This document shows, one piece after another, positions 1-64,000 of a DNA stretch of 64,000 bases (position 1 is its first letter; each line of letters begins with the position of its first letter). The position numbers were made by a program, and so were the translations under genes. Under the pieces are notes generated by a model. The model worked only from the letters and a program-made list of their open reading frames with translations. It did not search any database and was not told where the DNA came from. The stretch is from Oceanobacillus sojae (GTDB lineage Bacteria > Bacillota > Bacilli > Bacillales > Amphibacillaceae), in assembly GCF_900162665.1 (NCBI RefSeq), contig NZ_LT727811.1:376063-440062 (forward strand), read 5' to 3'.

Positions 1-120
1 AATTGAAAAAACAAATAGGCCAGAAGATGATTCAAATTACATATTGGCATGATTAAATAGGAAATACATGCATTTACAAGGCTTTTTATAGTTTCTCAAA
101 TATTCTTTTATCCCAGCCAT

Positions 121-171
121 AAAAAATAAAAAAGCAAAAGACGAAACCCTGAGGGACCCGTCTTTTGCTTT
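121..171 (-). terminator. Intrinsic terminator of the abg-like operon
   Basis: Twelve-base stem (132-143 with 159-170). On the minus strand it is followed by a T-rich run, the complement of 121-131. It lies just past the abgA stop and closes the leftward operon. The rest of 1-184 shows no convincing gene. Confidence 0.85.
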
Positions 172-184
172 CTTGCCTATTCTT

Positions 185-1477
185 CTATTCAGATATCCTG
201 CCGATCTTCTTGGCAGATTGAAATAAAATCTCCACCGCCGGCAGTAATGTATCCTCATGAATATCAAACTTCTCATTATGATGCCCTGCCGCTAATTCTG
301 TTCCAAAAATACAGTAAGTAGCCTGACCGCCCCTGCGCTGTACTCTGTCCATAAAATACGTTGCATCCTCTGATCCGGAACTATCACTGCTTTCCAGCAA
401 TGCTCCGTCAATTTTCGGATGCGATTCTGCACATTGTTTTAAAATCTCTGCCACTCCTAAAGAGCAATCACAATTCAAGGCTTCTCCAGCTACCTCCACC
501 TTAGCATCAAGCTGATACATTTTTGCAGCGCCATCCACTATGGATTGCACCTGCTCCTTCACATACTGATTTATTTCTGATGTCTCCCCGCGTGTTTCTG
601 CAATTAACATCGCATGGTCAGGAATAATATTTCTCCCAGATCCTGCATGCAATTCACCAACATTAACACGGGAGGATCCATCTGAATGCCGGGTAATAGC
701 ATGCATATTTAACGCTGCAGAAGCTGCTGCAAGCAAGGCATTTTTTCCTTCCTGCGGCTTCGCGCCAGCATGTGCGGCTACTCCTTTGAAAGTAATATTC
801 AACTTAGATGTGGCCAAAAAACCATTGCTTGCTGCTACAAAATGCTGATGAGGTACTCCAGTTCCGATATGGGAAGCAATAAAGTAATCTACATTATCTA
901 CTACTCCTGCCTCAGCCATTGATTTTGCCCCACGTGTCCCTTCCTCGGCCGGCTGGAAAATAAGCTTGATTGTTCCACTGAGCTGATCTTTATTTTCTGC
1001 AAGCCTCAAAGCCAGTCCTAGACCAATTGCAGTATGGGAATCATGGCCGCACGCATGCATGGTACCCGCAGCAGCAGAGCGAAATCCAGCTTGATTCGGT
1101 ACATGGTCAGCTGCCTCAGATTCATGGATTGGCAAAGCATCCATATCAACCCGGTAAGCAATCGTTGGACCTGGTTGAGCAGTTCGAAGTGTCGCAACAA
1201 TACCAGTATATCCTTCTGAAAAATACTCCACATATCTCGTGTCAGTACCATTTTCCAAAGCCCACTCCAAATGCTGCTTTGTTTCCTCTTCGCCCGGTTT
1301 TCCCATGCAGCTTTCTTCTGCCATTACTTCTTTGCCAAGTGCCAGTTCATATCCTAGTTTCTCCAGTACACCCGCCACCTTGGAAGCAGTACGAATTTCC
1401 AGGAAACCCTGTTCAGGATACTGATGAAAATCTCTGCGCCATCCAATCAATTGTTCTGACAATTCTTCCGGCTTCAT
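185..1477 (-). CDS. abgA: M20-family amidohydrolase, AbgA-like
   Basis: A 430-residue zinc-dependent M20 amidohydrolase resembling subunit A of p-aminobenzoyl-glutamate hydrolase. Visible motifs are RRDFHQYPE near the N-terminus, the metal ligands in HACGHDSHT (about residue 140), QPAEEGTRGAKS with the catalytic Glu pair, and GHHNEKFDI near the C-terminus; the lid/dimerisation domain lies between. Length matches E. coli AbgA (436). It is the last gene of a four-gene operon: regulator, abgB, abgT, abgA. The start follows AAGGAG by about 10 bases. The family cleaves amide bonds of aminoacyl or aminobenzoyl substrates in the cytoplasm. The true substrate cannot be read from sequence; folate breakdown products or beta-alanyl dipeptides are both possible. 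Confidence 0.85.
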   Translation of the reverse strand: MKPEELSEQLIGWRRDFHQYPEQGFLEIRTASKVAGVLEKLGYELALGKEVMAEESCMGKPGEEETKQHLEWALENGTDTRYVEYFSEGYTGIVATLRTAQPGPTIAYRVDMDALPIHESEAADHVPNQAGFRSAAAGTMHACGHDSHTAIGLGLALRLAENKDQLSGTIKLIFQPAEEGTRGAKSMAEAGVVDNVDYFIASHIGTGVPHQHFVAASNGFLATSKLNITFKGVAAHAGAKPQEGKNALLAAASAALNMHAITRHSDGSSRVNVGELHAGSGRNIIPDHAMLIAETRGETSEINQYVKEQVQSIVDGAAKMYQLDAKVEVAGEALNCDCSLGVAEILKQCAESHPKIDGALLESSDSSGSEDATYFMDRVQRRGGQATYCIFGTELAAGHHNEKFDIHEDTLLPAVEILFQSAKKIGRISE

Positions 1478-1506
1478 AAGATCATATCTCCTTTTCCTTA
1501 TCTATT

Positions 1507-3021
1507 TTATAAATGTGTATGGATTCCTGGTCCAAATGGCATTCCTGTAAAGTAAAATACCAAAATCAATATAATCCATGTAATCAGGAACGTAATAGTA
1601 TATGGAAGCATTAAAGAAATATACGTCCCAATACTTGCCTTTTTATCGTATCTTTGCATAAATGCCAAAATAATCACCAGATACGGGAATAACGGCGTAA
1701 CAATATTTGTTGAGGAATCCGCAACGCGATAGGCTACCTGTGTAAATGCAGGATGATAACCAAGCTGCATGAACATTGGTACAAATATTGGTGCTTCAAT
1801 AGCCCATTTTGCTGATCCCGATGTAATAAGAAAGTTCAGCATCGCTGTAAAAATAATATAACCGATAATCAGACCCATCCCGGTAAAATTAACAGATGTC
1901 AAAAATTCTGCCCCATTCACTGCCAGCCACGTCCCAAGATTACTCCAGTTAAAGTAAGCTGTAAATTGAGCAATGGCGAAAACAAGCACAATATAACTTG
2001 CCATGTCCTTAATAGACTCAGCCATATAATTACTGACATCTTTTCCTGACTTAATTTTTCCTACAGTGATTCCAAAAGTAACACCTACAATAATAAAGAG
2101 AAACAGGACAAGCGGTACGATACCATCTAAAAATGGAGATGAAGGAATGATTCCGCCCTCTTCGTTTGTTAAAGGACTATTAGGGATGAATACTGCCAGC
2201 GCAACAATTCCTATATAGACCAGTCCTGCAATAACTGCATACAACAGTCCTTTCCCTGCATTAGGCAATTCTTCTGTATTCTCTTCGTCTACCGCATCTC
2301 CTTTATATTTACCTAACCGGGGTTCAATAAAGCGTGTTGTGACAAGCCCTCCAACAATCGTCAGAACAAATACAGATACGATATTGAAATACCAGTTATC
2401 AACAGGCGTAACAATCATTGATTCATCAACAATTCTTGCAGCTTCTGTGGAAATACCTGATAGTAAAGCATCTGTTCCCGCAATAAACAGGTTTGCAGTA
2501 AATCCGGCACCAGCACCGGCAAAGCCCGCGCTTAATCCTGCCAGCGGATGACGGCCAACCTTGTAAAAAACCAATGCTGCAAGCGGAGGGATTAACACAA
2601 CCGCTGCATCGGAAGCGAGGTTCCCCATAATTCCTACAAATACAACCGTATAAGTCAAAAGGAACGGCGGCGACTTCAGAATCGTTTTACGAATTGCGTA
2701 ATCAAGCAAACCTACCTTCTCTGCCAAACCGATTCCAAGCATCATTACCAGTACCAGACCCAGCGGTGCAAAGCCTGTAAAGTTATCAAGCATCGATGTC
2801 AGGATAAATTCCAGTCCTTCTCCAGAAAGCAGACTCTTAATCGGTACCTCTTCCCCGCTTCCAGGATGAACGACAGATGCATTAAATAAGTTAAAAATCC
2901 ATGAAAGAATTATCATAAATACAGCCAGTCCAATAAATAGCACAAATGGATCCGGCAATTTATTCCCTACTTTTTCAACGACATCCAGAAATTTTTGAAA
3001 AAAGCCTTTTTTCTTTTTCAT
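1507..3021 (-). CDS. abgT: AbgT-family transporter
   Basis: A 504-residue polytopic membrane protein with the hydrophobic pattern of AbgT-family transporters (p-aminobenzoyl-glutamate import; some members export antimetabolites). Family-like stretches are PDPFVLFIGLAVF near the N-terminus, GNLASDAAVVLIPPLAALVF in the first half, and the late segment RVADSSTNIVTPLFPYLVII. It lies 24 bases after abgB and 29 bases before abgA, so the transporter and both hydrolases share a transcript. Import of an amide substrate that AbgA/AbgB then cleave is the simplest reading. Export is less likely because two hydrolases are linked. Confidence 0.9.
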   Translation of the reverse strand: MKKKKGFFQKFLDVVEKVGNKLPDPFVLFIGLAVFMIILSWIFNLFNASVVHPGSGEEVPIKSLLSGEGLEFILTSMLDNFTGFAPLGLVLVMMLGIGLAEKVGLLDYAIRKTILKSPPFLLTYTVVFVGIMGNLASDAAVVLIPPLAALVFYKVGRHPLAGLSAGFAGAGAGFTANLFIAGTDALLSGISTEAARIVDESMIVTPVDNWYFNIVSVFVLTIVGGLVTTRFIEPRLGKYKGDAVDEENTEELPNAGKGLLYAVIAGLVYIGIVALAVFIPNSPLTNEEGGIIPSSPFLDGIVPLVLFLFIIVGVTFGITVGKIKSGKDVSNYMAESIKDMASYIVLVFAIAQFTAYFNWSNLGTWLAVNGAEFLTSVNFTGMGLIIGYIIFTAMLNFLITSGSAKWAIEAPIFVPMFMQLGYHPAFTQVAYRVADSSTNIVTPLFPYLVIILAFMQRYDKKASIGTYISLMLPYTITFLITWIILILVFYFTGMPFGPGIHTHL

Positions 3022-3045
3022 GAATTCACCTCTTCATTAGATTTT

Positions 3046-4473
3046 TTATTCATTCAGTTTCGATGGTTCCACATCTTTAGGAATAGGGCATGTATATGGG
3101 TTATCTTTCGAAAATGCCTTGAATTCTTCCTTCACTTCAGTCAAGCATTCTTCAGAGGTTAATAAAGTTATCCCAGTCAGAGCCATACTGCCGGCAGCAC
3201 GAAGCATGCCTTTATTAGCAATACTGCTTATCCCCTGAGTTGTCATCTGCCAAGTATGCAGCGGTGTACCAAGTACAGACGTAGCTGTTGTGACTTGAGC
3301 TGTCGGGACTACCCAGCTCACGTCCGACACATCCGATGAACCATGTAAAAGCTCGTTGGAGGCTTCATACGGTGAAATACTGTCTGAAATATATTTACCA
3401 GCAAATTCGCTGCCGTCGCCTGCATAGCCAAAACCTCTCATCAGTTCGACATAAAAGGATTGCTCTTCTTTGGTAAAAGTCTCCCATATATCTTTAGCGA
3501 ACTCCTCTTCTTCTTTAGCAACTTCATCCATACCATACTCTATTAATTGCTGATACAATATCTTTTCCAGACTCCGATTTGGAATATAATTCGAGCATGC
3601 TTTATCAAGTTCAATCGTCAATTCCGTTCCGGTCATTAAAGCAGCCCCTCTGGCAATATCCTTCACACGCTCTAAAATATCTCCAGCCTCTCCAACCTTT
3701 GCAGCTCGTACTAAATACAATACTTCTGCATTTGATTGAACAACATTGGGCGAAATGCCGCCGGAGTTCGTAATCGCATAATGTACCCGGGCATCGTCTA
3801 CGATATGTTCACGTAAATAATTGACACCGACATTCATCAGTTCAACAGCATCTAACGCACTTCTGCCCAGATGAGGGGAATTGGCAGCATGTGCTGCAGT
3901 TCCTTTAAAACGGAAGAAAACCTGATAGTTTGCTAATGTCGGCCGGCTCATTACAGCATTCGCTGGTGATGGATGCCATGTTAACGCTGCATCGACATCC
4001 TCAAAAACACCATCCCGCACCATAAAGGTTTTCCCGGATCCGCCTTCTTCTCCCGGACACCCAAAGAAAATCACTGTACCAGGTAGATTCTCCGCTTCTA
4101 AATAGCTCTTCACAGCACAGGCTGCTGCAAAGGCGCCTGTACCTAACAAATTATGACCGCAGCCATGACCTACGTCATTTTCCAATGGATCATAGTTCGT
4201 AGCCCCCGGCTTCTGACTAAGCCCCGATAACGCATCAAATTCTCCTAAAAATCCAATGACCGGCTTCCCTGAACCATATACAGCCGTAAATGCTGTCTCT
4301 ATACCTGCAACATTCCGTTCGACCTGAAATCCCTGTTTTTCACACTCTCCTGCAAGGTACGCCGCAGATTCATATTCTTCAAATCTGGTTTCAGGATGAT
4401 CGAATACATACTTTGAAACTTCTGCAAAATATTCCTTGTTCTCATCAAGGTAACGTTTAATAAATTCCTTCAT
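3046..4473 (-). CDS. abgB: M20-family amidohydrolase, AbgB-like
   Basis: A 475-residue M20 hydrolase of the AbgB/PM20D2 type. Metal-binding signatures are GHGCGHNLLGTGAFA (about residue 105) and GCPGEEGGSGK (about 140), then WHPSPANAVM and a C-terminal VSDVSWVVPT with a late TPLHTWQ. The frame is open to an ATG at 4491, but a GGAGG lies inside that extension 11 bases before the ATG at 4473, which is taken as the start. It follows the regulator gene by 24 bases and precedes abgT. In E. coli AbgA and AbgB form a heterodimeric hydrolase and both are present here. Another AbgB-like enzyme is encoded at 19516. Confidence 0.87.
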   Translation of the reverse strand: MKEFIKRYLDENKEYFAEVSKYVFDHPETRFEEYESAAYLAGECEKQGFQVERNVAGIETAFTAVYGSGKPVIGFLGEFDALSGLSQKPGATNYDPLENDVGHGCGHNLLGTGAFAAACAVKSYLEAENLPGTVIFFGCPGEEGGSGKTFMVRDGVFEDVDAALTWHPSPANAVMSRPTLANYQVFFRFKGTAAHAANSPHLGRSALDAVELMNVGVNYLREHIVDDARVHYAITNSGGISPNVVQSNAEVLYLVRAAKVGEAGDILERVKDIARGAALMTGTELTIELDKACSNYIPNRSLEKILYQQLIEYGMDEVAKEEEEFAKDIWETFTKEEQSFYVELMRGFGYAGDGSEFAGKYISDSISPYEASNELLHGSSDVSDVSWVVPTAQVTTATSVLGTPLHTWQMTTQGISSIANKGMLRAAGSMALTGITLLTSEECLTEVKEEFKAFSKDNPYTCPIPKDVEPSKLNE

Positions 4474-4497
4474 TATTGCAAGCGCCTCCATTTTGTT

Positions 4498-5823
4498 TTA
4501 AGTTTTTAATTGTAAAAGATTAGCATCAATGAAGCAATATACATTTTTAGGTCTTCCTCGTTGACTGGATTGAATTTTCCCACATTTTTTGATTATATTA
4601 GCCTGCTCCAGCTCTGCCAGTATTCTTCTTCCGTTCCGCTCTGTACTCTGCAGCCATCTGGAAATATCCTCTGAAGTAAATTTCTGCTGATTGTACTTGT
4701 GCGAATAGACAATAATCCTGAGTACATCGCGGGGGCTTGCCTTCTTATCGGCAAAGCGTTTCGATAACTCTTCCTCCAGACTTTTTAAATCCAAGGCTCC
4801 TTCTAATGCATCAGCTGATTTTTTGGATAATTCTCCTGCTCCTTCTGCCAGGAGGATAAAGGCTTCTTTTTCAGACTGATCTTGACTCAGACCATACCTC
4901 ACATTCTGCTCCGCATGCAGCACATTCTCTCCGAATCCAATAGCTACAGCAGCAACAAGCTGGTCTTTAATCTGGTATTCTTCTATCAGCTTAAATAAAG
5001 AACGTTCCGCCTTATCATCGATTTCACCTTTCGTAGTAAAGATAAAAAATAAACCGTCACCCTCTTCAACCAGTGAACCCTGAAGCGACTCAGTAAGCTG
5101 CAGCAGCGACTTTTTCCAATTGAGCTGATGATGCTTCCACTGAAAAAGCTGATGCTGTGTCACAGTATTGGCAGTATTCTTTAATCTGCAGCCGATAATA
5201 GCCATTTGCCGATTCTCATACAAATTGGCCTGAGCTTTCTCAATCAGCAATTCAATTGTCAGTTTAATAGACAGATAGGATGCTGTTAACCGGTATACAG
5301 GAACTCCTGCCTCCTTCAACTGATTATACACTCCATTAAAAGTTGTTATTGCTAACTCAATCTTTCCTTCGTCGTAAAGCTTTTTGTGAAAAGCAACGAC
5401 ATCATTTCTCGAATAATCCAATTGAAAAGATATCGTATAATATTTCAAAGCATCTAAATGATAAAAAGATAAAATTTTATCCAGCTCTGTTTTTGCAATG
5501 TTATCAATGCTGATTTTAGTAAAAATTCTTCCTTCATTTAACTGTGCTTCAAGTAACTCACCAAAAAAACTCGACCCGTGTAAAGTAGGATAACCGCCTT
5601 CATCTTCATGAATCAGCTTATTTTCCATTGCATAAGAATAATTCAGGAGGCCGGAAAACAACCATTGATCAACAAGATAACGATTCCTTTCAATAATTTC
5701 TGAAATTTCATCCAACTCTTCATAAGGAAATGAAAGAAAAGTAACCTCTTTGAATTCCTTTCCTACTTCCAGAATTTTCTCCACAGACTCGGCAGGCCCG
5801 ATTATACCAAATTTAATATGCAT
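4498..5823 (-). CDS. Winged-helix transcriptional regulator of the abg-like operon, unassigned family
   Basis: A 441-residue cytoplasmic protein heading the abg-like operon. The N-terminal third (HIKFGIIGPAESVEKILEVG) looks like a substrate-sensing alpha/beta domain reminiscent of PrpR-N. The middle third contains MAIIGCRLKN and AVAIGFGENVLHAEQNVRYG, which recall a degenerate GGDEF-like domain. The C-terminal about 75 residues look like a winged helix (SEDISRWLQSTERNGRRILA, then QSSQRGRPKNVY). I do not recognise a named family. The ATG at 5823 is preferred over the upstream TTG at 5841 because GGAGGTGG lies 8 bases before it. Its place first in the operon, behind a palindrome, suggests autoregulation and control of abgBTA. 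Confidence 0.7.
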   Translation of the reverse strand: MHIKFGIIGPAESVEKILEVGKEFKEVTFLSFPYEELDEISEIIERNRYLVDQWLFSGLLNYSYAMENKLIHEDEGGYPTLHGSSFFGELLEAQLNEGRIFTKISIDNIAKTELDKILSFYHLDALKYYTISFQLDYSRNDVVAFHKKLYDEGKIELAITTFNGVYNQLKEAGVPVYRLTASYLSIKLTIELLIEKAQANLYENRQMAIIGCRLKNTANTVTQHQLFQWKHHQLNWKKSLLQLTESLQGSLVEEGDGLFFIFTTKGEIDDKAERSLFKLIEEYQIKDQLVAAVAIGFGENVLHAEQNVRYGLSQDQSEKEAFILLAEGAGELSKKSADALEGALDLKSLEEELSKRFADKKASPRDVLRIIVYSHKYNQQKFTSEDISRWLQSTERNGRRILAELEQANIIKKCGKIQSSQRGRPKNVYCFIDANLLQLKT

Positions 5824-5869
5824 ACCGTTCACCACCTCCAATCAAATTGCATTTAGAAAATTCATCAAT

Positions 5870-5925
5870 TAAGGAATATTTCCTTTAATTAATGAAATAT
5901 TACTAAACACTTTTTTATTTGTCAA
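5870..5925 (-). promoter_or_regulatory. Promoter and palindromic operator of the abg-like operon
   Basis: Minus-strand promoter: -35 TTGACA (5920-5925), 17-base spacer, -10 TAATAT (5897-5902). Just downstream is an interrupted palindrome ATTAAGGAA-TAT-TTCCTTTAAT (about 5869-5890). A related GGAAATTTCCTTAAA lies at about 6010-6024. The pair may be operators of the regulator encoded at 4498. The stretch 5926-6180 otherwise shows no gene; a 64-codon frame there has no recognisable features. Confidence 0.55.
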
Positions 5926-6181
5926 CTGTATAATAGTAGATATAGGTCTTATTAAGCTTTTTCCAAGGATTTTATGTAGTAAATATTAATCATCAGGGGT
6001 TTTATTAACGGAAATTTCCTTAAATCATTTCGTTTGATAATGTATAAAATGCCTGGCTGTCTGGAGATACACAGATACATCAATTTATTTATTCGGACTG
6101 TACTTTTCCCTATAAAAAATATCTTCGTACTGATTATCCTGCGCAAATATTTAGGCTTACGTATAACATTTATTTAATTAA

Positions 6182-6226
6182 AAATCCCCGCAAGCTGCAG
6201 TCCTTCCTGCTCGCTTACGAGGATTT
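6182..6226 (-). terminator. Terminator of the sorbitol operon
   Basis: Fourteen paired positions including two G-U pairs (6182-6195 with 6213-6226). On the minus strand a TTTTTAATTAAA tail follows. It lies 19 bases past the stop of gutA. Confidence 0.8.
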
Positions 6227-6244
6227 CCATTTTAAATCTTTCTC

Positions 6245-6598
6245 TTATTTCCCAATCCGAATCGTACTGCCCGGCTTCACATCAACAATTTCTTTCTCTT
6301 CTAAATAAAGTGAACCAGACTGTCCTGCTGTCGTACTGCCATCAAATTTCAATGTAATATGGCCTAGATCATTTAAGTTCTTTCTTACTGCATCACCAAC
6401 ACTTGTGATCTGATAAGAAACATCATCTAATTTTAATGTGTCTCCTGCTGTAATATCTTCATCAACAGCTACTAAATCAATCACGTAGCAGAAATCCGCT
6501 AATTCACTTGGTGCATTATCTCCGAACAGAATCATCATTTTTTCTGCTTCAAATGCTTTTGCATCTTTTCCGATACTTTTAATTGTTGTTTGATACAT
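6245..6598 (-). CDS. gutA: PTS glucitol/sorbitol EIIA
   Basis: A 117-residue cytoplasmic EIIA of the glucitol PTS family. It accepts phosphate from HPr and passes it to GutB. Family-like features are the N-terminal YQTTIKSIGKDAKAF, MMILFGDNAPSELADFCY and GHITLKFDG. Length fits the family (about 120). It is the last gene of gutFRMCBA, 44 bases after gutB. Confidence 0.93.
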   Translation of the reverse strand: MYQTTIKSIGKDAKAFEAEKMMILFGDNAPSELADFCYVIDLVAVDEDITAGDTLKLDDVSYQITSVGDAVRKNLNDLGHITLKFDGSTTAGQSGSLYLEEKEIVDVKPGSTIRIGK

Positions 6599-6642
6599 GT
6601 TAAAACACTCCTAAATTTATTAATCTCTTTTCTTTTCCTCTA

Positions 6643-7677
6643 TTATTTGTACAGCCCAAAGCTTGCCAGCCAGGCGACAAATACCCTTGGAACACCATTT
6701 AAGAATCTGGAATACAGAACAGATGGCACACCGACTTCAATTGTTTTTGTTTCTGCTTCTGCAAGACCTAAGCCTACAGGAATAAAGTCCGCAGCATTTT
6801 GAGTATTGATTGCAAATAATGCAGGTAATGCCAGGTTTGGCGGGATGTTCCCTTTACCAATCTCTACTCCAATTAATGTTCCTAATACTTGTCCAATAAC
6901 TCCGCCAGGCCCGAGTAAGGGGCTCAAGAATGGTAAGGAACATATCAAACCGATAACCATAAGTCCCCAAATGTTTCCTGCCAGCGGTGACATGATATTC
7001 GCAAATAAATCGCCGATTCCAGAGCCTTGAATAATACCAATTAACAGGGCAACGAACCCCATAAAAGGAATAACAGTGTGCAGCATAGTTTCCACTGCGT
7101 CACGAGCAGCTTGATAGAAAGTATTAATCACCTTCCCTGCCCCTAGACCAATTTTAGTAAGTAAGCTTTTATTCTCTTGCTCTGCTCTGGTTTCCATAAT
7201 TTTTTTATCTTTAGAATAGGTTGCTTCGGACTCTGTCTTTTCTTCTTTCTCTGTTTCCTCAGAAGAAGCCTGCTGAACCGTCTCAGAAGCTTGTTCAGAT
7301 CCTTCCTCTTCACCAGCAACACTTACTTGGTCCACATCTACATTCGATACATAAATTTCTTCTGTAATGTACTGTCTTAATGGACCACTTTTCCCTGTCG
7401 CCATAATATTAATTGTTGGGATACCTTTTTGAGGATAGATACCGCAGCGTAATGTACCGCCGCAATCAATAACAGCAGCCATAATTTCATCTTCCGGTAC
7501 CGATGTTTCAAAGCCGTTTACTGCAGAGGCGCCGGTAATCTCACAAATTTTATCTACAATAGCAGGCTTATGACCGCCTGTCACATACATTACTTTATCT
7601 TTTTTACCATTTACACCGATTACCAAAGGGCCGCCAAAACCGCCAGAACCTTTAACTATTTTAACTTTTTTACTCAT
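6643..7677 (-). CDS. gutB: PTS glucitol/sorbitol EIIB (EIIBC1)
   Basis: A 344-residue EIIB of the sorbitol PTS, closely resembling E. coli SrlE in layout. The N-terminal phosphorylation domain has GSGGFGGPLVIG, VIDCGGTLRCGIYPQKGIPT (about residue 75, active-site Cys) and TGKSGPLRQYI. An acidic Glu/Ser/Thr-rich linker of about 50 residues follows (about 120-165). The C-terminal half is membranous, with GPGGVIGQVLGTLIGVEIG and FAINTQNAADFIPVGLGLAE. The frame opens at a GTG (7686), but ATG at 7677 sits behind AGGTGGAG and matches the family N-terminus. It transfers phosphate to sorbitol during import with GutC. Confidence 0.94.
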   Translation of the reverse strand: MSKKVKIVKGSGGFGGPLVIGVNGKKDKVMYVTGGHKPAIVDKICEITGASAVNGFETSVPEDEIMAAVIDCGGTLRCGIYPQKGIPTINIMATGKSGPLRQYITEEIYVSNVDVDQVSVAGEEEGSEQASETVQQASSEETEKEEKTESEATYSKDKKIMETRAEQENKSLLTKIGLGAGKVINTFYQAARDAVETMLHTVIPFMGFVALLIGIIQGSGIGDLFANIMSPLAGNIWGLMVIGLICSLPFLSPLLGPGGVIGQVLGTLIGVEIGKGNIPPNLALPALFAINTQNAADFIPVGLGLAEAETKTIEVGVPSVLYSRFLNGVPRVFVAWLASFGLYK

Positions 7678-7686
7678 GGTCTCCAC

Positions 7687-8238
7687 CTACCCTTCTACAT
7701 GCACTTTTTTACTTAATTTTACTTTTTGTTGTTTTTCTACATAGCTTGTTGTAAAGTCAGTTACCCAGCCGCCGATAAAGTTCATTACTAAACCGACCAG
7801 CAAATAACGAATCGCTAAATCTGTCATTGGTAATCCCAATTGTTGAATCCCGCTTGCAATACCTAAGAAAATAAACAATTCTGCCGGGTTAATATGAGGG
7901 AAAATACCGTTACTGGTATGTGCGAACTGCCCTGCAGCTGCAAAATAGCTTGGCTTGTACTTTTCTGGTAAAAATCGCCCTAATGAATGCAGCATTGGAT
8001 TCGCCAGCATAAATGAGCCTAAGAAAGGCAGCACCATATATCTTAATAATGGATTCCCTGCTGATTTTTGGGCAATTTTATTAATACGATTTTCCCCAAT
8101 TAATTGAATTAAGGTATTCATGGCAATAAGTAACATAAGAACTAATGGAACAATGGATCCCATCCAGTCAATAAACGTATCTGCACCTGTCTGGAAAAGG
8201 TTGATAAACCCTTCCGCTAATTTAACTATGAAGTCCAT
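7687..8238 (-). CDS. gutC: PTS glucitol/sorbitol EIIC
   Basis: A 183-residue membrane permease subunit (SrlA type) forming the sorbitol channel with GutB. Recognisable segments are GADTFIDWMGSIVPLVLMLL, NPLLRYMVLPFLGSFML and KPSYFAAAGQFAHTSNGIFP. Its start overlaps the end of gutM by 17 bases, suggesting translational coupling. Confidence 0.94.
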   Translation of the reverse strand: MDFIVKLAEGFINLFQTGADTFIDWMGSIVPLVLMLLIAMNTLIQLIGENRINKIAQKSAGNPLLRYMVLPFLGSFMLANPMLHSLGRFLPEKYKPSYFAAAGQFAHTSNGIFPHINPAELFIFLGIASGIQQLGLPMTDLAIRYLLVGLVMNFIGGWVTDFTTSYVEKQQKVKLSKKVHVEG

Positions 8239-8695
8239 GTTTCTTGACCCCTTTCTTTGTGAACATTTTATTTACTTTATTTACGGCTTTCATCATTGGT
8301 GAAGGGATTCGTTCGATCTCCCCGCCTGCCTGCACGACATTAAATGTATGCTGGGCATCAATAATGGCACGTTTTAAAAGCTTATTATACTCTTTGAAAT
8401 CTTCTTCCTTGAGCTTATTCACCTTCTTGCCTTCTAAGCCCTTCAGCTGTTTAAATCTGGAAAACACGGTTACCCCTTGCATATAACGTGCTTCCTCAAT
8501 TTCATTTTTATTATTTAATTGAAATAACACAAGTGTTCCTGATCTGATAATTGCCGGCCGTCTTCCAATAGCTACACGACCCTTTTCTCTCAGCTCAGTA
8601 TAATGCTTTGTGAAATGCTTGATTTGTACAAAACCAAATAGATATTGGACAACAAAACCGACTGCTAAAATAATAATCAGCATGATAAAAAACAT
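8222..8695 (-). CDS. gutM: GutM-family accessory regulator
   Basis: A 157-residue protein with one N-terminal membrane segment (about 1-20), then a basic cytoplasmic part containing YTELREKGRVAIGRRPAIIR and MQGVTVFSRFKQLKGLEGK. GutM proteins accompany sorbitol PTS genes and modulate gut operon expression. It sits between gutR (3 bases away) and gutC (overlapping), as in lactobacilli. Confidence 0.9.
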   Translation of the reverse strand: MFFIMLIIILAVGFVVQYLFGFVQIKHFTKHYTELREKGRVAIGRRPAIIRSGTLVLFQLNNKNEIEEARYMQGVTVFSRFKQLKGLEGKKVNKLKEEDFKEYNKLLKRAIIDAQHTFNVVQAGGEIERIPSPMMKAVNKVNKMFTKKGVKKHGLHS

Positions 8696-8698
8696 AAG

Positions 8699-10582
8699 CT
8701 ATTTCCTCATTTCCTGGTTCAAAATATATGCAAACGAAGTATAATCCGTATTCCTGGTCAATTTGTTCAGCAGATAACTATTCGTCGTCATTGCCAACAC
8801 TTCCTCATACACCCTGATCAAAATAGCTTCATTTCCAGCTTGATCTGGTGTAGCTAATAAGATAACAATATGAACATCCTGATAATCCCGTAACGGTTTA
8901 TCTAATAGAGCAACCTTCATAAAAATACCGGTTTGATGATGACTCACATGCGGGAAAGCTAATTTTCCGGTAACCGTTGATTTCATTTGTTCCCTTGCAA
9001 TAATACGCTCTGTAAATTCTTCATCAACTCCGCCTTCCCGGATTAACTCATCAGACAAAAACCGGATTATATCTTCGTAGTAATTGAATGAATCGACATG
9101 ATAAAAATCTTTCTCCTCTATAAAATCTACAAGGACGCTTTGATTAAACAGCTTTTTATTCTTCACATCTTTATAAACCAGGAATTGCTCGATTTTTAAT
9201 TTCAGCAATTGTGTATCCAGTATATTCTCGATATAGACTACCTTATTAAATAAACGGTTTGTCCAAACAGTAGAGACAATCAGATCAAATTGTTTGATAT
9301 CCTCTGTTTCGAGCACCTCTTCATTAAATACTTCAATGTCAATTTGATTACTGAAGATCTTCTGTAAATTTGTTGTTAACAGCTTCGATGCGCTTAAGCC
9401 CTGGTTTGTAATAATAGCAACTGATTTTATATCCCGGATTTTCTGTTCTAACTGCTCCAGATACACACTAAAATATAATGAAAGGAAGCCAAGCTCATTA
9501 ATAGGCACTTCCATATTGATTTCTTTTTTAATATTTTCAGCTAGAACACTCGATAGCTCATAAGCAAACGGAAAACGCTGCTGCACATCCTCCATTAAGT
9601 TGTTATTTACCTTCACTCCAAAAATCAAACGGTTGATTAAATGTTTAATGTGAAGCTGAATATCTTTACTAAACATCGATTCATCAATTTTAATCGTATA
9701 GTAATAATTGATGTCCTTAATTGTATTCTTTATAATACGCTCAAGCATTGAGTGCTCTTTTTCATTAATTATTTCATCTACAATGGAAGCTCTTCGCCCC
9801 AGAAGCTGCAGAACGATAACGAAAATTTCCTCGTTTGGCTTTTCTAAAGCATACTTATTTGTAATCACTCTTTTTAACGCTTCAAAGCTTGTAAAATCCT
9901 CTGATTCAAATACCTGCTGATCAATATCTAAATCCGCTTCAATAAAGTGCCCTTTTTCAAGCCTGTCCAGTGTTACTTGAACAGCTAATCTTAATCTGGT
10001 ATAGGAAGAATCATCTAATCTGTACTTCTTTTTCAAATCTAATAAATGCTGTTCAATTTGATCTGAAACCTGCAGCTCCTGATAACCGTTAGGAAACTGT
10101 TCAATAATTACTTTACGAATAGAGATTTCGTTGCCTTCCAGCCTTAATCCGACATTCTGTGTTCCTTTAATATCAACTGGATAAGCCTGCAGCTTTTCTT
10201 TTAATTCCGTCACAATATTATTGACAACACTTTTACTCAGGAACAGATCCTCAGCGATATCGTCAATGGTGCTCTTCTGATGATCTAATAAGTGATGAAA
10301 AACAGCATCAAGCCGATCCTTCAATTCATTTTCATAGCTGCTTATTTCCTGCCTTAAAACTGCCAGCCGATCAAAAAATTGTTTTTCATCACGGATAAGC
10401 ATCGAGAGAATATGATGATCCTTCATAATTTGAAAAGTGCCTTCAAAATAATCATTAACCTGCGCTATATAATTGGACAACGTCCGTTGAGATATATTCA
10501 TTAGATGGGAAAGTTTTTCAGCTGAAATATGATCCGATATAAGCACTTCTACAATTTTCAAATGCTTTTTATTAAGCTCCAT
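8699..10582 (-). CDS. gutR: PRD-containing PTS-regulated activator (GutR/MtlR type)
   Basis: A 627-residue DNA-binding activator. Order: N-terminal helix-turn-helix (ISAEKLSHLMNISQRTLSNY, about 16-35); second HTH (about 105-125); PRD1 (about 190-280); PRD2 (about 310-400); EIIB-like domain (about 405-495); EIIA-like domain (about 510-627) with AFPHVSHH. Several usual PTS phospho-sites look replaced. PRD1 reads LAVQVTLDRL where a His is typical. The late PRD2 motif reads LSLYFSVYLEQL where LALHF is typical. The EIIB-like loop reads TNQGLSAS with no Cys. Length and position match L. casei GutR. It probably activates the gut promoter in response to sorbitol-PTS phosphorylation state, through fewer sites than usual. 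Confidence 0.87.
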   Translation of the reverse strand: MELNKKHLKIVEVLISDHISAEKLSHLMNISQRTLSNYIAQVNDYFEGTFQIMKDHHILSMLIRDEKQFFDRLAVLRQEISSYENELKDRLDAVFHHLLDHQKSTIDDIAEDLFLSKSVVNNIVTELKEKLQAYPVDIKGTQNVGLRLEGNEISIRKVIIEQFPNGYQELQVSDQIEQHLLDLKKKYRLDDSSYTRLRLAVQVTLDRLEKGHFIEADLDIDQQVFESEDFTSFEALKRVITNKYALEKPNEEIFVIVLQLLGRRASIVDEIINEKEHSMLERIIKNTIKDINYYYTIKIDESMFSKDIQLHIKHLINRLIFGVKVNNNLMEDVQQRFPFAYELSSVLAENIKKEINMEVPINELGFLSLYFSVYLEQLEQKIRDIKSVAIITNQGLSASKLLTTNLQKIFSNQIDIEVFNEEVLETEDIKQFDLIVSTVWTNRLFNKVVYIENILDTQLLKLKIEQFLVYKDVKNKKLFNQSVLVDFIEEKDFYHVDSFNYYEDIIRFLSDELIREGGVDEEFTERIIAREQMKSTVTGKLAFPHVSHHQTGIFMKVALLDKPLRDYQDVHIVILLATPDQAGNEAILIRVYEEVLAMTTNSYLLNKLTRNTDYTSFAYILNQEMRK

Positions 10583-10609
10583 AACCTCTCCCCTATTCTA
10601 ATTTGGGGA

Positions 10610-11407
10610 TTAACCTCTTGATTTACCCCCAGAGATATTGATTGTTGTTCCAGTAATATAGCTTGACTTCTCAGAACCTAAGTAGCATACCAAATCAGCA
10701 ACTTCTGTTAATTGACCCACACGGCGGATTGGAATGGACTTAGAATAATCTCCATTTAATTGATCTACTGTTGTATTTCTTGTGTAAGCGAGTGCTTCTT
10801 CATATTGCTGCGTCCTTAATCCTGTTTCTTCCAGGATTCCTGGTGCAATTGCGACAACACGGATATTATGCTTTCCTAATTCCTTTGCCCAGCTTCTTGT
10901 AAAGCCGATTAATGCCGCTTTCGTTGCTGAATAGATACTTTGTCCTTCAGATCCTTCTTGTCCAGCTTCACTGGCGATGTTGATGATAACACCTTTTTGC
11001 GCCTGAATAAAATAACGGGATACTTCCTGACTGAAAAGAACAGGCCCTTTCAAGTTAACACCAAGCATGAGATCGAGATCCTTCATATTAATTTCATACT
11101 CAGGCTTCTCCCCTTTTGCGTCTACTAATAGTCTTGGTAAGTTAATACCAGCATTATTCACTAATACATCAATTTTAGACTGTTCTTCCAAAATGGAAGC
11201 GACCGTACCGCGAACTGCTTCTTCATCCGCCACATTTGTTTCTTTAAAATGGTAGCGTGGATGATCCATCGGATTGTCACGTAAATCCGTGTTATATACG
11301 ATAGCGTCATTATCCAGGAATGATTGAACAATTTGTCTCCCGATGCCAGATGACCCGCCTGTTACAATGACTACTTTATTCTCTATATCTAAACAATTAT
11401 TTGCCAT
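10610..11407 (-). CDS. gutF: Sorbitol-6-phosphate 2-dehydrogenase (SDR family)
   Basis: A 265-residue short-chain dehydrogenase that oxidises sorbitol-6-phosphate to fructose-6-phosphate with NAD. Rossmann motif VTGGSSGIGRQI (about residue 13), NNAGIN (about 90), catalytic Ser, then YSATK (about 160), and a C-terminal GTTINISGG. The frame extends upstream to 11434, but AGAGGAGG precedes the ATG at 11407. First gene of the gut operon. The substrate is assigned from operon context and the SDR type used by Gram-positive gut operons. Confidence 0.9.
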   Translation of the reverse strand: MANNCLDIENKVVIVTGGSSGIGRQIVQSFLDNDAIVYNTDLRDNPMDHPRYHFKETNVADEEAVRGTVASILEEQSKIDVLVNNAGINLPRLLVDAKGEKPEYEINMKDLDLMLGVNLKGPVLFSQEVSRYFIQAQKGVIINIASEAGQEGSEGQSIYSATKAALIGFTRSWAKELGKHNIRVVAIAPGILEETGLRTQQYEEALAYTRNTTVDQLNGDYSKSIPIRRVGQLTEVADLVCYLGSEKSSYITGTTINISGGKSRG

Positions 11408-11437
11408 TATGATGCCTCCTCTTGTTCTTCTCACTTC

Positions 11438-11466
11438 ATTATATTGCTAACCGTTTTCAAAATTAA
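11438..11466 (-). promoter_or_regulatory. gut operon promoter with embedded cre-like site
   Basis: Minus strand: perfect -10 TATAAT (11438-11443), 17-base spacer, weak -35 TTAATT (11461-11466). A weak -35 suits an activator-dependent promoter. The spacer (11444-11460) reads TTGAAAACGGTTAGCAA, a partial dyad close to the CcpA cre consensus. CcpA binding there would block RNA polymerase. Confidence 0.5.
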
Positions 11467-11582
11467 TTTGTTGTTTTGTGCAGATTAAGGAAAAAGGGAA
11501 AATAATTATATGAAGAATGGAGAAACTACAAGCTGATGTTTTATTTAATACTGCAGGAATAAAAATAAGAGGAGGTGACAGA

Positions 11583-12020
11583 ATGGATAAAGCAAAAATA
11601 TCAGAAGAAATTCAAAAGATCTTAGATGTTTCAAAGGTTGGTGTTCTTTCCACTTCACATAATAACGTGCCCAATAGCCGTTATATGATTTTTTACCATG
11701 ATGAAGCAGTACTATACACCAAAACGGATGACGATTCTCCGAAAGTAGAGGAAGTAGAAAGTAATCCGCAAGCGCATATTTTACTGGGATACGAAGAAAC
11801 AAAAAATAAAAGCTTTGTGGAAATCAGGGCAAAGGTAGAGGTTGTCGATGATCAGAAAATCATTGACTGGTTATGGGAAACGCAGGATAAGACCTACTTC
11901 AACTCAAAAAATGATCCGGATTTAACTGTTCTCAAACTGACTCCAGTGCAAATTAAAATCATGAATAGCGATAACCTTGATTCGCCTGTAACAATTAAAA
12001 TGGAGAATATTTTAGAATAA
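11583..12020 (+). CDS. Pyridoxamine-5'-phosphate-oxidase-fold flavin protein (general stress protein 26-like)
   Basis: A 145-residue protein of the split-barrel flavin-binding family. It has VGVLSTSHNNVPNSRYMIFY near the N-terminus, TKTDDDSPKVEEVESNPQAH, and a closing VQIKIMNSDN. It resembles Bacillus YdaG-type general stress proteins; real pyridoxamine phosphate oxidase activity is not implied. An upstream in-frame ATG (11517) is ignored because AGAGGAGGTGA lies just before 11583. Monocistronic, with its own terminator. Confidence 0.8.
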   Translation: MDKAKISEEIQKILDVSKVGVLSTSHNNVPNSRYMIFYHDEAVLYTKTDDDSPKVEEVESNPQAHILLGYEETKNKSFVEIRAKVEVVDDQKIIDWLWETQDKTYFNSKNDPDLTVLKLTPVQIKIMNSDNLDSPVTIKMENILE

Positions 12021-12026
12021 GACAGC

Positions 12027-12078
12027 AAAAATCCGGACAGTCCCCGTTCTCAATCAAAGCAGGGTTGTCCGGATTTTT
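12027..12078 (+). terminator. Intrinsic terminator
   Basis: Stem AAAAATCCGGAC (12027-12038) with GTCCGGATTTTT (12066-12077), extended by partial pairing inward, followed by T residues. It ends the stress-protein gene and may also serve the convergent gene at 12101. Confidence 0.85.
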
Positions 12079-12100
12079 TTACAGCTTTCATGGTTGAAAA

Positions 12101-12433
12101 TTAACTTAACACACCTTCAGCTGTATCATTTTTTACAATCAGAAATACTTTTCCTTCGTCCATATCTTCTTCATATTCATGCGCATCCGCATCAGATACT
12201 CCCAGTTCCCGCAATTTTTCTCTTAATTCATCGCCTGGTTTTTCAAAGTTCTGTCCAATGTCTTTCTTATTATAATCAATACCTGAAGCTTCCGTGTTCT
12301 TCACAATACGCGCGGTCCGGTCATCGTCATGCGAGAGGATAAAAATATCATTTGAACTGATATTTTTATCTTTCAATAGATTAACATCTTTTTCTAACAT
12401 TTCATCGTTTGTATAAGATTTTACAAAAGTCAT
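12101..12433 (-). CDS. YflT-domain general stress protein (GSP17M-like)
   Basis: A 110-residue soluble protein with the YflT (heat-induced stress protein) domain. It has an N-terminal FVKSYTNDEMLEKDVNLL, IFILSHDDDRTARI, the GVSDADAHEYEEDMDEGK segment and a hydrophobic VFLIVKND strand. Function is unknown; Bacillus relatives belong to the general stress regulon. AAGGAGG lies 8 bases before the ATG, and a sigma-B-type promoter is visible upstream. Confidence 0.85.
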   Translation of the reverse strand: MTFVKSYTNDEMLEKDVNLLKDKNISSNDIFILSHDDDRTARIVKNTEASGIDYNKKDIGQNFEKPGDELREKLRELGVSDADAHEYEEDMDEGKVFLIVKNDTAEGVLS

Positions 12434-12469
12434 CTCTTATTACCTCCTTAAAAATGTTACATTTATTGT

Positions 12470-12494
12470 TTTCCCGGTTCACATAAAATAAAAC
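12470..12494 (-). promoter_or_regulatory. Candidate sigma-B promoter
   Basis: Minus strand GTTTTA (12489-12494), 13-base spacer, GGGAAA (12470-12475). This fits the Bacillus sigma-B pattern GTTTwA-N12-14-GGGwAw, and it sits 37 bases before the start of a gene in a family usually under sigma-B control. Confidence 0.65.
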
Positions 12495-12537
12495 TTCTTT
12501 TAATGAAATAATACGGGCAAGAATTAACTTATATACC

Positions 12538-12552
12538 ACTTTTTGAACACGC
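12538..12552. repeat. Solitary end of a terminal-inverted-repeat element
   Basis: The 15-mer ACTTTTTGAACACGC matches the outer end of the elements at 59810-59952 and 61841-62122 (minus-strand reading GCGTGTTCAAAAAGT). No partner end is visible nearby, so it may be a remnant or a chance match. Confidence 0.45.
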
Positions 12553-12620
12553 CATATATATAACTAAAAAACGGTTTCCTTCCAGGACCTTTCCGGGTAA
12601 ATCAGGACAAAATGTTAAAG

Positions 12621-13463
12621 CTAAATAATATCCAGCGGCATCTTTCTTTTTGGTGCAGGAAATTCTTTTTCAATCAGCTGCAGCTCCTCTTCAGAAAGCT
12701 TGATCGATTGAGCATTTATATTTTCCTGAATATGATTTTTATTACTGGATTGCGGGATAGCCAGTACATCATGATGCCGGATTGTCCAGGCTAGCATAAC
12801 CTGAAATATCGTTGCATTATGCTCTTCAGCAATTTTTTGAAGTACTTTATTACCTGCGATGTTATCTCCTCTTGTATCTCCCTGAGCAATAGGAGAATAA
12901 GCAATGGCCGGCAGTGATTTGCCTCTCTGCATTGGCAGTAAATCATATTCAATACCTCTGCTGGCTATATTATATAATATTTGATTTGCAGTGCAGTTCT
13001 CTCCGCCTTTCAGTTCCCACATTTCTTCCATATCTGCCGTATCAAAATTAGAAACACCCCAATTTCGAATCCTGCCGTCCTTCACATACTTTTCCAGTGA
13101 TTCAATGGTTTCTTCCATCGGTGTACTGCTTTTCCAGTGCAGCAGATATAAGTCCAAATAATCTGTCCCCAGCCGTTCCAGAGAATTTTCAAGTGAACGT
13201 TCCAGCTCCGGCTCCTGTGCATGAAATGGATAGAACTTGGAGATCAGGTAAATATCTTCCCTTTTTATATCCTGGATAGCCTCCCCGATGAGGTTTTCTG
13301 AATTGCCTTCTCCATACATTTCAGCAGTATCGATTACTTCAATGCCCTTTTCCAGCCCGTACCTCAGAGCTTCTATTTCCTTCTTTCGTGTTGAAGGGTT
13401 ATCCCCCATATGCCAGGTTCCCATACCAATCGGGAATAGATTTTTCCCGCCTAATTGAACCAT
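12621..13463 (-). CDS. Aldo/keto reductase
   Basis: A 280-residue NADPH-dependent TIM-barrel oxidoreductase. Diagnostic residues: IDTAEMYGEGNSE (catalytic Asp and Tyr, about 45-57), LISKFYP (Lys), YLDLYLLHW (His, about 105), WGVSNFDTADME (about 135) and the cofactor-binding AIPQSSNKNHIQEN near the C-terminus. The family reduces sugar and lipid aldehydes or ketones; the substrate cannot be assigned. It is a single-gene unit with AGAGGTG upstream of its ATG. Confidence 0.88.
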   Translation of the reverse strand: MVQLGGKNLFPIGMGTWHMGDNPSTRKKEIEALRYGLEKGIEVIDTAEMYGEGNSENLIGEAIQDIKREDIYLISKFYPFHAQEPELERSLENSLERLGTDYLDLYLLHWKSSTPMEETIESLEKYVKDGRIRNWGVSNFDTADMEEMWELKGGENCTANQILYNIASRGIEYDLLPMQRGKSLPAIAYSPIAQGDTRGDNIAGNKVLQKIAEEHNATIFQVMLAWTIRHHDVLAIPQSSNKNHIQENINAQSIKLSEEELQLIEKEFPAPKRKMPLDII

Positions 13464-13886
13464 TCTGCAGCACCTCTTTCAAATTTCGTTTATTTTTTAC
13501 TATTCCCTTGAGAGAATGTAGATAAACGATTAGCTTGGGCTGACCGTTTCTAACTGTCTGTTTGATATTCACTTCATTCTTCTGATATCAAAATGGAATT
13601 GCCGCTCTATTTTTTTATCTCATCATTATTCACTTAAAAATCACCAATTATCTTCTTATAAATTTACAGTATATCCCTTAATTCATCTCTTCAAATGCTA
13701 TTTCGGACTCCCAGTCTAAATTTCTATCAAGAACACTACCAATATAAAAATATTTCAGATACTATAAGTTTAAACTCCTGTTAAATAGTTTGTAACGCTT
13801 CCTATACAAACGTTCACTCAAAATGTAAGCCCTTCAGCGCAGGGCAATATCTCCTAAGAATGAAGCAGAAAGGTGGTCATCGTATA
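13464..13886. other. Intergenic region upstream of the LevR-type activator
   Basis: AT-rich stretch of 423 bases between divergent genes. I see a short hairpin GCCCT/AGGGC (13829-13845) and weak promoter-like hexamers but no convincing operator, small gene or RNA. Confidence 0.5.
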
Positions 13887-16712
13887 ATGCGCAGAATAGA
13901 TAGAGTGGCTAGAGAGCTTAAAAGAATGTCAAAAAGTATATCCAAAAGTGAATTAATAGAAGGTTCCGTTTCAGGATTCACAGCAAAAGAGCTTAGTGAA
14001 AGCTTACAAATTGCCAGAAACTCTGTCAGTGAAGATTTAAATGAACTGGTGAAAGAAGGACGGGCAATCAAAATAAAGAGCCGCCCTGTATACTTTTTTG
14101 ACCTGCAAATATTAGAGTATCGATCCGGGCAGAAAATAGAGATTCCATCTGATCAGCATTTGAAAATAAAGGACTACTTTAAGTCATCAGAAAACCAGGA
14201 AGATACAGCGAAATATTATCCGGGGGATAATAGTAACCATATTTTCAATGAAATTATCGGCAGCAATGAAAGTATGGAGAAAGTCATTGCCAAGCTCAAG
14301 GCGGCTATGCTCTATCCGCCATTTGGCTTAAATGTATTGCTTACCGGTGAAGCTGGTGTGGGGAAAAACAAAGTTGCAGAAACCGTTCATAAATATATGG
14401 AAAGCCATCAGCAGCAATCCATCCCTTTTATCTATTTTAATTGTTCAGAGTACCATAGCAATCCAGAGCTGCTTACCTCTCATTTATTTGGCCACGTAAA
14501 AGGGGCTTTTACCGGAGCTGAGACTGATAAAGCAGGATTGATCGAAAAAGCAAATAATGGATTCCTTTTTCTGGATGAAGTACATCGTTTAACAGCAGAA
14601 GGACAGGAAAAATTATTTACCGTTTTAGATCGCAGAAGCTATTCACGTATGGGCGAATCACTCTATCATCCAGTAAATGTACGAATTATCTGCGCAACAA
14701 CAGAAAATGTTCAATCTGCTCTGCTGCAGACCTTCTTGCGCAGAATCCAGGTTGTTGCACAGATTCCTTCTCTTGCTGAACGCACAGAAAAAGAAAGATT
14801 AGAATTAGCACTGTCCTTCTTCCAGCAGGAAAGCAATCAGATAAAAAAATCATTGAAGGTTTCTGAAGAAATCTTACAATTTATTGCCAATCAGAATTAC
14901 CCGGGGAATGTCGGTCAGATGAAAAGTGATATTCAATTAATTTGTGCAGAAGGGTACCTGCACAGTATGACCAGAAATTTAAAAACCATTACTATCGATT
15001 ATAATTTAATAGAAGATAAAAACGTTCTCCCTGTACCCGCAGAACCTGACGAGCAGCGGGAGGAAGTCTTTTTTATCCCGGGGGACCCTTCTATTCCGGC
15101 AGATTTGTTATTACAGCTGCCGAAATCAAGCAAGCAATTAGATCCTTTCTACTCCCTGCTGCTTAAGGAATATGAAGAATTATCAGGCAGTAACCTGTCT
15201 CATCAGGAAATTTTAGCGTTTTTACGAGAGAAAATTCAATCTCATTTTGACTATACGTTTCAGCAGAAAAATGTAGTCAGAATCATTCAGGATAACAATC
15301 CGGTGTACCATAAAATAGATAATGTTGTCTCACATATCGAAAAGTCATTGCAGCTGCCTTTTACAAAGCTAAAGAAAAATATCTTAATCAATCATATTTA
15401 TTCTCTTATTTCTATCGTAAGAAATACACCAGCAGACAGCTTGTTCTTATTTGATAAAGGACTCGTCATTAATAGGCTCGATTATTTTGAGGAAGTAAAA
15501 AATATTTGTACACATATAGAGGAAACCTTTCAAATAAATTGTCCGCCGGTGGAATTATCATTTATGTCTTTATTCTTACAAAGATTATTACATGAAGATA
15601 ATACAACTGAAAAAAAATATGATAATGACGTTGTTATTATCGCTCATGGTGAATCCACAGCCTCCAGTCTAGCTGGTTATACGAATAAACTGTTCCAGAA
15701 AAATGTTATCCAGGCGATTGATATTCCTTTTGAACAGCCGGTAAATGAAACATTGAATCTTCTTAAGCAATTAGTGGATAAACAAAATATAAAAAAACTG
15801 GTGCTTCTCGTTGACGTTGGTTCACCAATGTATTTTGGAAATATTATATCTAAAGAATTTCAAATCGATGTATTGATGATTAAAGACATTAACCTGCTGT
15901 CCATCATTGAGCTGATGAATGTCATCATGTACGAATCCACTGATTTTAATTATTTGCTCTCAGCCATGCACGACAGGGATTTAAAAGTTGTTCTCTATCA
16001 GAAGGAACTGTCCTACGATAGTCAGGTCATTATCATAACCTGTGCCACAGGCATCGGAGCAGCAATAAAAATTAAAAATTTATTACAGGATACCTTTGGA
16101 GATTATTTACCTTCCAATCTGCGGTTGCTGACCTTAAGCTACGAGGAAACAAAGAGTGTTGATAAGCTATCCGGTTATTTGGAAGAACATGAGTATCCTT
16201 TGGCAATGATTGGCACCTTTGAAACAGATCTTCTCGACGTGCCTTTTATTCCATTAGACATCCTTTTTTCCGAAAAAGGAATCGAGAATTTAATGGTTGT
16301 ACTCGGATATAATATGGATAGCAAGTCGAGCAAAGTTATTCAGGAAGAAATTTCATCTAAGTATATCCAAAATGTGTCCTTAGAGGCTATTGCTAATTAC
16401 ATCCATGTTCTCAATCCTCAAAAGCTGTTGATAGAGATGAAATCAGTGTATGAACACATTTGCAGGCAATTGGATATACAGCCTTCAATGCTTATTATGC
16501 TGCGTTTCTTAATTCATTGCTGCTGTACAGTAGAAAGGCTTGTTGCAGATGATGGTGCCGTTCTTAAAGCAAAAAACGTTGATCCGGATTCTTTGGATAA
16601 ACAAAAAGAAATAAGTGTCATTAAACTGTCACTCCGTCAAATTGAACTGTCATATGATATAAAATTTCCTGCTATTGAAATAAAATATATCTATGAAGTT
16701 TTATTTTATTAA
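13887..16712 (+). CDS. LevR-family sigma-54-dependent PTS-regulated activator
   Basis: A 941-residue bacterial enhancer-binding protein. Order: N-terminal winged helix (FTAKELSESLQIARNSVSED, about 30-50); AAA+ domain (about 115-350) with Walker A GEAGVGKNK, the sigma-54 contact GAFTGA in GHVKGAFTGAETDKAG, and Walker B GFLFLDEVHRL; PRD1 (about 450-560); EIIA-Man-like domain with IIAHGESTASS (about 590); EIIB-like domain with IITCATGIGAAIK (about 710, Cys present); C-terminal PRD2 containing FLIHCCCTVERL. The start behind AAGGTGG is preferred to the ATG at 13860. It almost certainly activates the -24/-12 promoter at 16784 and is controlled by phosphorylation from HPr and its own PTS. Confidence 0.92.
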   Translation: MRRIDRVARELKRMSKSISKSELIEGSVSGFTAKELSESLQIARNSVSEDLNELVKEGRAIKIKSRPVYFFDLQILEYRSGQKIEIPSDQHLKIKDYFKSSENQEDTAKYYPGDNSNHIFNEIIGSNESMEKVIAKLKAAMLYPPFGLNVLLTGEAGVGKNKVAETVHKYMESHQQQSIPFIYFNCSEYHSNPELLTSHLFGHVKGAFTGAETDKAGLIEKANNGFLFLDEVHRLTAEGQEKLFTVLDRRSYSRMGESLYHPVNVRIICATTENVQSALLQTFLRRIQVVAQIPSLAERTEKERLELALSFFQQESNQIKKSLKVSEEILQFIANQNYPGNVGQMKSDIQLICAEGYLHSMTRNLKTITIDYNLIEDKNVLPVPAEPDEQREEVFFIPGDPSIPADLLLQLPKSSKQLDPFYSLLLKEYEELSGSNLSHQEILAFLREKIQSHFDYTFQQKNVVRIIQDNNPVYHKIDNVVSHIEKSLQLPFTKLKKNILINHIYSLISIVRNTPADSLFLFDKGLVINRLDYFEEVKNICTHIEETFQINCPPVELSFMSLFLQRLLHEDNTTEKKYDNDVVIIAHGESTASSLAGYTNKLFQKNVIQAIDIPFEQPVNETLNLLKQLVDKQNIKKLVLLVDVGSPMYFGNIISKEFQIDVLMIKDINLLSIIELMNVIMYESTDFNYLLSAMHDRDLKVVLYQKELSYDSQVIIITCATGIGAAIKIKNLLQDTFGDYLPSNLRLLTLSYEETKSVDKLSGYLEEHEYPLAMIGTFETDLLDVPFIPLDILFSEKGIENLMVVLGYNMDSKSSKVIQEEISSKYIQNVSLEAIANYIHVLNPQKLLIEMKSVYEHICRQLDIQPSMLIMLRFLIHCCCTVERLVADDGAVLKAKNVDPDSLDKQKEISVIKLSLRQIELSYDIKFPAIEIKYIYEVLFY

Positions 16713-16727
16713 CTCTATAAAATCTAT

Positions 16728-16757
16728 GCTGCCAGCTGTTATCTGGCAGTTTTTTTA
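16728..16757 (+). terminator. Terminator after the LevR-type gene
   Basis: Stem CTGCCAG/CTGGCAG with a seven-base loop, followed by seven T residues. It isolates the activator gene from the PTS operon. Confidence 0.85.
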
Positions 16758-16783
16758 TGGAATTTTAAAAACACGACAGATTA

Positions 16784-16801
16784 TTGGCATGCTTTTTGCT
16801 A
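16784..16801 (+). promoter_or_regulatory. Sigma-54 (-24/-12) promoter
   Basis: TTGGCATG, four bases, TTGCTA. GG (16786-16787) and GC (16798-16799) are separated by exactly ten bases, as the sigma-54 consensus requires. It lies 26 bases before the EIIA gene and directly after a LevR-type activator gene. Confidence 0.92.
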
Positions 16802-16826
16802 TTAAATTGGCAAGGAGGTGAAATGA

Positions 16827-17240
16827 ATGACAGAAAGACCAAAGATATATGAGATTTTACTATTAACACATGGCGGCTGGGGAATGACCCTGAAGGAAAA
16901 ACTGACCATGATTATCGGAGAAATACATGGTGTCAGCGAAATAGCTTTAGAACCATCTGATACTACAGAAACATTTCTTCAAAAAGTAAAAGAAAGGGTA
17001 ACAAAAATGCCTGCTGATTCACTTATTCTTACTGATATTGCCGGAGGAACCACCTCTAATATCGCATTAACATTCAGTAAGGACTATCAAATAAACATTT
17101 TATCCGGATTGAACTCCATGATGTTAATGGAAGCTATCATGCGGCAAAATCAGCCCTTTACAGCAGATAGTGTTACGCAGATAAGAGAAGCTGCTTTATT
17201 AAGCTGTCAGCACCTGCAGCTGCCAGACATTAAAAAGTAA
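16827..17240 (+). CDS. PTS mannose-family EIIA
   Basis: A 137-residue EIIA of the mannose/fructose/sorbose family. The phospho-acceptor His lies in ILLLTHGGWG (about residue 16). The family DxxGGTT loop is ILTDIAGGTTSNIAL, and LSGLNSMMLMEA follows. AAGGAGG precedes the ATG by 8 bases. First gene of the sigma-54 operon. It is a stand-alone EIIA, unlike the fused EIIAB at 36584. Confidence 0.92.
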   Translation: MTERPKIYEILLLTHGGWGMTLKEKLTMIIGEIHGVSEIALEPSDTTETFLQKVKERVTKMPADSLILTDIAGGTTSNIALTFSKDYQINILSGLNSMMLMEAIMRQNQPFTADSVTQIREAALLSCQHLQLPDIKK

Positions 17241-17263
17241 AAGAAATAATGTTTACCATTAAT

Positions 17264-17277
17264 TGTAATCGCTTACT
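17264..17277 (+). promoter_or_regulatory. Candidate cre (CcpA) site between EIIA and EIIB genes
   Basis: TGTAATCGCTTACT matches the cre consensus TGWAANCGNTNWCA at 13 of 14 positions. Inside a transcribed gap of 113 bases it could act as a CcpA roadblock cutting expression of EIIB-EIIC-EIID and the hydrolase. Confidence 0.5.
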
Positions 17278-17353
17278 TAAATACAAGAAAATGATACTTT
17301 TTTTAATTGCTTAGTATTGCCAATCACAAAATAGACTTTAGGGGGAAATAAAA

Positions 17354-17854
17354 ATGGCAGAAATTCAATTAGTGCGTGTTGATTTCAGATTAATTCATGG
17401 ACAGGTAATTACGAAATGGCTCAGACAGACATCTGCAAATCGTATAGTAATCATTAATGATGTTTTAGCTGCAGATGATTTCATGAAAAATATTTATGTA
17501 ATGGCGGCACCGCCAAGCATTGCTGTAGATGTATTTTCTGTAGATACTGCTATCGATTTATGGAACAAGGACCAAATGGGCAGCGGTAACTTATTTGTCC
17601 TTTTCAAGGATATTGAAACAGTCTACCGGTCTATTAAGAAAGGTCTGCCTATCAAGGATATCCAAATTGGCGGATTGGGAGCAGGACCGGGACGGGTTGC
17701 GGTTTTTGGTCCTATCACATTAAACGAAGAGGATTCCGTTATGCTGAAAGAATTAGATGAGGAAGGCTGTAACATTTACCTGCATCAAGTACCTGACGAA
17801 CCGAAAATGGAAATTAAAAAGGCATTAGAAAAATTTCAGTCTATTAAAAAATAG
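17354..17854 (+). CDS. PTS mannose-family EIIB
   Basis: A 166-residue cytoplasmic EIIB that phosphorylates the incoming substrate. The phospho-His lies in VRVDFRLIHGQVITKW (about residue 15). Other family signs are RIVIINDVLAADDFMKNIY and IGGLGAGPGRVAVFGPI. Length is typical. It lies 27 bases before the EIIC gene. Confidence 0.93.
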   Translation: MAEIQLVRVDFRLIHGQVITKWLRQTSANRIVIINDVLAADDFMKNIYVMAAPPSIAVDVFSVDTAIDLWNKDQMGSGNLFVLFKDIETVYRSIKKGLPIKDIQIGGLGAGPGRVAVFGPITLNEEDSVMLKELDEEGCNIYLHQVPDEPKMEIKKALEKFQSIKK

Positions 17855-17881
17855 ACATCCTATAAGAAAGGAGCTGTCCAA

Positions 17882-18631
17882 ATGAATTTATTGGTTTCTA
17901 TATTATGTGGTTTTTTATACTTTCTAGGTACAAGCCGAATCGGGTATGGCTTATCAACTGCAACTGGGTCTCCGCTTTTTTATGGGCTAATTCTGGGCTT
18001 AGTATATGGAAAGCTTACAGAAGGTTTAATCATCGGAGCCACCATACAGTTGATTTATATCGGTATTATCAATACAGGAGGAAATATGCCTGCTGACCAG
18101 TCGCTTGCAGGAATTATCGCTATTCCAATTGCATTACAGACCGACTTATCGACAGAACTAGCAGTTGGACTTGCTGTTCCCTTTGGTGTACTCGGTGTAT
18201 TTTTAGACCAGATAAGAAGGATTTCAAACTCTTACTGGATTTCTCAAGCCGAAAAACATGCTGAAAATTTAAATCAGAGAGGCATTTTCAACTGTGCGAT
18301 TACTTATCCAACAATCCTGCTCTTTTTTATTACTTTCATACCCGTATTTATTATCACGCTGGTCGGTGCAGATACGGTTACCTTTATTATGGATGCGATG
18401 CCACAGGGAATCATTGATGGATTTAGTGTAGCAGGCGGTATTCTTCCTGCTCTCGGATTTGCCATTATCCTCTTAATTATTGGAAAAAGAGAGCTGATGC
18501 CCTACTTTTTCATCGGCTTTTTTGCGGTAGCTTACCTGGGAATAAACACAATGGCAGCCGCTGTATTCGGTACCTGTGTAGCAGCTATCGTTCTCTTTAA
18601 TTCTATCAATCAAAAAAAGGAGTTGAGCTAG
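17882..18631 (+). CDS. PTS mannose-family EIIC
   Basis: A 249-residue membrane subunit of a mannose-family permease. It shows GLILGLVYGKLTEGLIIGAT followed by YIGIINTGGNMPADQSLAG, and a C-terminal VAGGILPALGFAIILLI. It pairs with the EIID encoded immediately downstream (1 base gap). Confidence 0.93.
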   Translation: MNLLVSILCGFLYFLGTSRIGYGLSTATGSPLFYGLILGLVYGKLTEGLIIGATIQLIYIGIINTGGNMPADQSLAGIIAIPIALQTDLSTELAVGLAVPFGVLGVFLDQIRRISNSYWISQAEKHAENLNQRGIFNCAITYPTILLFFITFIPVFIITLVGADTVTFIMDAMPQGIIDGFSVAGGILPALGFAIILLIIGKRELMPYFFIGFFAVAYLGINTMAAAVFGTCVAAIVLFNSINQKKELS

Positions 18632-18632
18632 C

Positions 18633-19490
18633 ATGACTTCAAAGCCTGCAGATCCAATTAAGGAAGCTGAAAAAAGAGCTTTATCAAATAAAGATTTATT
18701 TAAAACCTTCGCCCGCTGGTATTCGGTGGTTGAAGTAAGTAACTCTTATGAACGATTACAAGCCTTATCCTTTTGCTTTGCTTTATCCGGCAGTCTCCGG
18801 AAATTATATAAAGGAGATGATGAAGGTTATCGGGAAGCTCTAAAAAGACATATTCAGTTTTATAATTCAGAAGGAACATTCGGCTCTATGATTCATGGTG
18901 TTACTCTATCTATGGAAGAGGAGAAAGCAAAAGGAAATGAAATTACAGAAGAAGTTGTCACAGGCTTCAAAACAGGTTTAATGGGTCCTATTGCAGGTAT
19001 TGGCGATACATTAATCTGGGGGACACTGAAACCTATTATTCTGGCATTAGCCTGTTCCCTCGCGTTAAACGGTGTTTTTGTAGGCGGACTTATTCCTTTT
19101 CTTTTCCCATTAGCAATTGTGCTGATTGGATTTGGAATGCTGAAATCAGGTTATCTCTTAGGTAAAGAATCTGTTATGAAGCTGATGCAGACAGGCCTCA
19201 TTAACAATATTATTACAAGTGCCAGTATCCTGGGACTGTTCATGATGGGAGCACTATCATCAACCTATATCAAAATTTCTACTCCTATCCAATTTTCCGT
19301 TATGGATTCTGATCCCATTGTCTTACAGGATATTTTAGATCAAATTCTAGCAGGGATATTACCGCTCTGTGCAGTTTTCTCTATTTATTTTTACTTTAAG
19401 TATAAAGGCCAGAATTACAATAAATTAATTATTATGCTGATTGTTATTTCATTGGTTACCGGGTTCTTCGGAATATTATCAAGTTCATAA
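18633..19490 (+). CDS. PTS mannose-family EIID
   Basis: A 285-residue EIID. The cytoplasmic N-terminal half includes YERLQALSFCFALSGSLRKL, SEGTFGSMIHGVTLSMEEEK and the family segment GLMGPIAGIGDTLIWGTLKP. Membrane helices fill the C-terminal half. With EIIC it forms the import channel. It lies 25 bases before the M20 gene. Confidence 0.93.
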   Translation: MTSKPADPIKEAEKRALSNKDLFKTFARWYSVVEVSNSYERLQALSFCFALSGSLRKLYKGDDEGYREALKRHIQFYNSEGTFGSMIHGVTLSMEEEKAKGNEITEEVVTGFKTGLMGPIAGIGDTLIWGTLKPIILALACSLALNGVFVGGLIPFLFPLAIVLIGFGMLKSGYLLGKESVMKLMQTGLINNIITSASILGLFMMGALSSTYIKISTPIQFSVMDSDPIVLQDILDQILAGILPLCAVFSIYFYFKYKGQNYNKLIIMLIVISLVTGFFGILSSS

Positions 19491-19515
19491 ACTATTTGTA
19501 TAAAGGAGTTTTTAC

Positions 19516-20703
19516 ATGGTTATCGATAAAAAAAGCTACGACTCTTATTTAGATTCCAGATTGGAAGAGCTTTGGGATATGGCTCAATATATACATGCAC
19601 GGCCGGAGCTTGCATTTGAGGAAAAAGAGGCTTGCCGTGTGCAATGTGAATTTTTGGAGAAGAATGGCTTCGAAGTAGAAAGAAATCTGGGCGGCCTGGA
19701 AACAGCTTATAAGGCTACTTTTCAATATAAACCCGGTGATTTAACGTTAGCCGTTGTATCAGAATATGACGCCTTACCGGAAATTGGACATGCATGCGGT
19801 CATAACTTAATTTGCACATCCGCGTTGGGTACGGCATTAGAAACAAAAAAATTTATGGAAGACCATGACATTGCCGGAACATTTATCGTAACGGGTACAC
19901 CTGCTGAAGAATCCGGCGGCGGGAAAATAAAGTTGCTGGAGCAAAATGCCTTTGATGGTATTGATGCCATCGTGTTTATGCACCCAACCAGCGATACAAC
20001 CAGATTAGCCGGAGAATGTATGTCATCCAATTCTATCCGGATTGAGTTTGAAGGAAAATCAGCCCATGCTTCTTCTCACCCTGCTAAGGGAATCAATGCT
20101 TTGAATGCGGCCAATTTATATTTTGTAGCAACCGGCCTGATGAGACAGCATTGTAAATCTGACCTCCGCTTATCCGGTATTATTGAAGATGGCGGAAAGA
20201 GCACCGGTCAAATTCCTGATTTTGTTGCTATTAAAGCATCTTTAAGCTGCTTTAAAGCAAAGGATTTAGAGGATTATACGGAAAGAGTCCGTAATTGCGC
20301 AGAAGGAGCAGCGCTGGCTACCGGGTGTAAAGTAAATATTAAGATTAAGCCGGGCTACTTAGGCAGAGTTCCAAATGAAATCCTGTCTGAGGTTTGCAGA
20401 AAAGAGCTTATTGATATTGATGAACCTGTTATGGACGGCATGCCTTTTGATTATGGCGGCGAGGATCTTGGAAACGTATCAAGGGTTATCCCTATCTGCA
20501 ATCCTTATGTGACCATTTTTCCGGATTATAAAATCTCTAATCATACAGAGCAGTTCAGAGATTTAGCTGATTCCCCGGCCGGGAAACGTTGTATACAGGT
20601 AAGCAGTAAGGCAATGGCAAGAACGGCAATGGAGTTATTTATGAATCCAGAAATTGTGGATCAGGCAAAAGAGGAATTAAAAGAACGGATGAAGGATGAG
20701 TAA
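19516..20703 (+). CDS. M20-family amidohydrolase (AbgB/PM20D2-like) in a PTS operon
   Basis: A 395-residue zinc amidohydrolase. Metal motifs: EIGHACGHNLICTSALG (about 90-107) and GTPAEESGGGKIKLLE (about 135-150), then FMHPTSDTTRLAGECMSSNS and HASSHPAKGINALNAAN. The family cleaves amide bonds of dipeptides or N-acyl compounds in the cytoplasm. It closes the sigma-54 PTS operon with a good AAGGAG, so it should act on the phosphorylated product of that PTS or a derivative. That implies an amide-bearing sugar or sugar acid such as an N-acyl or aminoacyl conjugate. The substrate is an inference. No sugar isomerase, SIS deglycase or aldolase lies in this operon. Confidence 0.85.
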   Translation: MVIDKKSYDSYLDSRLEELWDMAQYIHARPELAFEEKEACRVQCEFLEKNGFEVERNLGGLETAYKATFQYKPGDLTLAVVSEYDALPEIGHACGHNLICTSALGTALETKKFMEDHDIAGTFIVTGTPAEESGGGKIKLLEQNAFDGIDAIVFMHPTSDTTRLAGECMSSNSIRIEFEGKSAHASSHPAKGINALNAANLYFVATGLMRQHCKSDLRLSGIIEDGGKSTGQIPDFVAIKASLSCFKAKDLEDYTERVRNCAEGAALATGCKVNIKIKPGYLGRVPNEILSEVCRKELIDIDEPVMDGMPFDYGGEDLGNVSRVIPICNPYVTIFPDYKISNHTEQFRDLADSPAGKRCIQVSSKAMARTAMELFMNPEIVDQAKEELKERMKDE

Positions 20704-20743
20704 TGAATTGATCTCAAGCTAAGTTTTTTCTCTCTGTTCAAAA

Positions 20744-20771
20744 TAGCCACCCTTAAGAATAAGGGTGGCTA
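20744..20771 (+). terminator. Hairpin after the sigma-54 PTS operon
   Basis: Twelve perfect base pairs (20744-20755 with 20760-20771) and a four-base loop, 41 bases after the M20 stop. No T-run follows on the plus strand; TTTT follows on the minus strand. It could be a weak terminator or an mRNA 3' stabiliser. Confidence 0.6.
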
Positions 20772-20819
20772 AAGCTGTTCTAAAATTTCTGATGGGATTC
20801 GTTCCGGATGCAGGAATTA

Positions 20820-20888
20820 TCAAGTTAAAATAACGATTATCACGACTATAAGGACTCCTGCTACAATTATCGAAAGCCAATCATCCAT
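20820..20888 (-). CDS. Very small membrane peptide
   Basis: A 22-residue frame, MDDWLSIIVAGVLIVVIIVI then LT, with GGAGG seven bases before its ATG. After four polar or aromatic residues it is one uninterrupted hydrophobic helix long enough to span a membrane. It stands alone between the PTS operon and the beta-propeller gene. It could be a small membrane regulator or a type I toxin-like peptide. Nothing beyond the Shine-Dalgarno and hydrophobicity supports a function. Confidence 0.5.
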   Translation of the reverse strand: MDDWLSIIVAGVLIVVIIVILT

Positions 20889-20915
20889 ACAAAAACCTCC
20901 ATTTGAACATCCTCA

Positions 20916-21926
20916 TTAAGGGATCTCTATCTGAATACGCTCCCGTCCTTCACCATCTGCATTAATCACCCAATAGCTGTAGTCCGGCTCAGAAGCAGCA
21001 AACGCCTTATCCACTGTGACAATCAGTTTATCCTGATGATTAAAAAAGACCGGACTAGTAACATGTTCACCAAATGACGTAATCTGCTCTGCCTGCTTCG
21101 TCTCTAAGTCCATTCGATATCCTTCGTAAATATAGGTGCCATTTTCACTTGTTCTGGCTACGTCGGAGAAAGCAATATAATTCCCGTCCGCTGACAACGC
21201 AGGCGAAAATATCATGGGTACACCGGCAGCAAAATCCCCTATAGGGGTAACTGTTGTTTCATATCCATCTTCGAGATTATGAAACACAAGCTGATCCGTC
21301 CCATCATAACTGTGATACATCAATGCTTCTCCATCAGGAGTTAAACCCAGGTCAGACATATCATAAGCTGCCTCATCTGTAATTTGTTCCATCTCCTCTG
21401 TATTCAAATCGATGCGGTAAATATCGAAATCATGAGGATTCTCTGATGCAATTGGAGAATAATTGGTGTACACACCAGCTTTAAAAAAATATAAAGACTG
21501 GCCATCGGGTGAAAAGGCTGCCTCTGTCACTAAACCTTCCTCATCTGTCAGTTCTTTTACCCTTCCATTTGCACGATCGAAGAGCATCAGTTTTCCAAGC
21601 GGATGTTCATCGTCATCTTCCCATTGCTCTACATAGGCAATTTTCTCACCATCCGGGGAGAACGTTGGATTAAGAAGGTAATTCCCTTCATCCGCTTTCG
21701 TTACCAGCTCTGCATTTCCACCGCTGACAGGTGCTGTATAAATTGCGGATTCACCTTTATGTGCATAAACGAAGGTAATCTCTTCATCATCCGGTGAAAT
21801 ATCTGCAGACTCACCGAAACCGGTGTAACCTTCAGGACCTCCCGCTAAATATCCCGCCCCCCATAGAATGAGAAATAACAGGATCATACCAGCGATGAAG
21901 CTTATGTTTTTTATTGTTAGTGACAT
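20916..21926 (-). CDS. Membrane-anchored TolB-like beta-propeller protein
   Basis: A 336-residue protein with an N-terminal membrane anchor (about 7-27), then repeated propeller blades. Blade motifs recur: FSPDGEKIAYVEQW, FSPDGQSLYFFKAG, LTPDGEALMYHSYDG and LSADGNYIAFSDVAR, each with the PDG/ADG turn of WD40-like (PD40) repeats. The propeller is predicted outside the cell. It is the third gene of a PadR/HAAS/propeller operon, 4 bases after the membrane gene. It may sense an extracytoplasmic ligand or scaffold the membrane partner. Function is not established. Confidence 0.75.
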   Translation of the reverse strand: MSLTIKNISFIAGMILLFLILWGAGYLAGGPEGYTGFGESADISPDDEEITFVYAHKGESAIYTAPVSGGNAELVTKADEGNYLLNPTFSPDGEKIAYVEQWEDDDEHPLGKLMLFDRANGRVKELTDEEGLVTEAAFSPDGQSLYFFKAGVYTNYSPIASENPHDFDIYRIDLNTEEMEQITDEAAYDMSDLGLTPDGEALMYHSYDGTDQLVFHNLEDGYETTVTPIGDFAAGVPMIFSPALSADGNYIAFSDVARTSENGTYIYEGYRMDLETKQAEQITSFGEHVTSPVFFNHQDKLIVTVDKAFAASEPDYSYWVINADGEGRERIQIEIP

Positions 21927-21930
21927 TATT

Positions 21931-22803
21931 TCACCCTCCGTTAGAAAATCTCAGAATGATAAAGGATAATACAAGAGCCGCTACAGAAACCAATAAACCT
22001 GTCGCCAAAGATAAAGCCGGCTTTTTTGCGATAAAATTCATTTGGAATTTATAAAAAATCAACCAGATAAGAATTGGAATCAGTGTAATAAAGGCATCTA
22101 TACCCATGCCGCCGAGGAAAAGAAATGACCACAGAAAGAACAAGCTCAAAATAATAACAATAACCCCATACAACAGATTCATCATATAACTAAACTTCAC
22201 AAGCCCCTGTTTTTGGTGTTTACCATCTATCCGGCTGGTAGAATAATAGGAATTTCGAAAAACAAATACGAAACCCATCCCAACCAGAATAAGCAAATAA
22301 ACACTGAAAAGTATAGCCTGCCACTGCGATAAACCTTGCATTGACACTATATTGATGCCATTCCAGATAATATTGATGAAAAGCAGAGCATTAAGTAAAT
22401 AAAAATAACGCCCGACAATTGAAATATTAATGGCTGCCAACGTAACGATAGTGCCTGACAACAATTGAACAACCAGCCAGACTGGAGATGGTTCATGAAT
22501 AACAAAGGAAAGATGCAAATAAAAAAGAACTCCGAATACGATAGTGCAGATACCTATTAAATACAATAACCCCCGTTGAAATGGATACATCGATTCCTGT
22601 AGCTCCTGTCCTATCCGATTCGATTCCCCAAACGCTGCTATTACTTTTTTCTCTGCCTGCTTTTCAGAGAGGCCCCCGCTGATATAATCACTTTTCGCCT
22701 CGTGCAAATGGCTGAGCAGCTCTTCCCTTATTTCCTCACGTTCGCATTCTGTGCTTTGCATTTGTTTCAAGACCTCTTCTACGTGCTTTTCAATCCGGTT
22801 CAT
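21931..22803 (-). CDS. HAAS-domain multi-pass membrane protein
   Basis: A 290-residue protein. The first about 65 residues form a HAAS-type cytoplasmic domain (EEIREELLSHLHEAKSDYIS, then GLSEKQAEKKVIAAFGES), the usual partner of PadR regulators. Seven or eight hydrophobic segments follow. Its ATG overlaps the padR stop (ATGA). HAAS-PadR pairs commonly control membrane stress or transport functions; here the third member is a beta-propeller. Confidence 0.8.
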   Translation of the reverse strand: MNRIEKHVEEVLKQMQSTECEREEIREELLSHLHEAKSDYISGGLSEKQAEKKVIAAFGESNRIGQELQESMYPFQRGLLYLIGICTIVFGVLFYLHLSFVIHEPSPVWLVVQLLSGTIVTLAAINISIVGRYFYLLNALLFINIIWNGINIVSMQGLSQWQAILFSVYLLILVGMGFVFVFRNSYYSTSRIDGKHQKQGLVKFSYMMNLLYGVIVIILSLFFLWSFLFLGGMGIDAFITLIPILIWLIFYKFQMNFIAKKPALSLATGLLVSVAALVLSFIILRFSNGG

Positions 22804-23123
22804 GATAAATCTCCAGACGTTTTCGTGATTAATTTATGAATACTATTCCATTCCTCCAGTTTTTTTTCTAAAATAGCGCTGCCTTCATCTGTTATCTGGT
22901 AGTACTTCCTTCTGCCCTGCTCCACTTCTGACCAATAAGAATGAAGCCATTGCTTTTTCTCCATTCGCTTTAAGGCAGGATAAAGCGTTCCTTCTCCCAT
23001 GTTATACAGCTGATCACTTTTATCCTTCAGTACCTTGACCATTTCGTAACCGTACATATCCTTTTCGGATAGCAGGTTCAACAATAAAATATCAATACTG
23101 CCCTTCATTATCTCCCGGTCCAT
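22800..23123 (-). CDS. PadR-family transcriptional repressor
   Basis: A 107-residue winged-helix protein. It shows MKGSIDILLLNLLSEKDMYG then YEMVKVLKDKS, the signature GEGTLYPALKRMEKKQWLHS (recognition helix region), and YYQITDEGSAILEKKLEEW. The length is that of the short PadR-s2 group. AGAGGTGATATC lies upstream of the ATG. A perfect palindrome sits in its promoter, so it should repress its own three-gene operon. Confidence 0.92.
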   Translation of the reverse strand: MDREIMKGSIDILLLNLLSEKDMYGYEMVKVLKDKSDQLYNMGEGTLYPALKRMEKKQWLHSYWSEVEQGRRKYYQITDEGSAILEKKLEEWNSIHKLITKTSGDLS

Positions 23124-23145
23124 TTTGATATCACCTCTTTACACC

Positions 23146-23174
23146 ATTGTAATACGATGTACATCGTATTGCAA
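23146..23174 (-). promoter_or_regulatory. padR promoter filled by a perfect palindromic operator
   Basis: Minus strand -35 TTGCAA (23169-23174), exactly 17 bases, -10 TACAAT (23146-23151). The spacer is occupied by the 20-bp perfect palindrome AATACGATGTACATCGTATT (23151-23170), whose ATGTACAT centre fits known PadR operators. Confidence 0.85.
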
Positions 23175-23325
23175 GGTAAAAGAATGAAATATTTGGAAGA
23201 AGGGGCGAATGCTATCCGTTTCAGCTATTATGAAGAATTTAGAGAGAAGTTGGTGATAACGAAGAAAATATGAAATTACACGGGAAGGTTGATAGTTTAT
23301 TTCATAAAAATCAAACAACAGCAAA

Positions 23326-23350
23326 AAACCGGGCAGCGTTTGCCCGGTTT
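23326..23350 (-). terminator. Terminator of the NCS2 permease gene
   Basis: Stem AAACCGGGCA/TGCCCGGTTT (23326-23335 with 23341-23350), loop of five, then TTT on the minus strand. It ends the leftward permease gene. Confidence 0.88.
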
Positions 23351-23354
23351 CCCT

Positions 23355-24614
23355 TCATGAGACACCAATTACCTTCAATACAAATTCTATAAAGAACAGT
23401 ATGGAGACAGTAAGTAACGGTATGGATATTTCCTTTCGTTTTCCCAAGGCTATTTTAACAATGGGATAGGCAATAAATCCAAATGCCATGCCGTCGCCGA
23501 TGCTGTATGTAAATGGAATCATTACAATAATCAACAGCGCAGGTATACATTCAGCAAATTGCTCCCAGGGCAAGTACTTAATATTTTGAGCCATCAGGAA
23601 ACCGACAATAATTAATATCGGGCTGATTGCCGTTGCCGGAACCATTGATATCCAAGGAATAATAAAAATCGTCGCTAAGAATAATATTCCTGCTGTTATT
23701 GCCGCTTTGCCCGTACGTCCGCCAGAAGCAATGACGGCAGCATTTTCTGCTCCTGATACAGTAGGTGATGTTCCGAATATACCGGATAACAGAGCGGATG
23801 TTGCTGTGATACGATAAGACTTGCTATAAGCCTCTGTTTTTTTCAACATATCTAATTGGCTCGATAAAATACCCATATTCTCAAATATCAGAATCAATGC
23901 CAGTGAAAACACAGAAACCCAAAAGGATATTTCGGAAGCGGCTGAAAATGATGGCATAAACAGCATTTCACTAAACTTGAAATGAACCGATGCGGCTTCT
24001 TCTGTCGATACTCCGAGTAACATCGCAATAACAGTCCCAATAATCATGGTAAGCAGGAAATTCGCGGGCACCCCTTTTACAAATAAGTAAATGGCAATAA
24101 ATAAAGTGATTATCCCGGCGATAACGCTTGGCGAGGTAAAATCCCCCATAGCAATGACAGATTGCTCGCCTGCAGTAATAATCCCGCTTTTTTCAACACC
24201 GATCAGGATGAGAAAAAAGCCTAACCCGATGGTTATCCCGTGCTTTAATGATTCTGGAATAGCCTCTTTTAACATGACGCCCATTTTTGTAAATGCGGTC
24301 AGCATAAATAAAATTCCTGCCATCCAAACTACAGCCAGTCCTTCATTAAAGCTGAATCCATTATTTCCAATAATCGAGTAGGCGAATAATGCATTGATTC
24401 CCATACCAGGTATCAGGATAAGAGGAAGCTTTCCAAAAAAGCCCATAAGCATTGTTCCTGCAAAGCTTGCTAATATCGTCGCAATCATTCCTGCTTCCAA
24501 AGAAAGACCAGCTTCACTTAGAATAGAGCCATTCACGACAACAATATAAACCATTGTCAGATAGCCGATTATCCCTGCAACAATGTCTTTTTTTAATTCA
24601 TTGTTTTGCTGCAT
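23355..24614 (-). CDS. NCS2-family purine permease (AzgA/PbuG type)
   Basis: A 419-residue multi-pass transporter of the AzgA-like NCS2 branch, importing hypoxanthine, guanine or adenine by proton symport. Family signs: GYLTMVYIVVVNGSILSEAG, LPLILIPGMGINALFAYSII, MLTAFTKMGVMLKEAIPESL and SGIFGTSPTVSGAENAAVIA. Monocistronic with its own terminator. I looked for a purine riboswitch in its roughly 150-base upstream region on the coding strand and did not find one. Confidence 0.9.
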   Translation of the reverse strand: MQQNNELKKDIVAGIIGYLTMVYIVVVNGSILSEAGLSLEAGMIATILASFAGTMLMGFFGKLPLILIPGMGINALFAYSIIGNNGFSFNEGLAVVWMAGILFMLTAFTKMGVMLKEAIPESLKHGITIGLGFFLILIGVEKSGIITAGEQSVIAMGDFTSPSVIAGIITLFIAIYLFVKGVPANFLLTMIIGTVIAMLLGVSTEEAASVHFKFSEMLFMPSFSAASEISFWVSVFSLALILIFENMGILSSQLDMLKKTEAYSKSYRITATSALLSGIFGTSPTVSGAENAAVIASGGRTGKAAITAGILFLATIFIIPWISMVPATAISPILIIVGFLMAQNIKYLPWEQFAECIPALLIIVMIPFTYSIGDGMAFGFIAYPIVKIALGKRKEISIPLLTVSILFFIEFVLKVIGVS

Positions 24615-24763
24615 TACAAACCTCTATAATTTCTTATCCCTCTCCCGCCCGACAAAGCATAACACTTTATCCACAAATTCCATATTTAGTATACCCTGAT
24701 AAACCACCAGCTATAAACGCCCGGTACCCAAGCAGTTTATTGCTGATGGTTTATGATTTGATA

Positions 24764-26083
24764 TCAGGACTTTGTATCTGTTTCAGCCATGCTCTCCAGC
24801 TCTCTTTTCGTAAGCTGGCGATCATACGCTTTCACAAATGGATAGTAGAGAATGGCATCTAAAATCATTAACAGAATAACCAGGACAAATGCTTTCCAAT
24901 CTAATGTGGAGAAGAAAGCTCCTATAAAAGGCGGCATTTGCCAGGATAACATTGAAAAAGTTTTCCCTACCAGTCCTATGGACATACATATATAACTAAT
25001 CGTAGCATTCAATGTCGATGTCAGCAAGAAAGGAATCAGGAACATCGGATTCAACATTAAAGGTATTCCAAAAATTAATGGCTCCGAGATGTTGAAGAGT
25101 GCCGGTACGATACCAACTTTACCAACGTTCTTTAATTGCTTTGATTTAGCTAAGAATATTAATAGAAGGGCTAGTCCAATAACTGATCCTGCACCGCCAA
25201 TGGCTGTGAAATACGTCCAAAATGATGTAGTAAATATATGCGGCAGCTGTTCTCCTGCCATTTGCGCGGCTGCATTGATAGATATATTCCCATCACGGAT
25301 CGGCCCCATAACTCCTCCAAGGGCTGCATCATGAATACCAAAGAACCAGAATACATGTGTCAAAAGGGTAATAAAAATAACAAATGCTAAGCTGTCTGCC
25401 GATTTAAAGGTTGGTGATAAGAAATCAAACATCGATTGTGCCATATTCGTGCCAAAAGAGTGGAAGATGGCGTAAACAATCGTGTAAACTGCAATGATAA
25501 TTATCCCCGGAATTAAGGATGCAAACACATCACTTAAACTGGCTGGAACACTTGGCGGCATTTTGATTTTACCAAATTCTTTTTGCTGCATAATCCGATA
25601 GAGTTCTGTCGTTCCAATACCGATGATAATAGCCGACAGCAGCCCTTTCCCGTCGATAAAACTGAATTCTAACGTTTTCATATCAAATCCTAATTCTTGA
25701 GGCTGTGTAACAAGTAAGAAAAAGCCCATGACAGAAAATAAGATTGGAATAAATGAATTAACTTTGTAGAAACGGCATAGAAAATGCGTAATTCCGATAC
25801 AAACATACAAAGACATGGCACCTAATGTAAACGCAAACACCCAATTCAATACTTCTGCATTATTTAATGCAAATGCTTCCCATGCAAGCATAAACCCATT
25901 CGTTGTTTCCTCGGTTACAGGAGGAGAGCTTATAATGGCTACAAGCCCTCCTGCCAATGTAATCGGTAAGAGACTGATAAAAGCATCACGAATAGCTGCA
26001 AGATGACGCTGCTGTCCAAATTTATTAGCAATCGGCATGACTTTATTTTCCATCAGCGCCGTTACCGAATTAAATTTACTCAT
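24764..26083 (-). CDS. licC: PTS cellobiose/beta-glucoside EIIC
   Basis: A 439-residue EIIC of the lactose/cellobiose family. Features: N-terminal MPIANKFGQQRHLAAIRDAF, FWFFGIHDAALGGVMGPIRD (the substrate-loop region), and PALFNISEPLIFGIPLMLNP, the family hallmark, near residue 340. It imports and, with LicB/LicA, phosphorylates a beta-glucoside disaccharide. Last gene of the operon, 2 bases after licB. Confidence 0.93.
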   Translation of the reverse strand: MSKFNSVTALMENKVMPIANKFGQQRHLAAIRDAFISLLPITLAGGLVAIISSPPVTEETTNGFMLAWEAFALNNAEVLNWVFAFTLGAMSLYVCIGITHFLCRFYKVNSFIPILFSVMGFFLLVTQPQELGFDMKTLEFSFIDGKGLLSAIIIGIGTTELYRIMQQKEFGKIKMPPSVPASLSDVFASLIPGIIIIAVYTIVYAIFHSFGTNMAQSMFDFLSPTFKSADSLAFVIFITLLTHVFWFFGIHDAALGGVMGPIRDGNISINAAAQMAGEQLPHIFTTSFWTYFTAIGGAGSVIGLALLLIFLAKSKQLKNVGKVGIVPALFNISEPLIFGIPLMLNPMFLIPFLLTSTLNATISYICMSIGLVGKTFSMLSWQMPPFIGAFFSTLDWKAFVLVILLMILDAILYYPFVKAYDRQLTKRELESMAETDTKS

Positions 26084-26085
26084 GG

Positions 26086-26382
26086 TTATTTCTCCCCTTC
26101 ATAAAAGTGGGATGCATCTTTTAGTATTCCTTCCGCATCCATGATGCCATATTTTGATAAATCAATTGTCATCGCCGGAATTCCAGCGTTCGCTTTGATT
26201 TCATTTAATTGAAAGCGAATTTGCGGTCCAACCAGAATAACATCTACATTTTCCAGTTTATCCTGATATTCACTGACTCCGACTGCCCGTACTTTTGCTT
26301 CCCCGCCTGACGCATCTTCCATTTTACGTGCCAATATTCCTGAAGACATCCCCGCATTACAAACGATTAATATGTTTAACAT
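26086..26382 (-). CDS. licB: PTS cellobiose/beta-glucoside EIIB
   Basis: A 98-residue EIIB. The phospho-Cys lies in LNILIVCNAGMSSGILARKM at residue 8, and VDVILVGPQIRFQL follows. The frame extends upstream into the glucosidase gene, but GAGGAG sits just before the ATG at 26382 and the family begins here. The start lies 4 bases past the glucosidase stop. Confidence 0.93.
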   Translation of the reverse strand: MLNILIVCNAGMSSGILARKMEDASGGEAKVRAVGVSEYQDKLENVDVILVGPQIRFQLNEIKANAGIPAMTIDLSKYGIMDAEGILKDASHFYEGEK

Positions 26383-26386
26383 TTTA

Positions 26387-27787
26387 TTAACTCCTCTCGA
26401 TAGTAGCCCCATTGGACTCACAAACTTTTTTATACCAGTAGTAGGATGATTTTGGTTTTCTTTCAAAGTTGTTTTCAAAATCTACTCCAACTAATCCGTA
26501 GCGTTTTTCATGGCCATTCTTCCAGGAATAAAGATCCATCGTTGACCAGATAAAATACCCCAATACCTCTGCTCCGTCATCAATAGCATTTAGAATAGCG
26601 TTAATATGTGCATTTAAGAAATGTATGCGCCCTTGGTCATCAACAGATTTCTCACTTGGCACATCTTCATAGAAAGCTACGCCATTTTCAGTAATAAAGA
26701 TCGGCACCTTGTATTTTTCATATGCCCGCATGATTCCATGATATAAGCCTTGTGGATAAATTTCTGTATCCCATTCGGTATAAGTGGAATCCGGATTGTC
26801 AAATACCTGTTCAAACCAGCCTTTTACAACCACTTTGCTGGACCCTTTTGCTTCAGATCCTTTATTATTAATGCGTAAGATACTCTCTCCGCCGGTATAT
26901 GGCTTGATAAGCGCTCTTGCATAATAGTTCAACCCGGCAAAATCAACGGTATTATGCTTTATAGCTTCAAAATCCGATTCTTTCATAAAGCTTAAATCAT
27001 ACTTTTCATTCAGCATACCCAGCATATCAATCGGTATCTCACCTTTAATGGCTGTGTCTAAAATCCAATTATTAAAATAGTTATCTGCTTTCCGCATTGC
27101 AATCTTTGTTTCCAGACTGTCATCCACACCAAAAATAGGAGCATAGCTGTGAACGATTCCAATTTGACCTTTCATTTTCATCTCTCTAAATAATTTTACT
27201 GTTAAAGCATTGGCAAGCATCATATAGAAAGAAGCCTGAATCGTTTTTTGTGTATCGTCTATCCCAGGAGGATAATTCCCTATTTTATAGCCGCTGAAGA
27301 CATAGTATCTCGGTTCATTAAAGGTAGACCAGTAGGTTACTTTATCTCCATATTCCTCGAAGCAGACCTTCGCATATTCTACATAAGCATCACAGATTTC
27401 ACGTTCAGCCCATCCGCCTTTTTCTTCCAGATATTGAGGCAGATCCCAGTGAAATAGTGTTACAAACGGCTCAATCCCATTTTTCAAACATTCATCAATG
27501 ATATTATGATAAAACTGAACCCCTTCCGGATTCACTTCACCCTGATCATTTTTGATGATTCTGGGCCAGGCAATCGAAAAACGGTAAGCTTTATGCCCGC
27601 CTTCCTTCATTAAGCGAATATCTTCTTTGTATTTATGGTAATGATCGGAGGCATCATTTCCATTCTCCAGATTATTTTCATGCAAATAGACGTCCCACAA
27701 GGAAGGTACTCGTCCTCCTTCATTCCATCCTCCTTCACATTGATAGGATGCTGTCGCTGTTCCCCATAAAAAATTTTTATTTATCAT
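26387..27787 (-). CDS. bglH: 6-phospho-beta-glucosidase (GH1)
   Basis: A 466-residue glycoside hydrolase family 1 enzyme that cleaves the phosphorylated disaccharide in the cytoplasm. N-terminal signature FLWGTATASYQCEGGWNEGG, acid/base Glu in YWSTFNEPRYYVFSGY (about residue 165), nucleophile Glu in PIFITENGVAFYEDVP (about 360). The C-terminal phosphate-binding region includes YSWKNGHEKRYGLVGVDF. It overlaps licA by 4 bases. Confidence 0.93.
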   Translation of the reverse strand: MINKNFLWGTATASYQCEGGWNEGGRVPSLWDVYLHENNLENGNDASDHYHKYKEDIRLMKEGGHKAYRFSIAWPRIIKNDQGEVNPEGVQFYHNIIDECLKNGIEPFVTLFHWDLPQYLEEKGGWAEREICDAYVEYAKVCFEEYGDKVTYWSTFNEPRYYVFSGYKIGNYPPGIDDTQKTIQASFYMMLANALTVKLFREMKMKGQIGIVHSYAPIFGVDDSLETKIAMRKADNYFNNWILDTAIKGEIPIDMLGMLNEKYDLSFMKESDFEAIKHNTVDFAGLNYYARALIKPYTGGESILRINNKGSEAKGSSKVVVKGWFEQVFDNPDSTYTEWDTEIYPQGLYHGIMRAYEKYKVPIFITENGVAFYEDVPSEKSVDDQGRIHFLNAHINAILNAIDDGAEVLGYFIWSTMDLYSWKNGHEKRYGLVGVDFENNFERKPKSSYYWYKKVCESNGATIERS

Positions 27788-28116
27788 TTTTTTACCTCAC
27801 CTTCTAATTTTTTATAGATATCTATGACTTCATTAGCCAAATCAATTGTAAGTTGTCCCATCATAAAATGATCTTCACTGTGCATTAATAACAGGGACAT
27901 TTCTGTTTTGTCCCCTCCCGCTTCCTTTTGAATCATGTCTGCATGTGTTTTTTGCGCAAGGAGTAACTCCTCTTTTCCCTTTTCAACGCATTCTTCTGCT
28001 TTATCCCATTCTCCAGATTTCGCAAGAGAAATCGCTTCCATTCCATAACTGCGAGCATTGCCGCTGTGCAGAATCAATCCAAATGATACTGCTTCTGTTC
28101 CTTCACTTAAACTCAT
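27784..28116 (-). CDS. licA: PTS cellobiose/beta-glucoside EIIA
   Basis: A 110-residue EIIA of the lactose/cellobiose family: all-helical, trimeric in relatives. The active His is in LLLMHSEDHFMMGQLTIDLA (about residue 80-85). Family segments LILHSGNARSYGMEAISLAK and AQKTHADMIQKEA are present. First gene of the operon, behind AGAGGTG. Confidence 0.92.
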   Translation of the reverse strand: MSLSEGTEAVSFGLILHSGNARSYGMEAISLAKSGEWDKAEECVEKGKEELLLAQKTHADMIQKEAGGDKTEMSLLLMHSEDHFMMGQLTIDLANEVIDIYKKLEGEVKK

Positions 28117-28486
28117 CGTGATGACACCTCTCTATCTGTTCTCTACGTAATCTATCATAGCTCCAATAGGTATACGCAGTGAAATAATTATTTGCCTATC
28201 CAGTTAGGAAAAGCATGACACACCCGGATAGGAAGCCAGATGCCGGTTAAGCTATAAATACGTTTTCCATAGCAGTTTTCTCACCTGAATGATAATTAAT
28301 TACATGGAGGGTTCTCTTTTAAAGAGGAATTATAAGACTAGATTGATTAATGTATTGATTTTCAAAATAAGAGTGATTATGATTAAATATAAGAAATATA
28401 ACTACAAAAGACTCCTCTCTCTATAGTCAATATTCTCTACAAATAATTGGTGTATAAATCATTTTTTAATGATAAGGGAGGACACT
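28117..28486. promoter_or_regulatory. Divergent control region between lic operon and licR
   Basis: This 370-base region holds a minus-strand -10-like TATGAT (28154-28159) without a good -35, as expected for an activator-dependent promoter. A 7-bp inverted repeat CCTATCC/GGATAGG (28195-28201 with 28226-28232) lies about 40 bases upstream of that -10 and could be the LicR operator. Nothing else is recognisable. Confidence 0.35.
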
Positions 28487-30385
28487 ATGAACAAGCGGCA
28501 AACGAAACTGGTACAGTATCTTATCAGCCACAATGACTGGGTAAAAGGAAATCAATTAGCAGCTTACTTAAATGTAAGCTCGCGTACAATACGGAATGAT
28601 ATTCAAACCCTGCAGTTGACCGGGTTTAAAATAAGTTCATCTAAAACTTACGGATACCGTATCGAGGAATTGTCCGAAGCGGTACAGAATTTAGAAAAAA
28701 AGAATGAATTTCCTGAAAGCGCATATGATCGCATGGTATATATTTTAAAAAGGCTCCTTCATGTTTCTGAACAGCAAAATATATTTGATTTAGCGGATGA
28801 ATTATTTGTAAGCGAGTCGACCATTGAAAAAGACTTGTATCGGCTGAAAGATTTTATTACAAATGCAGAAAGTAAAGTAAAGCTGGAAAGAGTAGAAAAT
28901 GGCATTTTACTTGAAGGAAGCACGCGGGCTAAAAGAACACTCTGGTCGAAACTGATATTCAATGAAATAAAAGAGGATTTATTTGATATTTATGAGCTTG
29001 AAAATCATTTTAACGAAATAAATCTAAAAGATATTAAGGATATCCTCACTGAGGTGCTCTCAGAACATAAAATATATTTAAATGACTTATCCATGATTAA
29101 CATGGTTATTCATGTGGCAATTATACTCGATACTATCATACGGAAGGAGCAGACAATTCCTTTGACGGAAGTTGATTATATCAGTTCCGAAGAAGAGCTG
29201 GCTGCCTCTGGAAAAATCTGTAATAAACTGGGGGATTTATACGGCGTAGCCATCCCCTTGCCTGAAATTAAATATATTGCCATATTAATTGGCGGAAAGA
29301 AAAGCTATTATAACGATACTTTAAAAGAGCATAAAAGAAAGATAGACAGCCGCTTTACAGAGCTGGCGAAGGAATTAATTCAATCTCTCAGTAATAAATT
29401 CTTAATCGATTTAAGTGAGGACGAAAAATTACACATTGATCTTTCCATGCATTTAAAATCACTTTACAACCGTAATCAACGCGGAGTTGAAATCCATAAT
29501 CCCGTTTTAATGGAAACGCAAAGAAAATTTCCGTTAATTTATGATATGGGTATATTTATGGGGCTGCAATATGAATTAAAAACAAAACAAAAATTAAATG
29601 AAGATGAAATTGGTCTGTTGACATTACATCTGTGCATTGCCTTTGAACGCCTGGCAAAGGAAAGACAAACGAGTAACAGGATTGCCATTATTTGTCCAAC
29701 AGGCTTTACAACCAGCCGCTTATTGAAGGCAAAGCTGGAAAATATTTTTGGTGAAAAAATCGGCCAATTGGAGCTATTCTCTCTTTCCGACAGCTGGGAT
29801 GCGATTGCCCAATTCAACCCTGACCTGGTTCTAACAACAGCAAGGGTTCCTGAAGATTTTCCTTTTTCTACATTGGAAGTGACACCATTTCTGTCTGAAA
29901 AAGAGATAGAAAAAATTGACGCGTATCTTCAGCCAAAAGAAGAAAATTTAAATAACCAGAATGTCGCATCATACTTTAGTGAAAATTTATTCTTTCCAGA
30001 CATAACAAAACAAACACCGGATGAAGTGATTGCTTTTCTCTCATCTGAACTAGAGAGACAAGGAATTGTCCCGCCAAAATATAACGAACTAATTTTAGCC
30101 CGGGAAGCAATCTCATCCACTGCTTACGGAAATTTAATTGCATTGCCGCATCCTATTGAGAAAGTGGCCAGTAAAACAATTATTGCAGTTTGTACACTGA
30201 GTCAGCCGATTCAGTGGAATAATCAAAAAGTGCAGCTGGTTCTATTATTTGCTCTTGCAAATGATAAGAGAGAACTGATGGATAGTTTGTTTAGAGAGAT
30301 TATTGATATGCTGGATAATCCTAAAAAGGTTAAGAAAATATTACAAGCCAGGGACTTTGAATCCTTTGCTGAGCTAATCAGGTAA
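28487..30385 (+). CDS. licR: LicR-type PRD transcriptional activator
   Basis: A 632-residue activator with the full LicR/MtlR layout. N-terminal HTH (GNQLAAYLNVSSRTIRNDIQ); second HTH (DLADELFVSESTIEKDLYRL); PRD1 with MINMVIHVAIILDTII; PRD2 with LHIDLSMHLKSLYNRN and LLTLHLCIAFERLA; EIIB-like domain with IAIICPTGFTTSRLL (Cys present); EIIA-like domain with NLIALPHPIEKVAS. All expected phospho-sites are present, unlike GutR. GGGAGG precedes the ATG at 28487, six codons inside the longest frame. Divergent from licA; it should activate that operon in the presence of beta-glucosides. Confidence 0.9.
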   Translation: MNKRQTKLVQYLISHNDWVKGNQLAAYLNVSSRTIRNDIQTLQLTGFKISSSKTYGYRIEELSEAVQNLEKKNEFPESAYDRMVYILKRLLHVSEQQNIFDLADELFVSESTIEKDLYRLKDFITNAESKVKLERVENGILLEGSTRAKRTLWSKLIFNEIKEDLFDIYELENHFNEINLKDIKDILTEVLSEHKIYLNDLSMINMVIHVAIILDTIIRKEQTIPLTEVDYISSEEELAASGKICNKLGDLYGVAIPLPEIKYIAILIGGKKSYYNDTLKEHKRKIDSRFTELAKELIQSLSNKFLIDLSEDEKLHIDLSMHLKSLYNRNQRGVEIHNPVLMETQRKFPLIYDMGIFMGLQYELKTKQKLNEDEIGLLTLHLCIAFERLAKERQTSNRIAIICPTGFTTSRLLKAKLENIFGEKIGQLELFSLSDSWDAIAQFNPDLVLTTARVPEDFPFSTLEVTPFLSEKEIEKIDAYLQPKEENLNNQNVASYFSENLFFPDITKQTPDEVIAFLSSELERQGIVPPKYNELILAREAISSTAYGNLIALPHPIEKVASKTIIAVCTLSQPIQWNNQKVQLVLLFALANDKRELMDSLFREIIDMLDNPKKVKKILQARDFESFAELIR

Positions 30386-30533
30386 TATAATCGCTGCTCA
30401 CTCAACTTTCGCACCTGAGAATAAACATCTATACCTTACTATTCCACCAGGATGAACATATTCTTCATTATCCTGCTTGCATATTGTTAAATCATCCTTC
30501 TATGGAAATGAAGATTGTGTATAGCACCGCTCC

Positions 30534-30704
30534 GACCAACCACTACGCTTTCCATGGGGACGGCTTCAGCTAACTTGAAAAGAAAACCGCTTTTCAAGTG
30601 GATCTTCAGCTCGCCCTGCGATGCACAGGACGTGCAAGTGCAGGCGTTGTGACAGGAGTCACGGGTTTAGCCTGCGAACCACTTAGGAGTCTCCGTGGTT
30701 GGTC
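30534..30704. repeat. Palindromic element A with nested hairpins
   Basis: Closed by the 10-bp inverted repeat GACCAACCAC/GTGGTTGGTC (30534-30543, 30695-30704). Inside are a perfect 10-bp hairpin (30573-30582 with 30590-30599), a compound hairpin CCTGC/GCAGG enclosing TGCAC-AGGAC-GTGCA (30615-30644), and GTGAC-AGGA-GTCAC (30649-30662). Read on the minus strand the last two carry GUCCU and UCCU loops. Confidence 0.65.
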
Positions 30705-30988
30705 TGCGCTCAGTTAGGCTTCTACAGCGAATGAAAGAAATCATATCCTTACGAGGTTGGATGAAATAATCGCTTTTTGCTTGATGAATAGATCATTTTA
30801 ATGTTTCAAATGGTTGATTTGGCAATTAAAATGATGACACAGCATGGATAGTAAATATCAGGAATAGCTTTTATGGACAGAAAGACATCTTGACAGAATA
30901 TTTTACCATAAACTAAAAAAACGTTTTATCTGATCTAACTTCTATTTAGTCAGCTGTTTCAATCTGTATAGAACATCCTGCTAGCGGA

Positions 30989-31106
30989 GGCGGACCGTTT
31001 TGACTCCTGAGGGATTAGCACCATCTGAAGATCCACTTTTGCCAAGTGATCTTCTTGGCAAAAGTTAGCTGAAGAGCGTGCCCCTAGGAAAGCAAAACGG
31101 TCCGCC
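30989..31106. repeat. Palindromic element B, inverted relative of element A
   Basis: Closed by a 14-bp perfect inverted repeat GGCGGACCGTTTTG/CAAAACGGTCCGCC. A perfect 12-bp hairpin lies inside (31035-31046 with 31054-31065). Its reverse complement shares CTTCAGCTAACTT and AAGTGGATCTTCAG with element A on either side of that hairpin, while the stems differ in sequence but stay self-complementary. Confidence 0.65.
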
Positions 31107-31269
31107 GCAGCGGTAGCCTTACACGTTACCTTCTTTCTGGATAGAGTTTATGCTTTGTCAAGAGATTGGTGGAAGGAACAATCAACGCCTGTCTCTATGA
31201 TAAGAGGGTTATTTTTTCAGGTGCAAAAGTTGAGCTGCTTATAAATAAGAAACAGCTGTTGCTAATCGG

Positions 31270-31305
31270 AAAGGAGCTAGGACATGAACTAGCCCCTTTT
31301 TTGTT
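31270..31305 (+). terminator. Possible terminator before the RpiR gene
   Basis: Imperfect stem around AGCTAG and CTAGCC followed by TTTTTT. It lies past the right end of the repeat unit and may protect the rpiR-type gene from read-through. Confidence 0.4.
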
Positions 31306-31384
31306 ATAGTTCCTATTCTGCACAAGCTATTTCTATATTTCTTTTTTTAATCTGTCATATACAAACACATGAAGGAGTATCTCT

Positions 31385-32209
31385 TTGCTGATTCATAAAA
31401 TGAAATATATGAGTAATTTAACAGTTCAGGAACAGCATATTATTGATTATATTCTGGAGCATCCGGAAAAACTCTTTGATTTAACTGCAAATGAATTAGC
31501 AAAAGTCACTTTTACCAGTTCGTCCACGATAATTAGGCTTTGTAAAAAGCTTGGAACAAAAGGATTTCCAGACTTTCAAATAAAATTTGCATTGGAATAT
31601 AAAGACCTGCAATTGGAGAAATATCAAAGGAGCAGTCATGGTTCTCTGAATGAAGATAAAGTGATTCACAAAAGCATCCATTCACTGCCTTTTATGTATG
31701 AAGAAGCCATCTATGAAACACAGAAAATGCTTCATTACGAGCGGATCACAAAGATAGTAAATTGGATTAAGAACGCTGATCGGGTCAATATCTATGGAGT
31801 CGATGCTAATTATTATATTGCTCAGCAGATTTGTGCAAGATGGAATGAATTTGGAATCAATGCTTTAGCATTTAATAGCATAAATAAACATTACCTGGTT
31901 AACATCAAACAAAAAGAAAGGCATATTTCCTTTGTTATTTCACATAGTGGGAATAACAAAGCAATTATTGATATTGCTCAAATGATAAAGCTATACAATC
32001 AAAAAGTCATTGCTGTTACAGGAAATGAGAAAAGTGAACTTATCCCATTGGCAGATGATTATATTAAAAGCTATACTTCATCAGAACAATTTGCGCTATC
32101 TAAAATTTTCAACAATACTTCGACACAGTATATTTTTGATGTTTTATATCTTCATTTACTGGATGATATGAATCTCATCAGCCAAAAGAAGCTGATCGAT
32201 GAAATTTAA
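31385..32209 (+). CDS. RpiR/MurR-family transcriptional regulator
   Basis: A 274-residue regulator. The N-terminal HTH contains ANELAKVTFTSSSTIIRLCK (about 38-57). The C-terminal SIS sugar-phosphate sensing domain has RVNIYGVDANYYIAQQI and SFVISHSGNNKAIIDIAQMI (about 125-240). The start is a TTG placed 7 bases after AAGGAG; the next ATG is five codons later. A terminator overlaps the stop codon, so the gene is transcribed separately from the oxidoreductases downstream, which are its likely targets. Confidence 0.88.
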   Translation: MLIHKMKYMSNLTVQEQHIIDYILEHPEKLFDLTANELAKVTFTSSSTIIRLCKKLGTKGFPDFQIKFALEYKDLQLEKYQRSSHGSLNEDKVIHKSIHSLPFMYEEAIYETQKMLHYERITKIVNWIKNADRVNIYGVDANYYIAQQICARWNEFGINALAFNSINKHYLVNIKQKERHISFVISHSGNNKAIIDIAQMIKLYNQKVIAVTGNEKSELIPLADDYIKSYTSSEQFALSKIFNNTSTQYIFDVLYLHLLDDMNLISQKKLIDEI

Positions 32210-32232
32210 ATTCATTAATCAGCTTCTTTTTT
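32188..32232 (+). terminator. Terminator overlapping the rpiR-type stop codon
   Basis: A stem of 16 positions (32188-32203 with 32211-32226) is followed by six T residues. The 5' arm lies in the last codons of the regulator and the TAA is in the loop. Confidence 0.85.
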
Positions 32233-32293
32233 CAAGAAATGATGAAAACGATTACCTAAAACTCAAAAACCTATTCTCCATTAAAAAATGCTG

Positions 32294-32302
32294 TGCTAGA
32301 AT
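32294..32302 (+). promoter_or_regulatory. Extended -10 promoter of the Gfo/Idh/MocA pair
   Basis: TGC followed by TAGAAT (32297-32302) forms an extended -10 about 35 bases before the oxidoreductase start. The -35 is poor. It lies just past the terminator of the regulator gene. Confidence 0.45.
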
Positions 32303-32336
32303 GGTGCTAACTTACAGGAGAATGGGAGAGATAAAT

Positions 32337-33353
32337 ATGTTATCTATTGCTTTTATTGGATATGGGAATGCAGTAACTAATTATCATTTACCTTATTTAG
32401 AAAAAAGAGAAAATATAAATGTGAAGTATATATACAGAAGAGCTGAAGATCGCATTCGTGAAGGCACTGATCATGAAAATTGGTACCCTGATATCATCTT
32501 CACAACGGATCTAAATGAGATTCTGAATGATAAAGAGATTGAATTAATCGTGGTATGCACACACGCAGATACTCATGCAGAATACGCCAGGACAGCTCTG
32601 CAAAATAATAAAAACGTATTAGTAGAAAAGCCTTTTGCTTCCGCTCTGGACGAGGCAAAGGAGATTTTTGAACTTGCCAAATCCAAGGGGCTTATTGCGA
32701 TGGCAAATCAAAATAGAAGGTTTGACGGAGACTTCCTAACATTAAAAAAAGTACTCGACAGCGGTGTACTCGGAAATATTGTTGAAATTCAATCGCATTA
32801 TGATTACTTTCGGCCGGAAAAAATTCAAAAAGGCTTTAAAACACTTCACCTTTTGGCTGTTCATACCATTGACCAGATTATATCTCTGTATGGAAGACCT
32901 GATAAAATCTGCTACGATGTAAGAAGTATTTATTACCCCGGGGAAAGCGATGATTTTACAGATATCGATTTTTATTATGGCACACAGATGAAAGCAACCA
33001 TTAAATGCAGCAGCAGTGTTAAAATCGAGCACCCTAAATTTACAGTTCACGGGGATAAAGGAAGCTTTATAAAGTATAGCAGCGGTCATCAGCAGAAAAA
33101 CCCTGACGGAGCAACGAAAGTGTCCTTTATACAAGAGCCTGAACATAATTGGGGAGAGATTTCCTATATTGATGAAAATGGAAAAGAAGTAAACAAGAGA
33201 ATACCTTCAGAAGTAACCGATTATGGAATTTTGTATGAGAAGCTGTACGAAAGTATCCGGACCGGGACCGAAAAACCTGTTAAAGATGACGAAGTGTTAA
33301 CCGTGATGGAGATTTTAAGTAATGGTATAAAAGAAGCTTCCAAGAATCACTAA
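32337..33353 (+). CDS. Gfo/Idh/MocA-family oxidoreductase
   Basis: A 338-residue NAD(P)-dependent dehydrogenase. The N-terminal Rossmann fold starts LSIAFIGYGNAVTNYHLPYL. The family motif is NKNVLVEKPFASALDEAKEI (about 90-110), with MANQNRRFDGDF after it and a C-terminal GFO_IDH_MocA_C domain. The longest frame begins 46 codons earlier, inside the terminator; GGGAGAG immediately upstream supports the ATG at 32337. It probably acts on a sugar, inositol or sugar acid in tandem with the next gene. Confidence 0.9.
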   Translation: MLSIAFIGYGNAVTNYHLPYLEKRENINVKYIYRRAEDRIREGTDHENWYPDIIFTTDLNEILNDKEIELIVVCTHADTHAEYARTALQNNKNVLVEKPFASALDEAKEIFELAKSKGLIAMANQNRRFDGDFLTLKKVLDSGVLGNIVEIQSHYDYFRPEKIQKGFKTLHLLAVHTIDQIISLYGRPDKICYDVRSIYYPGESDDFTDIDFYYGTQMKATIKCSSSVKIEHPKFTVHGDKGSFIKYSSGHQQKNPDGATKVSFIQEPEHNWGEISYIDENGKEVNKRIPSEVTDYGILYEKLYESIRTGTEKPVKDDEVLTVMEILSNGIKEASKNH

Positions 33354-33374
33354 TTTAACGAGGAGGGGTACAAA

Positions 33375-34358
33375 ATGAAAATAGGAACAATTGGTTCAGG
33401 GTTCATTGTAGACTGGTTTTTAACAGCATTAAATGATATAGAAGGGGCAAGCTGTGAGGCAGTCTATTCCCGCAAAGAGGAGACGGCAAAACCTTTAGCA
33501 GATAAATATCAAATAGAAAAAATTTACACCGATTTAAATCAAATGTTTGCCGATCCAAGCATTGAATTTATTTATATTGCTTCCCCAAATAGTCTGCATT
33601 TTGAACATGCTTTTCAAGCGTTAAATCATGGGAAACATGTTATTTGTGAGAAGCCTTTTACTTCCACTGCAAAAGAAGCAAAGACATTGATTGAATTAGC
33701 GAAACAAAACCAGTTAATGCTCTTTGAAGCTATTTCAAACATTCATTTGCCTAATTATCAAGCCATAAAAGAAGAAGTGAAAAAGCTCGGAAAACTAAAA
33801 TTCGTGCAGTGTAACTACAGTCAATATTCAAGCCGTTATAATAAACTGTTAGATGGGGAAAATCCAAATGTCTTTAATCCCGCTTTTTCCGGTGGAGCGC
33901 TGGCTGATATTAATATTTATAATTTACATTTTGTGATGAACTTATTTGGTGTTCCGGATTCTGTAAGCTATACAGCCAATATACATGAAAACGGCATCGA
34001 CACATCCGGTGTATTAGTGATGAAATACCCTGATTTCATAGCAGAGTGTGTCGGAGCAAAGGATTCGAACAGTATGAACTTTGGGTTAATTCAAGGGGAA
34101 AATGGGTACGTTCATGTGCAGGACGGTGCAAATGTATGTAAAAAAGTGATTTCCCATATAGATGATGAAGTAACTGAAATAAACAGCCAGACCAAGAGTA
34201 ACTGGTTAATCTACGAATTAGCAGTTTTTAAAGATATATTTAACAGCAGCAATCTCGCCCGGTGCTATGAATTATTAGATTATTCTTATGAGGTGATGAA
34301 GGTCTTCGAACAAGCTAGAAAAAATGGCGGAATTTATTATCCAGCAGATCAGAAATAG
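33375..34358 (+). CDS. Gfo/Idh/MocA-family oxidoreductase
   Basis: A 327-residue second dehydrogenase of the same superfamily. Begins MKIGTIGSGFIVDWFLTALN (nucleotide binding), then HGKHVICEKPFTSTAKEAKT with the conserved EKP Lys, LMLFEAISNIHLPNYQAIKE, and GGALADINIYNLHFVMNLFG. AGGAGG precedes the ATG. It is 21 bases from the preceding gene. Paired paralogous dehydrogenases of this type often interconvert epimers through a keto intermediate. The substrate is unknown. Confidence 0.9.
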   Translation: MKIGTIGSGFIVDWFLTALNDIEGASCEAVYSRKEETAKPLADKYQIEKIYTDLNQMFADPSIEFIYIASPNSLHFEHAFQALNHGKHVICEKPFTSTAKEAKTLIELAKQNQLMLFEAISNIHLPNYQAIKEEVKKLGKLKFVQCNYSQYSSRYNKLLDGENPNVFNPAFSGGALADINIYNLHFVMNLFGVPDSVSYTANIHENGIDTSGVLVMKYPDFIAECVGAKDSNSMNFGLIQGENGYVHVQDGANVCKKVISHIDDEVTEINSQTKSNWLIYELAVFKDIFNSSNLARCYELLDYSYEVMKVFEQARKNGGIYYPADQK

Positions 34359-34384
34359 CTGATTTATATAATTCTACTCTCCTC

Positions 34385-34410
34385 GGCTCCTCTCTCATAG
34401 AGGAGCCTTT
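34385..34410 (+). terminator. Terminator of the oxidoreductase pair
   Basis: Stem GGCTCCTCT/AGAGGAGCC (34385-34393 with 34399-34407), followed by TTT and more T residues. Confidence 0.75.
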
Positions 34411-34564
34411 ACCTTTAATAAAATATCATAATCAAAGTTTCTTCAGGGCGAGGAAAGTATCGCTAAATATTGACAATCTCCGAAAAACATTAGTAGACCC
34501 AGACAAAAAAGTGTTTAGTCTAGAAGCCGGCAATTCGTTAATAGAGCGTAGAAAATAAATGAGC

Positions 34565-35470
34565 TTATTTCGTTACTCCCAGTGCTCCCCTGGCCATCTG
34601 TTCATACTCTTCCATACCGGAAATTATCGCAAATTCTGCAATAGCTATAGCATATGCCGCATCCAGTTCAATAATATGCTCCTTCATCTTTGGCCAATAA
34701 ATTCCACCGGCTTGTTTGTAATAATGAATGAGTTTTTCCAGCGCCTCTTCGCCAAATGCTTTATACTGGAAGACAAAATCATTGGAAACATCCGTTACCT
34801 TTGCTTCTGTCCAATCAATTAACCCGATAACTTTTGTATCGTCATCAATCATCATATGACCTGCATGCATATCACCATGCATCAGTCCTGTTTCCGTTGG
34901 CCATAGTTCTTCATTATTCAACCACGCCTGCCACCGGTTCCAGAGATCATCTGCAACACCAAAATGTTCCTTCACCTTCTCCATCCGTTCTTTCATTGAT
35001 GCCTGCGCTTCTTTTGCTGTATATGCAGGGATTCCCGCTTTTGCCGCTTCTGCTTTCGGCACATTATGCAATGATGCTAAAACCTCTCCCTGACTCTGGT
35101 GAAATTTTTCAGGTATGTTCTCTATATCCATTTCCCATACATAGTTTTGAATTTCCGGATCAATCGTACCGGCAGGAACACCCTTCAATTTTTTGTACGC
35201 AATTAAATCATTTTCATAAACAGACCAGACAGGAACTTGAAAAGTCGCATGCTGATGAACGACTTTTAACACTTTCTGTTCATCTATTGTCCTGTCCATG
35301 ACATCATCACGTCTCGGTGTTCTTAATACCCATTCCACTCCGTCTGTATCCTTCGCAAAAGCAACCAGAAAATCCAATCCGGATTCATTAAAACGGATAG
35401 CCCCTTCCTCCAAATGCAGTCCATATTTACGAGCTAATTCTAACACCGTTTGTTTATCCAAATCTGCCAC
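34565..35470 (-). CDS. mph: Macrolide 2'-phosphotransferase (Mph family)
   Basis: A 301-residue aminoglycoside-phosphotransferase-fold enzyme closely resembling macrolide 2'-phosphotransferases, which inactivate 14- and 15-membered macrolides using GTP. Catalytic loop [20 protein letters not shown] (about 205-224), metal-binding [19 protein letters not shown], and [20 protein letters not shown] near the N-terminus. Length is typical (about 300). No mobile element is attached, which fits an intrinsic chromosomal Mph. Its leader carries a small frame, alternative stems and a terminator, suggesting inducible control. Confidence 0.88.
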
Positions 35471-35534
35471 ATCCTTCTTTATTTTTTCTGCTTTTATATG
35501 TGCAGCCAGTAAAGGATACGCTAAGACTTAAAAA

Positions 35535-35559
35535 CAGAGAAAAATAGACTTCCTCTCTG
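35535..35559 (-). terminator. Attenuator-type terminator in the mph leader
   Basis: Minus-strand CAGAGA/TCTCTG stem (35554-35559 with 35535-35540) followed by TTTTT (35530-35534). It lies between the leader's folded domain and the mph start, the position of a transcription attenuator. Confidence 0.6.
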
Positions 35560-35580
35560 CTTATGCTTTTCAACCGTATA

Positions 35581-35678
35581 GGGATTCAAAAATGATAGAC
35601 CAATCCTTCATCTGGGCACATATCGTGTCTGTAGCATCCGCATTAGCGTAAAGATTGGTTATCGACCAACAGAATCCC
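35581..35678 (-). ncRNA. Structured mph leader with mutually exclusive stems
   Basis: Outer stem GGGATTC/GAATCCC (35672-35678 with 35581-35587) encloses ACCAATC/GATTGGT (35653-35659 with 35599-35605). The segment AACCAATC can instead pair with TTGGT just upstream. The 5' arm of the outer stem overlaps the leader peptide's Shine-Dalgarno, so ribosome position could switch the fold. I do not recognise it as a known riboswitch or T-box. Confidence 0.55.
35643..35669 (-). CDS. Candidate mph leader peptide
   Basis: An eight-codon frame starting with TTG, MVDNQSLR, preceded by GGGAGGAGGG with GGAGG seven bases before the start codon. The short length and C-terminal Leu-Arg recall macrolide-stalling leader peptides, although the full (R/K)-x-(R/K) motif is absent. 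Supported by the strong ribosome binding site and position only. Confidence 0.4.
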   Translation of the reverse strand: MVDNQSLR

Positions 35679-35699
35679 TCCTCCCTTATAATTACCTTC

Positions 35700-35728
35700 A
35701 TCCTAGCATAATGGTATTTTATTCGCAA
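35700..35728 (-). promoter_or_regulatory. Candidate promoter of mph
   Basis: Minus strand -35 TTGCGA (35723-35728), 17-base spacer, extended -10 TGC-TAGGAT (35700-35705). Transcription would begin just before the leader peptide's Shine-Dalgarno. Confidence 0.5.
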
Positions 35729-35773
35729 TATCATCTTCGTCTCGGTATTTTTTACTTGAAGTGGTCAAGCGTG

Positions 35774-35779
35774 TATAAT
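35774..35779 (+). promoter_or_regulatory. -10 element of manO
   Basis: A perfect TATAAT about 30 bases before the manO start. The best -35 at 17 bases is only TTTACT. Confidence 0.4.
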
Positions 35780-35808
35780 AATAATTAACAGAAATGGGGG
35801 TAGATGAA

Positions 35809-36177
35809 ATGGTACAATCAATCAATACCAAAGTTGATTTAGTTATTGATGCAACCTCACATATAAGAATGACAGATTACGGTAAAATAATGATTGGTGA
35901 CAAAGGATTTGAATTTTATAATAAACGTGATGCTCATAAGTTTATTCAAATTCCCTGGGAGGAAGTAGACTACGTGATTGCTTCCGTCTTGTTCAAAGGG
36001 AAGTGGATTCCCCGTTATGCTATCCAGACCAAGAAGAACGGGACATTTACGTTTTCCTCCAAAGACCCTAAAAAAGTTTTTCGGGCAATTCGTGAATATG
36101 TAGACCCGGATCGTATGGTAAAATCATTAAATGCTTTTGATGTTATCAAACGTAATCTCAAAAAGAAAACAAAATAG
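35809..36177 (+). CDS. manO: DUF956 family protein (ManO-like)
   Basis: A 122-residue soluble protein of the DUF956 family, generally encoded beside mannose-family PTS genes. Features: TKVDLVIDATSHIRMTDYGK, IQIPWEEVDYVIASVLFKGK, and TFTFSSKDPKKVFRAIREYV. GGGGG lies 8 bases before the ATG at 35809, favoured over the ATG at 35794. It sits directly upstream of manXYZ but has a separate promoter. Its role is not firmly established; a regulatory link to the man PTS is inferred from conserved neighbourhood. Confidence 0.85.
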   Translation: MVQSINTKVDLVIDATSHIRMTDYGKIMIGDKGFEFYNKRDAHKFIQIPWEEVDYVIASVLFKGKWIPRYAIQTKKNGTFTFSSKDPKKVFRAIREYVDPDRMVKSLNAFDVIKRNLKKKTK

Positions 36178-36239
36178 CAGCTATTTTGTTCATAGGACAA
36201 GCTGAAGTCCTGATTTACCATGTAAAAATAACTCTCCTC

Positions 36240-36268
36240 TTGAAAGGGAAAAACTGGTGTGCTATAAT
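36240..36268 (+). promoter_or_regulatory. Promoter of the mannose PTS operon
   Basis: -35 TTGAAA (36240-36245), 17-base spacer, perfect -10 TATAAT (36263-36268) with an extended TGC. A strong sigma-A promoter about 310 bases before manX, leaving a long leader. Confidence 0.8.
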
Positions 36269-36317
36269 ATCTTATGGAAGCTCATTAAAGTAAGCTGAAT
36301 AATGATTCGTTTGATAA

Positions 36318-36331
36318 ATAAAGCGGTTTCA
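36318..36331 (+). promoter_or_regulatory. Candidate cre site in the man leader
   Basis: ATAAAGCGGTTTCA matches the CcpA cre consensus at 12 of 14 positions, 50 bases downstream of the -10, a roadblock position. Confidence 0.45.
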
Positions 36332-36360
36332 TAACAAATTTAAATAACGATTGCAATTAT

Positions 36361-36399
36361 TTTTTACGTGTTACTGATTCGATCAGGCATGAGTGAAAA
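36361..36399 (+). ncRNA. RAT-like ribonucleic antiterminator
   Basis: Lower stem UUUUUAC/GUGAAAA (36361-36367 with 36393-36399), an internal loop with GUUA opposite GGCA, and upper stem CUGAU/AUCAG with a UCG loop. The core GTTACTG...CAGGCA is that of LicT/SacY-type antiterminators. It overlaps the 5' arm of the terminator at 36386, so the two folds exclude each other. Confidence 0.65.
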
Positions 36400-36477
36400 G
36401 TAGTGATTAAAACGAAGTACAAGGGTTCATCTATGCTCTGCCTTCATTTTACCTACTTTTTTCTCATGCCTTTTTTT
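36386..36477 (+). terminator. Leader terminator of the man PTS operon
   Basis: GGCATGAG pairs with CTCATGCC (36386-36393, 36463-36470) and AAAAGTAG with CTACTTTT (36396-36403, 36453-36460), followed by seven T residues. It lies about 105 bases before manX and overlaps the RAT-like element. Confidence 0.8.
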
Positions 36478-36583
36478 ATTGTTTTTCATCAGGGGGAAAA
36501 CGCTTTATATAAACAAAAAACCACTTTAGGAGCTTACCACGTTTATCTAGGTCTTAACAATACATTAAGAGGAGGTAAAAAAG

Positions 36584-37558
36584 ATGGTAGGAATTATCAT
36601 TGCCAGTCACGGTGAATTCGCTACCGGTATCTTGCAATCTGGAGCAATGATCTTCGGAGAACAGGAGAATGTTAAAGCTGTTACATTGATGCCGAGTGAA
36701 GGACCTGAGGATATCAAGGCAAAAATGGAAGAAGCCATTGCTTCTTTCGACAATCAGGATGAAGTATTATTCTTAGTCGATCTTTGGGGCGGAACTCCTT
36801 TCAATCAGGCAAATGGCTTGATGGAAGGGCATGAGGATAAATGGGCCATCGTTGCCGGGTTAAACTTAGCAATGGTGATTGAATCTTATGCGTCACGCAT
36901 GTCCATGAACACAGCCCATGAAATAGCTGCTCATATTATCGACACAGCGAAAGACGCCGTTAAAGTAAAACCGGAAGAATTAGAACCGGCTGCACCTGCT
37001 AATGATGTCGACGCTTCTTCTGGAGCCAGCACAGGCGCCCCCGGTTCATTCGAGTACGTGTTAGCACGAATTGATTCTCGTTTACTGCACGGACAAGTTG
37101 CAACTTCCTGGACAAGAAATACATCGCCTACACGTATCATCGTTGTATCTGACACAGTAGCAAAAGATGAACTTCGTAAAAAATTGATTCAACAAGCTGC
37201 TCCTTCAGGTATAAAAGCACATACGGTTCCTGTTCAGAAAATGATTGAACTTGCAAAAGATGATCAACACTTTGGCGGACAGCGGGCATTACTTCTTTTT
37301 GAGAACCCGCAAGATGCACTCAGAGCAGTTGAAGGCGGTGTTCCACTGGATACCATTAACGTTGGTTCTATGTCACATTCCACTGGTAAAGTTCAGCCAA
37401 ATAAAGTATTGGCCTTTGACCAGAATGATATTGATACTTTTAAAAAGTTAAAAGACTTTGGTGTCGATTTTGACGTACGTAAGGTTCCAGCTGATTCATA
37501 TGGAAATATGGACGAGATTTTGAGAAGAGCGCAAGCAGAATTAGACAAACAGAAATAA
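36584..37558 (+). CDS. manX: PTS mannose-specific EIIAB
   Basis: A 324-residue fused EIIA-EIIB. The EIIA domain (1-135) has the phospho-His in IIIASHGEFATGIL (residue 9) and the loop VDLWGGTPFNQANGL. An Ala/Pro/Ser-rich linker spans about 140-155. The EIIB domain (about 160-324) has the second phospho-His in LARIDSRLLHGQVATSW and IVVSDTVAKDELRKKLIQQA. AGAGGAGG precedes the ATG. It relays phosphate from HPr to mannose or glucose during uptake and may also signal to PRD regulators. Confidence 0.95.
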   Translation: MVGIIIASHGEFATGILQSGAMIFGEQENVKAVTLMPSEGPEDIKAKMEEAIASFDNQDEVLFLVDLWGGTPFNQANGLMEGHEDKWAIVAGLNLAMVIESYASRMSMNTAHEIAAHIIDTAKDAVKVKPEELEPAAPANDVDASSGASTGAPGSFEYVLARIDSRLLHGQVATSWTRNTSPTRIIVVSDTVAKDELRKKLIQQAAPSGIKAHTVPVQKMIELAKDDQHFGGQRALLLFENPQDALRAVEGGVPLDTINVGSMSHSTGKVQPNKVLAFDQNDIDTFKKLKDFGVDFDVRKVPADSYGNMDEILRRAQAELDKQK

Positions 37559-37594
37559 TCCTGATCATTAGATAAAAAAGGAGGTTTAATAATC

Positions 37595-38398
37595 ATGGAT
37601 TTGACGATTATTCAAATAATATTAGTTATTATTGTGGCATTTATAGCTGGTATGGAAGGAATCCTGGATCAATTCCAGTTCCATCAGCCAATTATTGCTT
37701 GTACGTTAATCGGCTTAGTTACCGGAGAATTAACGGCATGTCTTATCTTAGGTGGTACCTTGCAGCTGATTGCTTTAGGCTGGGCAAATATTGGAGCAGC
37801 TGTAGCGCCGGATGCAGCTTTGGCCTCTGTCGCATCAGCAATTATACTTGTTTTAGGCGGACAGGGCTCATCGGGTGTATCCTCAGCTATTGCAATTGCA
37901 ATTCCATTGGCAGTTGCAGGTTTATTATTAACAATCATTGTACGAACCCTCGCCACCGGGATTGTCCATTTAATGGATGCAGCAGCGAAGGAAGGGAATA
38001 TTAGAAAAATTGAAATGTGGCATGTTATCGCTATCTGCATGCAAGGATTACGTATTGCAATCCCGGCAGCATTAATTATCGCTATTGGTGCAACTCCAGT
38101 TAGAGAGATGCTTCAGGCTATGCCGGACTGGTTAACAGATGGTTTGGCAGTCGGCGGTGGAATGGTAGTAGCTGTTGGTTATGCAATGGTTATTAACATG
38201 ATGGCTACCAAAGAAGTATGGCCATTCTTTGCAATTGGTTTCGTACTAGCGACAATTCCGGACATTACGCTTGTAGGTCTTGGCGGTATCGGTGTGGCTC
38301 TTGCACTTATTTATTTAGCACTTACGAAACAAGGCGGCTCTGGTGGCGGCGGTGGAAACACTGGTGATCCGCTGGGCGATATTATAGAAGATTATTAA
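37595..38398 (+). CDS. manY: PTS mannose-specific EIIC
   Basis: A 267-residue EIIC membrane subunit. It contains QFQFHQPIIACTLIGLVTGE, GGTLQLIALGWANIGAAVAP, and DGLAVGGGMVVAVGYAMVIN. The C-terminus is Gly-rich (about 250-260). It follows manX by 36 bases and precedes manZ, behind AAGGAGG. Confidence 0.95.
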   Translation: MDLTIIQIILVIIVAFIAGMEGILDQFQFHQPIIACTLIGLVTGELTACLILGGTLQLIALGWANIGAAVAPDAALASVASAIILVLGGQGSSGVSSAIAIAIPLAVAGLLLTIIVRTLATGIVHLMDAAAKEGNIRKIEMWHVIAICMQGLRIAIPAALIIAIGATPVREMLQAMPDWLTDGLAVGGGMVVAVGYAMVINMMATKEVWPFFAIGFVLATIPDITLVGLGGIGVALALIYLALTKQGGSGGGGGNTGDPLGDIIEDY

Positions 38399-38417
38399 AA
38401 AGAAGGAGGTTATGAAG

Positions 38418-39329
38418 ATGGCACAAGAAGTGAAATTATCAAAAAGAGATCGTATTTCTATTTGGTGGCGTTCCACTTTCCTTCAAGGTTCTTGGAACTA
38501 TGAACGTATGCAAAATGGCGGCTGGACATATTCTATGATTCCGGCAATTAAACGATTATATCAGACAAAAGAAGATCGTGCTGCTGCACTGCAGCGCCAC
38601 TTGGAATTTTTTAACACACACCCTTATGTGGCCTCTCCTATTATTGGGGTAACGTTAGCACTGGAAGAAGAACGCGCAAATGGTGCACCAGTTGACAACA
38701 AGGCAATTCAAGGGGTTAAGGTCGGAATGATGGGACCTTTAGCGGGTATCGGTGACCCTATTTTCTGGTTCACAGTCAGACCAATTCTCGGTGCACTGGC
38801 AGCTTCCCTTGCGATGACTGGTAACATACTGGGTCCAATTCTTTTCTTCGTTTTATGGAATGCGATCCGGATGGGATTCTTATGGTACTCACAGGAGCTG
38901 GGTTACAGAGCCGGGGAAAAAATCACGGATGACTTATCCGGCGGATTGCTTCAGGATATTACGAAAGGCGCATCCATACTCGGTATGTTCATTCTTGGAG
39001 CACTGGTGAACCGTTGGGTAAATGTGGCCTTTACCCCGACCGTTTCAGAAGTTCAGCTCGGCGAAGGTGCTTATATTGATTGGGATAACTTGCCTGAGGG
39101 ATCTGAAGGAATCCAATCTGCATTGATACAGCAGGAAGAGGGCAGGGCTTTAAGCCAAACGGATGTCACGACTCTGCAGGACAACTTAGACAGTTTGATT
39201 CCTGGTCTGGCCGGCTTACTGCTGACACTACTTTGTATGTGGCTGCTCAGGAAAAAGGTCTCACCAATCGTAATGATTCTTGGATTGTTCGTAGTTGGTG
39301 TTATATTCCACGTCATACATTTGATGTAA
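38418..39329 (+). CDS. manZ: PTS mannose-specific EIID
   Basis: A 303-residue EIID. It shows STFLQGSWNYERMQNGGWTY, HLEFFNTHPYVASPIIGVTL and the family segment GMMGPLAGIGDPIFWFTVRP. The ATG at 38418 lies 8 bases after GGAGG; the ATG at 38412 would be only 2 bases away. Completes the mannose permease. Confidence 0.95.
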   Translation: MAQEVKLSKRDRISIWWRSTFLQGSWNYERMQNGGWTYSMIPAIKRLYQTKEDRAAALQRHLEFFNTHPYVASPIIGVTLALEEERANGAPVDNKAIQGVKVGMMGPLAGIGDPIFWFTVRPILGALAASLAMTGNILGPILFFVLWNAIRMGFLWYSQELGYRAGEKITDDLSGGLLQDITKGASILGMFILGALVNRWVNVAFTPTVSEVQLGEGAYIDWDNLPEGSEGIQSALIQQEEGRALSQTDVTTLQDNLDSLIPGLAGLLLTLLCMWLLRKKVSPIVMILGLFVVGVIFHVIHLM

Positions 39330-39350
39330 CCGATATAAGATTTAAGTTAA

Positions 39351-39387
39351 AAGATCGCCTGCTTATGCTTAAGCAGGCGATCTTTTT
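39351..39387. terminator. Bidirectional terminator between manZ and manA
   Basis: Fifteen perfect base pairs (39351-39365 with 39370-39384) with T residues on the plus-strand side. It separates the convergent manXYZ and manA. Confidence 0.88.
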
Positions 39388-40342
39388 AAGTATGAGATAC
39401 AATCATCTCTGCATTACCCTGGATTGAAAAATCTTTAACAGTGTTTGGAATAATCAAATTCATTCCCTTTTCGATGCGAAATGTTTTATCACCTGTTGTA
39501 ATCGTTGCCTCTCCTTTTATCACACTTACCTGAAGGAAATCTTCTTTTCTTTCCAAAATAGCTTTCCCCCGCAAGTCCCAATGATAGACTGTAAAATAAG
39601 CTTCTTCGACCAATTTGCGGACCGTCAAATCCTCTATAGTCTCTTGAATGATTTCTCCTTTTGGATCTTCGTGAGGTACATTTGTCACTTCAGCAGCTTT
39701 TTTCAGGTGCAATTCTCTTGGATTTCCGTCTGCATCGGTCCGGTCATAATCATAAACACGATAAGTAATGTCTGAGCTTTGCTGCGTCTCTAAAATCACG
39801 ATTCCTGCACCAATGGCGTGAATGGTTCCGCTTGGCACATAGACAAAATCTCCAGCTGTTACAGGTACACGCTTTAATAAACTATCCCATTCACCGTTCT
39901 CCATGGCTGTTTGCAGTTCTTTACGGCTCTTGGCATGGTGCCCTAAAATTAATTCAGCATCCTCCTCAGCATCCAGAACGTACCAGCATTCTGTCTTGCC
40001 ATAAGGTACGCCTTCTTTTTCCTTGGCATAGCTATCATCCGGGTGTACCTGGACCGAAAGATTTTCGTTAGCATCTAAAATTTTCACAAGCAGTGGATAA
40101 CTGGCACCGTCAGCTTCTGCCCGATTAAATAATTCGCTATGTTTTTCCCACGCATCCTGGAGCGTATGGCCTTTCAGCATTCCATTTTTGATAATGCTTG
40201 GCCCATTGGGATGAGCAGAAATCACCCATGCTTCCCCTGTGTGCTCATAGGGAGTCTGGTACCCGAATTCCGTATGCAGCTTATTCCCTCCCCAAATCCT
40301 TTCCTGCAATACAGGCTCTAACAAAATAGGTTCCTTATACAT
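39386..40342 (-). CDS. manA: Mannose-6-phosphate isomerase, class I
   Basis: A 318-residue cupin-fold zinc enzyme interconverting mannose-6-phosphate and fructose-6-phosphate. Metal-ligand motifs VQVHPDDSYAKEKEG and YGKTECWYVLDAEEDAELI (about 95-125), then VYVPSGTIHAIGAGIVILE (about 165-185). N-terminal LLEPVLQERIWGGNKL is typical of the short Firmicute form. It channels the product of ManXYZ into glycolysis, although transcribed convergently. Confidence 0.95.
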   Translation of the reverse strand: MYKEPILLEPVLQERIWGGNKLHTEFGYQTPYEHTGEAWVISAHPNGPSIIKNGMLKGHTLQDAWEKHSELFNRAEADGASYPLLVKILDANENLSVQVHPDDSYAKEKEGVPYGKTECWYVLDAEEDAELILGHHAKSRKELQTAMENGEWDSLLKRVPVTAGDFVYVPSGTIHAIGAGIVILETQQSSDITYRVYDYDRTDADGNPRELHLKKAAEVTNVPHEDPKGEIIQETIEDLTVRKLVEEAYFTVYHWDLRGKAILERKEDFLQVSVIKGEATITTGDKTFRIEKGMNLIIPNTVKDFSIQGNAEMIVSHT

Positions 40343-40518
40343 ACAGATCCTCCTAAGAAAACATTCTCTTTCCTACCATTCACTTTACTACAATGTATGA
40401 AGGAATAAAAGAAGAACCCCTATTACCAAAATTTCTTTGTCAGCGTAACTTTCTAATCTAATTCTCCATATAAAAAAGCCCCCCTCTCCCCTGTCTTGAG
40501 CACTTCATTTCCACCATA

Positions 40519-40557
40519 AAAGCGGACAGGCAGATTTGAATGCCAGCCCGCTTCTAT
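40519..40557 (-). terminator. Terminator of the clpP gene
   Basis: On the minus strand an AAGCGG-CTGGCA arm pairs imperfectly with TGCCTG-CCGCTT, followed by TTTT. It lies just past the clpP-type stop. Confidence 0.7.
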
Positions 40558-40559
40558 AG

Positions 40560-41132
40560 TTAAATGATTTTATCAATTAACCCATATTCTTTTGCCTCTT
40601 CTGCACTTAAAAAATAATCACGCTCCGTATCTTGAGCTACCTTTTCAACAGGCTGACCAGAATGCTCCGCAATAATATGATTAATTTTTTCCCGGAGCTT
40701 GATAATTCTCTTTGCTGAAATATCAATTTCTGTGGCCTGCCCACGGGCTCCTCCCAGCGGTTGATGAAGCATAATCTCACTGTTTGGAAGTGCAAAACGT
40801 TTCCCTTTCGTCCCTGCCAGCAGCAGCATTGCACCAAATGAGGCTGCTAAGCCGGTACAGATGGTACTAACATCCGGTTTTATAAATTGCATTGTATCAA
40901 AGATCGCAAAGCCTGCTGATGTTGAGCCGCCTGGGCTGTTAATGTAGATAGAGATATCCTTTTTATCATCCTCTGCTGCTAAAAATAACAGCTGCGCAAC
41001 AATACTATTTGCCATTTGGTCATTAATTTCATCACTGACCATAATAATCCGGTCCTTTAATAATCTGGAAAAGATATCATAGGACCGCTCTCCACGGCTT
41101 GATTGTTCAATCACATACGGAACTGTATTCAT
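40560..41132 (-). CDS. clpP: ATP-dependent Clp protease proteolytic subunit (paralogue)
   Basis: A 190-residue ClpP serine protease. Catalytic Ser in [15 protein letters not shown] (about 97), His in [16 protein letters not shown] (about 122), Asp in [20 protein letters not shown] (about 171). The N-terminus [20 protein letters not shown] is canonical, so ATG 41132, behind AAGGAGG, is the start. No chaperone gene is adjacent and I see no CtsR box pair upstream. It may be the main ClpP or a second copy; the isolated context slightly favours a paralogue. Confidence 0.9.
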
Positions 41133-41557
41133 ATGCATCCTCCTTATAAACGCATGAATTTTGACAGCCTCTGCTGCCATCGGAAGAGCGTAAAAAGGAA
41201 GACAATATATTTACTGATACAACCTTTATTCCCGCTTATTTTGAGACAGAAAAAGCAATAATGGAAAGCTGACTGTAAATCGCTTGCAAGATCGTATTTT
41301 CTTTATTTTTGCCAGGCCCAGTACACACATCGCTCATCCCTTTTACGCTTCTCAATAATATAAACGATGACCGTCTGCAAAAAGATACGGGAGGCTGGAA
41401 ATTTTAAATTACTTCTTAAATCCAGTTCTATCATTTCTTATATCGCTGTTACAATATGATAATCCCCATAAAAAACCTTTGACATTCTTATAATATTAAT
41501 GTAAGTTACTAATACACGAACATTTTATTTAAAAATACAATTTAATATTCGTCTTTT
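41133..41557. other. Gene-free region between clpP and the purine riboswitch
   Basis: AT-rich, 425 bases. A TTGACA lies at about 41479-41484, with TAAGTT 17 bases downstream, and could drive the riboswitch transcript. No other element or small gene is convincing. Confidence 0.45.
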
Positions 41558-41634
41558 GATTATCTATATAAATTTGGAAATATGGTCCAAAAGTTTCTAC
41601 CAAACTTCCGTAAATGGTTTGACTATGGAAAATC
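41558..41634 (+). ncRNA. Purine riboswitch aptamer, guanine class
   Basis: P1 is GATTATCTA pairing with TATGGAAAATC. P2 is TTTGGA/TCCAAA with loop AATATGG. J2/3 is GTTTCTA, P3 is CCAAAC/GTTTG with loop TTCCGTAAAT, and J3/1 is GACTATG. These match the purine aptamer core. The C in GACTATG predicts guanine or hypoxanthine binding rather than adenine. It lies about 290 bases before the DUF3100 transporter gene. Confidence 0.9.
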
Positions 41635-41840
41635 ACAAATGATCAATAGAATTAGATAGAATCATATATCTTTTTCATCTTCCGGGTGTATATATCGCTG
41701 TTTTTATAATGACTGGACTATAGGTAATGGTTACCAGCATCTTTAACGGACGCTTCAGTTGAAGTGATAAATGATATACAAACGAAGGTCGTCCACCTGT
41801 TTACGTTGGTCTTTTTTGTGTTTTTCATATGCCAAGCTTG

Positions 41841-41875
41841 AAACTCTAGTAAAAGAAACTTTCTGGAGTTTTTTT
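41841..41875 (+). terminator. Terminator in the leader of the purine operon
   Basis: Stem AAACTCTAG/CTGGAGTTT (41841-41849 with 41863-41871) followed by TTTT, 53 bases before the transporter start. It could be the riboswitch expression platform, but lies about 200 bases from the aptamer. Confidence 0.6.
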
Positions 41876-41927
41876 ATTTGCAGCTGACCATTGACTTGGC
41901 AGTACATCTAAGGAGGAAAAACACAGC

Positions 41928-42797
41928 ATGGAAAAAGCACCCCAAAAAACAACTATCATTGGTCATTTAAAAGAGAATTACCGTCTGTATGCTATTGCAT
42001 TTGGAATTGTCCTTATCGCTGAGCTTATCGGAACAATCCAGTTCAGCGTCGGTTCTGCACTAATCGTGCTGTACCCAATGTTATTCGCTATTATTATCAG
42101 TATTATATTCGGAAAAGATGTACTCGGATTCCTCAAAAAGAAGGAAACAAAAAAAGCATCACAGCTCGTTCTTGTTGCTATCTCTCCGTTCATGGCAAAA
42201 ATAGGGGTTATGGCAGGATCTAACCTTCCTGAGCTTGTCAATGTCGGCCCGGCACTGGTTTTCCAGGAATTTGGAACAATCGGTACAATGCTGTTTGCTC
42301 TTCCTATCGCCCTATTGCTCGGTCTTAAACGGGAAGCAATCGGTGCCACCAGCTCTACCAACCGCGATAAAGATTATGGACTGATTTGCAGCAAGTACGG
42401 AGCAAACTCTCCTGAAGCCCGCGGCTCCCTTTCTATTTACATCATCGGATTTCTGATTGGGACTACTTATCTCGGATTATTAGCAAGTATTGTTGCCTCA
42501 TTTGATTTCTTTCATCCTCTGGCTTTGGCAATGGCAAGCGGTATAGGAAGCGGCGTTATGATGGCTGCCGCCTCAAGTACGCTGGCAACCATTTATCCAG
42601 CCTATGCAGATCAAATCGTCATGCTGGCCGGAATGAGTGATATGTTATCAGCGATTACCGGAATTTACTTTACATTATTTATTTCATTGCCGCTTGTAAA
42701 TAAAATGTATGCCTGGTTAGAACCAAAAATCGGACGACGAGGAAAAAATAAAAATATTTCTCATAGTAAATCAGCAGAAAGCAGGGTTTCACAATGA
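41928..42797 (+). CDS. DUF3100-family membrane protein, likely purine-related transporter
   Basis: A 289-residue polytopic protein of the DUF3100 family, about eight hydrophobic segments. Notable stretches: SVGSALIVLYPMLFAIIISI, MAKIGVMAGSNLPELVNVGP and the Gly/Ala-rich ASGIGSGVMMAAASSTLATI. Its start follows AAGGAGG. Its stop overlaps the next membrane gene by 4 bases. The guanine-class riboswitch upstream and deaminase downstream point to nucleobase transport. The family has no firmly assigned substrate known to me. Confidence 0.75.
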   Translation: MEKAPQKTTIIGHLKENYRLYAIAFGIVLIAELIGTIQFSVGSALIVLYPMLFAIIISIIFGKDVLGFLKKKETKKASQLVLVAISPFMAKIGVMAGSNLPELVNVGPALVFQEFGTIGTMLFALPIALLLGLKREAIGATSSTNRDKDYGLICSKYGANSPEARGSLSIYIIGFLIGTTYLGLLASIVASFDFFHPLALAMASGIGSGVMMAAASSTLATIYPAYADQIVMLAGMSDMLSAITGIYFTLFISLPLVNKMYAWLEPKIGRRGKNKNISHSKSAESRVSQ

Positions 42798-43243
42798 ATA
42801 TGAGTATGAAAGATTGGACAATCTCTCTTTTATTTACATCTGTCCTTACAGCAATTATCGCAAACTTTTTTCAAAATGATATTTCAATTATGGAGTCTAT
42901 TCCCGGAGTATTAATTTTATCCAGTATTGCGTTTATCGGGATATTCATCGCGAAGATTGTTCCTTTAAAAGTACCAGCTGTTGTGTATGTTGCTTTAACT
43001 GGTTTACTGTTAGCCAGCCCGATTTCACCAATTTCTGATCCAATTATTTACTATACATCTTTGATTTCTTTTACCGCACCACTTACTGTTGTTGGTACCC
43101 TGGCAGGTATAGGGTTGGATTTCAAAGCGTTTATGAGCCAGAGCTGGAAAATGATTATTATTGCTGTATTTGTCTTTACAGGCACATTCCTGCTTCAGGC
43201 AGTTTTTGCACAAGTATTTTTAACAGTAACAAATGCTTTTTAA
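42794..43243 (+). CDS. Small membrane partner of the DUF3100 protein
   Basis: A 149-residue protein with five or so hydrophobic helices, including FIGIFIAKIVPLKVPAVVYV and VVGTLAGIGLDFKAFMSQSW. The 4-base overlap with the DUF3100 gene and its size suggest a two-subunit transporter. I do not assign a named family. Confidence 0.65.
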   Translation: MNMSMKDWTISLLFTSVLTAIIANFFQNDISIMESIPGVLILSSIAFIGIFIAKIVPLKVPAVVYVALTGLLLASPISPISDPIIYYTSLISFTAPLTVVGTLAGIGLDFKAFMSQSWKMIIIAVFVFTGTFLLQAVFAQVFLTVTNAF

Positions 43244-43290
43244 TCTAATAAAATGACAATAAATGTAATACTCATACTATAATTTAAATA

Positions 43291-43327
43291 AAAAAGGCGT
43301 CTAAAAAAGCTGATAAGCAGCCTTTTT
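43291..43327 (+). terminator. Hairpin between the transporter and deaminase genes
   Basis: AAAAAGGC/GCCTTTTT (43291-43298 with 43320-43327) with a 21-base loop. A TATAAT (43278-43283) lies just upstream. It may reduce read-through into the deaminase gene. Confidence 0.55.
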
Positions 43328-43352
43328 AAATGTGCTCTAAAGGAGAATTAAA

Positions 43353-44684
43353 ATGAATGCAGATTTACTGATTAAAAACTGCTCCCTATTAACCCCTGAT
43401 TTTGAGATTTGTCACGGGAAGAATATTGTTATCAAAGATCAAAAGATTATAGCTGTCGAAAAAAATGACGAAGCTCAAATATGTGTAGCAAAGGAAATTT
43501 TAGACGGAAAAGGCAAGCTTGTTATGCCAGGCTTAATTGATGCGCATACCCATACAAATCAACAACTTTTACGCGGAAGAATTTCGGATGAATATCCGAT
43601 GATTTGGACACGTATTATGGTTCCATTTGAAAGCAACCTGCGGGAAGAAGATGTAGCAATCAGTGCAGAATTAAGCTGTCTGGAAATGCTGAAGGCTGGG
43701 GTTACAGGCTTCATTGATGCAGGCGGGAGCTATATGCACAAGGTTGCCGAAGCCGTAGAAACTTCCGGTTTACGCGGGGTTCTTACCTGTTCCACAATGG
43801 ATACAGGTGCCGCTATCCCAGAATCCATGAAAACAACAATTGAACATAATATTCAAAGAAACAAGGACCTGTTTGATGCTTATCACGGCAAGGCCGGCGG
43901 GCGAATTCATGTGTGGTATTCTTTACGTTCACTGATTACATGTACACCTGAATTAATCCGGAGGGTCTATGAAACAGCAAATGCTGCCGGAACAGGTATG
44001 CAGACTCACATGAATGAGTATACAAATGAAATCAGCTATTGTCTGGAAAACTTCCAAATGCGCCCATACGAATATCTGGAGTCCTTAGGCGTGCTGGACG
44101 AAAATTTCTTAGGTGCGCACAGTATCCTCCTATCCGAGAATGAGATGGATCTCATTCAGAAATACGATAGCAAAGTGGCTCACAGCCCTATCAGCAATGC
44201 GGGAAAAGGAGTTACTAAGACTCCCGGACTTATGCAAAAAGGGGTAAGCATCGGTTTAGGAACAGACGGCGCGGCTCACTCAGGATTGAGCTTATTCGAT
44301 CAAATGAAGATTTTCAAATCCCTTATGCGCGCCTTCTGGGGTGTTCCGGTTTTTGACCCTGTTGTAATGCCATCTAAATCCATTTTAGAAATGGCAACGC
44401 TCGGCGGGGCAAAAGCAATGCTGCAGGATGAACAGCTTGGAACGATTGAAGTTGGCAAGAAAGCGGATATGATTTTAATAAATACGGATCAGCCTCATAT
44501 TGCACCGACACACCAGCTGACAAATACATTAATTGAATCTGCAAACAGCAATGACGTTTCGGATGTAATTGTGAATGGACGTATTTTGATGAAAAATAGA
44601 GAAGTACTTACCCTGGATGAAGAAAGAATTAAATATGAAAGTAAAAAAGCTATGGACGACCTCATTATTCGTGCTAAAATTTAG
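43353..44684 (+). CDS. Amidohydrolase-family deaminase (TrzA/AtzA/MtaD-like)
   Basis: A 443-residue metal-dependent hydrolase of the TrzA/chlorohydrolase branch. Metal ligands in MPGLIDAHTHTNQQLLRGR (about 58-76), THMNEYTNEISYCLE (about 220), LGAHSILLSENEMDLI (about 250) and LGTDGAAHSGLSLFDQMKIF (about 305). AAGGAG precedes the ATG. Relatives deaminate purine-type rings (guanine, 8-oxoguanine, S-adenosylhomocysteine, methylthioadenosine). The upstream guanine-class riboswitch favours a guanine-like substrate; exact specificity is inference. Confidence 0.82.
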   Translation: MNADLLIKNCSLLTPDFEICHGKNIVIKDQKIIAVEKNDEAQICVAKEILDGKGKLVMPGLIDAHTHTNQQLLRGRISDEYPMIWTRIMVPFESNLREEDVAISAELSCLEMLKAGVTGFIDAGGSYMHKVAEAVETSGLRGVLTCSTMDTGAAIPESMKTTIEHNIQRNKDLFDAYHGKAGGRIHVWYSLRSLITCTPELIRRVYETANAAGTGMQTHMNEYTNEISYCLENFQMRPYEYLESLGVLDENFLGAHSILLSENEMDLIQKYDSKVAHSPISNAGKGVTKTPGLMQKGVSIGLGTDGAAHSGLSLFDQMKIFKSLMRAFWGVPVFDPVVMPSKSILEMATLGGAKAMLQDEQLGTIEVGKKADMILINTDQPHIAPTHQLTNTLIESANSNDVSDVIVNGRILMKNREVLTLDEERIKYESKKAMDDLIIRAKI

Positions 44685-44805
44685 ATATTGCATCCATAAT
44701 ATACGAGCGGTTTAACACAACGTTGAAGCGCTCTTCTCCTTGTCTGGAGCAAATTAACAAACGTCATAATCAGGAAAAAGCACTTAGAAAGTTGAGGTTA
44801 CTCAG

Positions 44806-45582
44806 ATGTTAACGTTTTTTATTGTATTTATAGCAAATTTAATTATCGGGGTATTAGTAGGATTGTCCGGCGTTTCCGGCTTTTTGCTGCCCATTATTTA
44901 CGTCGGCTTTCTGGGGCTGCCTGTTCACGACTCCCTGGCACTCAGCTTCCTGGCTTTTCTGGTCGCAGGTGTCATTGGTGCATATTCCTATTGGAAGCTG
45001 AAATATATGGACTTAAAGCTGGCACTTTACTTAAGCATCGGCAGCCTTCCGGGAGCTTTTCTCGGTGTACAAATTAACGTCCTTATTTCCGAAACACTGG
45101 CGAAGCTGCTGCTTTATTTATTTGTTTTATTCGCAGGACTTTCTATTATCCTTAAGAAAAACAAAGCGCCAGCTGAAGGCGAACCAGGAAGTAATAAATC
45201 TATCATTTTAAATAAACCAGTTTGGATTATAGTGCTTGGAGTCCTTACCGCAGCTATCTGCGCATTGACTGGTGCAGGTGGCCCGATTTTAGTTGTACCA
45301 TTACTTGCAAGTCTTGGTGTGAATATCCGGACGGCAGTCGGTGTCGGGCTGTTAAACTCAATCATCATTGCTCTTCCATCTATTTTTGGATATTTCACAT
45401 ATGCGAGCATTGATAATATGCCTTTGTTTATCCTTTTCAGCCTGGTCGGCACAACAATTGGTATCTTAACCGGTTCCCGGGTTGCCAATAAAGTCCCTGT
45501 TGATCAGTTGAAGATTTTTATTGCAGTGATTACGATTGTTTCTTCGATTTATATGCTAATCAGTTTGGCATTGGGGAGTTAA
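44806..45582 (+). CDS. TauE/SafE (TSUP)-family membrane transporter
   Basis: A 258-residue membrane protein with two homologous halves. The first begins LIIGVLVGLSGVSGFLLPII and the second has ALTGAGGPILVVPLLASLGV, the internal repeat of TSUP transporters. About eight helices. Family members move sulfite, sulfoacetate and other organic anions. It follows the deaminase by 121 bases with no strong terminator between, so it may export a product or import a co-substrate of that pathway. Confidence 0.83.
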   Translation: MLTFFIVFIANLIIGVLVGLSGVSGFLLPIIYVGFLGLPVHDSLALSFLAFLVAGVIGAYSYWKLKYMDLKLALYLSIGSLPGAFLGVQINVLISETLAKLLLYLFVLFAGLSIILKKNKAPAEGEPGSNKSIILNKPVWIIVLGVLTAAICALTGAGGPILVVPLLASLGVNIRTAVGVGLLNSIIIALPSIFGYFTYASIDNMPLFILFSLVGTTIGILTGSRVANKVPVDQLKIFIAVITIVSSIYMLISLALGS

Positions 45583-45584
45583 AA

Positions 45585-45614
45585 AAAAGCGCACCCGCTA
45601 TAGGATGCGCTTTT
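45585..45614. terminator. Bidirectional terminator between the plus-strand salvage genes and codA
   Basis: AAAAGCGCA/TGCGCTTTT (45585-45593 with 45606-45614), A-run on one side and T-run on the other, so it works on both strands. Confidence 0.88.
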
Positions 45615-45617
45615 CCT

Positions 45618-46886
45618 TTATCTTTGAAAGGTTACTTTCTCTTCCGTATCATTTAGCAAAATAGATGCCTCACTTGGCTTTGTATGAGCAATCATTTTTC
45701 CATCTCTGAAGGAATGTGTCACAACTGCCTGCTTGCGGATTGCATCATATTCATTATCAGCGGACAAAACGATGAAATTCGCCGGCTTGCCTGCTTCAAT
45801 CCCATAATTATCTTCAATATGCAATGTCTTTGCACTGTTTTTTGTGATTAAGTCAATTGAATTAACTATCTGTTCATAGCCCATTAATTGAGACGCATGA
45901 ATCCCCATATGGAGCACCTGCAGCATATTGCCTGTTCCAAGCGGATACCATGGATCAAAAATATCATCATGGCCAAAGCAGATATTCATCCCTGCCTCCT
46001 GCAGCTCTTTCACACGAGTTAAGCCACGGCGTTTTGGATACGTATCAAATCTGCCCTGAAGATGGATATTTACAAGCGGGTTCGATACAAAATTAATGTT
46101 AGACATCTTCAGCAGACGGAAAAGCTTCGATGTATATGCATCATTATAAGAACCCATTGCTGTCGTATGACTTGCTGTTGTACGCTCACCCCAGCCGCGC
46201 TCATAAGCTTCTTTTGCAACGACTTCTACAAAGCGGGACTGCTCATCATCAATTTCATCACAATGAATATCCACTAATTTATCGTATTTCTCAGCAAGAT
46301 CGAACGCGACTCTCATAGAATCTACGCCGTATTCTCTTGTGAATTCAAAATGCGGGATACCCCCGACAACATCAGCACCCATTTTCAATGCTTCTTCCAA
46401 AAGCTCTTTTCCATTCGGATAGGAATGAATTCCCTCCTGCGGGAAAGCAACCAGCTGGATATCCACATAAGGAGCCATTTCCTGCTTCACTTCCAGCATC
46501 GCTTTTAAAGCCGTCAGCTCCGGATCTGTCACGTCCACATGGGTGCGGACATTTTGAATCCCCTGCGCAATTTGCCATTTCAGTGCTGTTTTGGATCTCT
46601 TTTTCACATCTTCTATTGTTAAAGACTCTTTACGCTCAGACCAGCGCTGGATTCCTTCAAATAACGTTCCGCTTTGATTCCAGGCAGGCTCTCCTGCTGT
46701 TAAAGTCGTATCTAAATGGACATGCGGTTCAATAAAGGGCGGAAGAACCAGTGCGCCATTCACATCCATAACTTCCTTATCTTCAGGGTGTGGTGCCTCC
46801 TCTGTTATCGCACTAAATGTACCATTTTCTATAACAATATTCCAAAGTCCATCTTTTCCTCTTAGCTTTGCATTTTTAATAATCAC
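45618..46886 (-). CDS. codA: Cytosine deaminase
   Basis: A 422-residue amidohydrolase strongly resembling E. coli CodA, converting cytosine to uracil. Metal ligands in [20 protein letters not shown] (about 48-67), [34 protein letters not shown] (about 210-225) and [20 protein letters not shown] (about 308-327). Also [20 protein letters not shown]. The start is GTG (46886), overlapping the codB stop by 11 bases behind GAGG. Confidence 0.95.
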
Positions 46887-48150
46887 TGACTACCTCATCC
46901 TTCTCTTTTAATGGTACTGTGACCGTTTCTTTTTGAGACATTATTTTCATTCCGGCAACATAAATGATAGATGTTCCTACCAATGCATTGATTGGCGGAA
47001 TTCCCGGTGCAAAGTTCGCAGCTGCTACCCCGCCGGCCCAGGCAATGATTGCTACCCAGTTTACAGCCTTAAATTTCATTGTTTTAAAAGGCTCATACTT
47101 TCTGCGGCGGACCAGGAAGTAATCTGCCAGTATAATCGCTCCAATGGATGGCAGCGCAGAGCCCAGAATGTTTAAGAATCCAACAAAGTTATTGTACAGC
47201 CATATTGCAGCAATCGTCCCGACAATTCCATTGAACACCACAATTTTTTTCTTCGGTAATTTGGTAATATTAGCAAATCCTAAACCGGAAGCATATAGAG
47301 CACTATCATTGGTTGTCCAGATGTTTAACCCTAATACAATAATAGCAGGAATCATCAGTCCTTGTAAAAACATCACATCCGAAATATCTGCGATTCCAAA
47401 AGCCATCGCGCCGACTGCACCGAATAAAAACATCAATGAATTTCCAAGGAAGAAAGCAATAATATTTGCCCAAACTGCTGATTTCGCTGATTTTGCAAAG
47501 CGGGCAAAGTCAGGAGTCAGCGTCCCCGCGCTAATAAAGGATCCTACACAAATAGTTAATGCTAATCCCACACCCATTATCTGTGTCGGCTCATAAGCAA
47601 ATAATCCTTGCAGTCCTCCAATTTCCTGTGCGGAGTTCGACATAGAATAGCTTCCAAAAATCGCAATCGCCGGCACAGCAACAAATCCTAATATAGTTAA
47701 AGTTTTCATTCCAAAAATTGCTGAAACAGTCATCAACAAGCCAAAAACAGCGATGAGCAGATATACGTTCCACCCTGTTGCAGTGGCAACTGGAATAGCG
47801 AACATCGCCAAACCTACTCCAAACCAGCATACCTGTGTAGAAGCAAGTAAAAAGGAAGTCAGGTAAGATCCTTTTTCTCCAAATGCATAACGTGCTAATA
47901 AATGTGTGGATAATCCTGTTTTGGAAGCAATGTAAGCCAGGGAGCCTGTATAAAGCCCAAGAATCAGATTACCAGCCAGTACAATCCAGATAAAATTAGC
48001 AAAAGAAAGCCCCGTCCCTAATGTTCCTCCAGACATCATACTTGCTGAGAAAAAGCTGAGCGACAGCATTACCGCTAAAATCTTCCAGAACCCGTTTCGG
48101 TGTGTTTGCGGCACTGCCTGTAATGAAAATTCTTTATCTATTTGTGACAT
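46876..48150 (-). CDS. codB: Cytosine permease
   Basis: A 424-residue NCS1-family transporter resembling E. coli CodB. Features: [80 protein letters not shown]. It imports cytosine for CodA; the genes overlap. A CTGGAGGAATT ribosome site precedes the ATG. Expression is preceded by a PyrR-type attenuator. Confidence 0.95.
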
Positions 48151-48218
48151 ACCAATTCCTCCAGTGTTTTAATATAAGAAACTGGCACCGAAAAACTTAT
48201 TCTTTCGAGATTATAGAC

Positions 48219-48258
48219 AGAAAAAAAGCTCCCTGTCCAATCCCTGACAAGAAGCTTT
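48219..48258 (-). terminator. Attenuator terminator of codBA
   Basis: Thirteen paired positions on the minus strand, two of them G-U (48246-48258 with 48225-48237), loop of eight, then TTTTTTT. It lies between the PyrR-binding loop and codB. Confidence 0.85.
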
Positions 48259-48334
48259 TCCTCTATAATGCACACCTGAAGACACCTCACGCACAGGATA
48301 TCCACAAGTATTCATTATGTTCGCGCTGTCCTTG

Positions 48335-48355
48335 TCAGCCTCTCTGGACTGATTT
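48335..48355 (-). ncRNA. PyrR-binding loop in the codBA leader
   Basis: Minus-strand AGTCCAGAGAGGCT (48337-48350), flanked by TCAG/CTGA, matches the PyrR-binding consensus of Bacillus pyr leaders (anti-antiterminator). With the terminator at 48219 it forms a pyrimidine-sensing attenuator. UMP/UTP-bound PyrR would favour termination. Confidence 0.85.
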
Positions 48356-48383
48356 AAAGGTACCAGTATGTTTATCAAAATAT

Positions 48384-48412
48384 ATTATGGCACAAAATTG
48401 CCGAGTTGTCAC
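48384..48412 (-). promoter_or_regulatory. Promoter of codBA
   Basis: Minus strand -35 GTGACA (48407-48412), 17-base spacer, extended -10 TGC-CATAAT (48384-48389), placed just upstream of the PyrR-binding loop. Confidence 0.65.
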
Positions 48413-48535
48413 CTTGGAGATTTTGGGAATATGGATTTCAAGAATGAAGGTTTGCATACATTTAATATGCTGTGACCATTAACTCAGGTCATCATACTAC
48501 TTTTATTACCTTGCTTCCCTCTGCTAAGTTCGACT

Positions 48536-49222
48536 TCATCCTAAAATATTTCTTATCCCTTCTACTTTCACTCTATCAATACTTTCTTCAAAAGACTGAT
48601 TCCTTCTAACTCCACTGCCAAAATGATATTCATCTGCTTGAATTGCATTATGCAGCGTTTGTATATTATCTACATTCAATCCGCTTCCCGGCAAAATATT
48701 TGGCCCCTGCAATTTATGCCATAATTGGACAAGCATACGCAGAGAATCCGCTCCTGCCGCGCAATTATCCTCACCGCCGGAGGTTAAGATTCTTTTAATA
48801 TTTTTCCGATAAGCCGCTAAAGATTGATAGGCCTCCATCTGATCCCTAACCTCATCAAAAGCACGATGAAAAGTAACATCCAATTTAGGGAATTCCCTGA
48901 ATAAATCATCCAGAAAAGCTGTATCTATCGTTTTATTTTCATTCAATGCCCCGATAACAATTCGATCATGTCCCATTTCTGATAGTAAAGAAATATCCTT
49001 CTTCATGACCTCTTTATCATCCTGATTATATATAAATCCATAATCATGCGGTCTGATCATTACTTGCACGGGGATTTGAACACTGTCAATGACACTTTTG
49101 AAGGTTCCATAAGTTGGCGTTAAGCCGCCTAATTCGATTGCTGAAACCAATTCTAATCTTGTAACTCCTAATTTTTCAGCATCCTTTGCATCTCTTGCAT
49201 TTTGTACAATACATTCAATCAT
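48536..49222 (-). CDS. cutC: CutC-family protein
   Basis: A 228-residue TIM-barrel protein of the CutC family. N-terminus MIECIVQNARDAKDAEKLGV, RLELVSAIELGGLTPTYGTF, VMIRPHDYGFIYNQD, VTFHRAFDEV, KRILTSGGEDNCAAGA and LPGSGLNVDNI. CutC was first linked to copper tolerance but its true reaction is uncertain. The ATG at 49222 lies behind AAAGGAG; an upstream ATG at 49255 is less well placed. Confidence 0.92.
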   Translation of the reverse strand: MIECIVQNARDAKDAEKLGVTRLELVSAIELGGLTPTYGTFKSVIDSVQIPVQVMIRPHDYGFIYNQDDKEVMKKDISLLSEMGHDRIVIGALNENKTIDTAFLDDLFREFPKLDVTFHRAFDEVRDQMEAYQSLAAYRKNIKRILTSGGEDNCAAGADSLRMLVQLWHKLQGPNILPGSGLNVDNIQTLHNAIQADEYHFGSGVRRNQSFEESIDRVKVEGIRNILG

Positions 49223-49290
49223 TCCAAAGCTCCTTTCGCTGAACAACGAATTCATAAAGCAGTTTCTTTTTGTTTTTCATATCATCATCC

Positions 49291-50289
49291 CTATAAGATA
49301 ATTTTTGTTTCACCCACTACCTCCCCGGCATCACTCAATACATTGGAAGAACGCAGTTTATATAGATTATCAATGGTTTGCTTATTTTTATAATTTATTT
49401 TCTTTAAAATTTCAGCAACAATTAATGGCCAGAGCAATTCGGTTCCACTTTGAACCTTTAGAGCAATACTGATTTTTTCTTCTTTCAAAGCAAGACAATA
49501 TACTCCCTGCGCTCCGCCCTTTGCAAAAATATTCTCATCTCCCAGCAATACCGTACATATAAAATCATGAGAGGCAATAATCTCTGGGTGAGCCTGCATG
49601 ATGTCAGAAATTCTCTTCAGTACCTTCTCTTTTTTCTTATCGTTAATCATTTCCGGCTTCACAAACTTAAGATAAGATAGAGCCATGTTTCTTAATGGAA
49701 CGCCGTACACCGGCACTCCACAGCCATCTTTTCCTACACTCATTTTTTCTTTGGGATATTCACTTAAAACCTCTATTTCCTCTCTAATTCGTTCTTGGAT
49801 CGGATGATTAAACTCTCCATAGTCTGCGATGCTATATCCCAGTTCTCTTGAATAAGCAAGGAATCCAAGATGTTTACCCGCACAATTATGCAGCAGTTTC
49901 CGTTTTTCATGCCCTTTACAAATATAATCAATTTTTGGAGATTCATTTAAAGGATAACTCTCACCGCATATAAGTGATTCTTCGCTTAAGTCTAATTTTT
50001 TTATTAAAGATTTCAAGCTTTTCTGGTGATAGCTTTCTCCTCGCTGTGATGCGCAAAACAACGCCATTTCATCAGCTTCAAGACTATATTTGTCTTCAAT
50101 ATCTGTATCAAATACAGGTATTGCCTGGATCGGCTTCATCGCAGATCGGTAAAAGACTGGTGTATGCTCCACATCTCCCTTTGAATAAATCACTTCTTTC
50201 TGTTCATTTAGCACGCATATTATTCCATTATGCTCATTTTCTAAACTTCCGCCACGGTATTCTTCTGCAATAATCGTACTTGTACTCAT
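49291..50289 (-). CDS. L-asparaginase II-family protein
   Basis: A 332-residue protein of the thermolabile asparaginase (PF06089-type) family, distinct from AnsA/AnsB. Conserved-looking stretches: EYRGGSLENEHNGIICVLNE, TPVFYRSAMKPIQAIPVF, LFCASQRGESYHQKSLKSLI, LLHNCAGKHLGFLAY and KDGCGVPVYGVPLRNMALSY. Expected to hydrolyse asparagine. Its ATG shares one base with the DinB-like stop (TAATG), so the two are co-translated. Confidence 0.87.
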   Translation of the reverse strand: MSTSTIIAEEYRGGSLENEHNGIICVLNEQKEVIYSKGDVEHTPVFYRSAMKPIQAIPVFDTDIEDKYSLEADEMALFCASQRGESYHQKSLKSLIKKLDLSEESLICGESYPLNESPKIDYICKGHEKRKLLHNCAGKHLGFLAYSRELGYSIADYGEFNHPIQERIREEIEVLSEYPKEKMSVGKDGCGVPVYGVPLRNMALSYLKFVKPEMINDKKKEKVLKRISDIMQAHPEIIASHDFICTVLLGDENIFAKGGAQGVYCLALKEEKISIALKVQSGTELLWPLIVAEILKKINYKNKQTIDNLYKLRSSNVLSDAGEVVGETKIIL

Positions 50290-50840
50290 TAAAAAGACTC
50301 CTCCCTGCTCTTCTCTCTATACTGACGCTCCCTTTCTATCACTACCGTATAATGATGGTCCTCATGAATCCTTAAAAGTTTCACCGCCTGTACAACATTC
50401 GGATATTTAGGTACAGGATCCGGGTACCTTATCCAGTAGCATTGTTCTTTTGTAAGAGGCTCTACACAGAATTTCATCTTTTCTGTCTCCTCCTCCAGTA
50501 AACCCCTTAGCTCCTCAAGCGTATATTCCCGCTTCATCTTCGGTTTTAAAATAAAGGGAGCCTTCATTGTCTTTCCACGATATATATTCTCCATATCATC
50601 TATATACCGTTTTATTTTGGGGCGGCGAAGCTGCATATAAATACGAGCCATCGGCAAATAATAGGCTGACGTAATTCGGGTAAGCTTCAATAATAAATAA
50701 CAGTGGTAGATGGACTCTGCAACACTCCATTTATCAGGCACTGATCTTGTATGAATCGATGATTTGAAAATAGCTGTATTAAAATATTTATCTCTCATTG
50801 TCTGGATTTCTTCAAAAAGAGGGGAAAGACCTTTGTACAT
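50289..50840 (-). CDS. DinB-superfamily protein
   Basis: A 183-residue four-helix protein of the DinB/YfiT-like fold. Candidate metal-binding His residues are in WSVAESIYHCYLLLKL (about 45) and AVKLLRIHEDHHYTVVIERE (about 157). AGGTG precedes the ATG at 50840. Members are metal-dependent transferases or thiol-related enzymes; substrate unknown. First gene of a two-gene unit with the asparaginase-like gene. Confidence 0.78.
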   Translation of the reverse strand: MYKGLSPLFEEIQTMRDKYFNTAIFKSSIHTRSVPDKWSVAESIYHCYLLLKLTRITSAYYLPMARIYMQLRRPKIKRYIDDMENIYRGKTMKAPFILKPKMKREYTLEELRGLLEEETEKMKFCVEPLTKEQCYWIRYPDPVPKYPNVVQAVKLLRIHEDHHYTVVIERERQYREKSREESF

Positions 50841-51093
50841 TATGATCACCTGGCTAGAATTATTTTTGTTCAGAAAACTGTTTCTTCTACTCTATCACAG
50901 AGACGGAGTGGGAAGCTTCGTTTTCTGTTTAATGTTTACAAAATAAATCTATAAAAAAAGAAGGTCTTCTGCATCGTGACTCACCTGATACAGGAAACTT
51001 TCTGGCATTTTTCATTGTTTGATATAAGATTATTCAATATCTATTTAATCCGGAAACATAGCAGGGCTTATCTTAACACCTGCGCTTCTGCAA

Positions 51094-52107
51094 TTAACGC
51101 TTTACATCCTCCTTAGCTCCTGAAACAGCAGCTAAAATCTCCGTCTCCGTTGACATCGGCGTATCCCCTGAAACCGTACACGCCAGCATACCTGCTGCAG
51201 CTGCAAATTCAACAGTTTTATCAGGTTCATAACCTGATAATTCACCATGCAGAATTCCGCTTGTATACGCATCACCCGCACCAATACGATCATATACAGA
51301 AAAGGTAATCTTTTTGGAAAATACAAATCTATCTTTTTTATACATATAGCCTTCTAAAGAATGCGTATTACCCTCATTAATATTTCGATGTGTACCCGCA
51401 ATCGTTTGAATGCTGTACTTCTCAGCAACCTTAGGGATTAACTCCTGAAGCTGTTCTTTTCTTTCCAGCTTCTCTGTTTCCATCCCCAATATATACATGG
51501 CATCTTTTTCATTCATCATGACGATATCAGCCAATGAAAGCATGTCCTCATAATGCGGCTTTGCTTTCTCGTAGCCTCCATCCCATAAAGAAGGACGATA
51601 GTTACAATCAAAGCAAACTATTCCACCGTTTTCTTTTACCTTTTCAGCAAGGACTTTCATATTTGCGCGAACATTATCTGTCATTGCCAGACTGATTCCG
51701 CAAAAATGAATAACATCTGTATTTGCTGCAATCAAATCCAGATCGAAATCGGAAATATCCGCCGTATTAAAGGTACTTTCTAAGCGATTCGTATATGTAA
51801 CCCGGCTTGCGCGTTGCCCGAAACCATTTTCTAAAAAATACATTCCGATATATTTACCTTCTCTTGCAATAAAATCACGTTCTATTCCCAAGCGCTGCAG
51901 GAAGGACAATGCCGCATCTCCCAGTGGATTGTCCGGTAACTTTGTAATCAGATAACCATTATGTCCAAGCTTTGTCATAGCAGAAGCAACATTTACCCCT
52001 GTGCCCGAAAAGGAATACTGTAAATTGCCTGCCTGCGTGAGTAATTCATAACCCGGCACCTGCAATCGCATCATTACTTCTCCAAATGCTACAATGTTCT
52101 TAGGCAT
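51094..52107 (-). CDS. kdgK: 2-dehydro-3-deoxygluconokinase (PfkB family)
   Basis: A 337-residue ribokinase-fold sugar kinase. Starts MPKNIVAFGEVMMRLQVPGY, with the Gly-rich FSGTGVNVASAMTKLG (about 35) and the PfkB-2 signature YDRIGAGDAYTSGIL containing the catalytic Asp (about 265). Also CFDCNYRPSLWDGGYEKAKP. It phosphorylates KDG at C6, feeding the DgaF aldolase encoded just upstream. The frame runs further 5' into dgaF; the ATG at 52107 overlaps the dgaF stop by 8 bases and matches the family start. Confidence 0.9.
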   Translation of the reverse strand: MPKNIVAFGEVMMRLQVPGYELLTQAGNLQYSFSGTGVNVASAMTKLGHNGYLITKLPDNPLGDAALSFLQRLGIERDFIAREGKYIGMYFLENGFGQRASRVTYTNRLESTFNTADISDFDLDLIAANTDVIHFCGISLAMTDNVRANMKVLAEKVKENGGIVCFDCNYRPSLWDGGYEKAKPHYEDMLSLADIVMMNEKDAMYILGMETEKLERKEQLQELIPKVAEKYSIQTIAGTHRNINEGNTHSLEGYMYKKDRFVFSKKITFSVYDRIGAGDAYTSGILHGELSGYEPDKTVEFAAAAGMLACTVSGDTPMSTETEILAAVSGAKEDVKR

Positions 52108-52852
52108 ATTTATCAACCAGCTCTTTACTGATAGCGAGAAGCTTTTTAACATCATCCTCATTGGTTTTTCCAGTCTGTTTGTTAATAATCGAAGAATACA
52201 CATGAGGAATCACTTTCGGCACTTTTGCTTCTAAAGCAATTTCTAAAATTGGTGCGAAATTATCCAAATCAATACCGCCTGTCGGCTCTAACGCAAAGCC
52301 TTCCTCTCCACAGGCTTTGGCAACTGCACGAAATTCTTTTTCTGTTTGTAACCCTTTCATCGGGAAGTATTTCAATGCGTTTCCGCCCATATCACGAACA
52401 AGTGCAATGGCAGCCTTAACGGGAACAATAGCCGTCTCACCAGCTTCTGCACTGATTGGACCAGTAGAAATATTGACATATCCCACTTTACCGGCAGGCG
52501 ATACAAGTGCGTTAATCCAGCTATCTTTTTCTCCCAGATTAGCCCGTGTTGCCCCTACAGAAGAGAAAACCTGATTAATATGGGATCCAGGATAATCCTT
52601 CGCGATCTCTGCAACAACTGCTGCCTGTCTGTTATCACCTGCGCCTAACCCTATGGAAACAGCATCTTCAATTGCCTCTCCATATTCCTTCATAGCTGTG
52701 ACAGCTGTATCAACTGTCGGGTAATCCTTGGAAAGTACACCCACCAGCACATGCCCCTCTGCTGCATCAAATACTTCCTTTGCATTTTCAATACTATTCG
52801 CTAACACATTTAGCGCGACTCTATTTTTATAAAAACGCGGATTTATATTCAT
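52100..52852 (-). CDS. dgaF: KDPG aldolase, DgaF family
   Basis: A 250-residue TIM-barrel aldolase of the DgaF family (PF07071 type), distinct from Eda. Features: NPRFYKNRVALNVLANSIEN, SIGLGAGDNRQAAVVAEIAK, GSHINQVFSSVGATRANLGE, GGNALKYFPMKGLQTEKEF (candidate Schiff-base Lys) and FALEPTGGIDLDNFAPILEI. It splits 2-keto-3-deoxy-6-phosphogluconate into pyruvate and glyceraldehyde-3-phosphate. Start and stop touch those of its neighbours. Confidence 0.9.
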   Translation of the reverse strand: MNINPRFYKNRVALNVLANSIENAKEVFDAAEGHVLVGVLSKDYPTVDTAVTAMKEYGEAIEDAVSIGLGAGDNRQAAVVAEIAKDYPGSHINQVFSSVGATRANLGEKDSWINALVSPAGKVGYVNISTGPISAEAGETAIVPVKAAIALVRDMGGNALKYFPMKGLQTEKEFRAVAKACGEEGFALEPTGGIDLDNFAPILEIALEAKVPKVIPHVYSSIINKQTGKTNEDDVKKLLAISKELVDKYA

Positions 52853-53958
52853 TATCTATTTCCTCCCAAAATGGATTTTAATTCTGATTCAATAATATGA
52901 ATGTCATCACCCTGTAATGGGCGGGGATCAATATCAAAGAAACCCTGGCGGATTCCGTAATCACGTGTATAAATTGCTATTTCACCATTACGGAGTTTGT
53001 CATTTACCTCTTTGGCAGTTATCCCTGCTGCTTCAGAATCAATTTGAATCCGGGCTCTGAAAATAGCACGCCCTGCTTCATCCTGCACAACTGTTACAGT
53101 TACGCCTTTGAATGTATTTAGTGATTCCAACACTTCTAAGCTTCTCTTTTCAGCCTCACTATGGTCTATTTTCACAAAATACTCATCCAATGCCTGCAGC
53201 AGGCCAAATGTATTTTCCTTTCCAATCTTCATGCTTCTTCCAATATAGTGCAGCTGTTTTTTTACCCATTCTACATAATCTTTCTTTCCAGCTACAATCC
53301 CGGAAGTCGGCCCTTCGATAGCCTTCGATCCGCTATAAATCGCTAAGTCGGACAGCTGCACATATTTTTTCAAGTCCTCTTCCGCTGCTGCATCCACGAT
53401 TAGCGGAACATTATTTTCCTGCGCGACTTCCCGGGCTTCTTCCACAGAAATCATATTTTTTTGAACAGCATGATGAGATTTCACAAATAAAACAGCTGCT
53501 GTATTTTCGTTGATAGCATCGGCAATATGCTCTTTTTTTCCTTCATTGGCATAGCCTGCTTCCACAAGCTTTCCTCCGCCAAGAGCAACCATTGTTTCTA
53601 CCGGTGCACCATACTGCACATTTTGTCCCTTCAGCATCACAATCTCATTTTTCGAGATTGCTTCCTGATGCAGTTTTTCACTTTTTCTCCGGTTTCCTTC
53701 TGTTACAACCGCTGCAACAGAAAGTGCGATACCACTCGAAGCAGAATTGACGACTACAGCAGCTTCTGATTGAAGCAGCCCGGCAATATGTTCTCCTGCT
53801 TTATCCACCAGATCTGAGATTTCCACATAATTCTGTCCGCCGGATTTCATAGCTTCCATAACGGTATCTGTTGGAGCGGAAACTCCTAAAATACTCATTC
53901 TTCCACTTGCATTAATAACCCGCTTCAACCCATACTTAGCATTCATTGTATTCGCCAT
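52852..53958 (-). CDS. dgaE: PLP-dependent ammonia-lyase, DgaE family
   Basis: A 368-residue SelA-like PLP enzyme. Landmarks: YGLKRVINASGRMSILGVSA, AVVVNSASSGIALSVAAVV, VPLIVDAAAEEDLKKYV (PLP-ring Asp), and YSGSKAIEGPTSGIVAGKK with the probable PLP Lys (about residue 210). Enterobacterial DgaE converts D-glucosaminate-6-phosphate to KDPG plus ammonia. Adjacency to DgaF supports this, but KdgK in the operon suggests an unphosphorylated substrate. The start ATG 53958 is 9 bases after AAGGAG and overlaps the previous gene. Confidence 0.88.
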   Translation of the reverse strand: MANTMNAKYGLKRVINASGRMSILGVSAPTDTVMEAMKSGGQNYVEISDLVDKAGEHIAGLLQSEAAVVVNSASSGIALSVAAVVTEGNRRKSEKLHQEAISKNEIVMLKGQNVQYGAPVETMVALGGGKLVEAGYANEGKKEHIADAINENTAAVLFVKSHHAVQKNMISVEEAREVAQENNVPLIVDAAAEEDLKKYVQLSDLAIYSGSKAIEGPTSGIVAGKKDYVEWVKKQLHYIGRSMKIGKENTFGLLQALDEYFVKIDHSEAEKRSLEVLESLNTFKGVTVTVVQDEAGRAIFRARIQIDSEAAGITAKEVNDKLRNGEIAIYTRDYGIRQGFFDIDPRPLQGDDIHIIESELKSILGGNR

Positions 53959-55039
53959 TAACAACCACTCCTTTTACTTCAATTCTCTGGTCAGCTTTCC
54001 GCTTTTCGCCGTCTGAGTCAATTAAATCTATTGTCTCATCTTCTACAGAAAATAGGGTAAGATTTGCAATATCTCCTTTCGCAATACGGCCAAGCTCCGG
54101 TTTATTTAACCATGCAGCAGCATCAGCCGTTACAGCAGCAATAACTTCCTTCAGTGAATAGCCTAAACATAAAAATTTATTTAAAACACTTGCCATATTG
54201 TACACCGGTCCATGCAGCCGATTTTTCCGGTAAATATCTGTGCTGATGGTATTAAAATGGATACCGTGTTTCTTGGCCTGCTCAGCCGTTTTAAAAGAAA
54301 AGCTTGCATTACCATGACCAACATCCAAATGTATACCGCGCTCCATTGCTTTTAAAAACTTAGAAAGCGGCTTTCCCTGATTATCAAATAAATTATTCGC
54401 CTTTCCGTTCAAAAAATGTGTAATCACATCATTTTTCTCCAATAAATCCAATACATCATTAATATCTGGAGGTCCTGATCCAATATGAACCATTAACGGT
54501 AATCCCGTCTCTCTGGAAAACTCACGCGCCATTTTTAAAGGCTCTATATCGTTCGCTCCTACTACACTATTGCTGATTCTTGCTTTTAAACCAACGATAA
54601 AGTCTCTATTCTCCCTGACAGCACGCTTTACTTCCTCTTTATTCAACAAAGACAAATCCGATAATTCATCCACTCTCTTTAAGCCAATTCGTGAGATATT
54701 CAGGAAAGCAAATACATTTGTCTTAGACTTCCGGGAATTGTCTACCAAATCATGAATCCGGTCAGCTCCCGTACTTCCCGCATCAACTATCGTCGTTACT
54801 CCTGTTTTATAGCCAATCTCATCGATATCATCTCCATATGGATCGAACTCTGGAAAGGCATGCACATGCATATCAATCCAGCCGCTGGAAACATACGCTT
54901 TATTTTGATAATCAATTACTCTCTCACCAATTGCTGTTCCTGGTGAGGCAATATTTATAATTTTTTTATCTTCCACAACAATATCTACAGAAGTGCCATC
55001 CAGCATTTTTATATTCTGCAAAACTACATTGTCTGCCAT
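53936..55039 (-). CDS. Amidohydrolase/deacetylase-family metallohydrolase
   Basis: A 367-residue amidohydrolase-fold enzyme. Metal ligands: SGWIDMHVHAFPEFDPYGDD (about 55-75), candidate Lys in FIVGLKARISNSVVGANDI (about 150), LPLMVHIGSGPPDINDVLD, ITHFLNGKANNLFD, and HLDVGHGNASFSF with a late ISTDIYRKN. This type usually sits with DgaE/DgaF genes and is annotated as a deacetylase. It heads the operon, 367 codons behind AAGGA, and would release the amine on which DgaE acts, for example from an N-acyl-aminosugar acid. Confidence 0.83.
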   Translation of the reverse strand: MADNVVLQNIKMLDGTSVDIVVEDKKIINIASPGTAIGERVIDYQNKAYVSSGWIDMHVHAFPEFDPYGDDIDEIGYKTGVTTIVDAGSTGADRIHDLVDNSRKSKTNVFAFLNISRIGLKRVDELSDLSLLNKEEVKRAVRENRDFIVGLKARISNSVVGANDIEPLKMAREFSRETGLPLMVHIGSGPPDINDVLDLLEKNDVITHFLNGKANNLFDNQGKPLSKFLKAMERGIHLDVGHGNASFSFKTAEQAKKHGIHFNTISTDIYRKNRLHGPVYNMASVLNKFLCLGYSLKEVIAAVTADAAAWLNKPELGRIAKGDIANLTLFSVEDETIDLIDSDGEKRKADQRIEVKGVVVNGEYNEC

Positions 55040-55291
55040 TCCCATCATCCTTTTTGATCGGCTCTAGTCAATAAAGTAATATTTTTAAATATAACAGTAT
55101 AAAAGCTCCTTCACGCTCATACTTTTTTTAACCCTATACGAAATAGATTAACATTAATTTTTCACACAGTCAAAATAACGTTATAATGTTTATGATTAAT
55201 AGAACAATAAACTATATAAATTGATATATATAAATAAGTTGAACTTATATAGATGGATTCACAAAAAAACTGTATCTAATGATACAGTCAA
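55040..55291 (-). promoter_or_regulatory. Upstream region of the dga-kdgK operon
   Basis: Very AT-rich, 252 bases. A minus-strand TTGACT followed 17 bases later by TAATCT could be a weak promoter, with an imperfect AACATTATAACGTT dyad just upstream of it. No regulator gene is linked. Confidence 0.3.
55262..55288 (-). terminator. Terminator of the EssB-kinase-phosphatase-FHA operon
   Basis: Perfect 8-bp stem ACTGTATC/GATACAGT (55269-55276 with 55281-55288), tetraloop, then TTTTTTT on the minus strand, just past the EssB-like stop. Confidence 0.9.
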
Positions 55292-56641
55292 TTAACTCTC
55301 CTTAATTTCTTTAATCTGTTTATCTATTTTCTTAATTTCATCCTCTTTTTTCTCCTTCTTCATATCTTTAGATTTGACCTCTTCTTTTTTTAGCTCCAAA
55401 CTGTTAATTTGCATATCCTTATTATTAAGCTCTTCTCCAAGCTTCAGAGCTTCTTTGTGATTATCAAGCTCCAGATAACTTCTTCCGGCGAGATATTTGG
55501 CACGATCATTATCAGAAATATCACCATAAATATCTATAACACGCTCAAAATCTTCGTTAATCCACGCCTGTTCAATCGTTACCTCCGGGGCCTCAGATTC
55601 AATATCGAGAATAGCTTGTTGTGCTTCCTCTCCATCTATTGATCTCAATTCATTAACCACCTTAACGTTATAGGAAGGATCCGATTTACTAGCCTTGTTT
55701 AAGCTGTCGACCGTTCCTAATTTGATATATTGCTCTATTAAGGTATGTTGTGCCTCTTCATCTAACTTCTCTATACTTTCAAAGCTGGCAATAGCTTCTT
55801 CGACCTGCCCCGTTACTGCCAAATAATAACTCTCGATTATTTTATCATTTTCCACAATCTCCGCTTCTAATGCTTCTTTTACTTCCGTGAGTTCTTTTTG
55901 TTGATCCGCTTCTGCAGTAAAAGCTTCTGTCATCGGTACAACTTTAACTACATAAAGCAGAAGCATCCCTAAAACTATCCCAATCACTAATCCGGCTGGC
56001 ACAGCTATTTTGGACTTATTATATTTTTGAAAATTTTTCTTTAGTATGCCATCAGTTTTGATAGTATTTGTCGCTGTTGCAAACTGACTAATCACATTTC
56101 TTAACTCTTCTATCGTAACAGCTTTCTGTATTTCTCTGATAACTGGCTGTTCCTGTGCTAATTCATCAATGTTACTACTATTTACGGCTGCTGCGCTAAA
56201 AATTCCGATTATTATCGGCTTTACTTCATATACCACTTGTTGTCTCGTAAACTCGTCAGTTGATAAAACAAAACGAATACCACGTTGTGCAAATTTTATG
56301 TCTCCTTGTTCGTTGACATAGATATTATCTGGATGAATAAGTGTCGTATATTGTGTGCCAACTAATTTTTCTACAGCTAATATATTCAATGCTACTTTAG
56401 CTTTCAAATCATTATTTTTTGCCTTAAAGCTGGATAAGGGCATAAACCCTTGTGACTTCTGGTAATAAATGCGAACAACATCACCTTCAAGTGAATACCG
56501 CTTGAAATCGAAGAAAAGGTCATCCTGTCTATTCAGCTCTTCCAATTGTTCTGCATCTATTATATTCGTTTGGCTTTTCGGAATTTCATAAATAACTTCA
56601 TCAGCTATTTCTTTGATAGAGCCGTATTTCTGTTCCTTCAT
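55292..56641 (-). CDS. EssB/YukC-like membrane pseudokinase
   Basis: A 449-residue bitopic membrane protein with the layout of EssB/YukC of type VII secretion. The cytoplasmic pseudokinase-like domain (about 1-215) contains TLIHPDNIYVNEQGDIKFAQ then RGIRFVL. One membrane helix (about 222-240, AGLVIGIVLGMLLLYVVKVV). The extracytoplasmic part is alpha-helical and repeat-like (about 250-410), ending in a Lys/Glu-rich coiled coil. No EsxA, EssC or EsaA gene lies in the window; instead it follows a real kinase, a phosphatase and an FHA protein. GGAGG precedes the ATG at 56641. Possibly a structural or signalling subunit of the neighbouring Tad-like machine rather than of a T7SS. Confidence 0.75.
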   Translation of the reverse strand: MKEQKYGSIKEIADEVIYEIPKSQTNIIDAEQLEELNRQDDLFFDFKRYSLEGDVVRIYYQKSQGFMPLSSFKAKNNDLKAKVALNILAVEKLVGTQYTTLIHPDNIYVNEQGDIKFAQRGIRFVLSTDEFTRQQVVYEVKPIIIGIFSAAAVNSSNIDELAQEQPVIREIQKAVTIEELRNVISQFATATNTIKTDGILKKNFQKYNKSKIAVPAGLVIGIVLGMLLLYVVKVVPMTEAFTAEADQQKELTEVKEALEAEIVENDKIIESYYLAVTGQVEEAIASFESIEKLDEEAQHTLIEQYIKLGTVDSLNKASKSDPSYNVKVVNELRSIDGEEAQQAILDIESEAPEVTIEQAWINEDFERVIDIYGDISDNDRAKYLAGRSYLELDNHKEALKLGEELNNKDMQINSLELKKEEVKSKDMKKEKKEDEIKKIDKQIKEIKES

Positions 56642-56662
56642 CTTGCTCACCTCCATGACATA

Positions 56663-57475
56663 TTATCTGTTACGGGAATGAATGAACTTTTTTATTCGCT
56701 CCCGGCAGGGTCTGTTAACTTTGGCAAATGCAGAGATTACCTTCTCAATATTGGTAAAGCGTTTATCCGGATTTGTCGATGTCAGTTTTATTACTATATT
56801 GGCAAAAGCCCTGGGAAGCCGCTTACGAAGAATAATTTCATGGTCACTCGCATAAATATTCCCGCCATTACTCGCTAAATAAAATAAGACCGCACCTAAT
56901 GAGAATAAATCCGAGCGGAGATCCACTACACCATTCTCGAATTGCTCTGGAGCGGCATAACCAATTGTACCTAATGCATTCACCTGTCCTGCCTGTTCGA
57001 CAGTGGCGGATATACCAAAATCAACCAGATATACCTTCTGATTCTCAGCAAGCAATATGTTAGATGGTTTAATATCTCTAATCACGATTGTCGGCTTATT
57101 CTGATGAAAGACCCGGATAATGTCAGCCAATTGTTTTGCAATACCCAGTATTTCCTCCCAAGTAAATTCCTTTCCTTTCTCCATTAGGTCAGAAAGGTCA
57201 GTGGCCGTTAATTTCTCTATTACGATAGCATTATAATATTGATTTATTGTCAATTTATCATATAGTTTCGGGATTCGGTCATGATTTACTGAAGCAAGGA
57301 TAGCTGCCTCATTATCTACTTGATTGTTCAACAAAGTGTCCGGGCTCTTTACCACCTTCAGCAGGGCATGTTCTCCATGACTCAATTTCACCTCATATAA
57401 AAGAGATGTGCCGCCTTCTGCTACATAATCGATAATTTCATATTTATGCTGAATCATCTCATGCTTCTTCCACAT
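56663..57475 (-). CDS. Ser/Thr protein kinase
   Basis: A 270-residue Hanks-type kinase without visible membrane helix. ATP-binding VAEGGTSLLYEV (about 18), Lys in GEHALLKVVKS (about 41), catalytic loop VIRDIKPSNILL (about 130), DFG in VYLVDFGISATVEQ (about 150), activation segment GTIGYAAPEQFENGVV. It lacks the PASTA domains of PrkC. It follows the PP2C gene with a 2-base gap, forming a kinase-phosphatase pair feeding FHA recognition. Confidence 0.92.
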   Translation of the reverse strand: MWKKHEMIQHKYEIIDYVAEGGTSLLYEVKLSHGEHALLKVVKSPDTLLNNQVDNEAAILASVNHDRIPKLYDKLTINQYYNAIVIEKLTATDLSDLMEKGKEFTWEEILGIAKQLADIIRVFHQNKPTIVIRDIKPSNILLAENQKVYLVDFGISATVEQAGQVNALGTIGYAAPEQFENGVVDLRSDLFSLGAVLFYLASNGGNIYASDHEIILRKRLPRAFANIVIKLTSTNPDKRFTNIEKVISAFAKVNRPCRERIKKFIHSRNR

Positions 57476-57477
57476 AG

Positions 57478-58338
57478 CTATTCCTCAACTCTTTGGCTAA
57501 AATTAACCGCTAGAACTGATGCATCATCAGTACGTTTCTTTGCTTTTGTTAATGCATAAAAGTGAGAAATAATCGCCTCCAGCGACTGCTTTTTCTCTAT
57601 CTGTGCTGTCCACTCCTTATTTAACTCATTATTTGTAAATAAAGTATGAAATCCATCCGTACACAACAAAAAAGAATCTGAAACGGTAAAAGTACCGGAA
57701 GCTGTATATGGTTCCACTTTACCTTTCACTCCCATACATTGTGTTAAATAGTGGGCTTTATCATGAGATTCGGCCTCTTCCACTGTCATCAAACCTTCCT
57801 CCACTTGCATCGAAGCAAAGGAATGATCAACCGTTAACTGGAGAAATACCTTCTCTTTATTCAAATCAATCGTGTCACCATTTGACTCTTCCAGCTCGTT
57901 GATATTCTCCCGATAACGATATATCCGACTATCACCAACATGGCAGATAAAGTATTGATTCTCGATAAACAAAAGAACACTTAAGGTAGTACCAATTTCT
58001 GTCTGTTCTAATTTACTAATCTCAATCAAGCGATCATTAATCTCATGGAAAAGGGTAATTAATTGCTCTTTGCAAGTCGATAGAAAGGATGCAGGTTCTT
58101 CATTCATCCAAATGGTGCTGCGCCACCATTGCAATACATAGTCAACAGCAAAACGACTGGCAGCATCACCTAAAGAGTGACCTCCCATCCCATCTGCAAT
58201 CACTGCCAGATGCACTTCCTGTTCGGACGACAGCCTATCGCTGGAGTAACCAAATGCATCTTGATTCGATTTCTCCAGGGAAGGCGTTAAACTGAATTTC
58301 TCCATCTGTATGACATTGCTCAGCTTTGTGTTATTCAT
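57478..58338 (-). CDS. PP2C-family Ser/Thr phosphatase
   Basis: A 286-residue metal-dependent phosphatase. Metal-binding motifs: AVIADGMGGHSLGDAASRFA (about 48-67), ICHVGDSRIYRYREN (about 135), and FLLCTDGFHTLFTNNE (about 222). The N-terminal SLEKSNQDAFGYSSD is typical. Soluble. Its ATG overlaps the stop of the FHA gene (ATGA). It should reverse phosphorylation by the kinase encoded next. Confidence 0.93.
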   Translation of the reverse strand: MNNTKLSNVIQMEKFSLTPSLEKSNQDAFGYSSDRLSSEQEVHLAVIADGMGGHSLGDAASRFAVDYVLQWWRSTIWMNEEPASFLSTCKEQLITLFHEINDRLIEISKLEQTEIGTTLSVLLFIENQYFICHVGDSRIYRYRENINELEESNGDTIDLNKEKVFLQLTVDHSFASMQVEEGLMTVEEAESHDKAHYLTQCMGVKGKVEPYTASGTFTVSDSFLLCTDGFHTLFTNNELNKEWTAQIEKKQSLEAIISHFYALTKAKKRTDDASVLAVNFSQRVEE

Positions 58339-59768
58339 TCGGACACCTTATAAGTGTAGACTGTTTTTCCAATTTGGATGGTATCATCACTTGATAGCTC
58401 ATAAATTTTATAAGGAATGATCTTTTCGTTATTAATATAAGTTCCATTTTTGGCTCCCAAATCTTTAATGCCGTATGTATCCGATAATTTGACCAGCTCT
58501 ACATGTAAGCGGGAAATACCTACAGCCTTTTCGATAAAGTCGGTTCCTTTTTCTGCACGTCCGATAATAAAGTTATCCTTCTCCAGTTGAATTTCTTCCT
58601 CTGCCTCATCACGATTAATCACTAAATAGTTTCTGATTTTCTTCTTGCTTTGCTCTGGAATCATTTCGGTTTCATCTAATAACATTGTTTGGTCATTTGT
58701 TTCTTCGCGCCTGTCATCACCTGAGGAAGCTATCGGTTCAAACTCTGTAACCTCCTGATTCTGCACCTGCTGGTTATTTGTGATTACCGTAGCTGATATT
58801 TCTTCCACTACTCGTTGCTCTTCTACATTTGTTTCTTTATCATTTTTGCGGAAAGACGCCTGTTTTGTTGGCTTACTTTTTACTTTGACCTCTTTTTCTG
58901 TAATAATCGGTTTGACGCCTGGTCTCCAAACAAACCAATACACATACACTCCGGCCATAATGACGAGGGACAAGGCTATAGAGACAACCAGCATAGCGGT
59001 ATTACCTGCATCCATATATAATCGCCATACTCCTGCCAACAATAGAACACCAATCAAAATAGAGTACGTTTTTATCTTGCTGGCAAGAGGCGGCATTTTT
59101 CGTACCTTTTTTATCTTTATAATTTCTTTAGGCTGGGAAACTTCTCTTTGATAGTCTTCCTCTTCCCCCTCTCCTTGGTACCCCTGTTTTTGCAGTTGGC
59201 TCAACAACTGCTTAATACCATGCAAGCTAAAACCCGGATCTTTGATATAGTTTAGAATCGTTTTGAATTGCACACCATTCAGGCCTTTAACTTCACTCGC
59301 CATATTTAATAATAATTTCTTCAGGCTCTCGTAAAGAGTTGAATTGGTTACTCCCTCTTTTAATGGGACATACATTAAATAAACCTGATGATATCCGTCG
59401 CCAATATAGATGTACTCCTCATCAAGGACAAAATGGTCTTCACTTAACATATTATTGTTTGAATCTTGTAAGGCTTGAATAATATTAATAAACAAAGCAT
59501 AATAGTTTTGCATCGAAAGTGGACGTTCCTTAGCAAAAGGGCGTAACTTGCGCAATCCCTCTGTCTTATAAAATACAGTGATTTCTTCGTTCATTTCTTC
59601 CAAACTTATTGGTAATAATCTTGGAATATGGTTAGATTGAATCATTTTTAATTGTAGTTCTTGAAAATCATCTGCAGAGAAGCCTTTCTCACTTGTTTGT
59701 TTCAGCTTCATATAGCCGCCATTTGATTCTAATTGGTCTATATGGTACAGCTCCAATGGATTAGACAC
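58335..59768 (-). CDS. DUF6382-type protein with C-terminal FHA domain
   Basis: A 477-residue membrane protein. The N-terminal about 200 residues resemble the DUF6382 domain (LLPISLEEMNEEITVFYKTE, YYALFINIIQALQDSNNNML). A short charged linker leads to two membrane helices (about 235-285, TYSILIGVLLLAGVWRLYM and LVVSIALSLVIMAGVYVYW). A Lys/Glu/Thr-rich linker with possible phospho-sites follows. The C-terminal FHA domain (about 385-477) has FIIGRAEKGTD, ISRLHVELV and AKNGTYINNEKI, which bind phosphothreonine. Start is GTG behind GGAGG. First gene of the kinase/phosphatase/EssB-like operon. Confidence 0.85.
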   Translation of the reverse strand: MSNPLELYHIDQLESNGGYMKLKQTSEKGFSADDFQELQLKMIQSNHIPRLLPISLEEMNEEITVFYKTEGLRKLRPFAKERPLSMQNYYALFINIIQALQDSNNNMLSEDHFVLDEEYIYIGDGYHQVYLMYVPLKEGVTNSTLYESLKKLLLNMASEVKGLNGVQFKTILNYIKDPGFSLHGIKQLLSQLQKQGYQGEGEEEDYQREVSQPKEIIKIKKVRKMPPLASKIKTYSILIGVLLLAGVWRLYMDAGNTAMLVVSIALSLVIMAGVYVYWFVWRPGVKPIITEKEVKVKSKPTKQASFRKNDKETNVEEQRVVEEISATVITNNQQVQNQEVTEFEPIASSGDDRREETNDQTMLLDETEMIPEQSKKKIRNYLVINRDEAEEEIQLEKDNFIIGRAEKGTDFIEKAVGISRLHVELVKLSDTYGIKDLGAKNGTYINNEKIIPYKIYELSSDDTIQIGKTVYTYKVSE

Positions 59769-59809
59769 GAGCTATTCCTCCTTTGTTTGATGCTGTTTCT
59801 ATTTTTTAA

Positions 59810-59952
59810 GAGGATATTCAAAAAGTCATCAAACCTTCTCTATGGGACGAGTAATCTCAATCCCAGACACCTGAGACTTTAGCCGACAGCTTCTAATTTG
59901 GGACTGTGAACTCGCCCAATCGAATACCATTAGCAACTTTTTGAACACACAC
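59810..59952. repeat. Small terminal-inverted-repeat element, copy 1
   Basis: A 143-bp stretch starting GAGGATATTCAAAAAGTC and ending in AACTTTTTGAACACACAC, whose reverse complement shares TTCAAAAAGT. Same ends, opposite orientation, as 61841-62122. It lies between the FHA gene and the prepilin peptidase stop (59954). No coding frame. Confidence 0.6.
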
Positions 59953-59953
59953 T

Positions 59954-60472
59954 TTAAGCAATATACATGTAGTAGAATGCAGTAATTACACCAGGTATAA
60001 CTGCAAATATGAATGGGAAACGGTTAGACACATTTTTTTTAAACGCCTCTAATGGTGTTAATGACCTCTTCTGGATACTTTCCTTGATATGTATAAAAGC
60101 CAACAACATGTTAATAAAAATTGTTTTGGTAAATAATAAAATAATAACTCCAATAATACCGGCAAAAACAATCGAATACATCGTAGCATATAAGGTGAAT
60201 AACACCCCAGTAATCGCACCAATCGCTGCAAACAGTTTTACATCGCCCGCACCAATTGCTTTAAATATATATAATACAAGCATAATCCCGCCGCCCGCCA
60301 ATACTCCAAACACAGATTGTAATAAACCATCGATTTGATGTACAAACAAGTGATATAAAATACCTGCTAGAACTCCTGTTACATTGAGCCAATTGGGAAT
60401 TCGCTGTTTACTGATATCGAAATAAGCTACTACGAGCAGAAAAATAATTAATAGAATAAAATGTCCCTGCAA
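59954..60472 (-). CDS. Prepilin peptidase (A24, TadV/CpaA-like)
   Basis: A 172-residue membrane aspartyl protease of the short, methylase-lacking type. Catalytic Asp residues in AYFDISKQRIPNWLNVTG (about 17-34) and the GxGD motif in KAIGAGDVKLFAAIGAITG (about 70-88). Six hydrophobic segments. It would process type IV/Flp prepilins or TadE-like pseudopilins. Start is TTG 8 bases after GGTGA. It lies 20 bases after the TadE-like gene. Confidence 0.87.
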   Translation of the reverse strand: MQGHFILLIIFLLVVAYFDISKQRIPNWLNVTGVLAGILYHLFVHQIDGLLQSVFGVLAGGGIMLVLYIFKAIGAGDVKLFAAIGAITGVLFTLYATMYSIVFAGIIGVIILLFTKTIFINMLLAFIHIKESIQKRSLTPLEAFKKNVSNRFPFIFAVIPGVITAFYYMYIA

Positions 60473-60492
60473 TGTTCAGCTCACCTTCCTTC

Positions 60493-61086
60493 CTAATTTC
60501 CAACCCAGCCACGCTCCACTGCCACCTTCTTAATTTTGATTTCTTTCTCAAAGAAAGGAAGCACCATTTGCATCGTATTCTCTGCTTCAATCTTGACATT
60601 TGCGGCATCTCCGCTTGTACCATGCGGAAAGGAAGAATTGGTTACACGAATATTCTCAGGGCTAAAAAAGCTTGAAGAGAACACATTTTCTTGGTACATT
60701 CCTTTTACAATATCTTGATATACACCATCCGAGAAGTGGTTAAGCGCTTCTCCAGATGTAGGAATTACGTCTTTTCCCACTTCACCTAATTTGTTTAAAA
60801 TGTATTCAGCCACCTCATCGTTTCCCAGCTTACCAGCAGCATTATCTGTCAACGAATCCACAAATCCATCTGTCTGATCCTGAATTTGGTTTTGTGCCAG
60901 CATCGCTAAATAAGAATAATGGGCTACAGATTGTGCTGTCTCGTTTACAGCTTCTTGTAAGGCCATCTCTGCAATCGATATTTTCACTAATGAAGTCAAA
61001 AATAGTATAAAAGTCAGTAAAAGAGGGATGATTAATGCTGCTTCCACTGTTATGCTTCCATTATCCTTTTTTAGAAATCTCAACAT
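60493..61086 (-). CDS. TadE-like pseudopilin
   Basis: A 197-residue protein with a short basic leader, the TadE-type motif NGSITVEAALIIPLLLTFIL (about 9-28), and a single N-terminal membrane helix extending to about 35. The remainder is extracytoplasmic. The Gly-Ser-Ile-Thr-Val-Glu pattern resembles a prepilin-type cleavage site for the neighbouring peptidase. GGAGG supports ATG 61086 over 61101. Confidence 0.85.
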   Translation of the reverse strand: MLRFLKKDNGSITVEAALIIPLLLTFILFLTSLVKISIAEMALQEAVNETAQSVAHYSYLAMLAQNQIQDQTDGFVDSLTDNAAGKLGNDEVAEYILNKLGEVGKDVIPTSGEALNHFSDGVYQDIVKGMYQENVFSSSFFSPENIRVTNSSFPHGTSGDAANVKIEAENTMQMVLPFFEKEIKIKKVAVERGWVGN

Positions 61087-61233
61087 AACTCCCTCCTTCA
61101 TCTTTTAGGACTTACCCTAATCAATGTTCACACATCGATAGGGAATCCTGTCATAATTAGCTATCTTTTCTATTTTGTATTGATTATTGATTAAAAAGTG
61201 CTCTTTGTGATTTCTCCTCACCTGATTCATCAT

Positions 61234-61818
61234 TTATTTTTCTGGGTTTGGTAATTCAAAATGTGTTTCTGTATCTGATGTGAATTCATATTTCAATAAA
61301 AATGCATCAGCATAATCTGTTGTTGTCGTATAAACCAGATGTCCTTCCACTTCATCACCCGGAGCTAACTCTTCATCTCCTTCAGGGAAGAATTCATCAT
61401 AGGATGTATGCCCGCCCTCTTCATCAATACCTGAAAAATTGGCAGAAAACATTTGGTTAGGAACATAGCTCTGGTCGCTAATATTTTTAATTGTAATATC
61501 CACTACAGCAAATACATCTTCCTCACGAGCTCCCGAAAGATAATCATCAATCGTACTATCATCAACCTCTTTTGTTAACTGAAAATCGTTTACCGTTACT
61601 TCATAATCAAATTCATATAGATCACTGGTAATTACTGCTGTTTCTCCGATTTGATAGACTTTTTTCTGCTCTGCTTCTTCAGAAGTGCCTGCGTCAGTTT
61701 CATTTTCTGTTGTGTTATCTGTATTTTCTTCCCCAGTATTTTCTGTTGCTTCTCCCTCATCATTACAAGCCGCTAATAACAAGATGGCAAATAATAATAA
61801 AATAAGTAGTTTCTTCAT
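61234..61818 (-). CDS. DUF4352-type lipoprotein
   Basis: A 194-residue secreted lipoprotein. Signal peptide with lipobox LLAAC (Cys about residue 18), an acidic Glu/Asn/Thr-rich tether (about 19-50), then a beta-sandwich of the DUF4352/telokin-like type: QIGETAVITSDLYEFDYEV, VFAVVDITIKNISDQSYVPN and a closing LKYEFTSDTETHFEL. TAGGAGG precedes the ATG. Function unknown; placed in the pilus-like locus. Confidence 0.8.
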   Translation of the reverse strand: MKKLLILLLFAILLLAACNDEGEATENTGEENTDNTTENETDAGTSEEAEQKKVYQIGETAVITSDLYEFDYEVTVNDFQLTKEVDDSTIDDYLSGAREEDVFAVVDITIKNISDQSYVPNQMFSANFSGIDEEGGHTSYDEFFPEGDEELAPGDEVEGHLVYTTTTDYADAFLLKYEFTSDTETHFELPNPEK

Positions 61819-61840
61819 TTGAAATTCCTCCTAGTTAATA

Positions 61841-62122
61841 GTGCGTGTTCAAAAAGTTCGGTAAATAGGACCAAGAAGTTCAAGGTGACGTTTTTTTACG
61901 AACGGACTTCCACAGGATGTGGTGACTTCTGTGTTGTCCACAGGACGTGGACGGCCTTAACAGAAGTTCCTCTTTGCTTTTAAATACGTGAGTATCGGAA
62001 AAAAACGTCAACGCACTTCCGCAGGATGCGGTGGCTTCTACGTTGCCCACATGACGTGGGCGGTCTTAGTAGAAGTTCCTCTTATCGCCGCGTCATTTTT
62101 ATTGGACTTTTTGAATATCCTC
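61841..62122. repeat. Terminal-inverted-repeat element, copy 2, carrying two RNA-like modules
   Basis: A 282-bp unit with left end GTGCGTGTTCAAAAAGTT and right end GACTTTTTGAATATCCTC, the mirror arrangement of 59810-59952. The right end runs into the stop codon of the gene at 62122. Inside is an approximately 70-base unit repeated twice. No transposase. Confidence 0.65.
61910..62075 (-). ncRNA. Tandem Bacillaceae-1-like hairpin pairs
   Basis: Copy 1: CCAC-loop-GTGG (61910-61922) and GTCCAC-loop-GTGGAC (61936-61952) inside ACTTCTGT/ACAGAAGT (61925-61932 with 61960-61967). Copy 2: CCGC-loop-GCGG (62019-62031) and GCCCAC-loop-GTGGGC (62045-62061) inside CTTCTAC/GTAGAAG (62035-62041 with 62069-62075). 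Minus-strand loops are AUCCU, GUCCU, AUCCU and GUCAU. Two hairpins with RUCCU loops are what I recall of the Bacillaceae-1 RNA motif. Confidence 0.6.
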
Positions 62123-64000
62123 TAATATGAATATACTTTTCGCCTGTCAAAAATATAGTAGTTGCCCTCTACATTGCCTGGCAAGACTTCAACTAATTGA
62201 GGTATAAACCATAACTTTACCCTGCCTTGTACATTCCCTTCAATATAAGATGGGCTGTTATTTAAATGAACACCAGTTTCTTTCGTTATCACTGCCTGCA
62301 GCCTTCTCGCTTTTTCGTTATTATATGTTTCATTCGTTGACTTCATAGCCATTATAATACGCAGGAACATCGGCATATTGATTGGAACACCTTTCCCGCC
62401 AAACGTTTTAAATGGGTTCCATTGTAAAGTATATTTACCAGTAGTAAGAGTGTTCAAGTCTTGTAAAGTGGTTATAAGCGCGCCTGACAGTGCCTTAAAG
62501 AATCCTAATGGTCCGGCAAATCCTCCCTGTAACCCTTGACCAATCAAATTTCCCACAAATAAGATCAACGCAATGTCCTTCATAAACATAAAATAATTCA
62601 TTCCAGCTACATTATAGCCATAGGTGATGTATTGTGCTTTTTTGGTAGAAAATGCATAAGATTCCGCACTGGCTAACTCATAAGGTGCTTTAGATCCATA
62701 GTTTGCCATAATATATTCATTAATATATAACTCGTTACGAACCGATGTCGGAAAACCTTGCATAAATTCGACAAATTCTTTAAATCGCTCGAATGCGTCT
62801 TTGATAAATTGCAGGCGGCTGGATTCTCCATCATCTCCACCTTGACCTGTCACCCCATCATACTCTGCGATAATACTATCCAGTTCCGCATACAATTGAT
62901 TATCACCTGATATTTGATTTTTAATATCATTGTATTTGTTCAATTCCGCCCATAAGCTGCCGAAGCTTTCATCTGCTTTTTCTTCTTCCGCCTTAATATC
63001 CACATTCTCTAATGCTTTTTTCACATTATCATATTTTTGCATTTGATCTTCTATTTTTTTTACTTGCCCGCTCTTCAGATTAGTTAATTTATTTTCTATC
63101 GACTGAATGATCGCATCGGCAAGCTCTTTGTTACCATCTTCTATCGCTACATAAAAAGCTAAAAATAATTGGCCTACACTGAAACTCCCCAAGTTTCCTT
63201 GCTCCGGACTGCCTTCTAAAGACTTGTCAAACCGGATATTTTCATAAATTTGATCCTCATTATCCAGAATAGCGGTAAAAAATTCATCGTTTAATGTAAA
63301 TTCCTCTAATTCCTCTAATGATTCACTATCTCCCATTAATTCATTAATCTGGTCATTATAATCTTTGGCTGAACCACTTGCGGGATTATTTGTATCTCGA
63401 TTAGAACCAACTAGATGCTCTGGTATGCCCGTATGGTATATTTCCATATCGATAACACTTTTATATGGTTTTTCTTTCACTCCATCTTCATAGCTTGTAA
63501 TTTCCTTTTCTTCATCAGAGGTCAGTTCTTCTCCATTGTCTTTCTTTTCCTTTAATTCTTGATATCTGTCAATATAGAAAACAAGCTGTTGAAACGTTTT
63601 GATACCTTCGGGGATGGTTTCCTCTTCTGAAGTTACTTTCTGGCCAATCACCTTAGCACCGATATCTTCTTTAATCAATTTATTATAAGGAGTTAATTGT
63701 TCAATAGCCTGATCAATTTCTGCATTTCGTTTTTTCATTAAATCCAGAATCTCTTCATAGTTTTCTATTAGTTCTTCTGCTTTTTCCACATCTTCTACCG
63801 AAATATCATTATTTGTCAGTAAATCAAATAAATCTGTACCCATTTGTACCGGTGCTTGATACTTCATGCTCTCTACAATCTGATGCCTAAAAACATTATA
63901 ATCAACCAGGTTTCTTGACGTATCAAAGCTGGCTGTTGCACTTGTAATCATTGGTCTTGATAAGTTCTGTGTACCACTTAGTTCAGAGGAAGAATAAAAC
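62122..64000 (-). CDS. Large membrane/secretion-locus protein, 5' end outside the window
   Basis: At least 609 residues from the first visible Met (63951), but the frame stays open to the window edge, so the gene probably begins beyond it. It begins with a Ser-rich stretch and ITSATASFDTSRNLVDYNVF. Long acidic coiled-coil-like segments follow (about 40-110 and 270-330). A hydrophobic segment FMKDIALILFVGNLIGQGLQ with GGFAGPLGFFKALSGALITT after it is near 455-495. It resembles the large uncharacterised proteins next to TadE genes in Firmicute Tad loci (DUF5702-like), but I cannot confirm the family. The stop lies at the edge of the repeat element. Confidence 0.6.
   Translation of the reverse strand, partial: FYSSSELSGTQNLSRPMITSATASFDTSRNLVDYNVFRHQIVESMKYQAPVQMGTDLFDLLTNNDISVEDVEKAEELIENYEEILDLMKKRNAEIDQAIEQLTPYNKLIKEDIGAKVIGQKVTSEEETIPEGIKTFQQLVFYIDRYQELKEKKDNGEELTSDEEKEITSYEDGVKEKPYKSVIDMEIYHTGIPEHLVGSNRDTNNPASGSAKDYNDQINELMGDSESLEELEEFTLNDEFFTAILDNEDQIYENIRFDKSLEGSPEQGNLGSFSVGQLFLAFYVAIEDGNKELADAIIQSIENKLTNLKSGQVKKIEDQMQKYDNVKKALENVDIKAEEEKADESFGSLWAELNKYNDIKNQISGDNQLYAELDSIIAEYDGVTGQGGDDGESSRLQFIKDAFERFKEFVEFMQGFPTSVRNELYINEYIMANYGSKAPYELASAESYAFSTKKAQYITYGYNVAGMNYFMFMKDIALILFVGNLIGQGLQGGFAGPLGFFKALSGALITTLQDLNTLTTGKYTLQWNPFKTFGGKGVPINMPMFLRIIMAMKSTNETYNNEKARRLQAVITKETGVHLNNSPSYIEGNVQGRVKLWFIPQLVEVLPGNVEGNYYIFDRRKVYSY

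Follow-up and report, generated by a model that had tools for sequence, protein, structure and literature searches.

The last four genes of a leftward run in Oceanobacillus sojae contig NZ_LT727811.1, encoding a DUF6382-FHA protein, a PP2C phosphatase, a Ser/Thr kinase and an EssB-like pseudokinase, probably constitute a dedicated control and scaffold unit of a Tad machine, with a predicted switch at Thr361 of the FHA protein and the EssB-like protein as scaffold. Judged from its sequence, the locus belongs to the Tad (type IVc) pilus loci of monoderms and has a complete-looking gene set.

Gene content of the locus

The window analysed is a stretch of 64,000 nucleotides, at the right-hand end of which eight predicted ORFs on the minus strand were all confirmed at the coordinates below. 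A sequence-only reading had named eight leftward genes here, and its identities agree with the ORF coordinates and Pfam matches; for the protein it had described as a two-helix FHA protein, an N-terminal DUF6382 domain can be added. Positions are those of the window unless given for the contig.

55268..55289, minus strand: terminator-like hairpin of 9 pairs followed by a T tract, 2 bases past the EssB-like stop codon (consensus match only)
55292..56656, minus strand: EssB/YukC-like bitopic pseudokinase, 454 aa (Pfam PF10140, fold, topology)
56663..57475, minus strand: Hanks-type Ser/Thr kinase without sensor domain, 270 aa (Pfam Pkinase)
57478..58338, minus strand: PP2C phosphatase, 286 aa (Pfam PP2C_2)
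58335..59768, minus strand: protein of DUF6382, two TM helices, linker and FHA domain, 477 aa (Pfam)
59175..59756, minus strand: DUF6382 domain of that protein, residues 5-198 (models as a kinase-like fold)
58686..58688, minus strand: codon of Thr361, predicted phosphoacceptor in the linker motif DQTMLLDE
58338..58637, minus strand: FHA domain, residues 378-477 (pocket residues G403, R404, S419, R420, H422, N441, G442)
59954..60472, minus strand: prepilin peptidase, Peptidase_A24, TadV-like, 172 aa (Pfam)
60493..61101, minus strand: TadE-like pseudopilin, 202 aa (Pfam TadE)
61234..61818, minus strand: DUF4352 lipoprotein, 194 aa (Pfam)
62122..64000 and on to contig position 440376, minus strand: TadG-like large pseudopilin, 730 aa at full length (labelled from position and N-terminus only)
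contig 440333-446325, same strand, directly upstream of the TadG-like gene: TadE1, lipoprotein, Flp-like pilin, TadC, TadB, TadA, TadZ-like ATPase

The last four genes were found to lie nearly back to back, with an overlap of 4 bases between the FHA and PP2C genes and gaps of 2 and 6 bases elsewhere, and the terminator-like hairpin closes the run (the region has six sites of this type, where shuffled sequence gave 2.6 on average).

The sequence beyond position 64000 had been put forward as the place to look for TadA/B/C and pilin genes, and all of these were identified there. TadA carries T2SSE (Pfam, E 3e-56), with the TadA family TIGR03819 as its best NCBIfam match at 297.6 bits, under the cut-off of 373.15, while TadC and TadB match T2SSF (Pfam, E 4.2e-7 and 2.1e-11, respectively). 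The TadZ-like ATPase matches AAA_31 (E 4.3e-10), a general family, its TadZ label being taken from position. Peptidase_A24 was confirmed in the prepilin peptidase (Pfam, E 1.1e-18), and TadE (PF07811) was above cut-off twice, in the window gene (E 3.3e-6) and, barely, in TadE1 (E 8.3e-5). The lipoprotein of the window matches DUF4352 (Pfam, E 1.6e-8), with a second DUF4352 lipoprotein encoded upstream. No Pfam match above cut-off was found for the TadG-like protein, the large secreted/membrane protein of the sequence-only reading, the N-terminus of which is prepilin-like. The Flp-like pilin is a 58-aa ORF with the signal EEG/LETIE, read by eye, the slash marking the predicted cleavage site, after which residue +5 is Glu and +6 is Ile rather than Tyr; this pattern is termed Flp-like by Imam et al. 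(PMC3244431).

The locus resembles other Tad/Flp (type IVc) loci in having TadA, TadB, TadC, a TadZ-like ATPase, an Flp-like pilin, TadE-type pseudopilins and an A24 prepilin peptidase encoded as a single series of genes with the same orientation, but differs in adding the DUF6382-FHA, PP2C, kinase and EssB-like genes as well as the DUF4352 lipoproteins. Imam et al. 2011 (PMC3244431) do not use the words FHA, forkhead, kinase or phosphatase in their main text, and no report on Oceanobacillus and Tad pili was found in the open-licence PMC literature, preprints excluded. It is unlikely that, instead of a pilus, the Tad genes build a secretion device of the pseudopilus type, with the four-gene unit gating secretion. 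The Ile at +6, the several lipoproteins and three larger pseudopilin-type proteins found in such loci, and the occurrence of EssB homologs otherwise in secretion or conjugation would suit such a device, whereas motor, platform, prepilin peptidase and small pilin are all encoded.

Conservation across the family

A TadA match at 1e-40 was found in 66 genomes; the lineage of the window's TadA was defined as the 29 matches at at least 66% identity (29 of 147 family genomes), and the remaining matches, at 52% identity or less, were taken as other Tad lineages and left out. A DUF6382-FHA gene adjoins TadA in 28 of the 29 genomes, and the EssB-like gene does so in 19 (20 counting one split by a contig break), being missing from nine of the 29 Tad loci. 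The EssB-like profile retrieved 21 named loci, and every one of them keeps the order FHA, PP2C, kinase, EssB-like. The arrangement of these four genes beside TadE, for which a survey had been suggested, is conserved in relatives; the sequence-only reading had named unrelated upstream genes or a conserved separation of the two halves as refuting results, and neither was seen: the upstream genes were found to be Tad genes and both halves to stay together.

By score, 24 PF10140 matches were counted as non-type-VII; where a gene matched in two segments it was entered once, and the G066 fragment was left out. Nineteen of these adjoin TadA and two (G115, G018) adjoin DUF6382 on TadA-less contigs, with three having no Tad link, namely G051 (T4SS) and the weak matches G060 and G022.

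Distances of the FHA protein, phosphatase and kinase were found to track those of TadA (r 0.93-0.97) in 12 of the 14 EssB-bearing loci, L054 and L056 being left out as contig ends cut their Tad genes. The EssB-like gene as a tightly co-inherited member was not supported, its history tracking the rest poorly. The reading of the four genes as a fixed unit is weakened because of this poorly matching history and the nine loci in which the gene is missing. Two candidates for an EssB-like part were not borne out: the C-terminal parts of long kinases in EssB-less loci, compared with EssB ectodomains, gave under 1% with hhalign, and the ORF following the short kinase of L099, considered as a diverged EssB, encodes 416 aa with a lipoprotein-like start and no EssB-like profile match.

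Tad loci are not the only setting of the FHA-PP2C-kinase cassette, because it is found in EssC loci too, both in published systems (PMC11217815) and near EssC in the present set (L097, L098, L104-L107). It was also identified in L110, where neither machine was detected in the inspected stretch, and in a single locus (L108) that has TadZ and lacks a clear TadA. In the accessible part of PMC11217815, the accessory proteins TseJ, TsfJ, TseF and TseD of T7SSe and T7SSf accompany an EssC-type ATPase and WXG100; they share with the Oceanobacillus cassette the DUF6382-FHA protein (TsfJ also having two TM helices), the PPM phosphatase and, in T7SSe, the kinase, whereas the Oceanobacillus genome has no EssC above cut-off. 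T7SSg and T7SSh adjoin Tad genes, and no EssB or DUF6382 is named within a Tad locus in the same part of that paper (PMC11217815), which alone was found in the open-licence PMC literature, preprints excluded, for EssB or a pseudokinase with Tad pili and for DUF6382. The varied settings of the cassette would suit a general envelope-signalling unit, the four genes being only neighbours of the Tad genes, but this is quite unlikely in view of the linkage of DUF6382 throughout nearly all of the TadA lineage and the distances that track TadA.

The EssB-like pseudokinase

The EssB-like protein matches YukC/EssB (Pfam PF10140, E 6.2e-24, 85 bits against a cut-off of 27.4) and consists of a cytoplasmic kinase-like fold (about residues 13-198), a TM helix (about 221-240) carrying a GxxxGxxxG glycine zipper, and a helical ectodomain (about 245-453). 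It fits the broad EssB/YukC family, with a kinase fold devoid of catalytic residues (alignment read by eye), one TM helix and a helical ectodomain, and scores 82.2 bits against the NCBIfam equivalog T7_EssB (TIGR03926), under the cut-off of 229.75. In a tree for which alternate rows were taken from a set of 30 type VII rows and 4 from the class were added, the EssB-like proteins of Tad loci formed their own clade, which includes neither the EssB of type VII systems nor the conjugation-type relatives (support 99/97).

With EssB/YukC of type VIIb, the protein shares the succession of pseudokinase, TM helix and helical ectodomain, profile-profile matches of 99.5% over the kinase-fold part and 94.5% over the ectodomain (79 columns), and structure matches to 6z0f, 4ano and 4ann. 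It differs in its separate clade with the TM glycine zipper, and in a gene that adjoins kinase, phosphatase and Tad genes in a genome with neither EssC above cut-off nor WXG100. TraF of the pIP501 T4SS is an EssB-type pseudokinase in a non-T7SS machine (PMC13037476), and the A1 profile matches it (8cba) at E 4.2e-9; TraF differs in serving conjugation, and the same study found that none of the Tra proteins of pIP501 has an FHA fold (PMC13037476).

Two side observations were made. The T4SS protein of L055 gave 40.2 bits to PF10140 by genome search and no match by hmmscan, and 42.6 and 31.4 bits with local profiles, the second only with filters off. At L085, an EssB-like ORF of unsure tree place has as neighbours a lipoprotein with a vWA domain and a small match of Flp-like type.

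The EssB-like part had been noted to stand without Esx or EssC genes, and this was borne out genome-wide: the best match to EssC (TIGR03928, E 2.4e-36) is under the 778-bit cut-off, and PF06013 gave no WXG100 match at E 0.001, the B. subtilis control being positive. Among the 147 family genomes, TIGR03928 gave matches at E 0.001 in 146 and above cut-off in 62; EssC above cut-off is absent from 19 of the 21 family genomes with the EssB-like gene. Relatives in Oceanobacillus, Virgibacillus and kin, among the best 7999 candidates scored, are publicly annotated as 'type VII secretion protein EssB/YukC'. This annotation and the PF10140 match would fit a gene that strayed or was left over from type VII secretion, a highly improbable origin that was rejected on the lack of EssC above cut-off and of WXG100 matches in the genome together with the separate Tad clade; the 19 family genomes and the low T7_EssB score also argue against it.

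Kinase, phosphatase and FHA protein

The kinase (Pfam Pkinase, E 1.2e-30) was found to have its catalytic K, D, K, N and DFG intact, and the phosphatase (Pfam PP2C_2, E 3.7e-15) its conserved Asp residues. The FHA protein matches DUF6382 (E 6.9e-23) and FHA (E 1.9e-13) in Pfam, with an intact phosphothreonine pocket. The motif T-x-L-L was identified ahead of the FHA core in all 31 linkers of the window protein's set; between the last T.[LAM]L and the core there is a distance of 14-27 residues. DUF6382, for which no PDB match was found by sequence, is predicted to adopt a kinase-like fold and would be a second such fold; only the predicted fold is kinase-like, since a sequence relationship to the EssB pseudokinase domain or to the locus kinase was not borne out (hhalign probabilities of 18.4%, 1.8% and 0.2%).

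In GarA and OdhI, the phosphothreonine sits in an ETTS-type motif shortly before the FHA core and is bound by the FHA domain, intramolecularly or on a neighbour, and binding of partners in trans is common among FHA proteins. The Oceanobacillus protein has the same FHA fold and pocket and a Thr motif shortly before the core, but is membrane-anchored, fused to DUF6382 and carries T-x-L-L, its switch being only a prediction.

The Tad machine is likely under the control of reversible threonine phosphorylation of the FHA protein, and the EssB-like protein would serve as its scaffold in the membrane. The kinase would phosphorylate Thr361 (T-M-L-L) in the linker, and the FHA domain, by analogy to GarA and OdhI, would then bind this phosphothreonine, either its own or that of a neighbouring molecule, altering the contact of the FHA protein with the TadA/TadB/TadC/TadZ motor platform; the PP2C phosphatase would reset the switch. 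The EssB-like protein may form a dimeric bitopic scaffold, with the glycine zipper in the membrane, the kinase-fold face inside and the helices in the wall zone, and may anchor both the motor and the FHA protein in the envelope, much as the FHA domains of EssC are held by EssB in the type VII machine. In the earlier proposal of a phosphorylation-controlled Tad-type machine with an EssB-like component, the Tad machine, cassette and EssB-like part stand on genes and conserved order, phosphorylation control being what we infer.

A different wiring, with the kinase mainly phosphorylating TadZ, TadA or the EssB-like protein, the FHA domain reading phosphothreonine in trans and the linker motif being a docking segment only, is rather unlikely. 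It would agree with the frequency of trans binding and with an intact pocket in Tad loci that have no adjoining kinase (L091-L094, L096), two of which (L091, L094) have no such Thr motif within 110 residues before the FHA core. The invariant T.LL, at a distance near that of the GarA and OdhI phosphothreonine, argues instead for the Thr361 switch.

Implications

If the Thr361 switch and EssB-like scaffold are correct, Tad pili would have a dedicated Ser/Thr phosphorylation switch, and EssB would not be confined to type VII secretion. The database label 'type VII secretion protein EssB/YukC' is put in question by the 19 of 21 family genomes that have the gene and no EssC above cut-off, and DUF6382, a domain of unknown function, gains a predicted kinase-like fold. 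Type VII secretion poses the puzzle of why a pseudokinase and phosphate-independent FHA domains lie at its core; the Tad locus is a natural comparison because the same fold pair there adjoins a kinase and a phosphatase whose active sites are both intact. These results suggest that such machines share interchangeable control parts. As a tentative and rather speculative extension, EssB-family pseudokinases could be a transferable membrane scaffold of three envelope machines that are unrelated in other respects, namely type VII secretion, conjugation T4SS and Tad pili, with a clade for each. The Tad form would keep a phosphorylation-competent state (live kinase, phosphatase, phosphothreonine-binding FHA domain and DUF6382 as second pseudokinase), and the EssB-EssC contact of type VII secretion, which is independent of phosphorylation, may have arisen from this state.

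Organization of the Tad locus

The eight leftward genes that the sequence-only reading had described were all found to be real by ORF inspection and domain searches. The Tad genes sought past the end of the window are also present, with the extended locus (L005) being completed on the same strand by TadE1, a second DUF4352 lipoprotein, a 58-aa Flp-like pilin, TadC, TadB, TadA and a TadZ-like ATPase. Flanking ORFs on both sides were judged by eye to be metabolic or transport-related. The last four genes (DUF6382-FHA protein, PP2C phosphatase, kinase and EssB-like protein) are tightly packed, the first two overlapping by 4 bases and the following pairs being 2 and 6 bases apart. Downstream of the EssB-like stop codon lies a terminator-like hairpin.

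The EssB-like protein shares 94% identity with P0004, a record of the protein collection labelled O. sojae, and 88% with its counterpart in O. sojae NBRC 105379 (L057), which assigns the window (G000:C16:376063-440062) to an Oceanobacillus. In P0004, P0006, P0010 and other public records, proteins of this group carry the label 'type VII secretion protein EssB/YukC'. DUF4352-type lipoproteins were observed to be amplified within these Tad loci (e.g. L039, L044, L075; window 61234-61818), commonly with one to five matches and with seven in L075.

Conservation and gene order

Searches for PF10140 (YukC/EssB family), TadA, DUF6382 and EssC, all run on one set of 147 family genomes, were compared. 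A TadA sharing 66% identity or more with that of the window was identified in 29, and DUF6382 lies less than 14 kb from it on the same strand in 28 of these, the 29th (G018) having the two on separate contigs. The EssB-like gene lies 10-14 kb from TadA on the same strand in 19 of the 29, and in G018 it is present on the second contig. It adjoins DUF6382 in 21 family genomes, counting G018 and G115 (contig cut). EssC over cut-off was absent from 19 of the 21 family genomes with the EssB-like gene, the exceptions being G124 and G018. The described lack of Esx and EssC genes was borne out genome-wide for the window's own genome, in which profile searches gave neither EssC over cut-off nor a WXG100 match.

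The order FHA-PP2C-kinase-EssB, surveyed in relatives, is kept downstream of the Tad genes in 14 of 21 loci (L005 and 20 fetched), among which the contig of L056 begins at FHA and that of L054 within TadE2. In three others (L050, L052, L053) EssB is missing, PP2C is present twice, and the kinase is long (646-652 aa), extended at its C-terminus and with one hydrophobic segment, as if the kinase and EssB-like scaffold jobs were combined in one protein. L051 ends before the kinase position, L042 and L044 retain the FHA gene, PP2C, kinase and EssB all being absent from the stretch, and L055 is a conjugation locus. The same order was found in all 21 loci identified by an EssB-like profile scan of named genomes, a set overlapping the former in several species and thus not independent of it, with an extra ORF before the EssB-like gene in L077. 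These loci belong to Oceanobacillus, Virgibacillus, Gracilibacillus, Lentibacillus, Ornithinibacillus, Paucisalibacillus, Alkalicoccobacillus and Alkalihalobacillus, and the prepilin peptidase lies upstream in 20 of them, L060 being cut by its contig.

Co-inheritance with the Tad genes

Protein distances were compared with those of TadA over 12 loci with uncut Tad genes. Correlations (r) were 0.93 for FHA, 0.95 for PP2C and 0.97 for the kinase, 0.91-0.96 for TadZ, TadB and TadC, 0.78-0.80 for TadE1, TadG and TadE2, and 0.65 for the peptidase. The EssB-like protein gave just 0.37, yet this value was reached by none of 1000 permutations. Trees of the kinase, FHA and PP2C proteins divide the loci into two deep lineages (support 100), a split not recovered in the EssB-like tree; forcing the first lineage together in that tree was not rejected (p-AU 0.0925). 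This may reflect transfer of the EssB-like gene from one lineage of loci to the other, or a rate of change too uneven for its history to be read.

Distribution in the wider class

DUF6382 was identified in 53 of 398 genomes of the class (51 over cut-off), while an EssB-like profile (A1) matched at 1e-8 in 33, type VII EssB being counted in. Context was surveyed in 33 fetched loci. L091-L094 (family f19) and L096 are Tad loci with DUF6382-FHA, intact FHA pocket residues and no adjoining kinase or PP2C; the DUF6382-FHA proteins of L091 and L094 showed no linker motif. Tad loci L095 and L099-L102 have DUF6382-FHA with a kinase, and PP2C in four of the five, while L103 has DUF6382-FHA with TadA and a kinase. 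In L097, L098 and L104-L107, DUF6382-FHA, PP2C and a 527-662 aa kinase lie near an EssC-type ATPase, as detected with a profile built from L104-L107, in whose genomes TIGR03928 likewise identifies EssC over cut-off. This arrangement resembles T7SSe as described in the available text of PMC11217815.

Two further loci were observed. L108 (G057:C1:69500-89400) brings together TadZ, DUF6382-FHA, two PP2C and a long kinase, with no TadB or TadC in 20 kb, a weak TadA-profile match (8e-4) and no TadA match at 1e-40 in its genome. The Tad locus L109 (G066:C1:756968-757349) looks broken, a DUF6382 fragment match being followed after 8 bases by a match to a C-terminal YukC fragment, as though the intervening sequence had dropped out.

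Proposed mechanism and relation to known systems

In the accessible part of PMC9600267, the FHA region of the YukB ATPase is reported as the binding partner of the YukC pseudokinase domain, apparently with no need for phosphorylation. In the Tad locus, the kinase and PP2C would set the phosphorylation state of Thr361, the predicted linker phosphoacceptor, which the FHA domain would read, while an EssB-like dimer would connect both the FHA protein and the motor of the Tad machine with the wall side.

Searches of open-licence PMC papers gave no report of EssB within a Tad locus, and DUF6382 was found in PMC11217815 only. According to the accessible sections of that paper, DUF6382 belongs to T7SSe and T7SSf, T7SSf includes a TadZ-like domain, and T7SSg and T7SSh have Tad genes as neighbours; an association of T7SS with Tad parts is therefore already on record. 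TraF, an EssB-type protein from a machine other than T7SS, is likewise already described in the available portion of PMC13037476.

EssB homologs of family f32 adjoin conjugation genes in L078, L081, L083 and L084: the neighbour is a VirB4-type ATPase in the first of these and a VirD4-type coupling protein in the other three, with TrbL as well in L083. An EssB-family gene from the family of the window itself (L055, 9446-10792) directly follows a VirB4-type ATPase and precedes a lysozyme/NlpC protein. A very divergent EssB-like ORF of unsure tree placement (L085, G364:C11) has a vWA lipoprotein as its neighbour and a small Flp-like match close by.

Because the FHA-PP2C-kinase cassette and EssB homologs also stand apart, in Tad, EssC and conjugation contexts, the two are modules that can occur independently and are combined in this Tad lineage. 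The conjugation loci (L055, L078, L081, L083, L084) extend the TraF case to sequence-detectable relatives.
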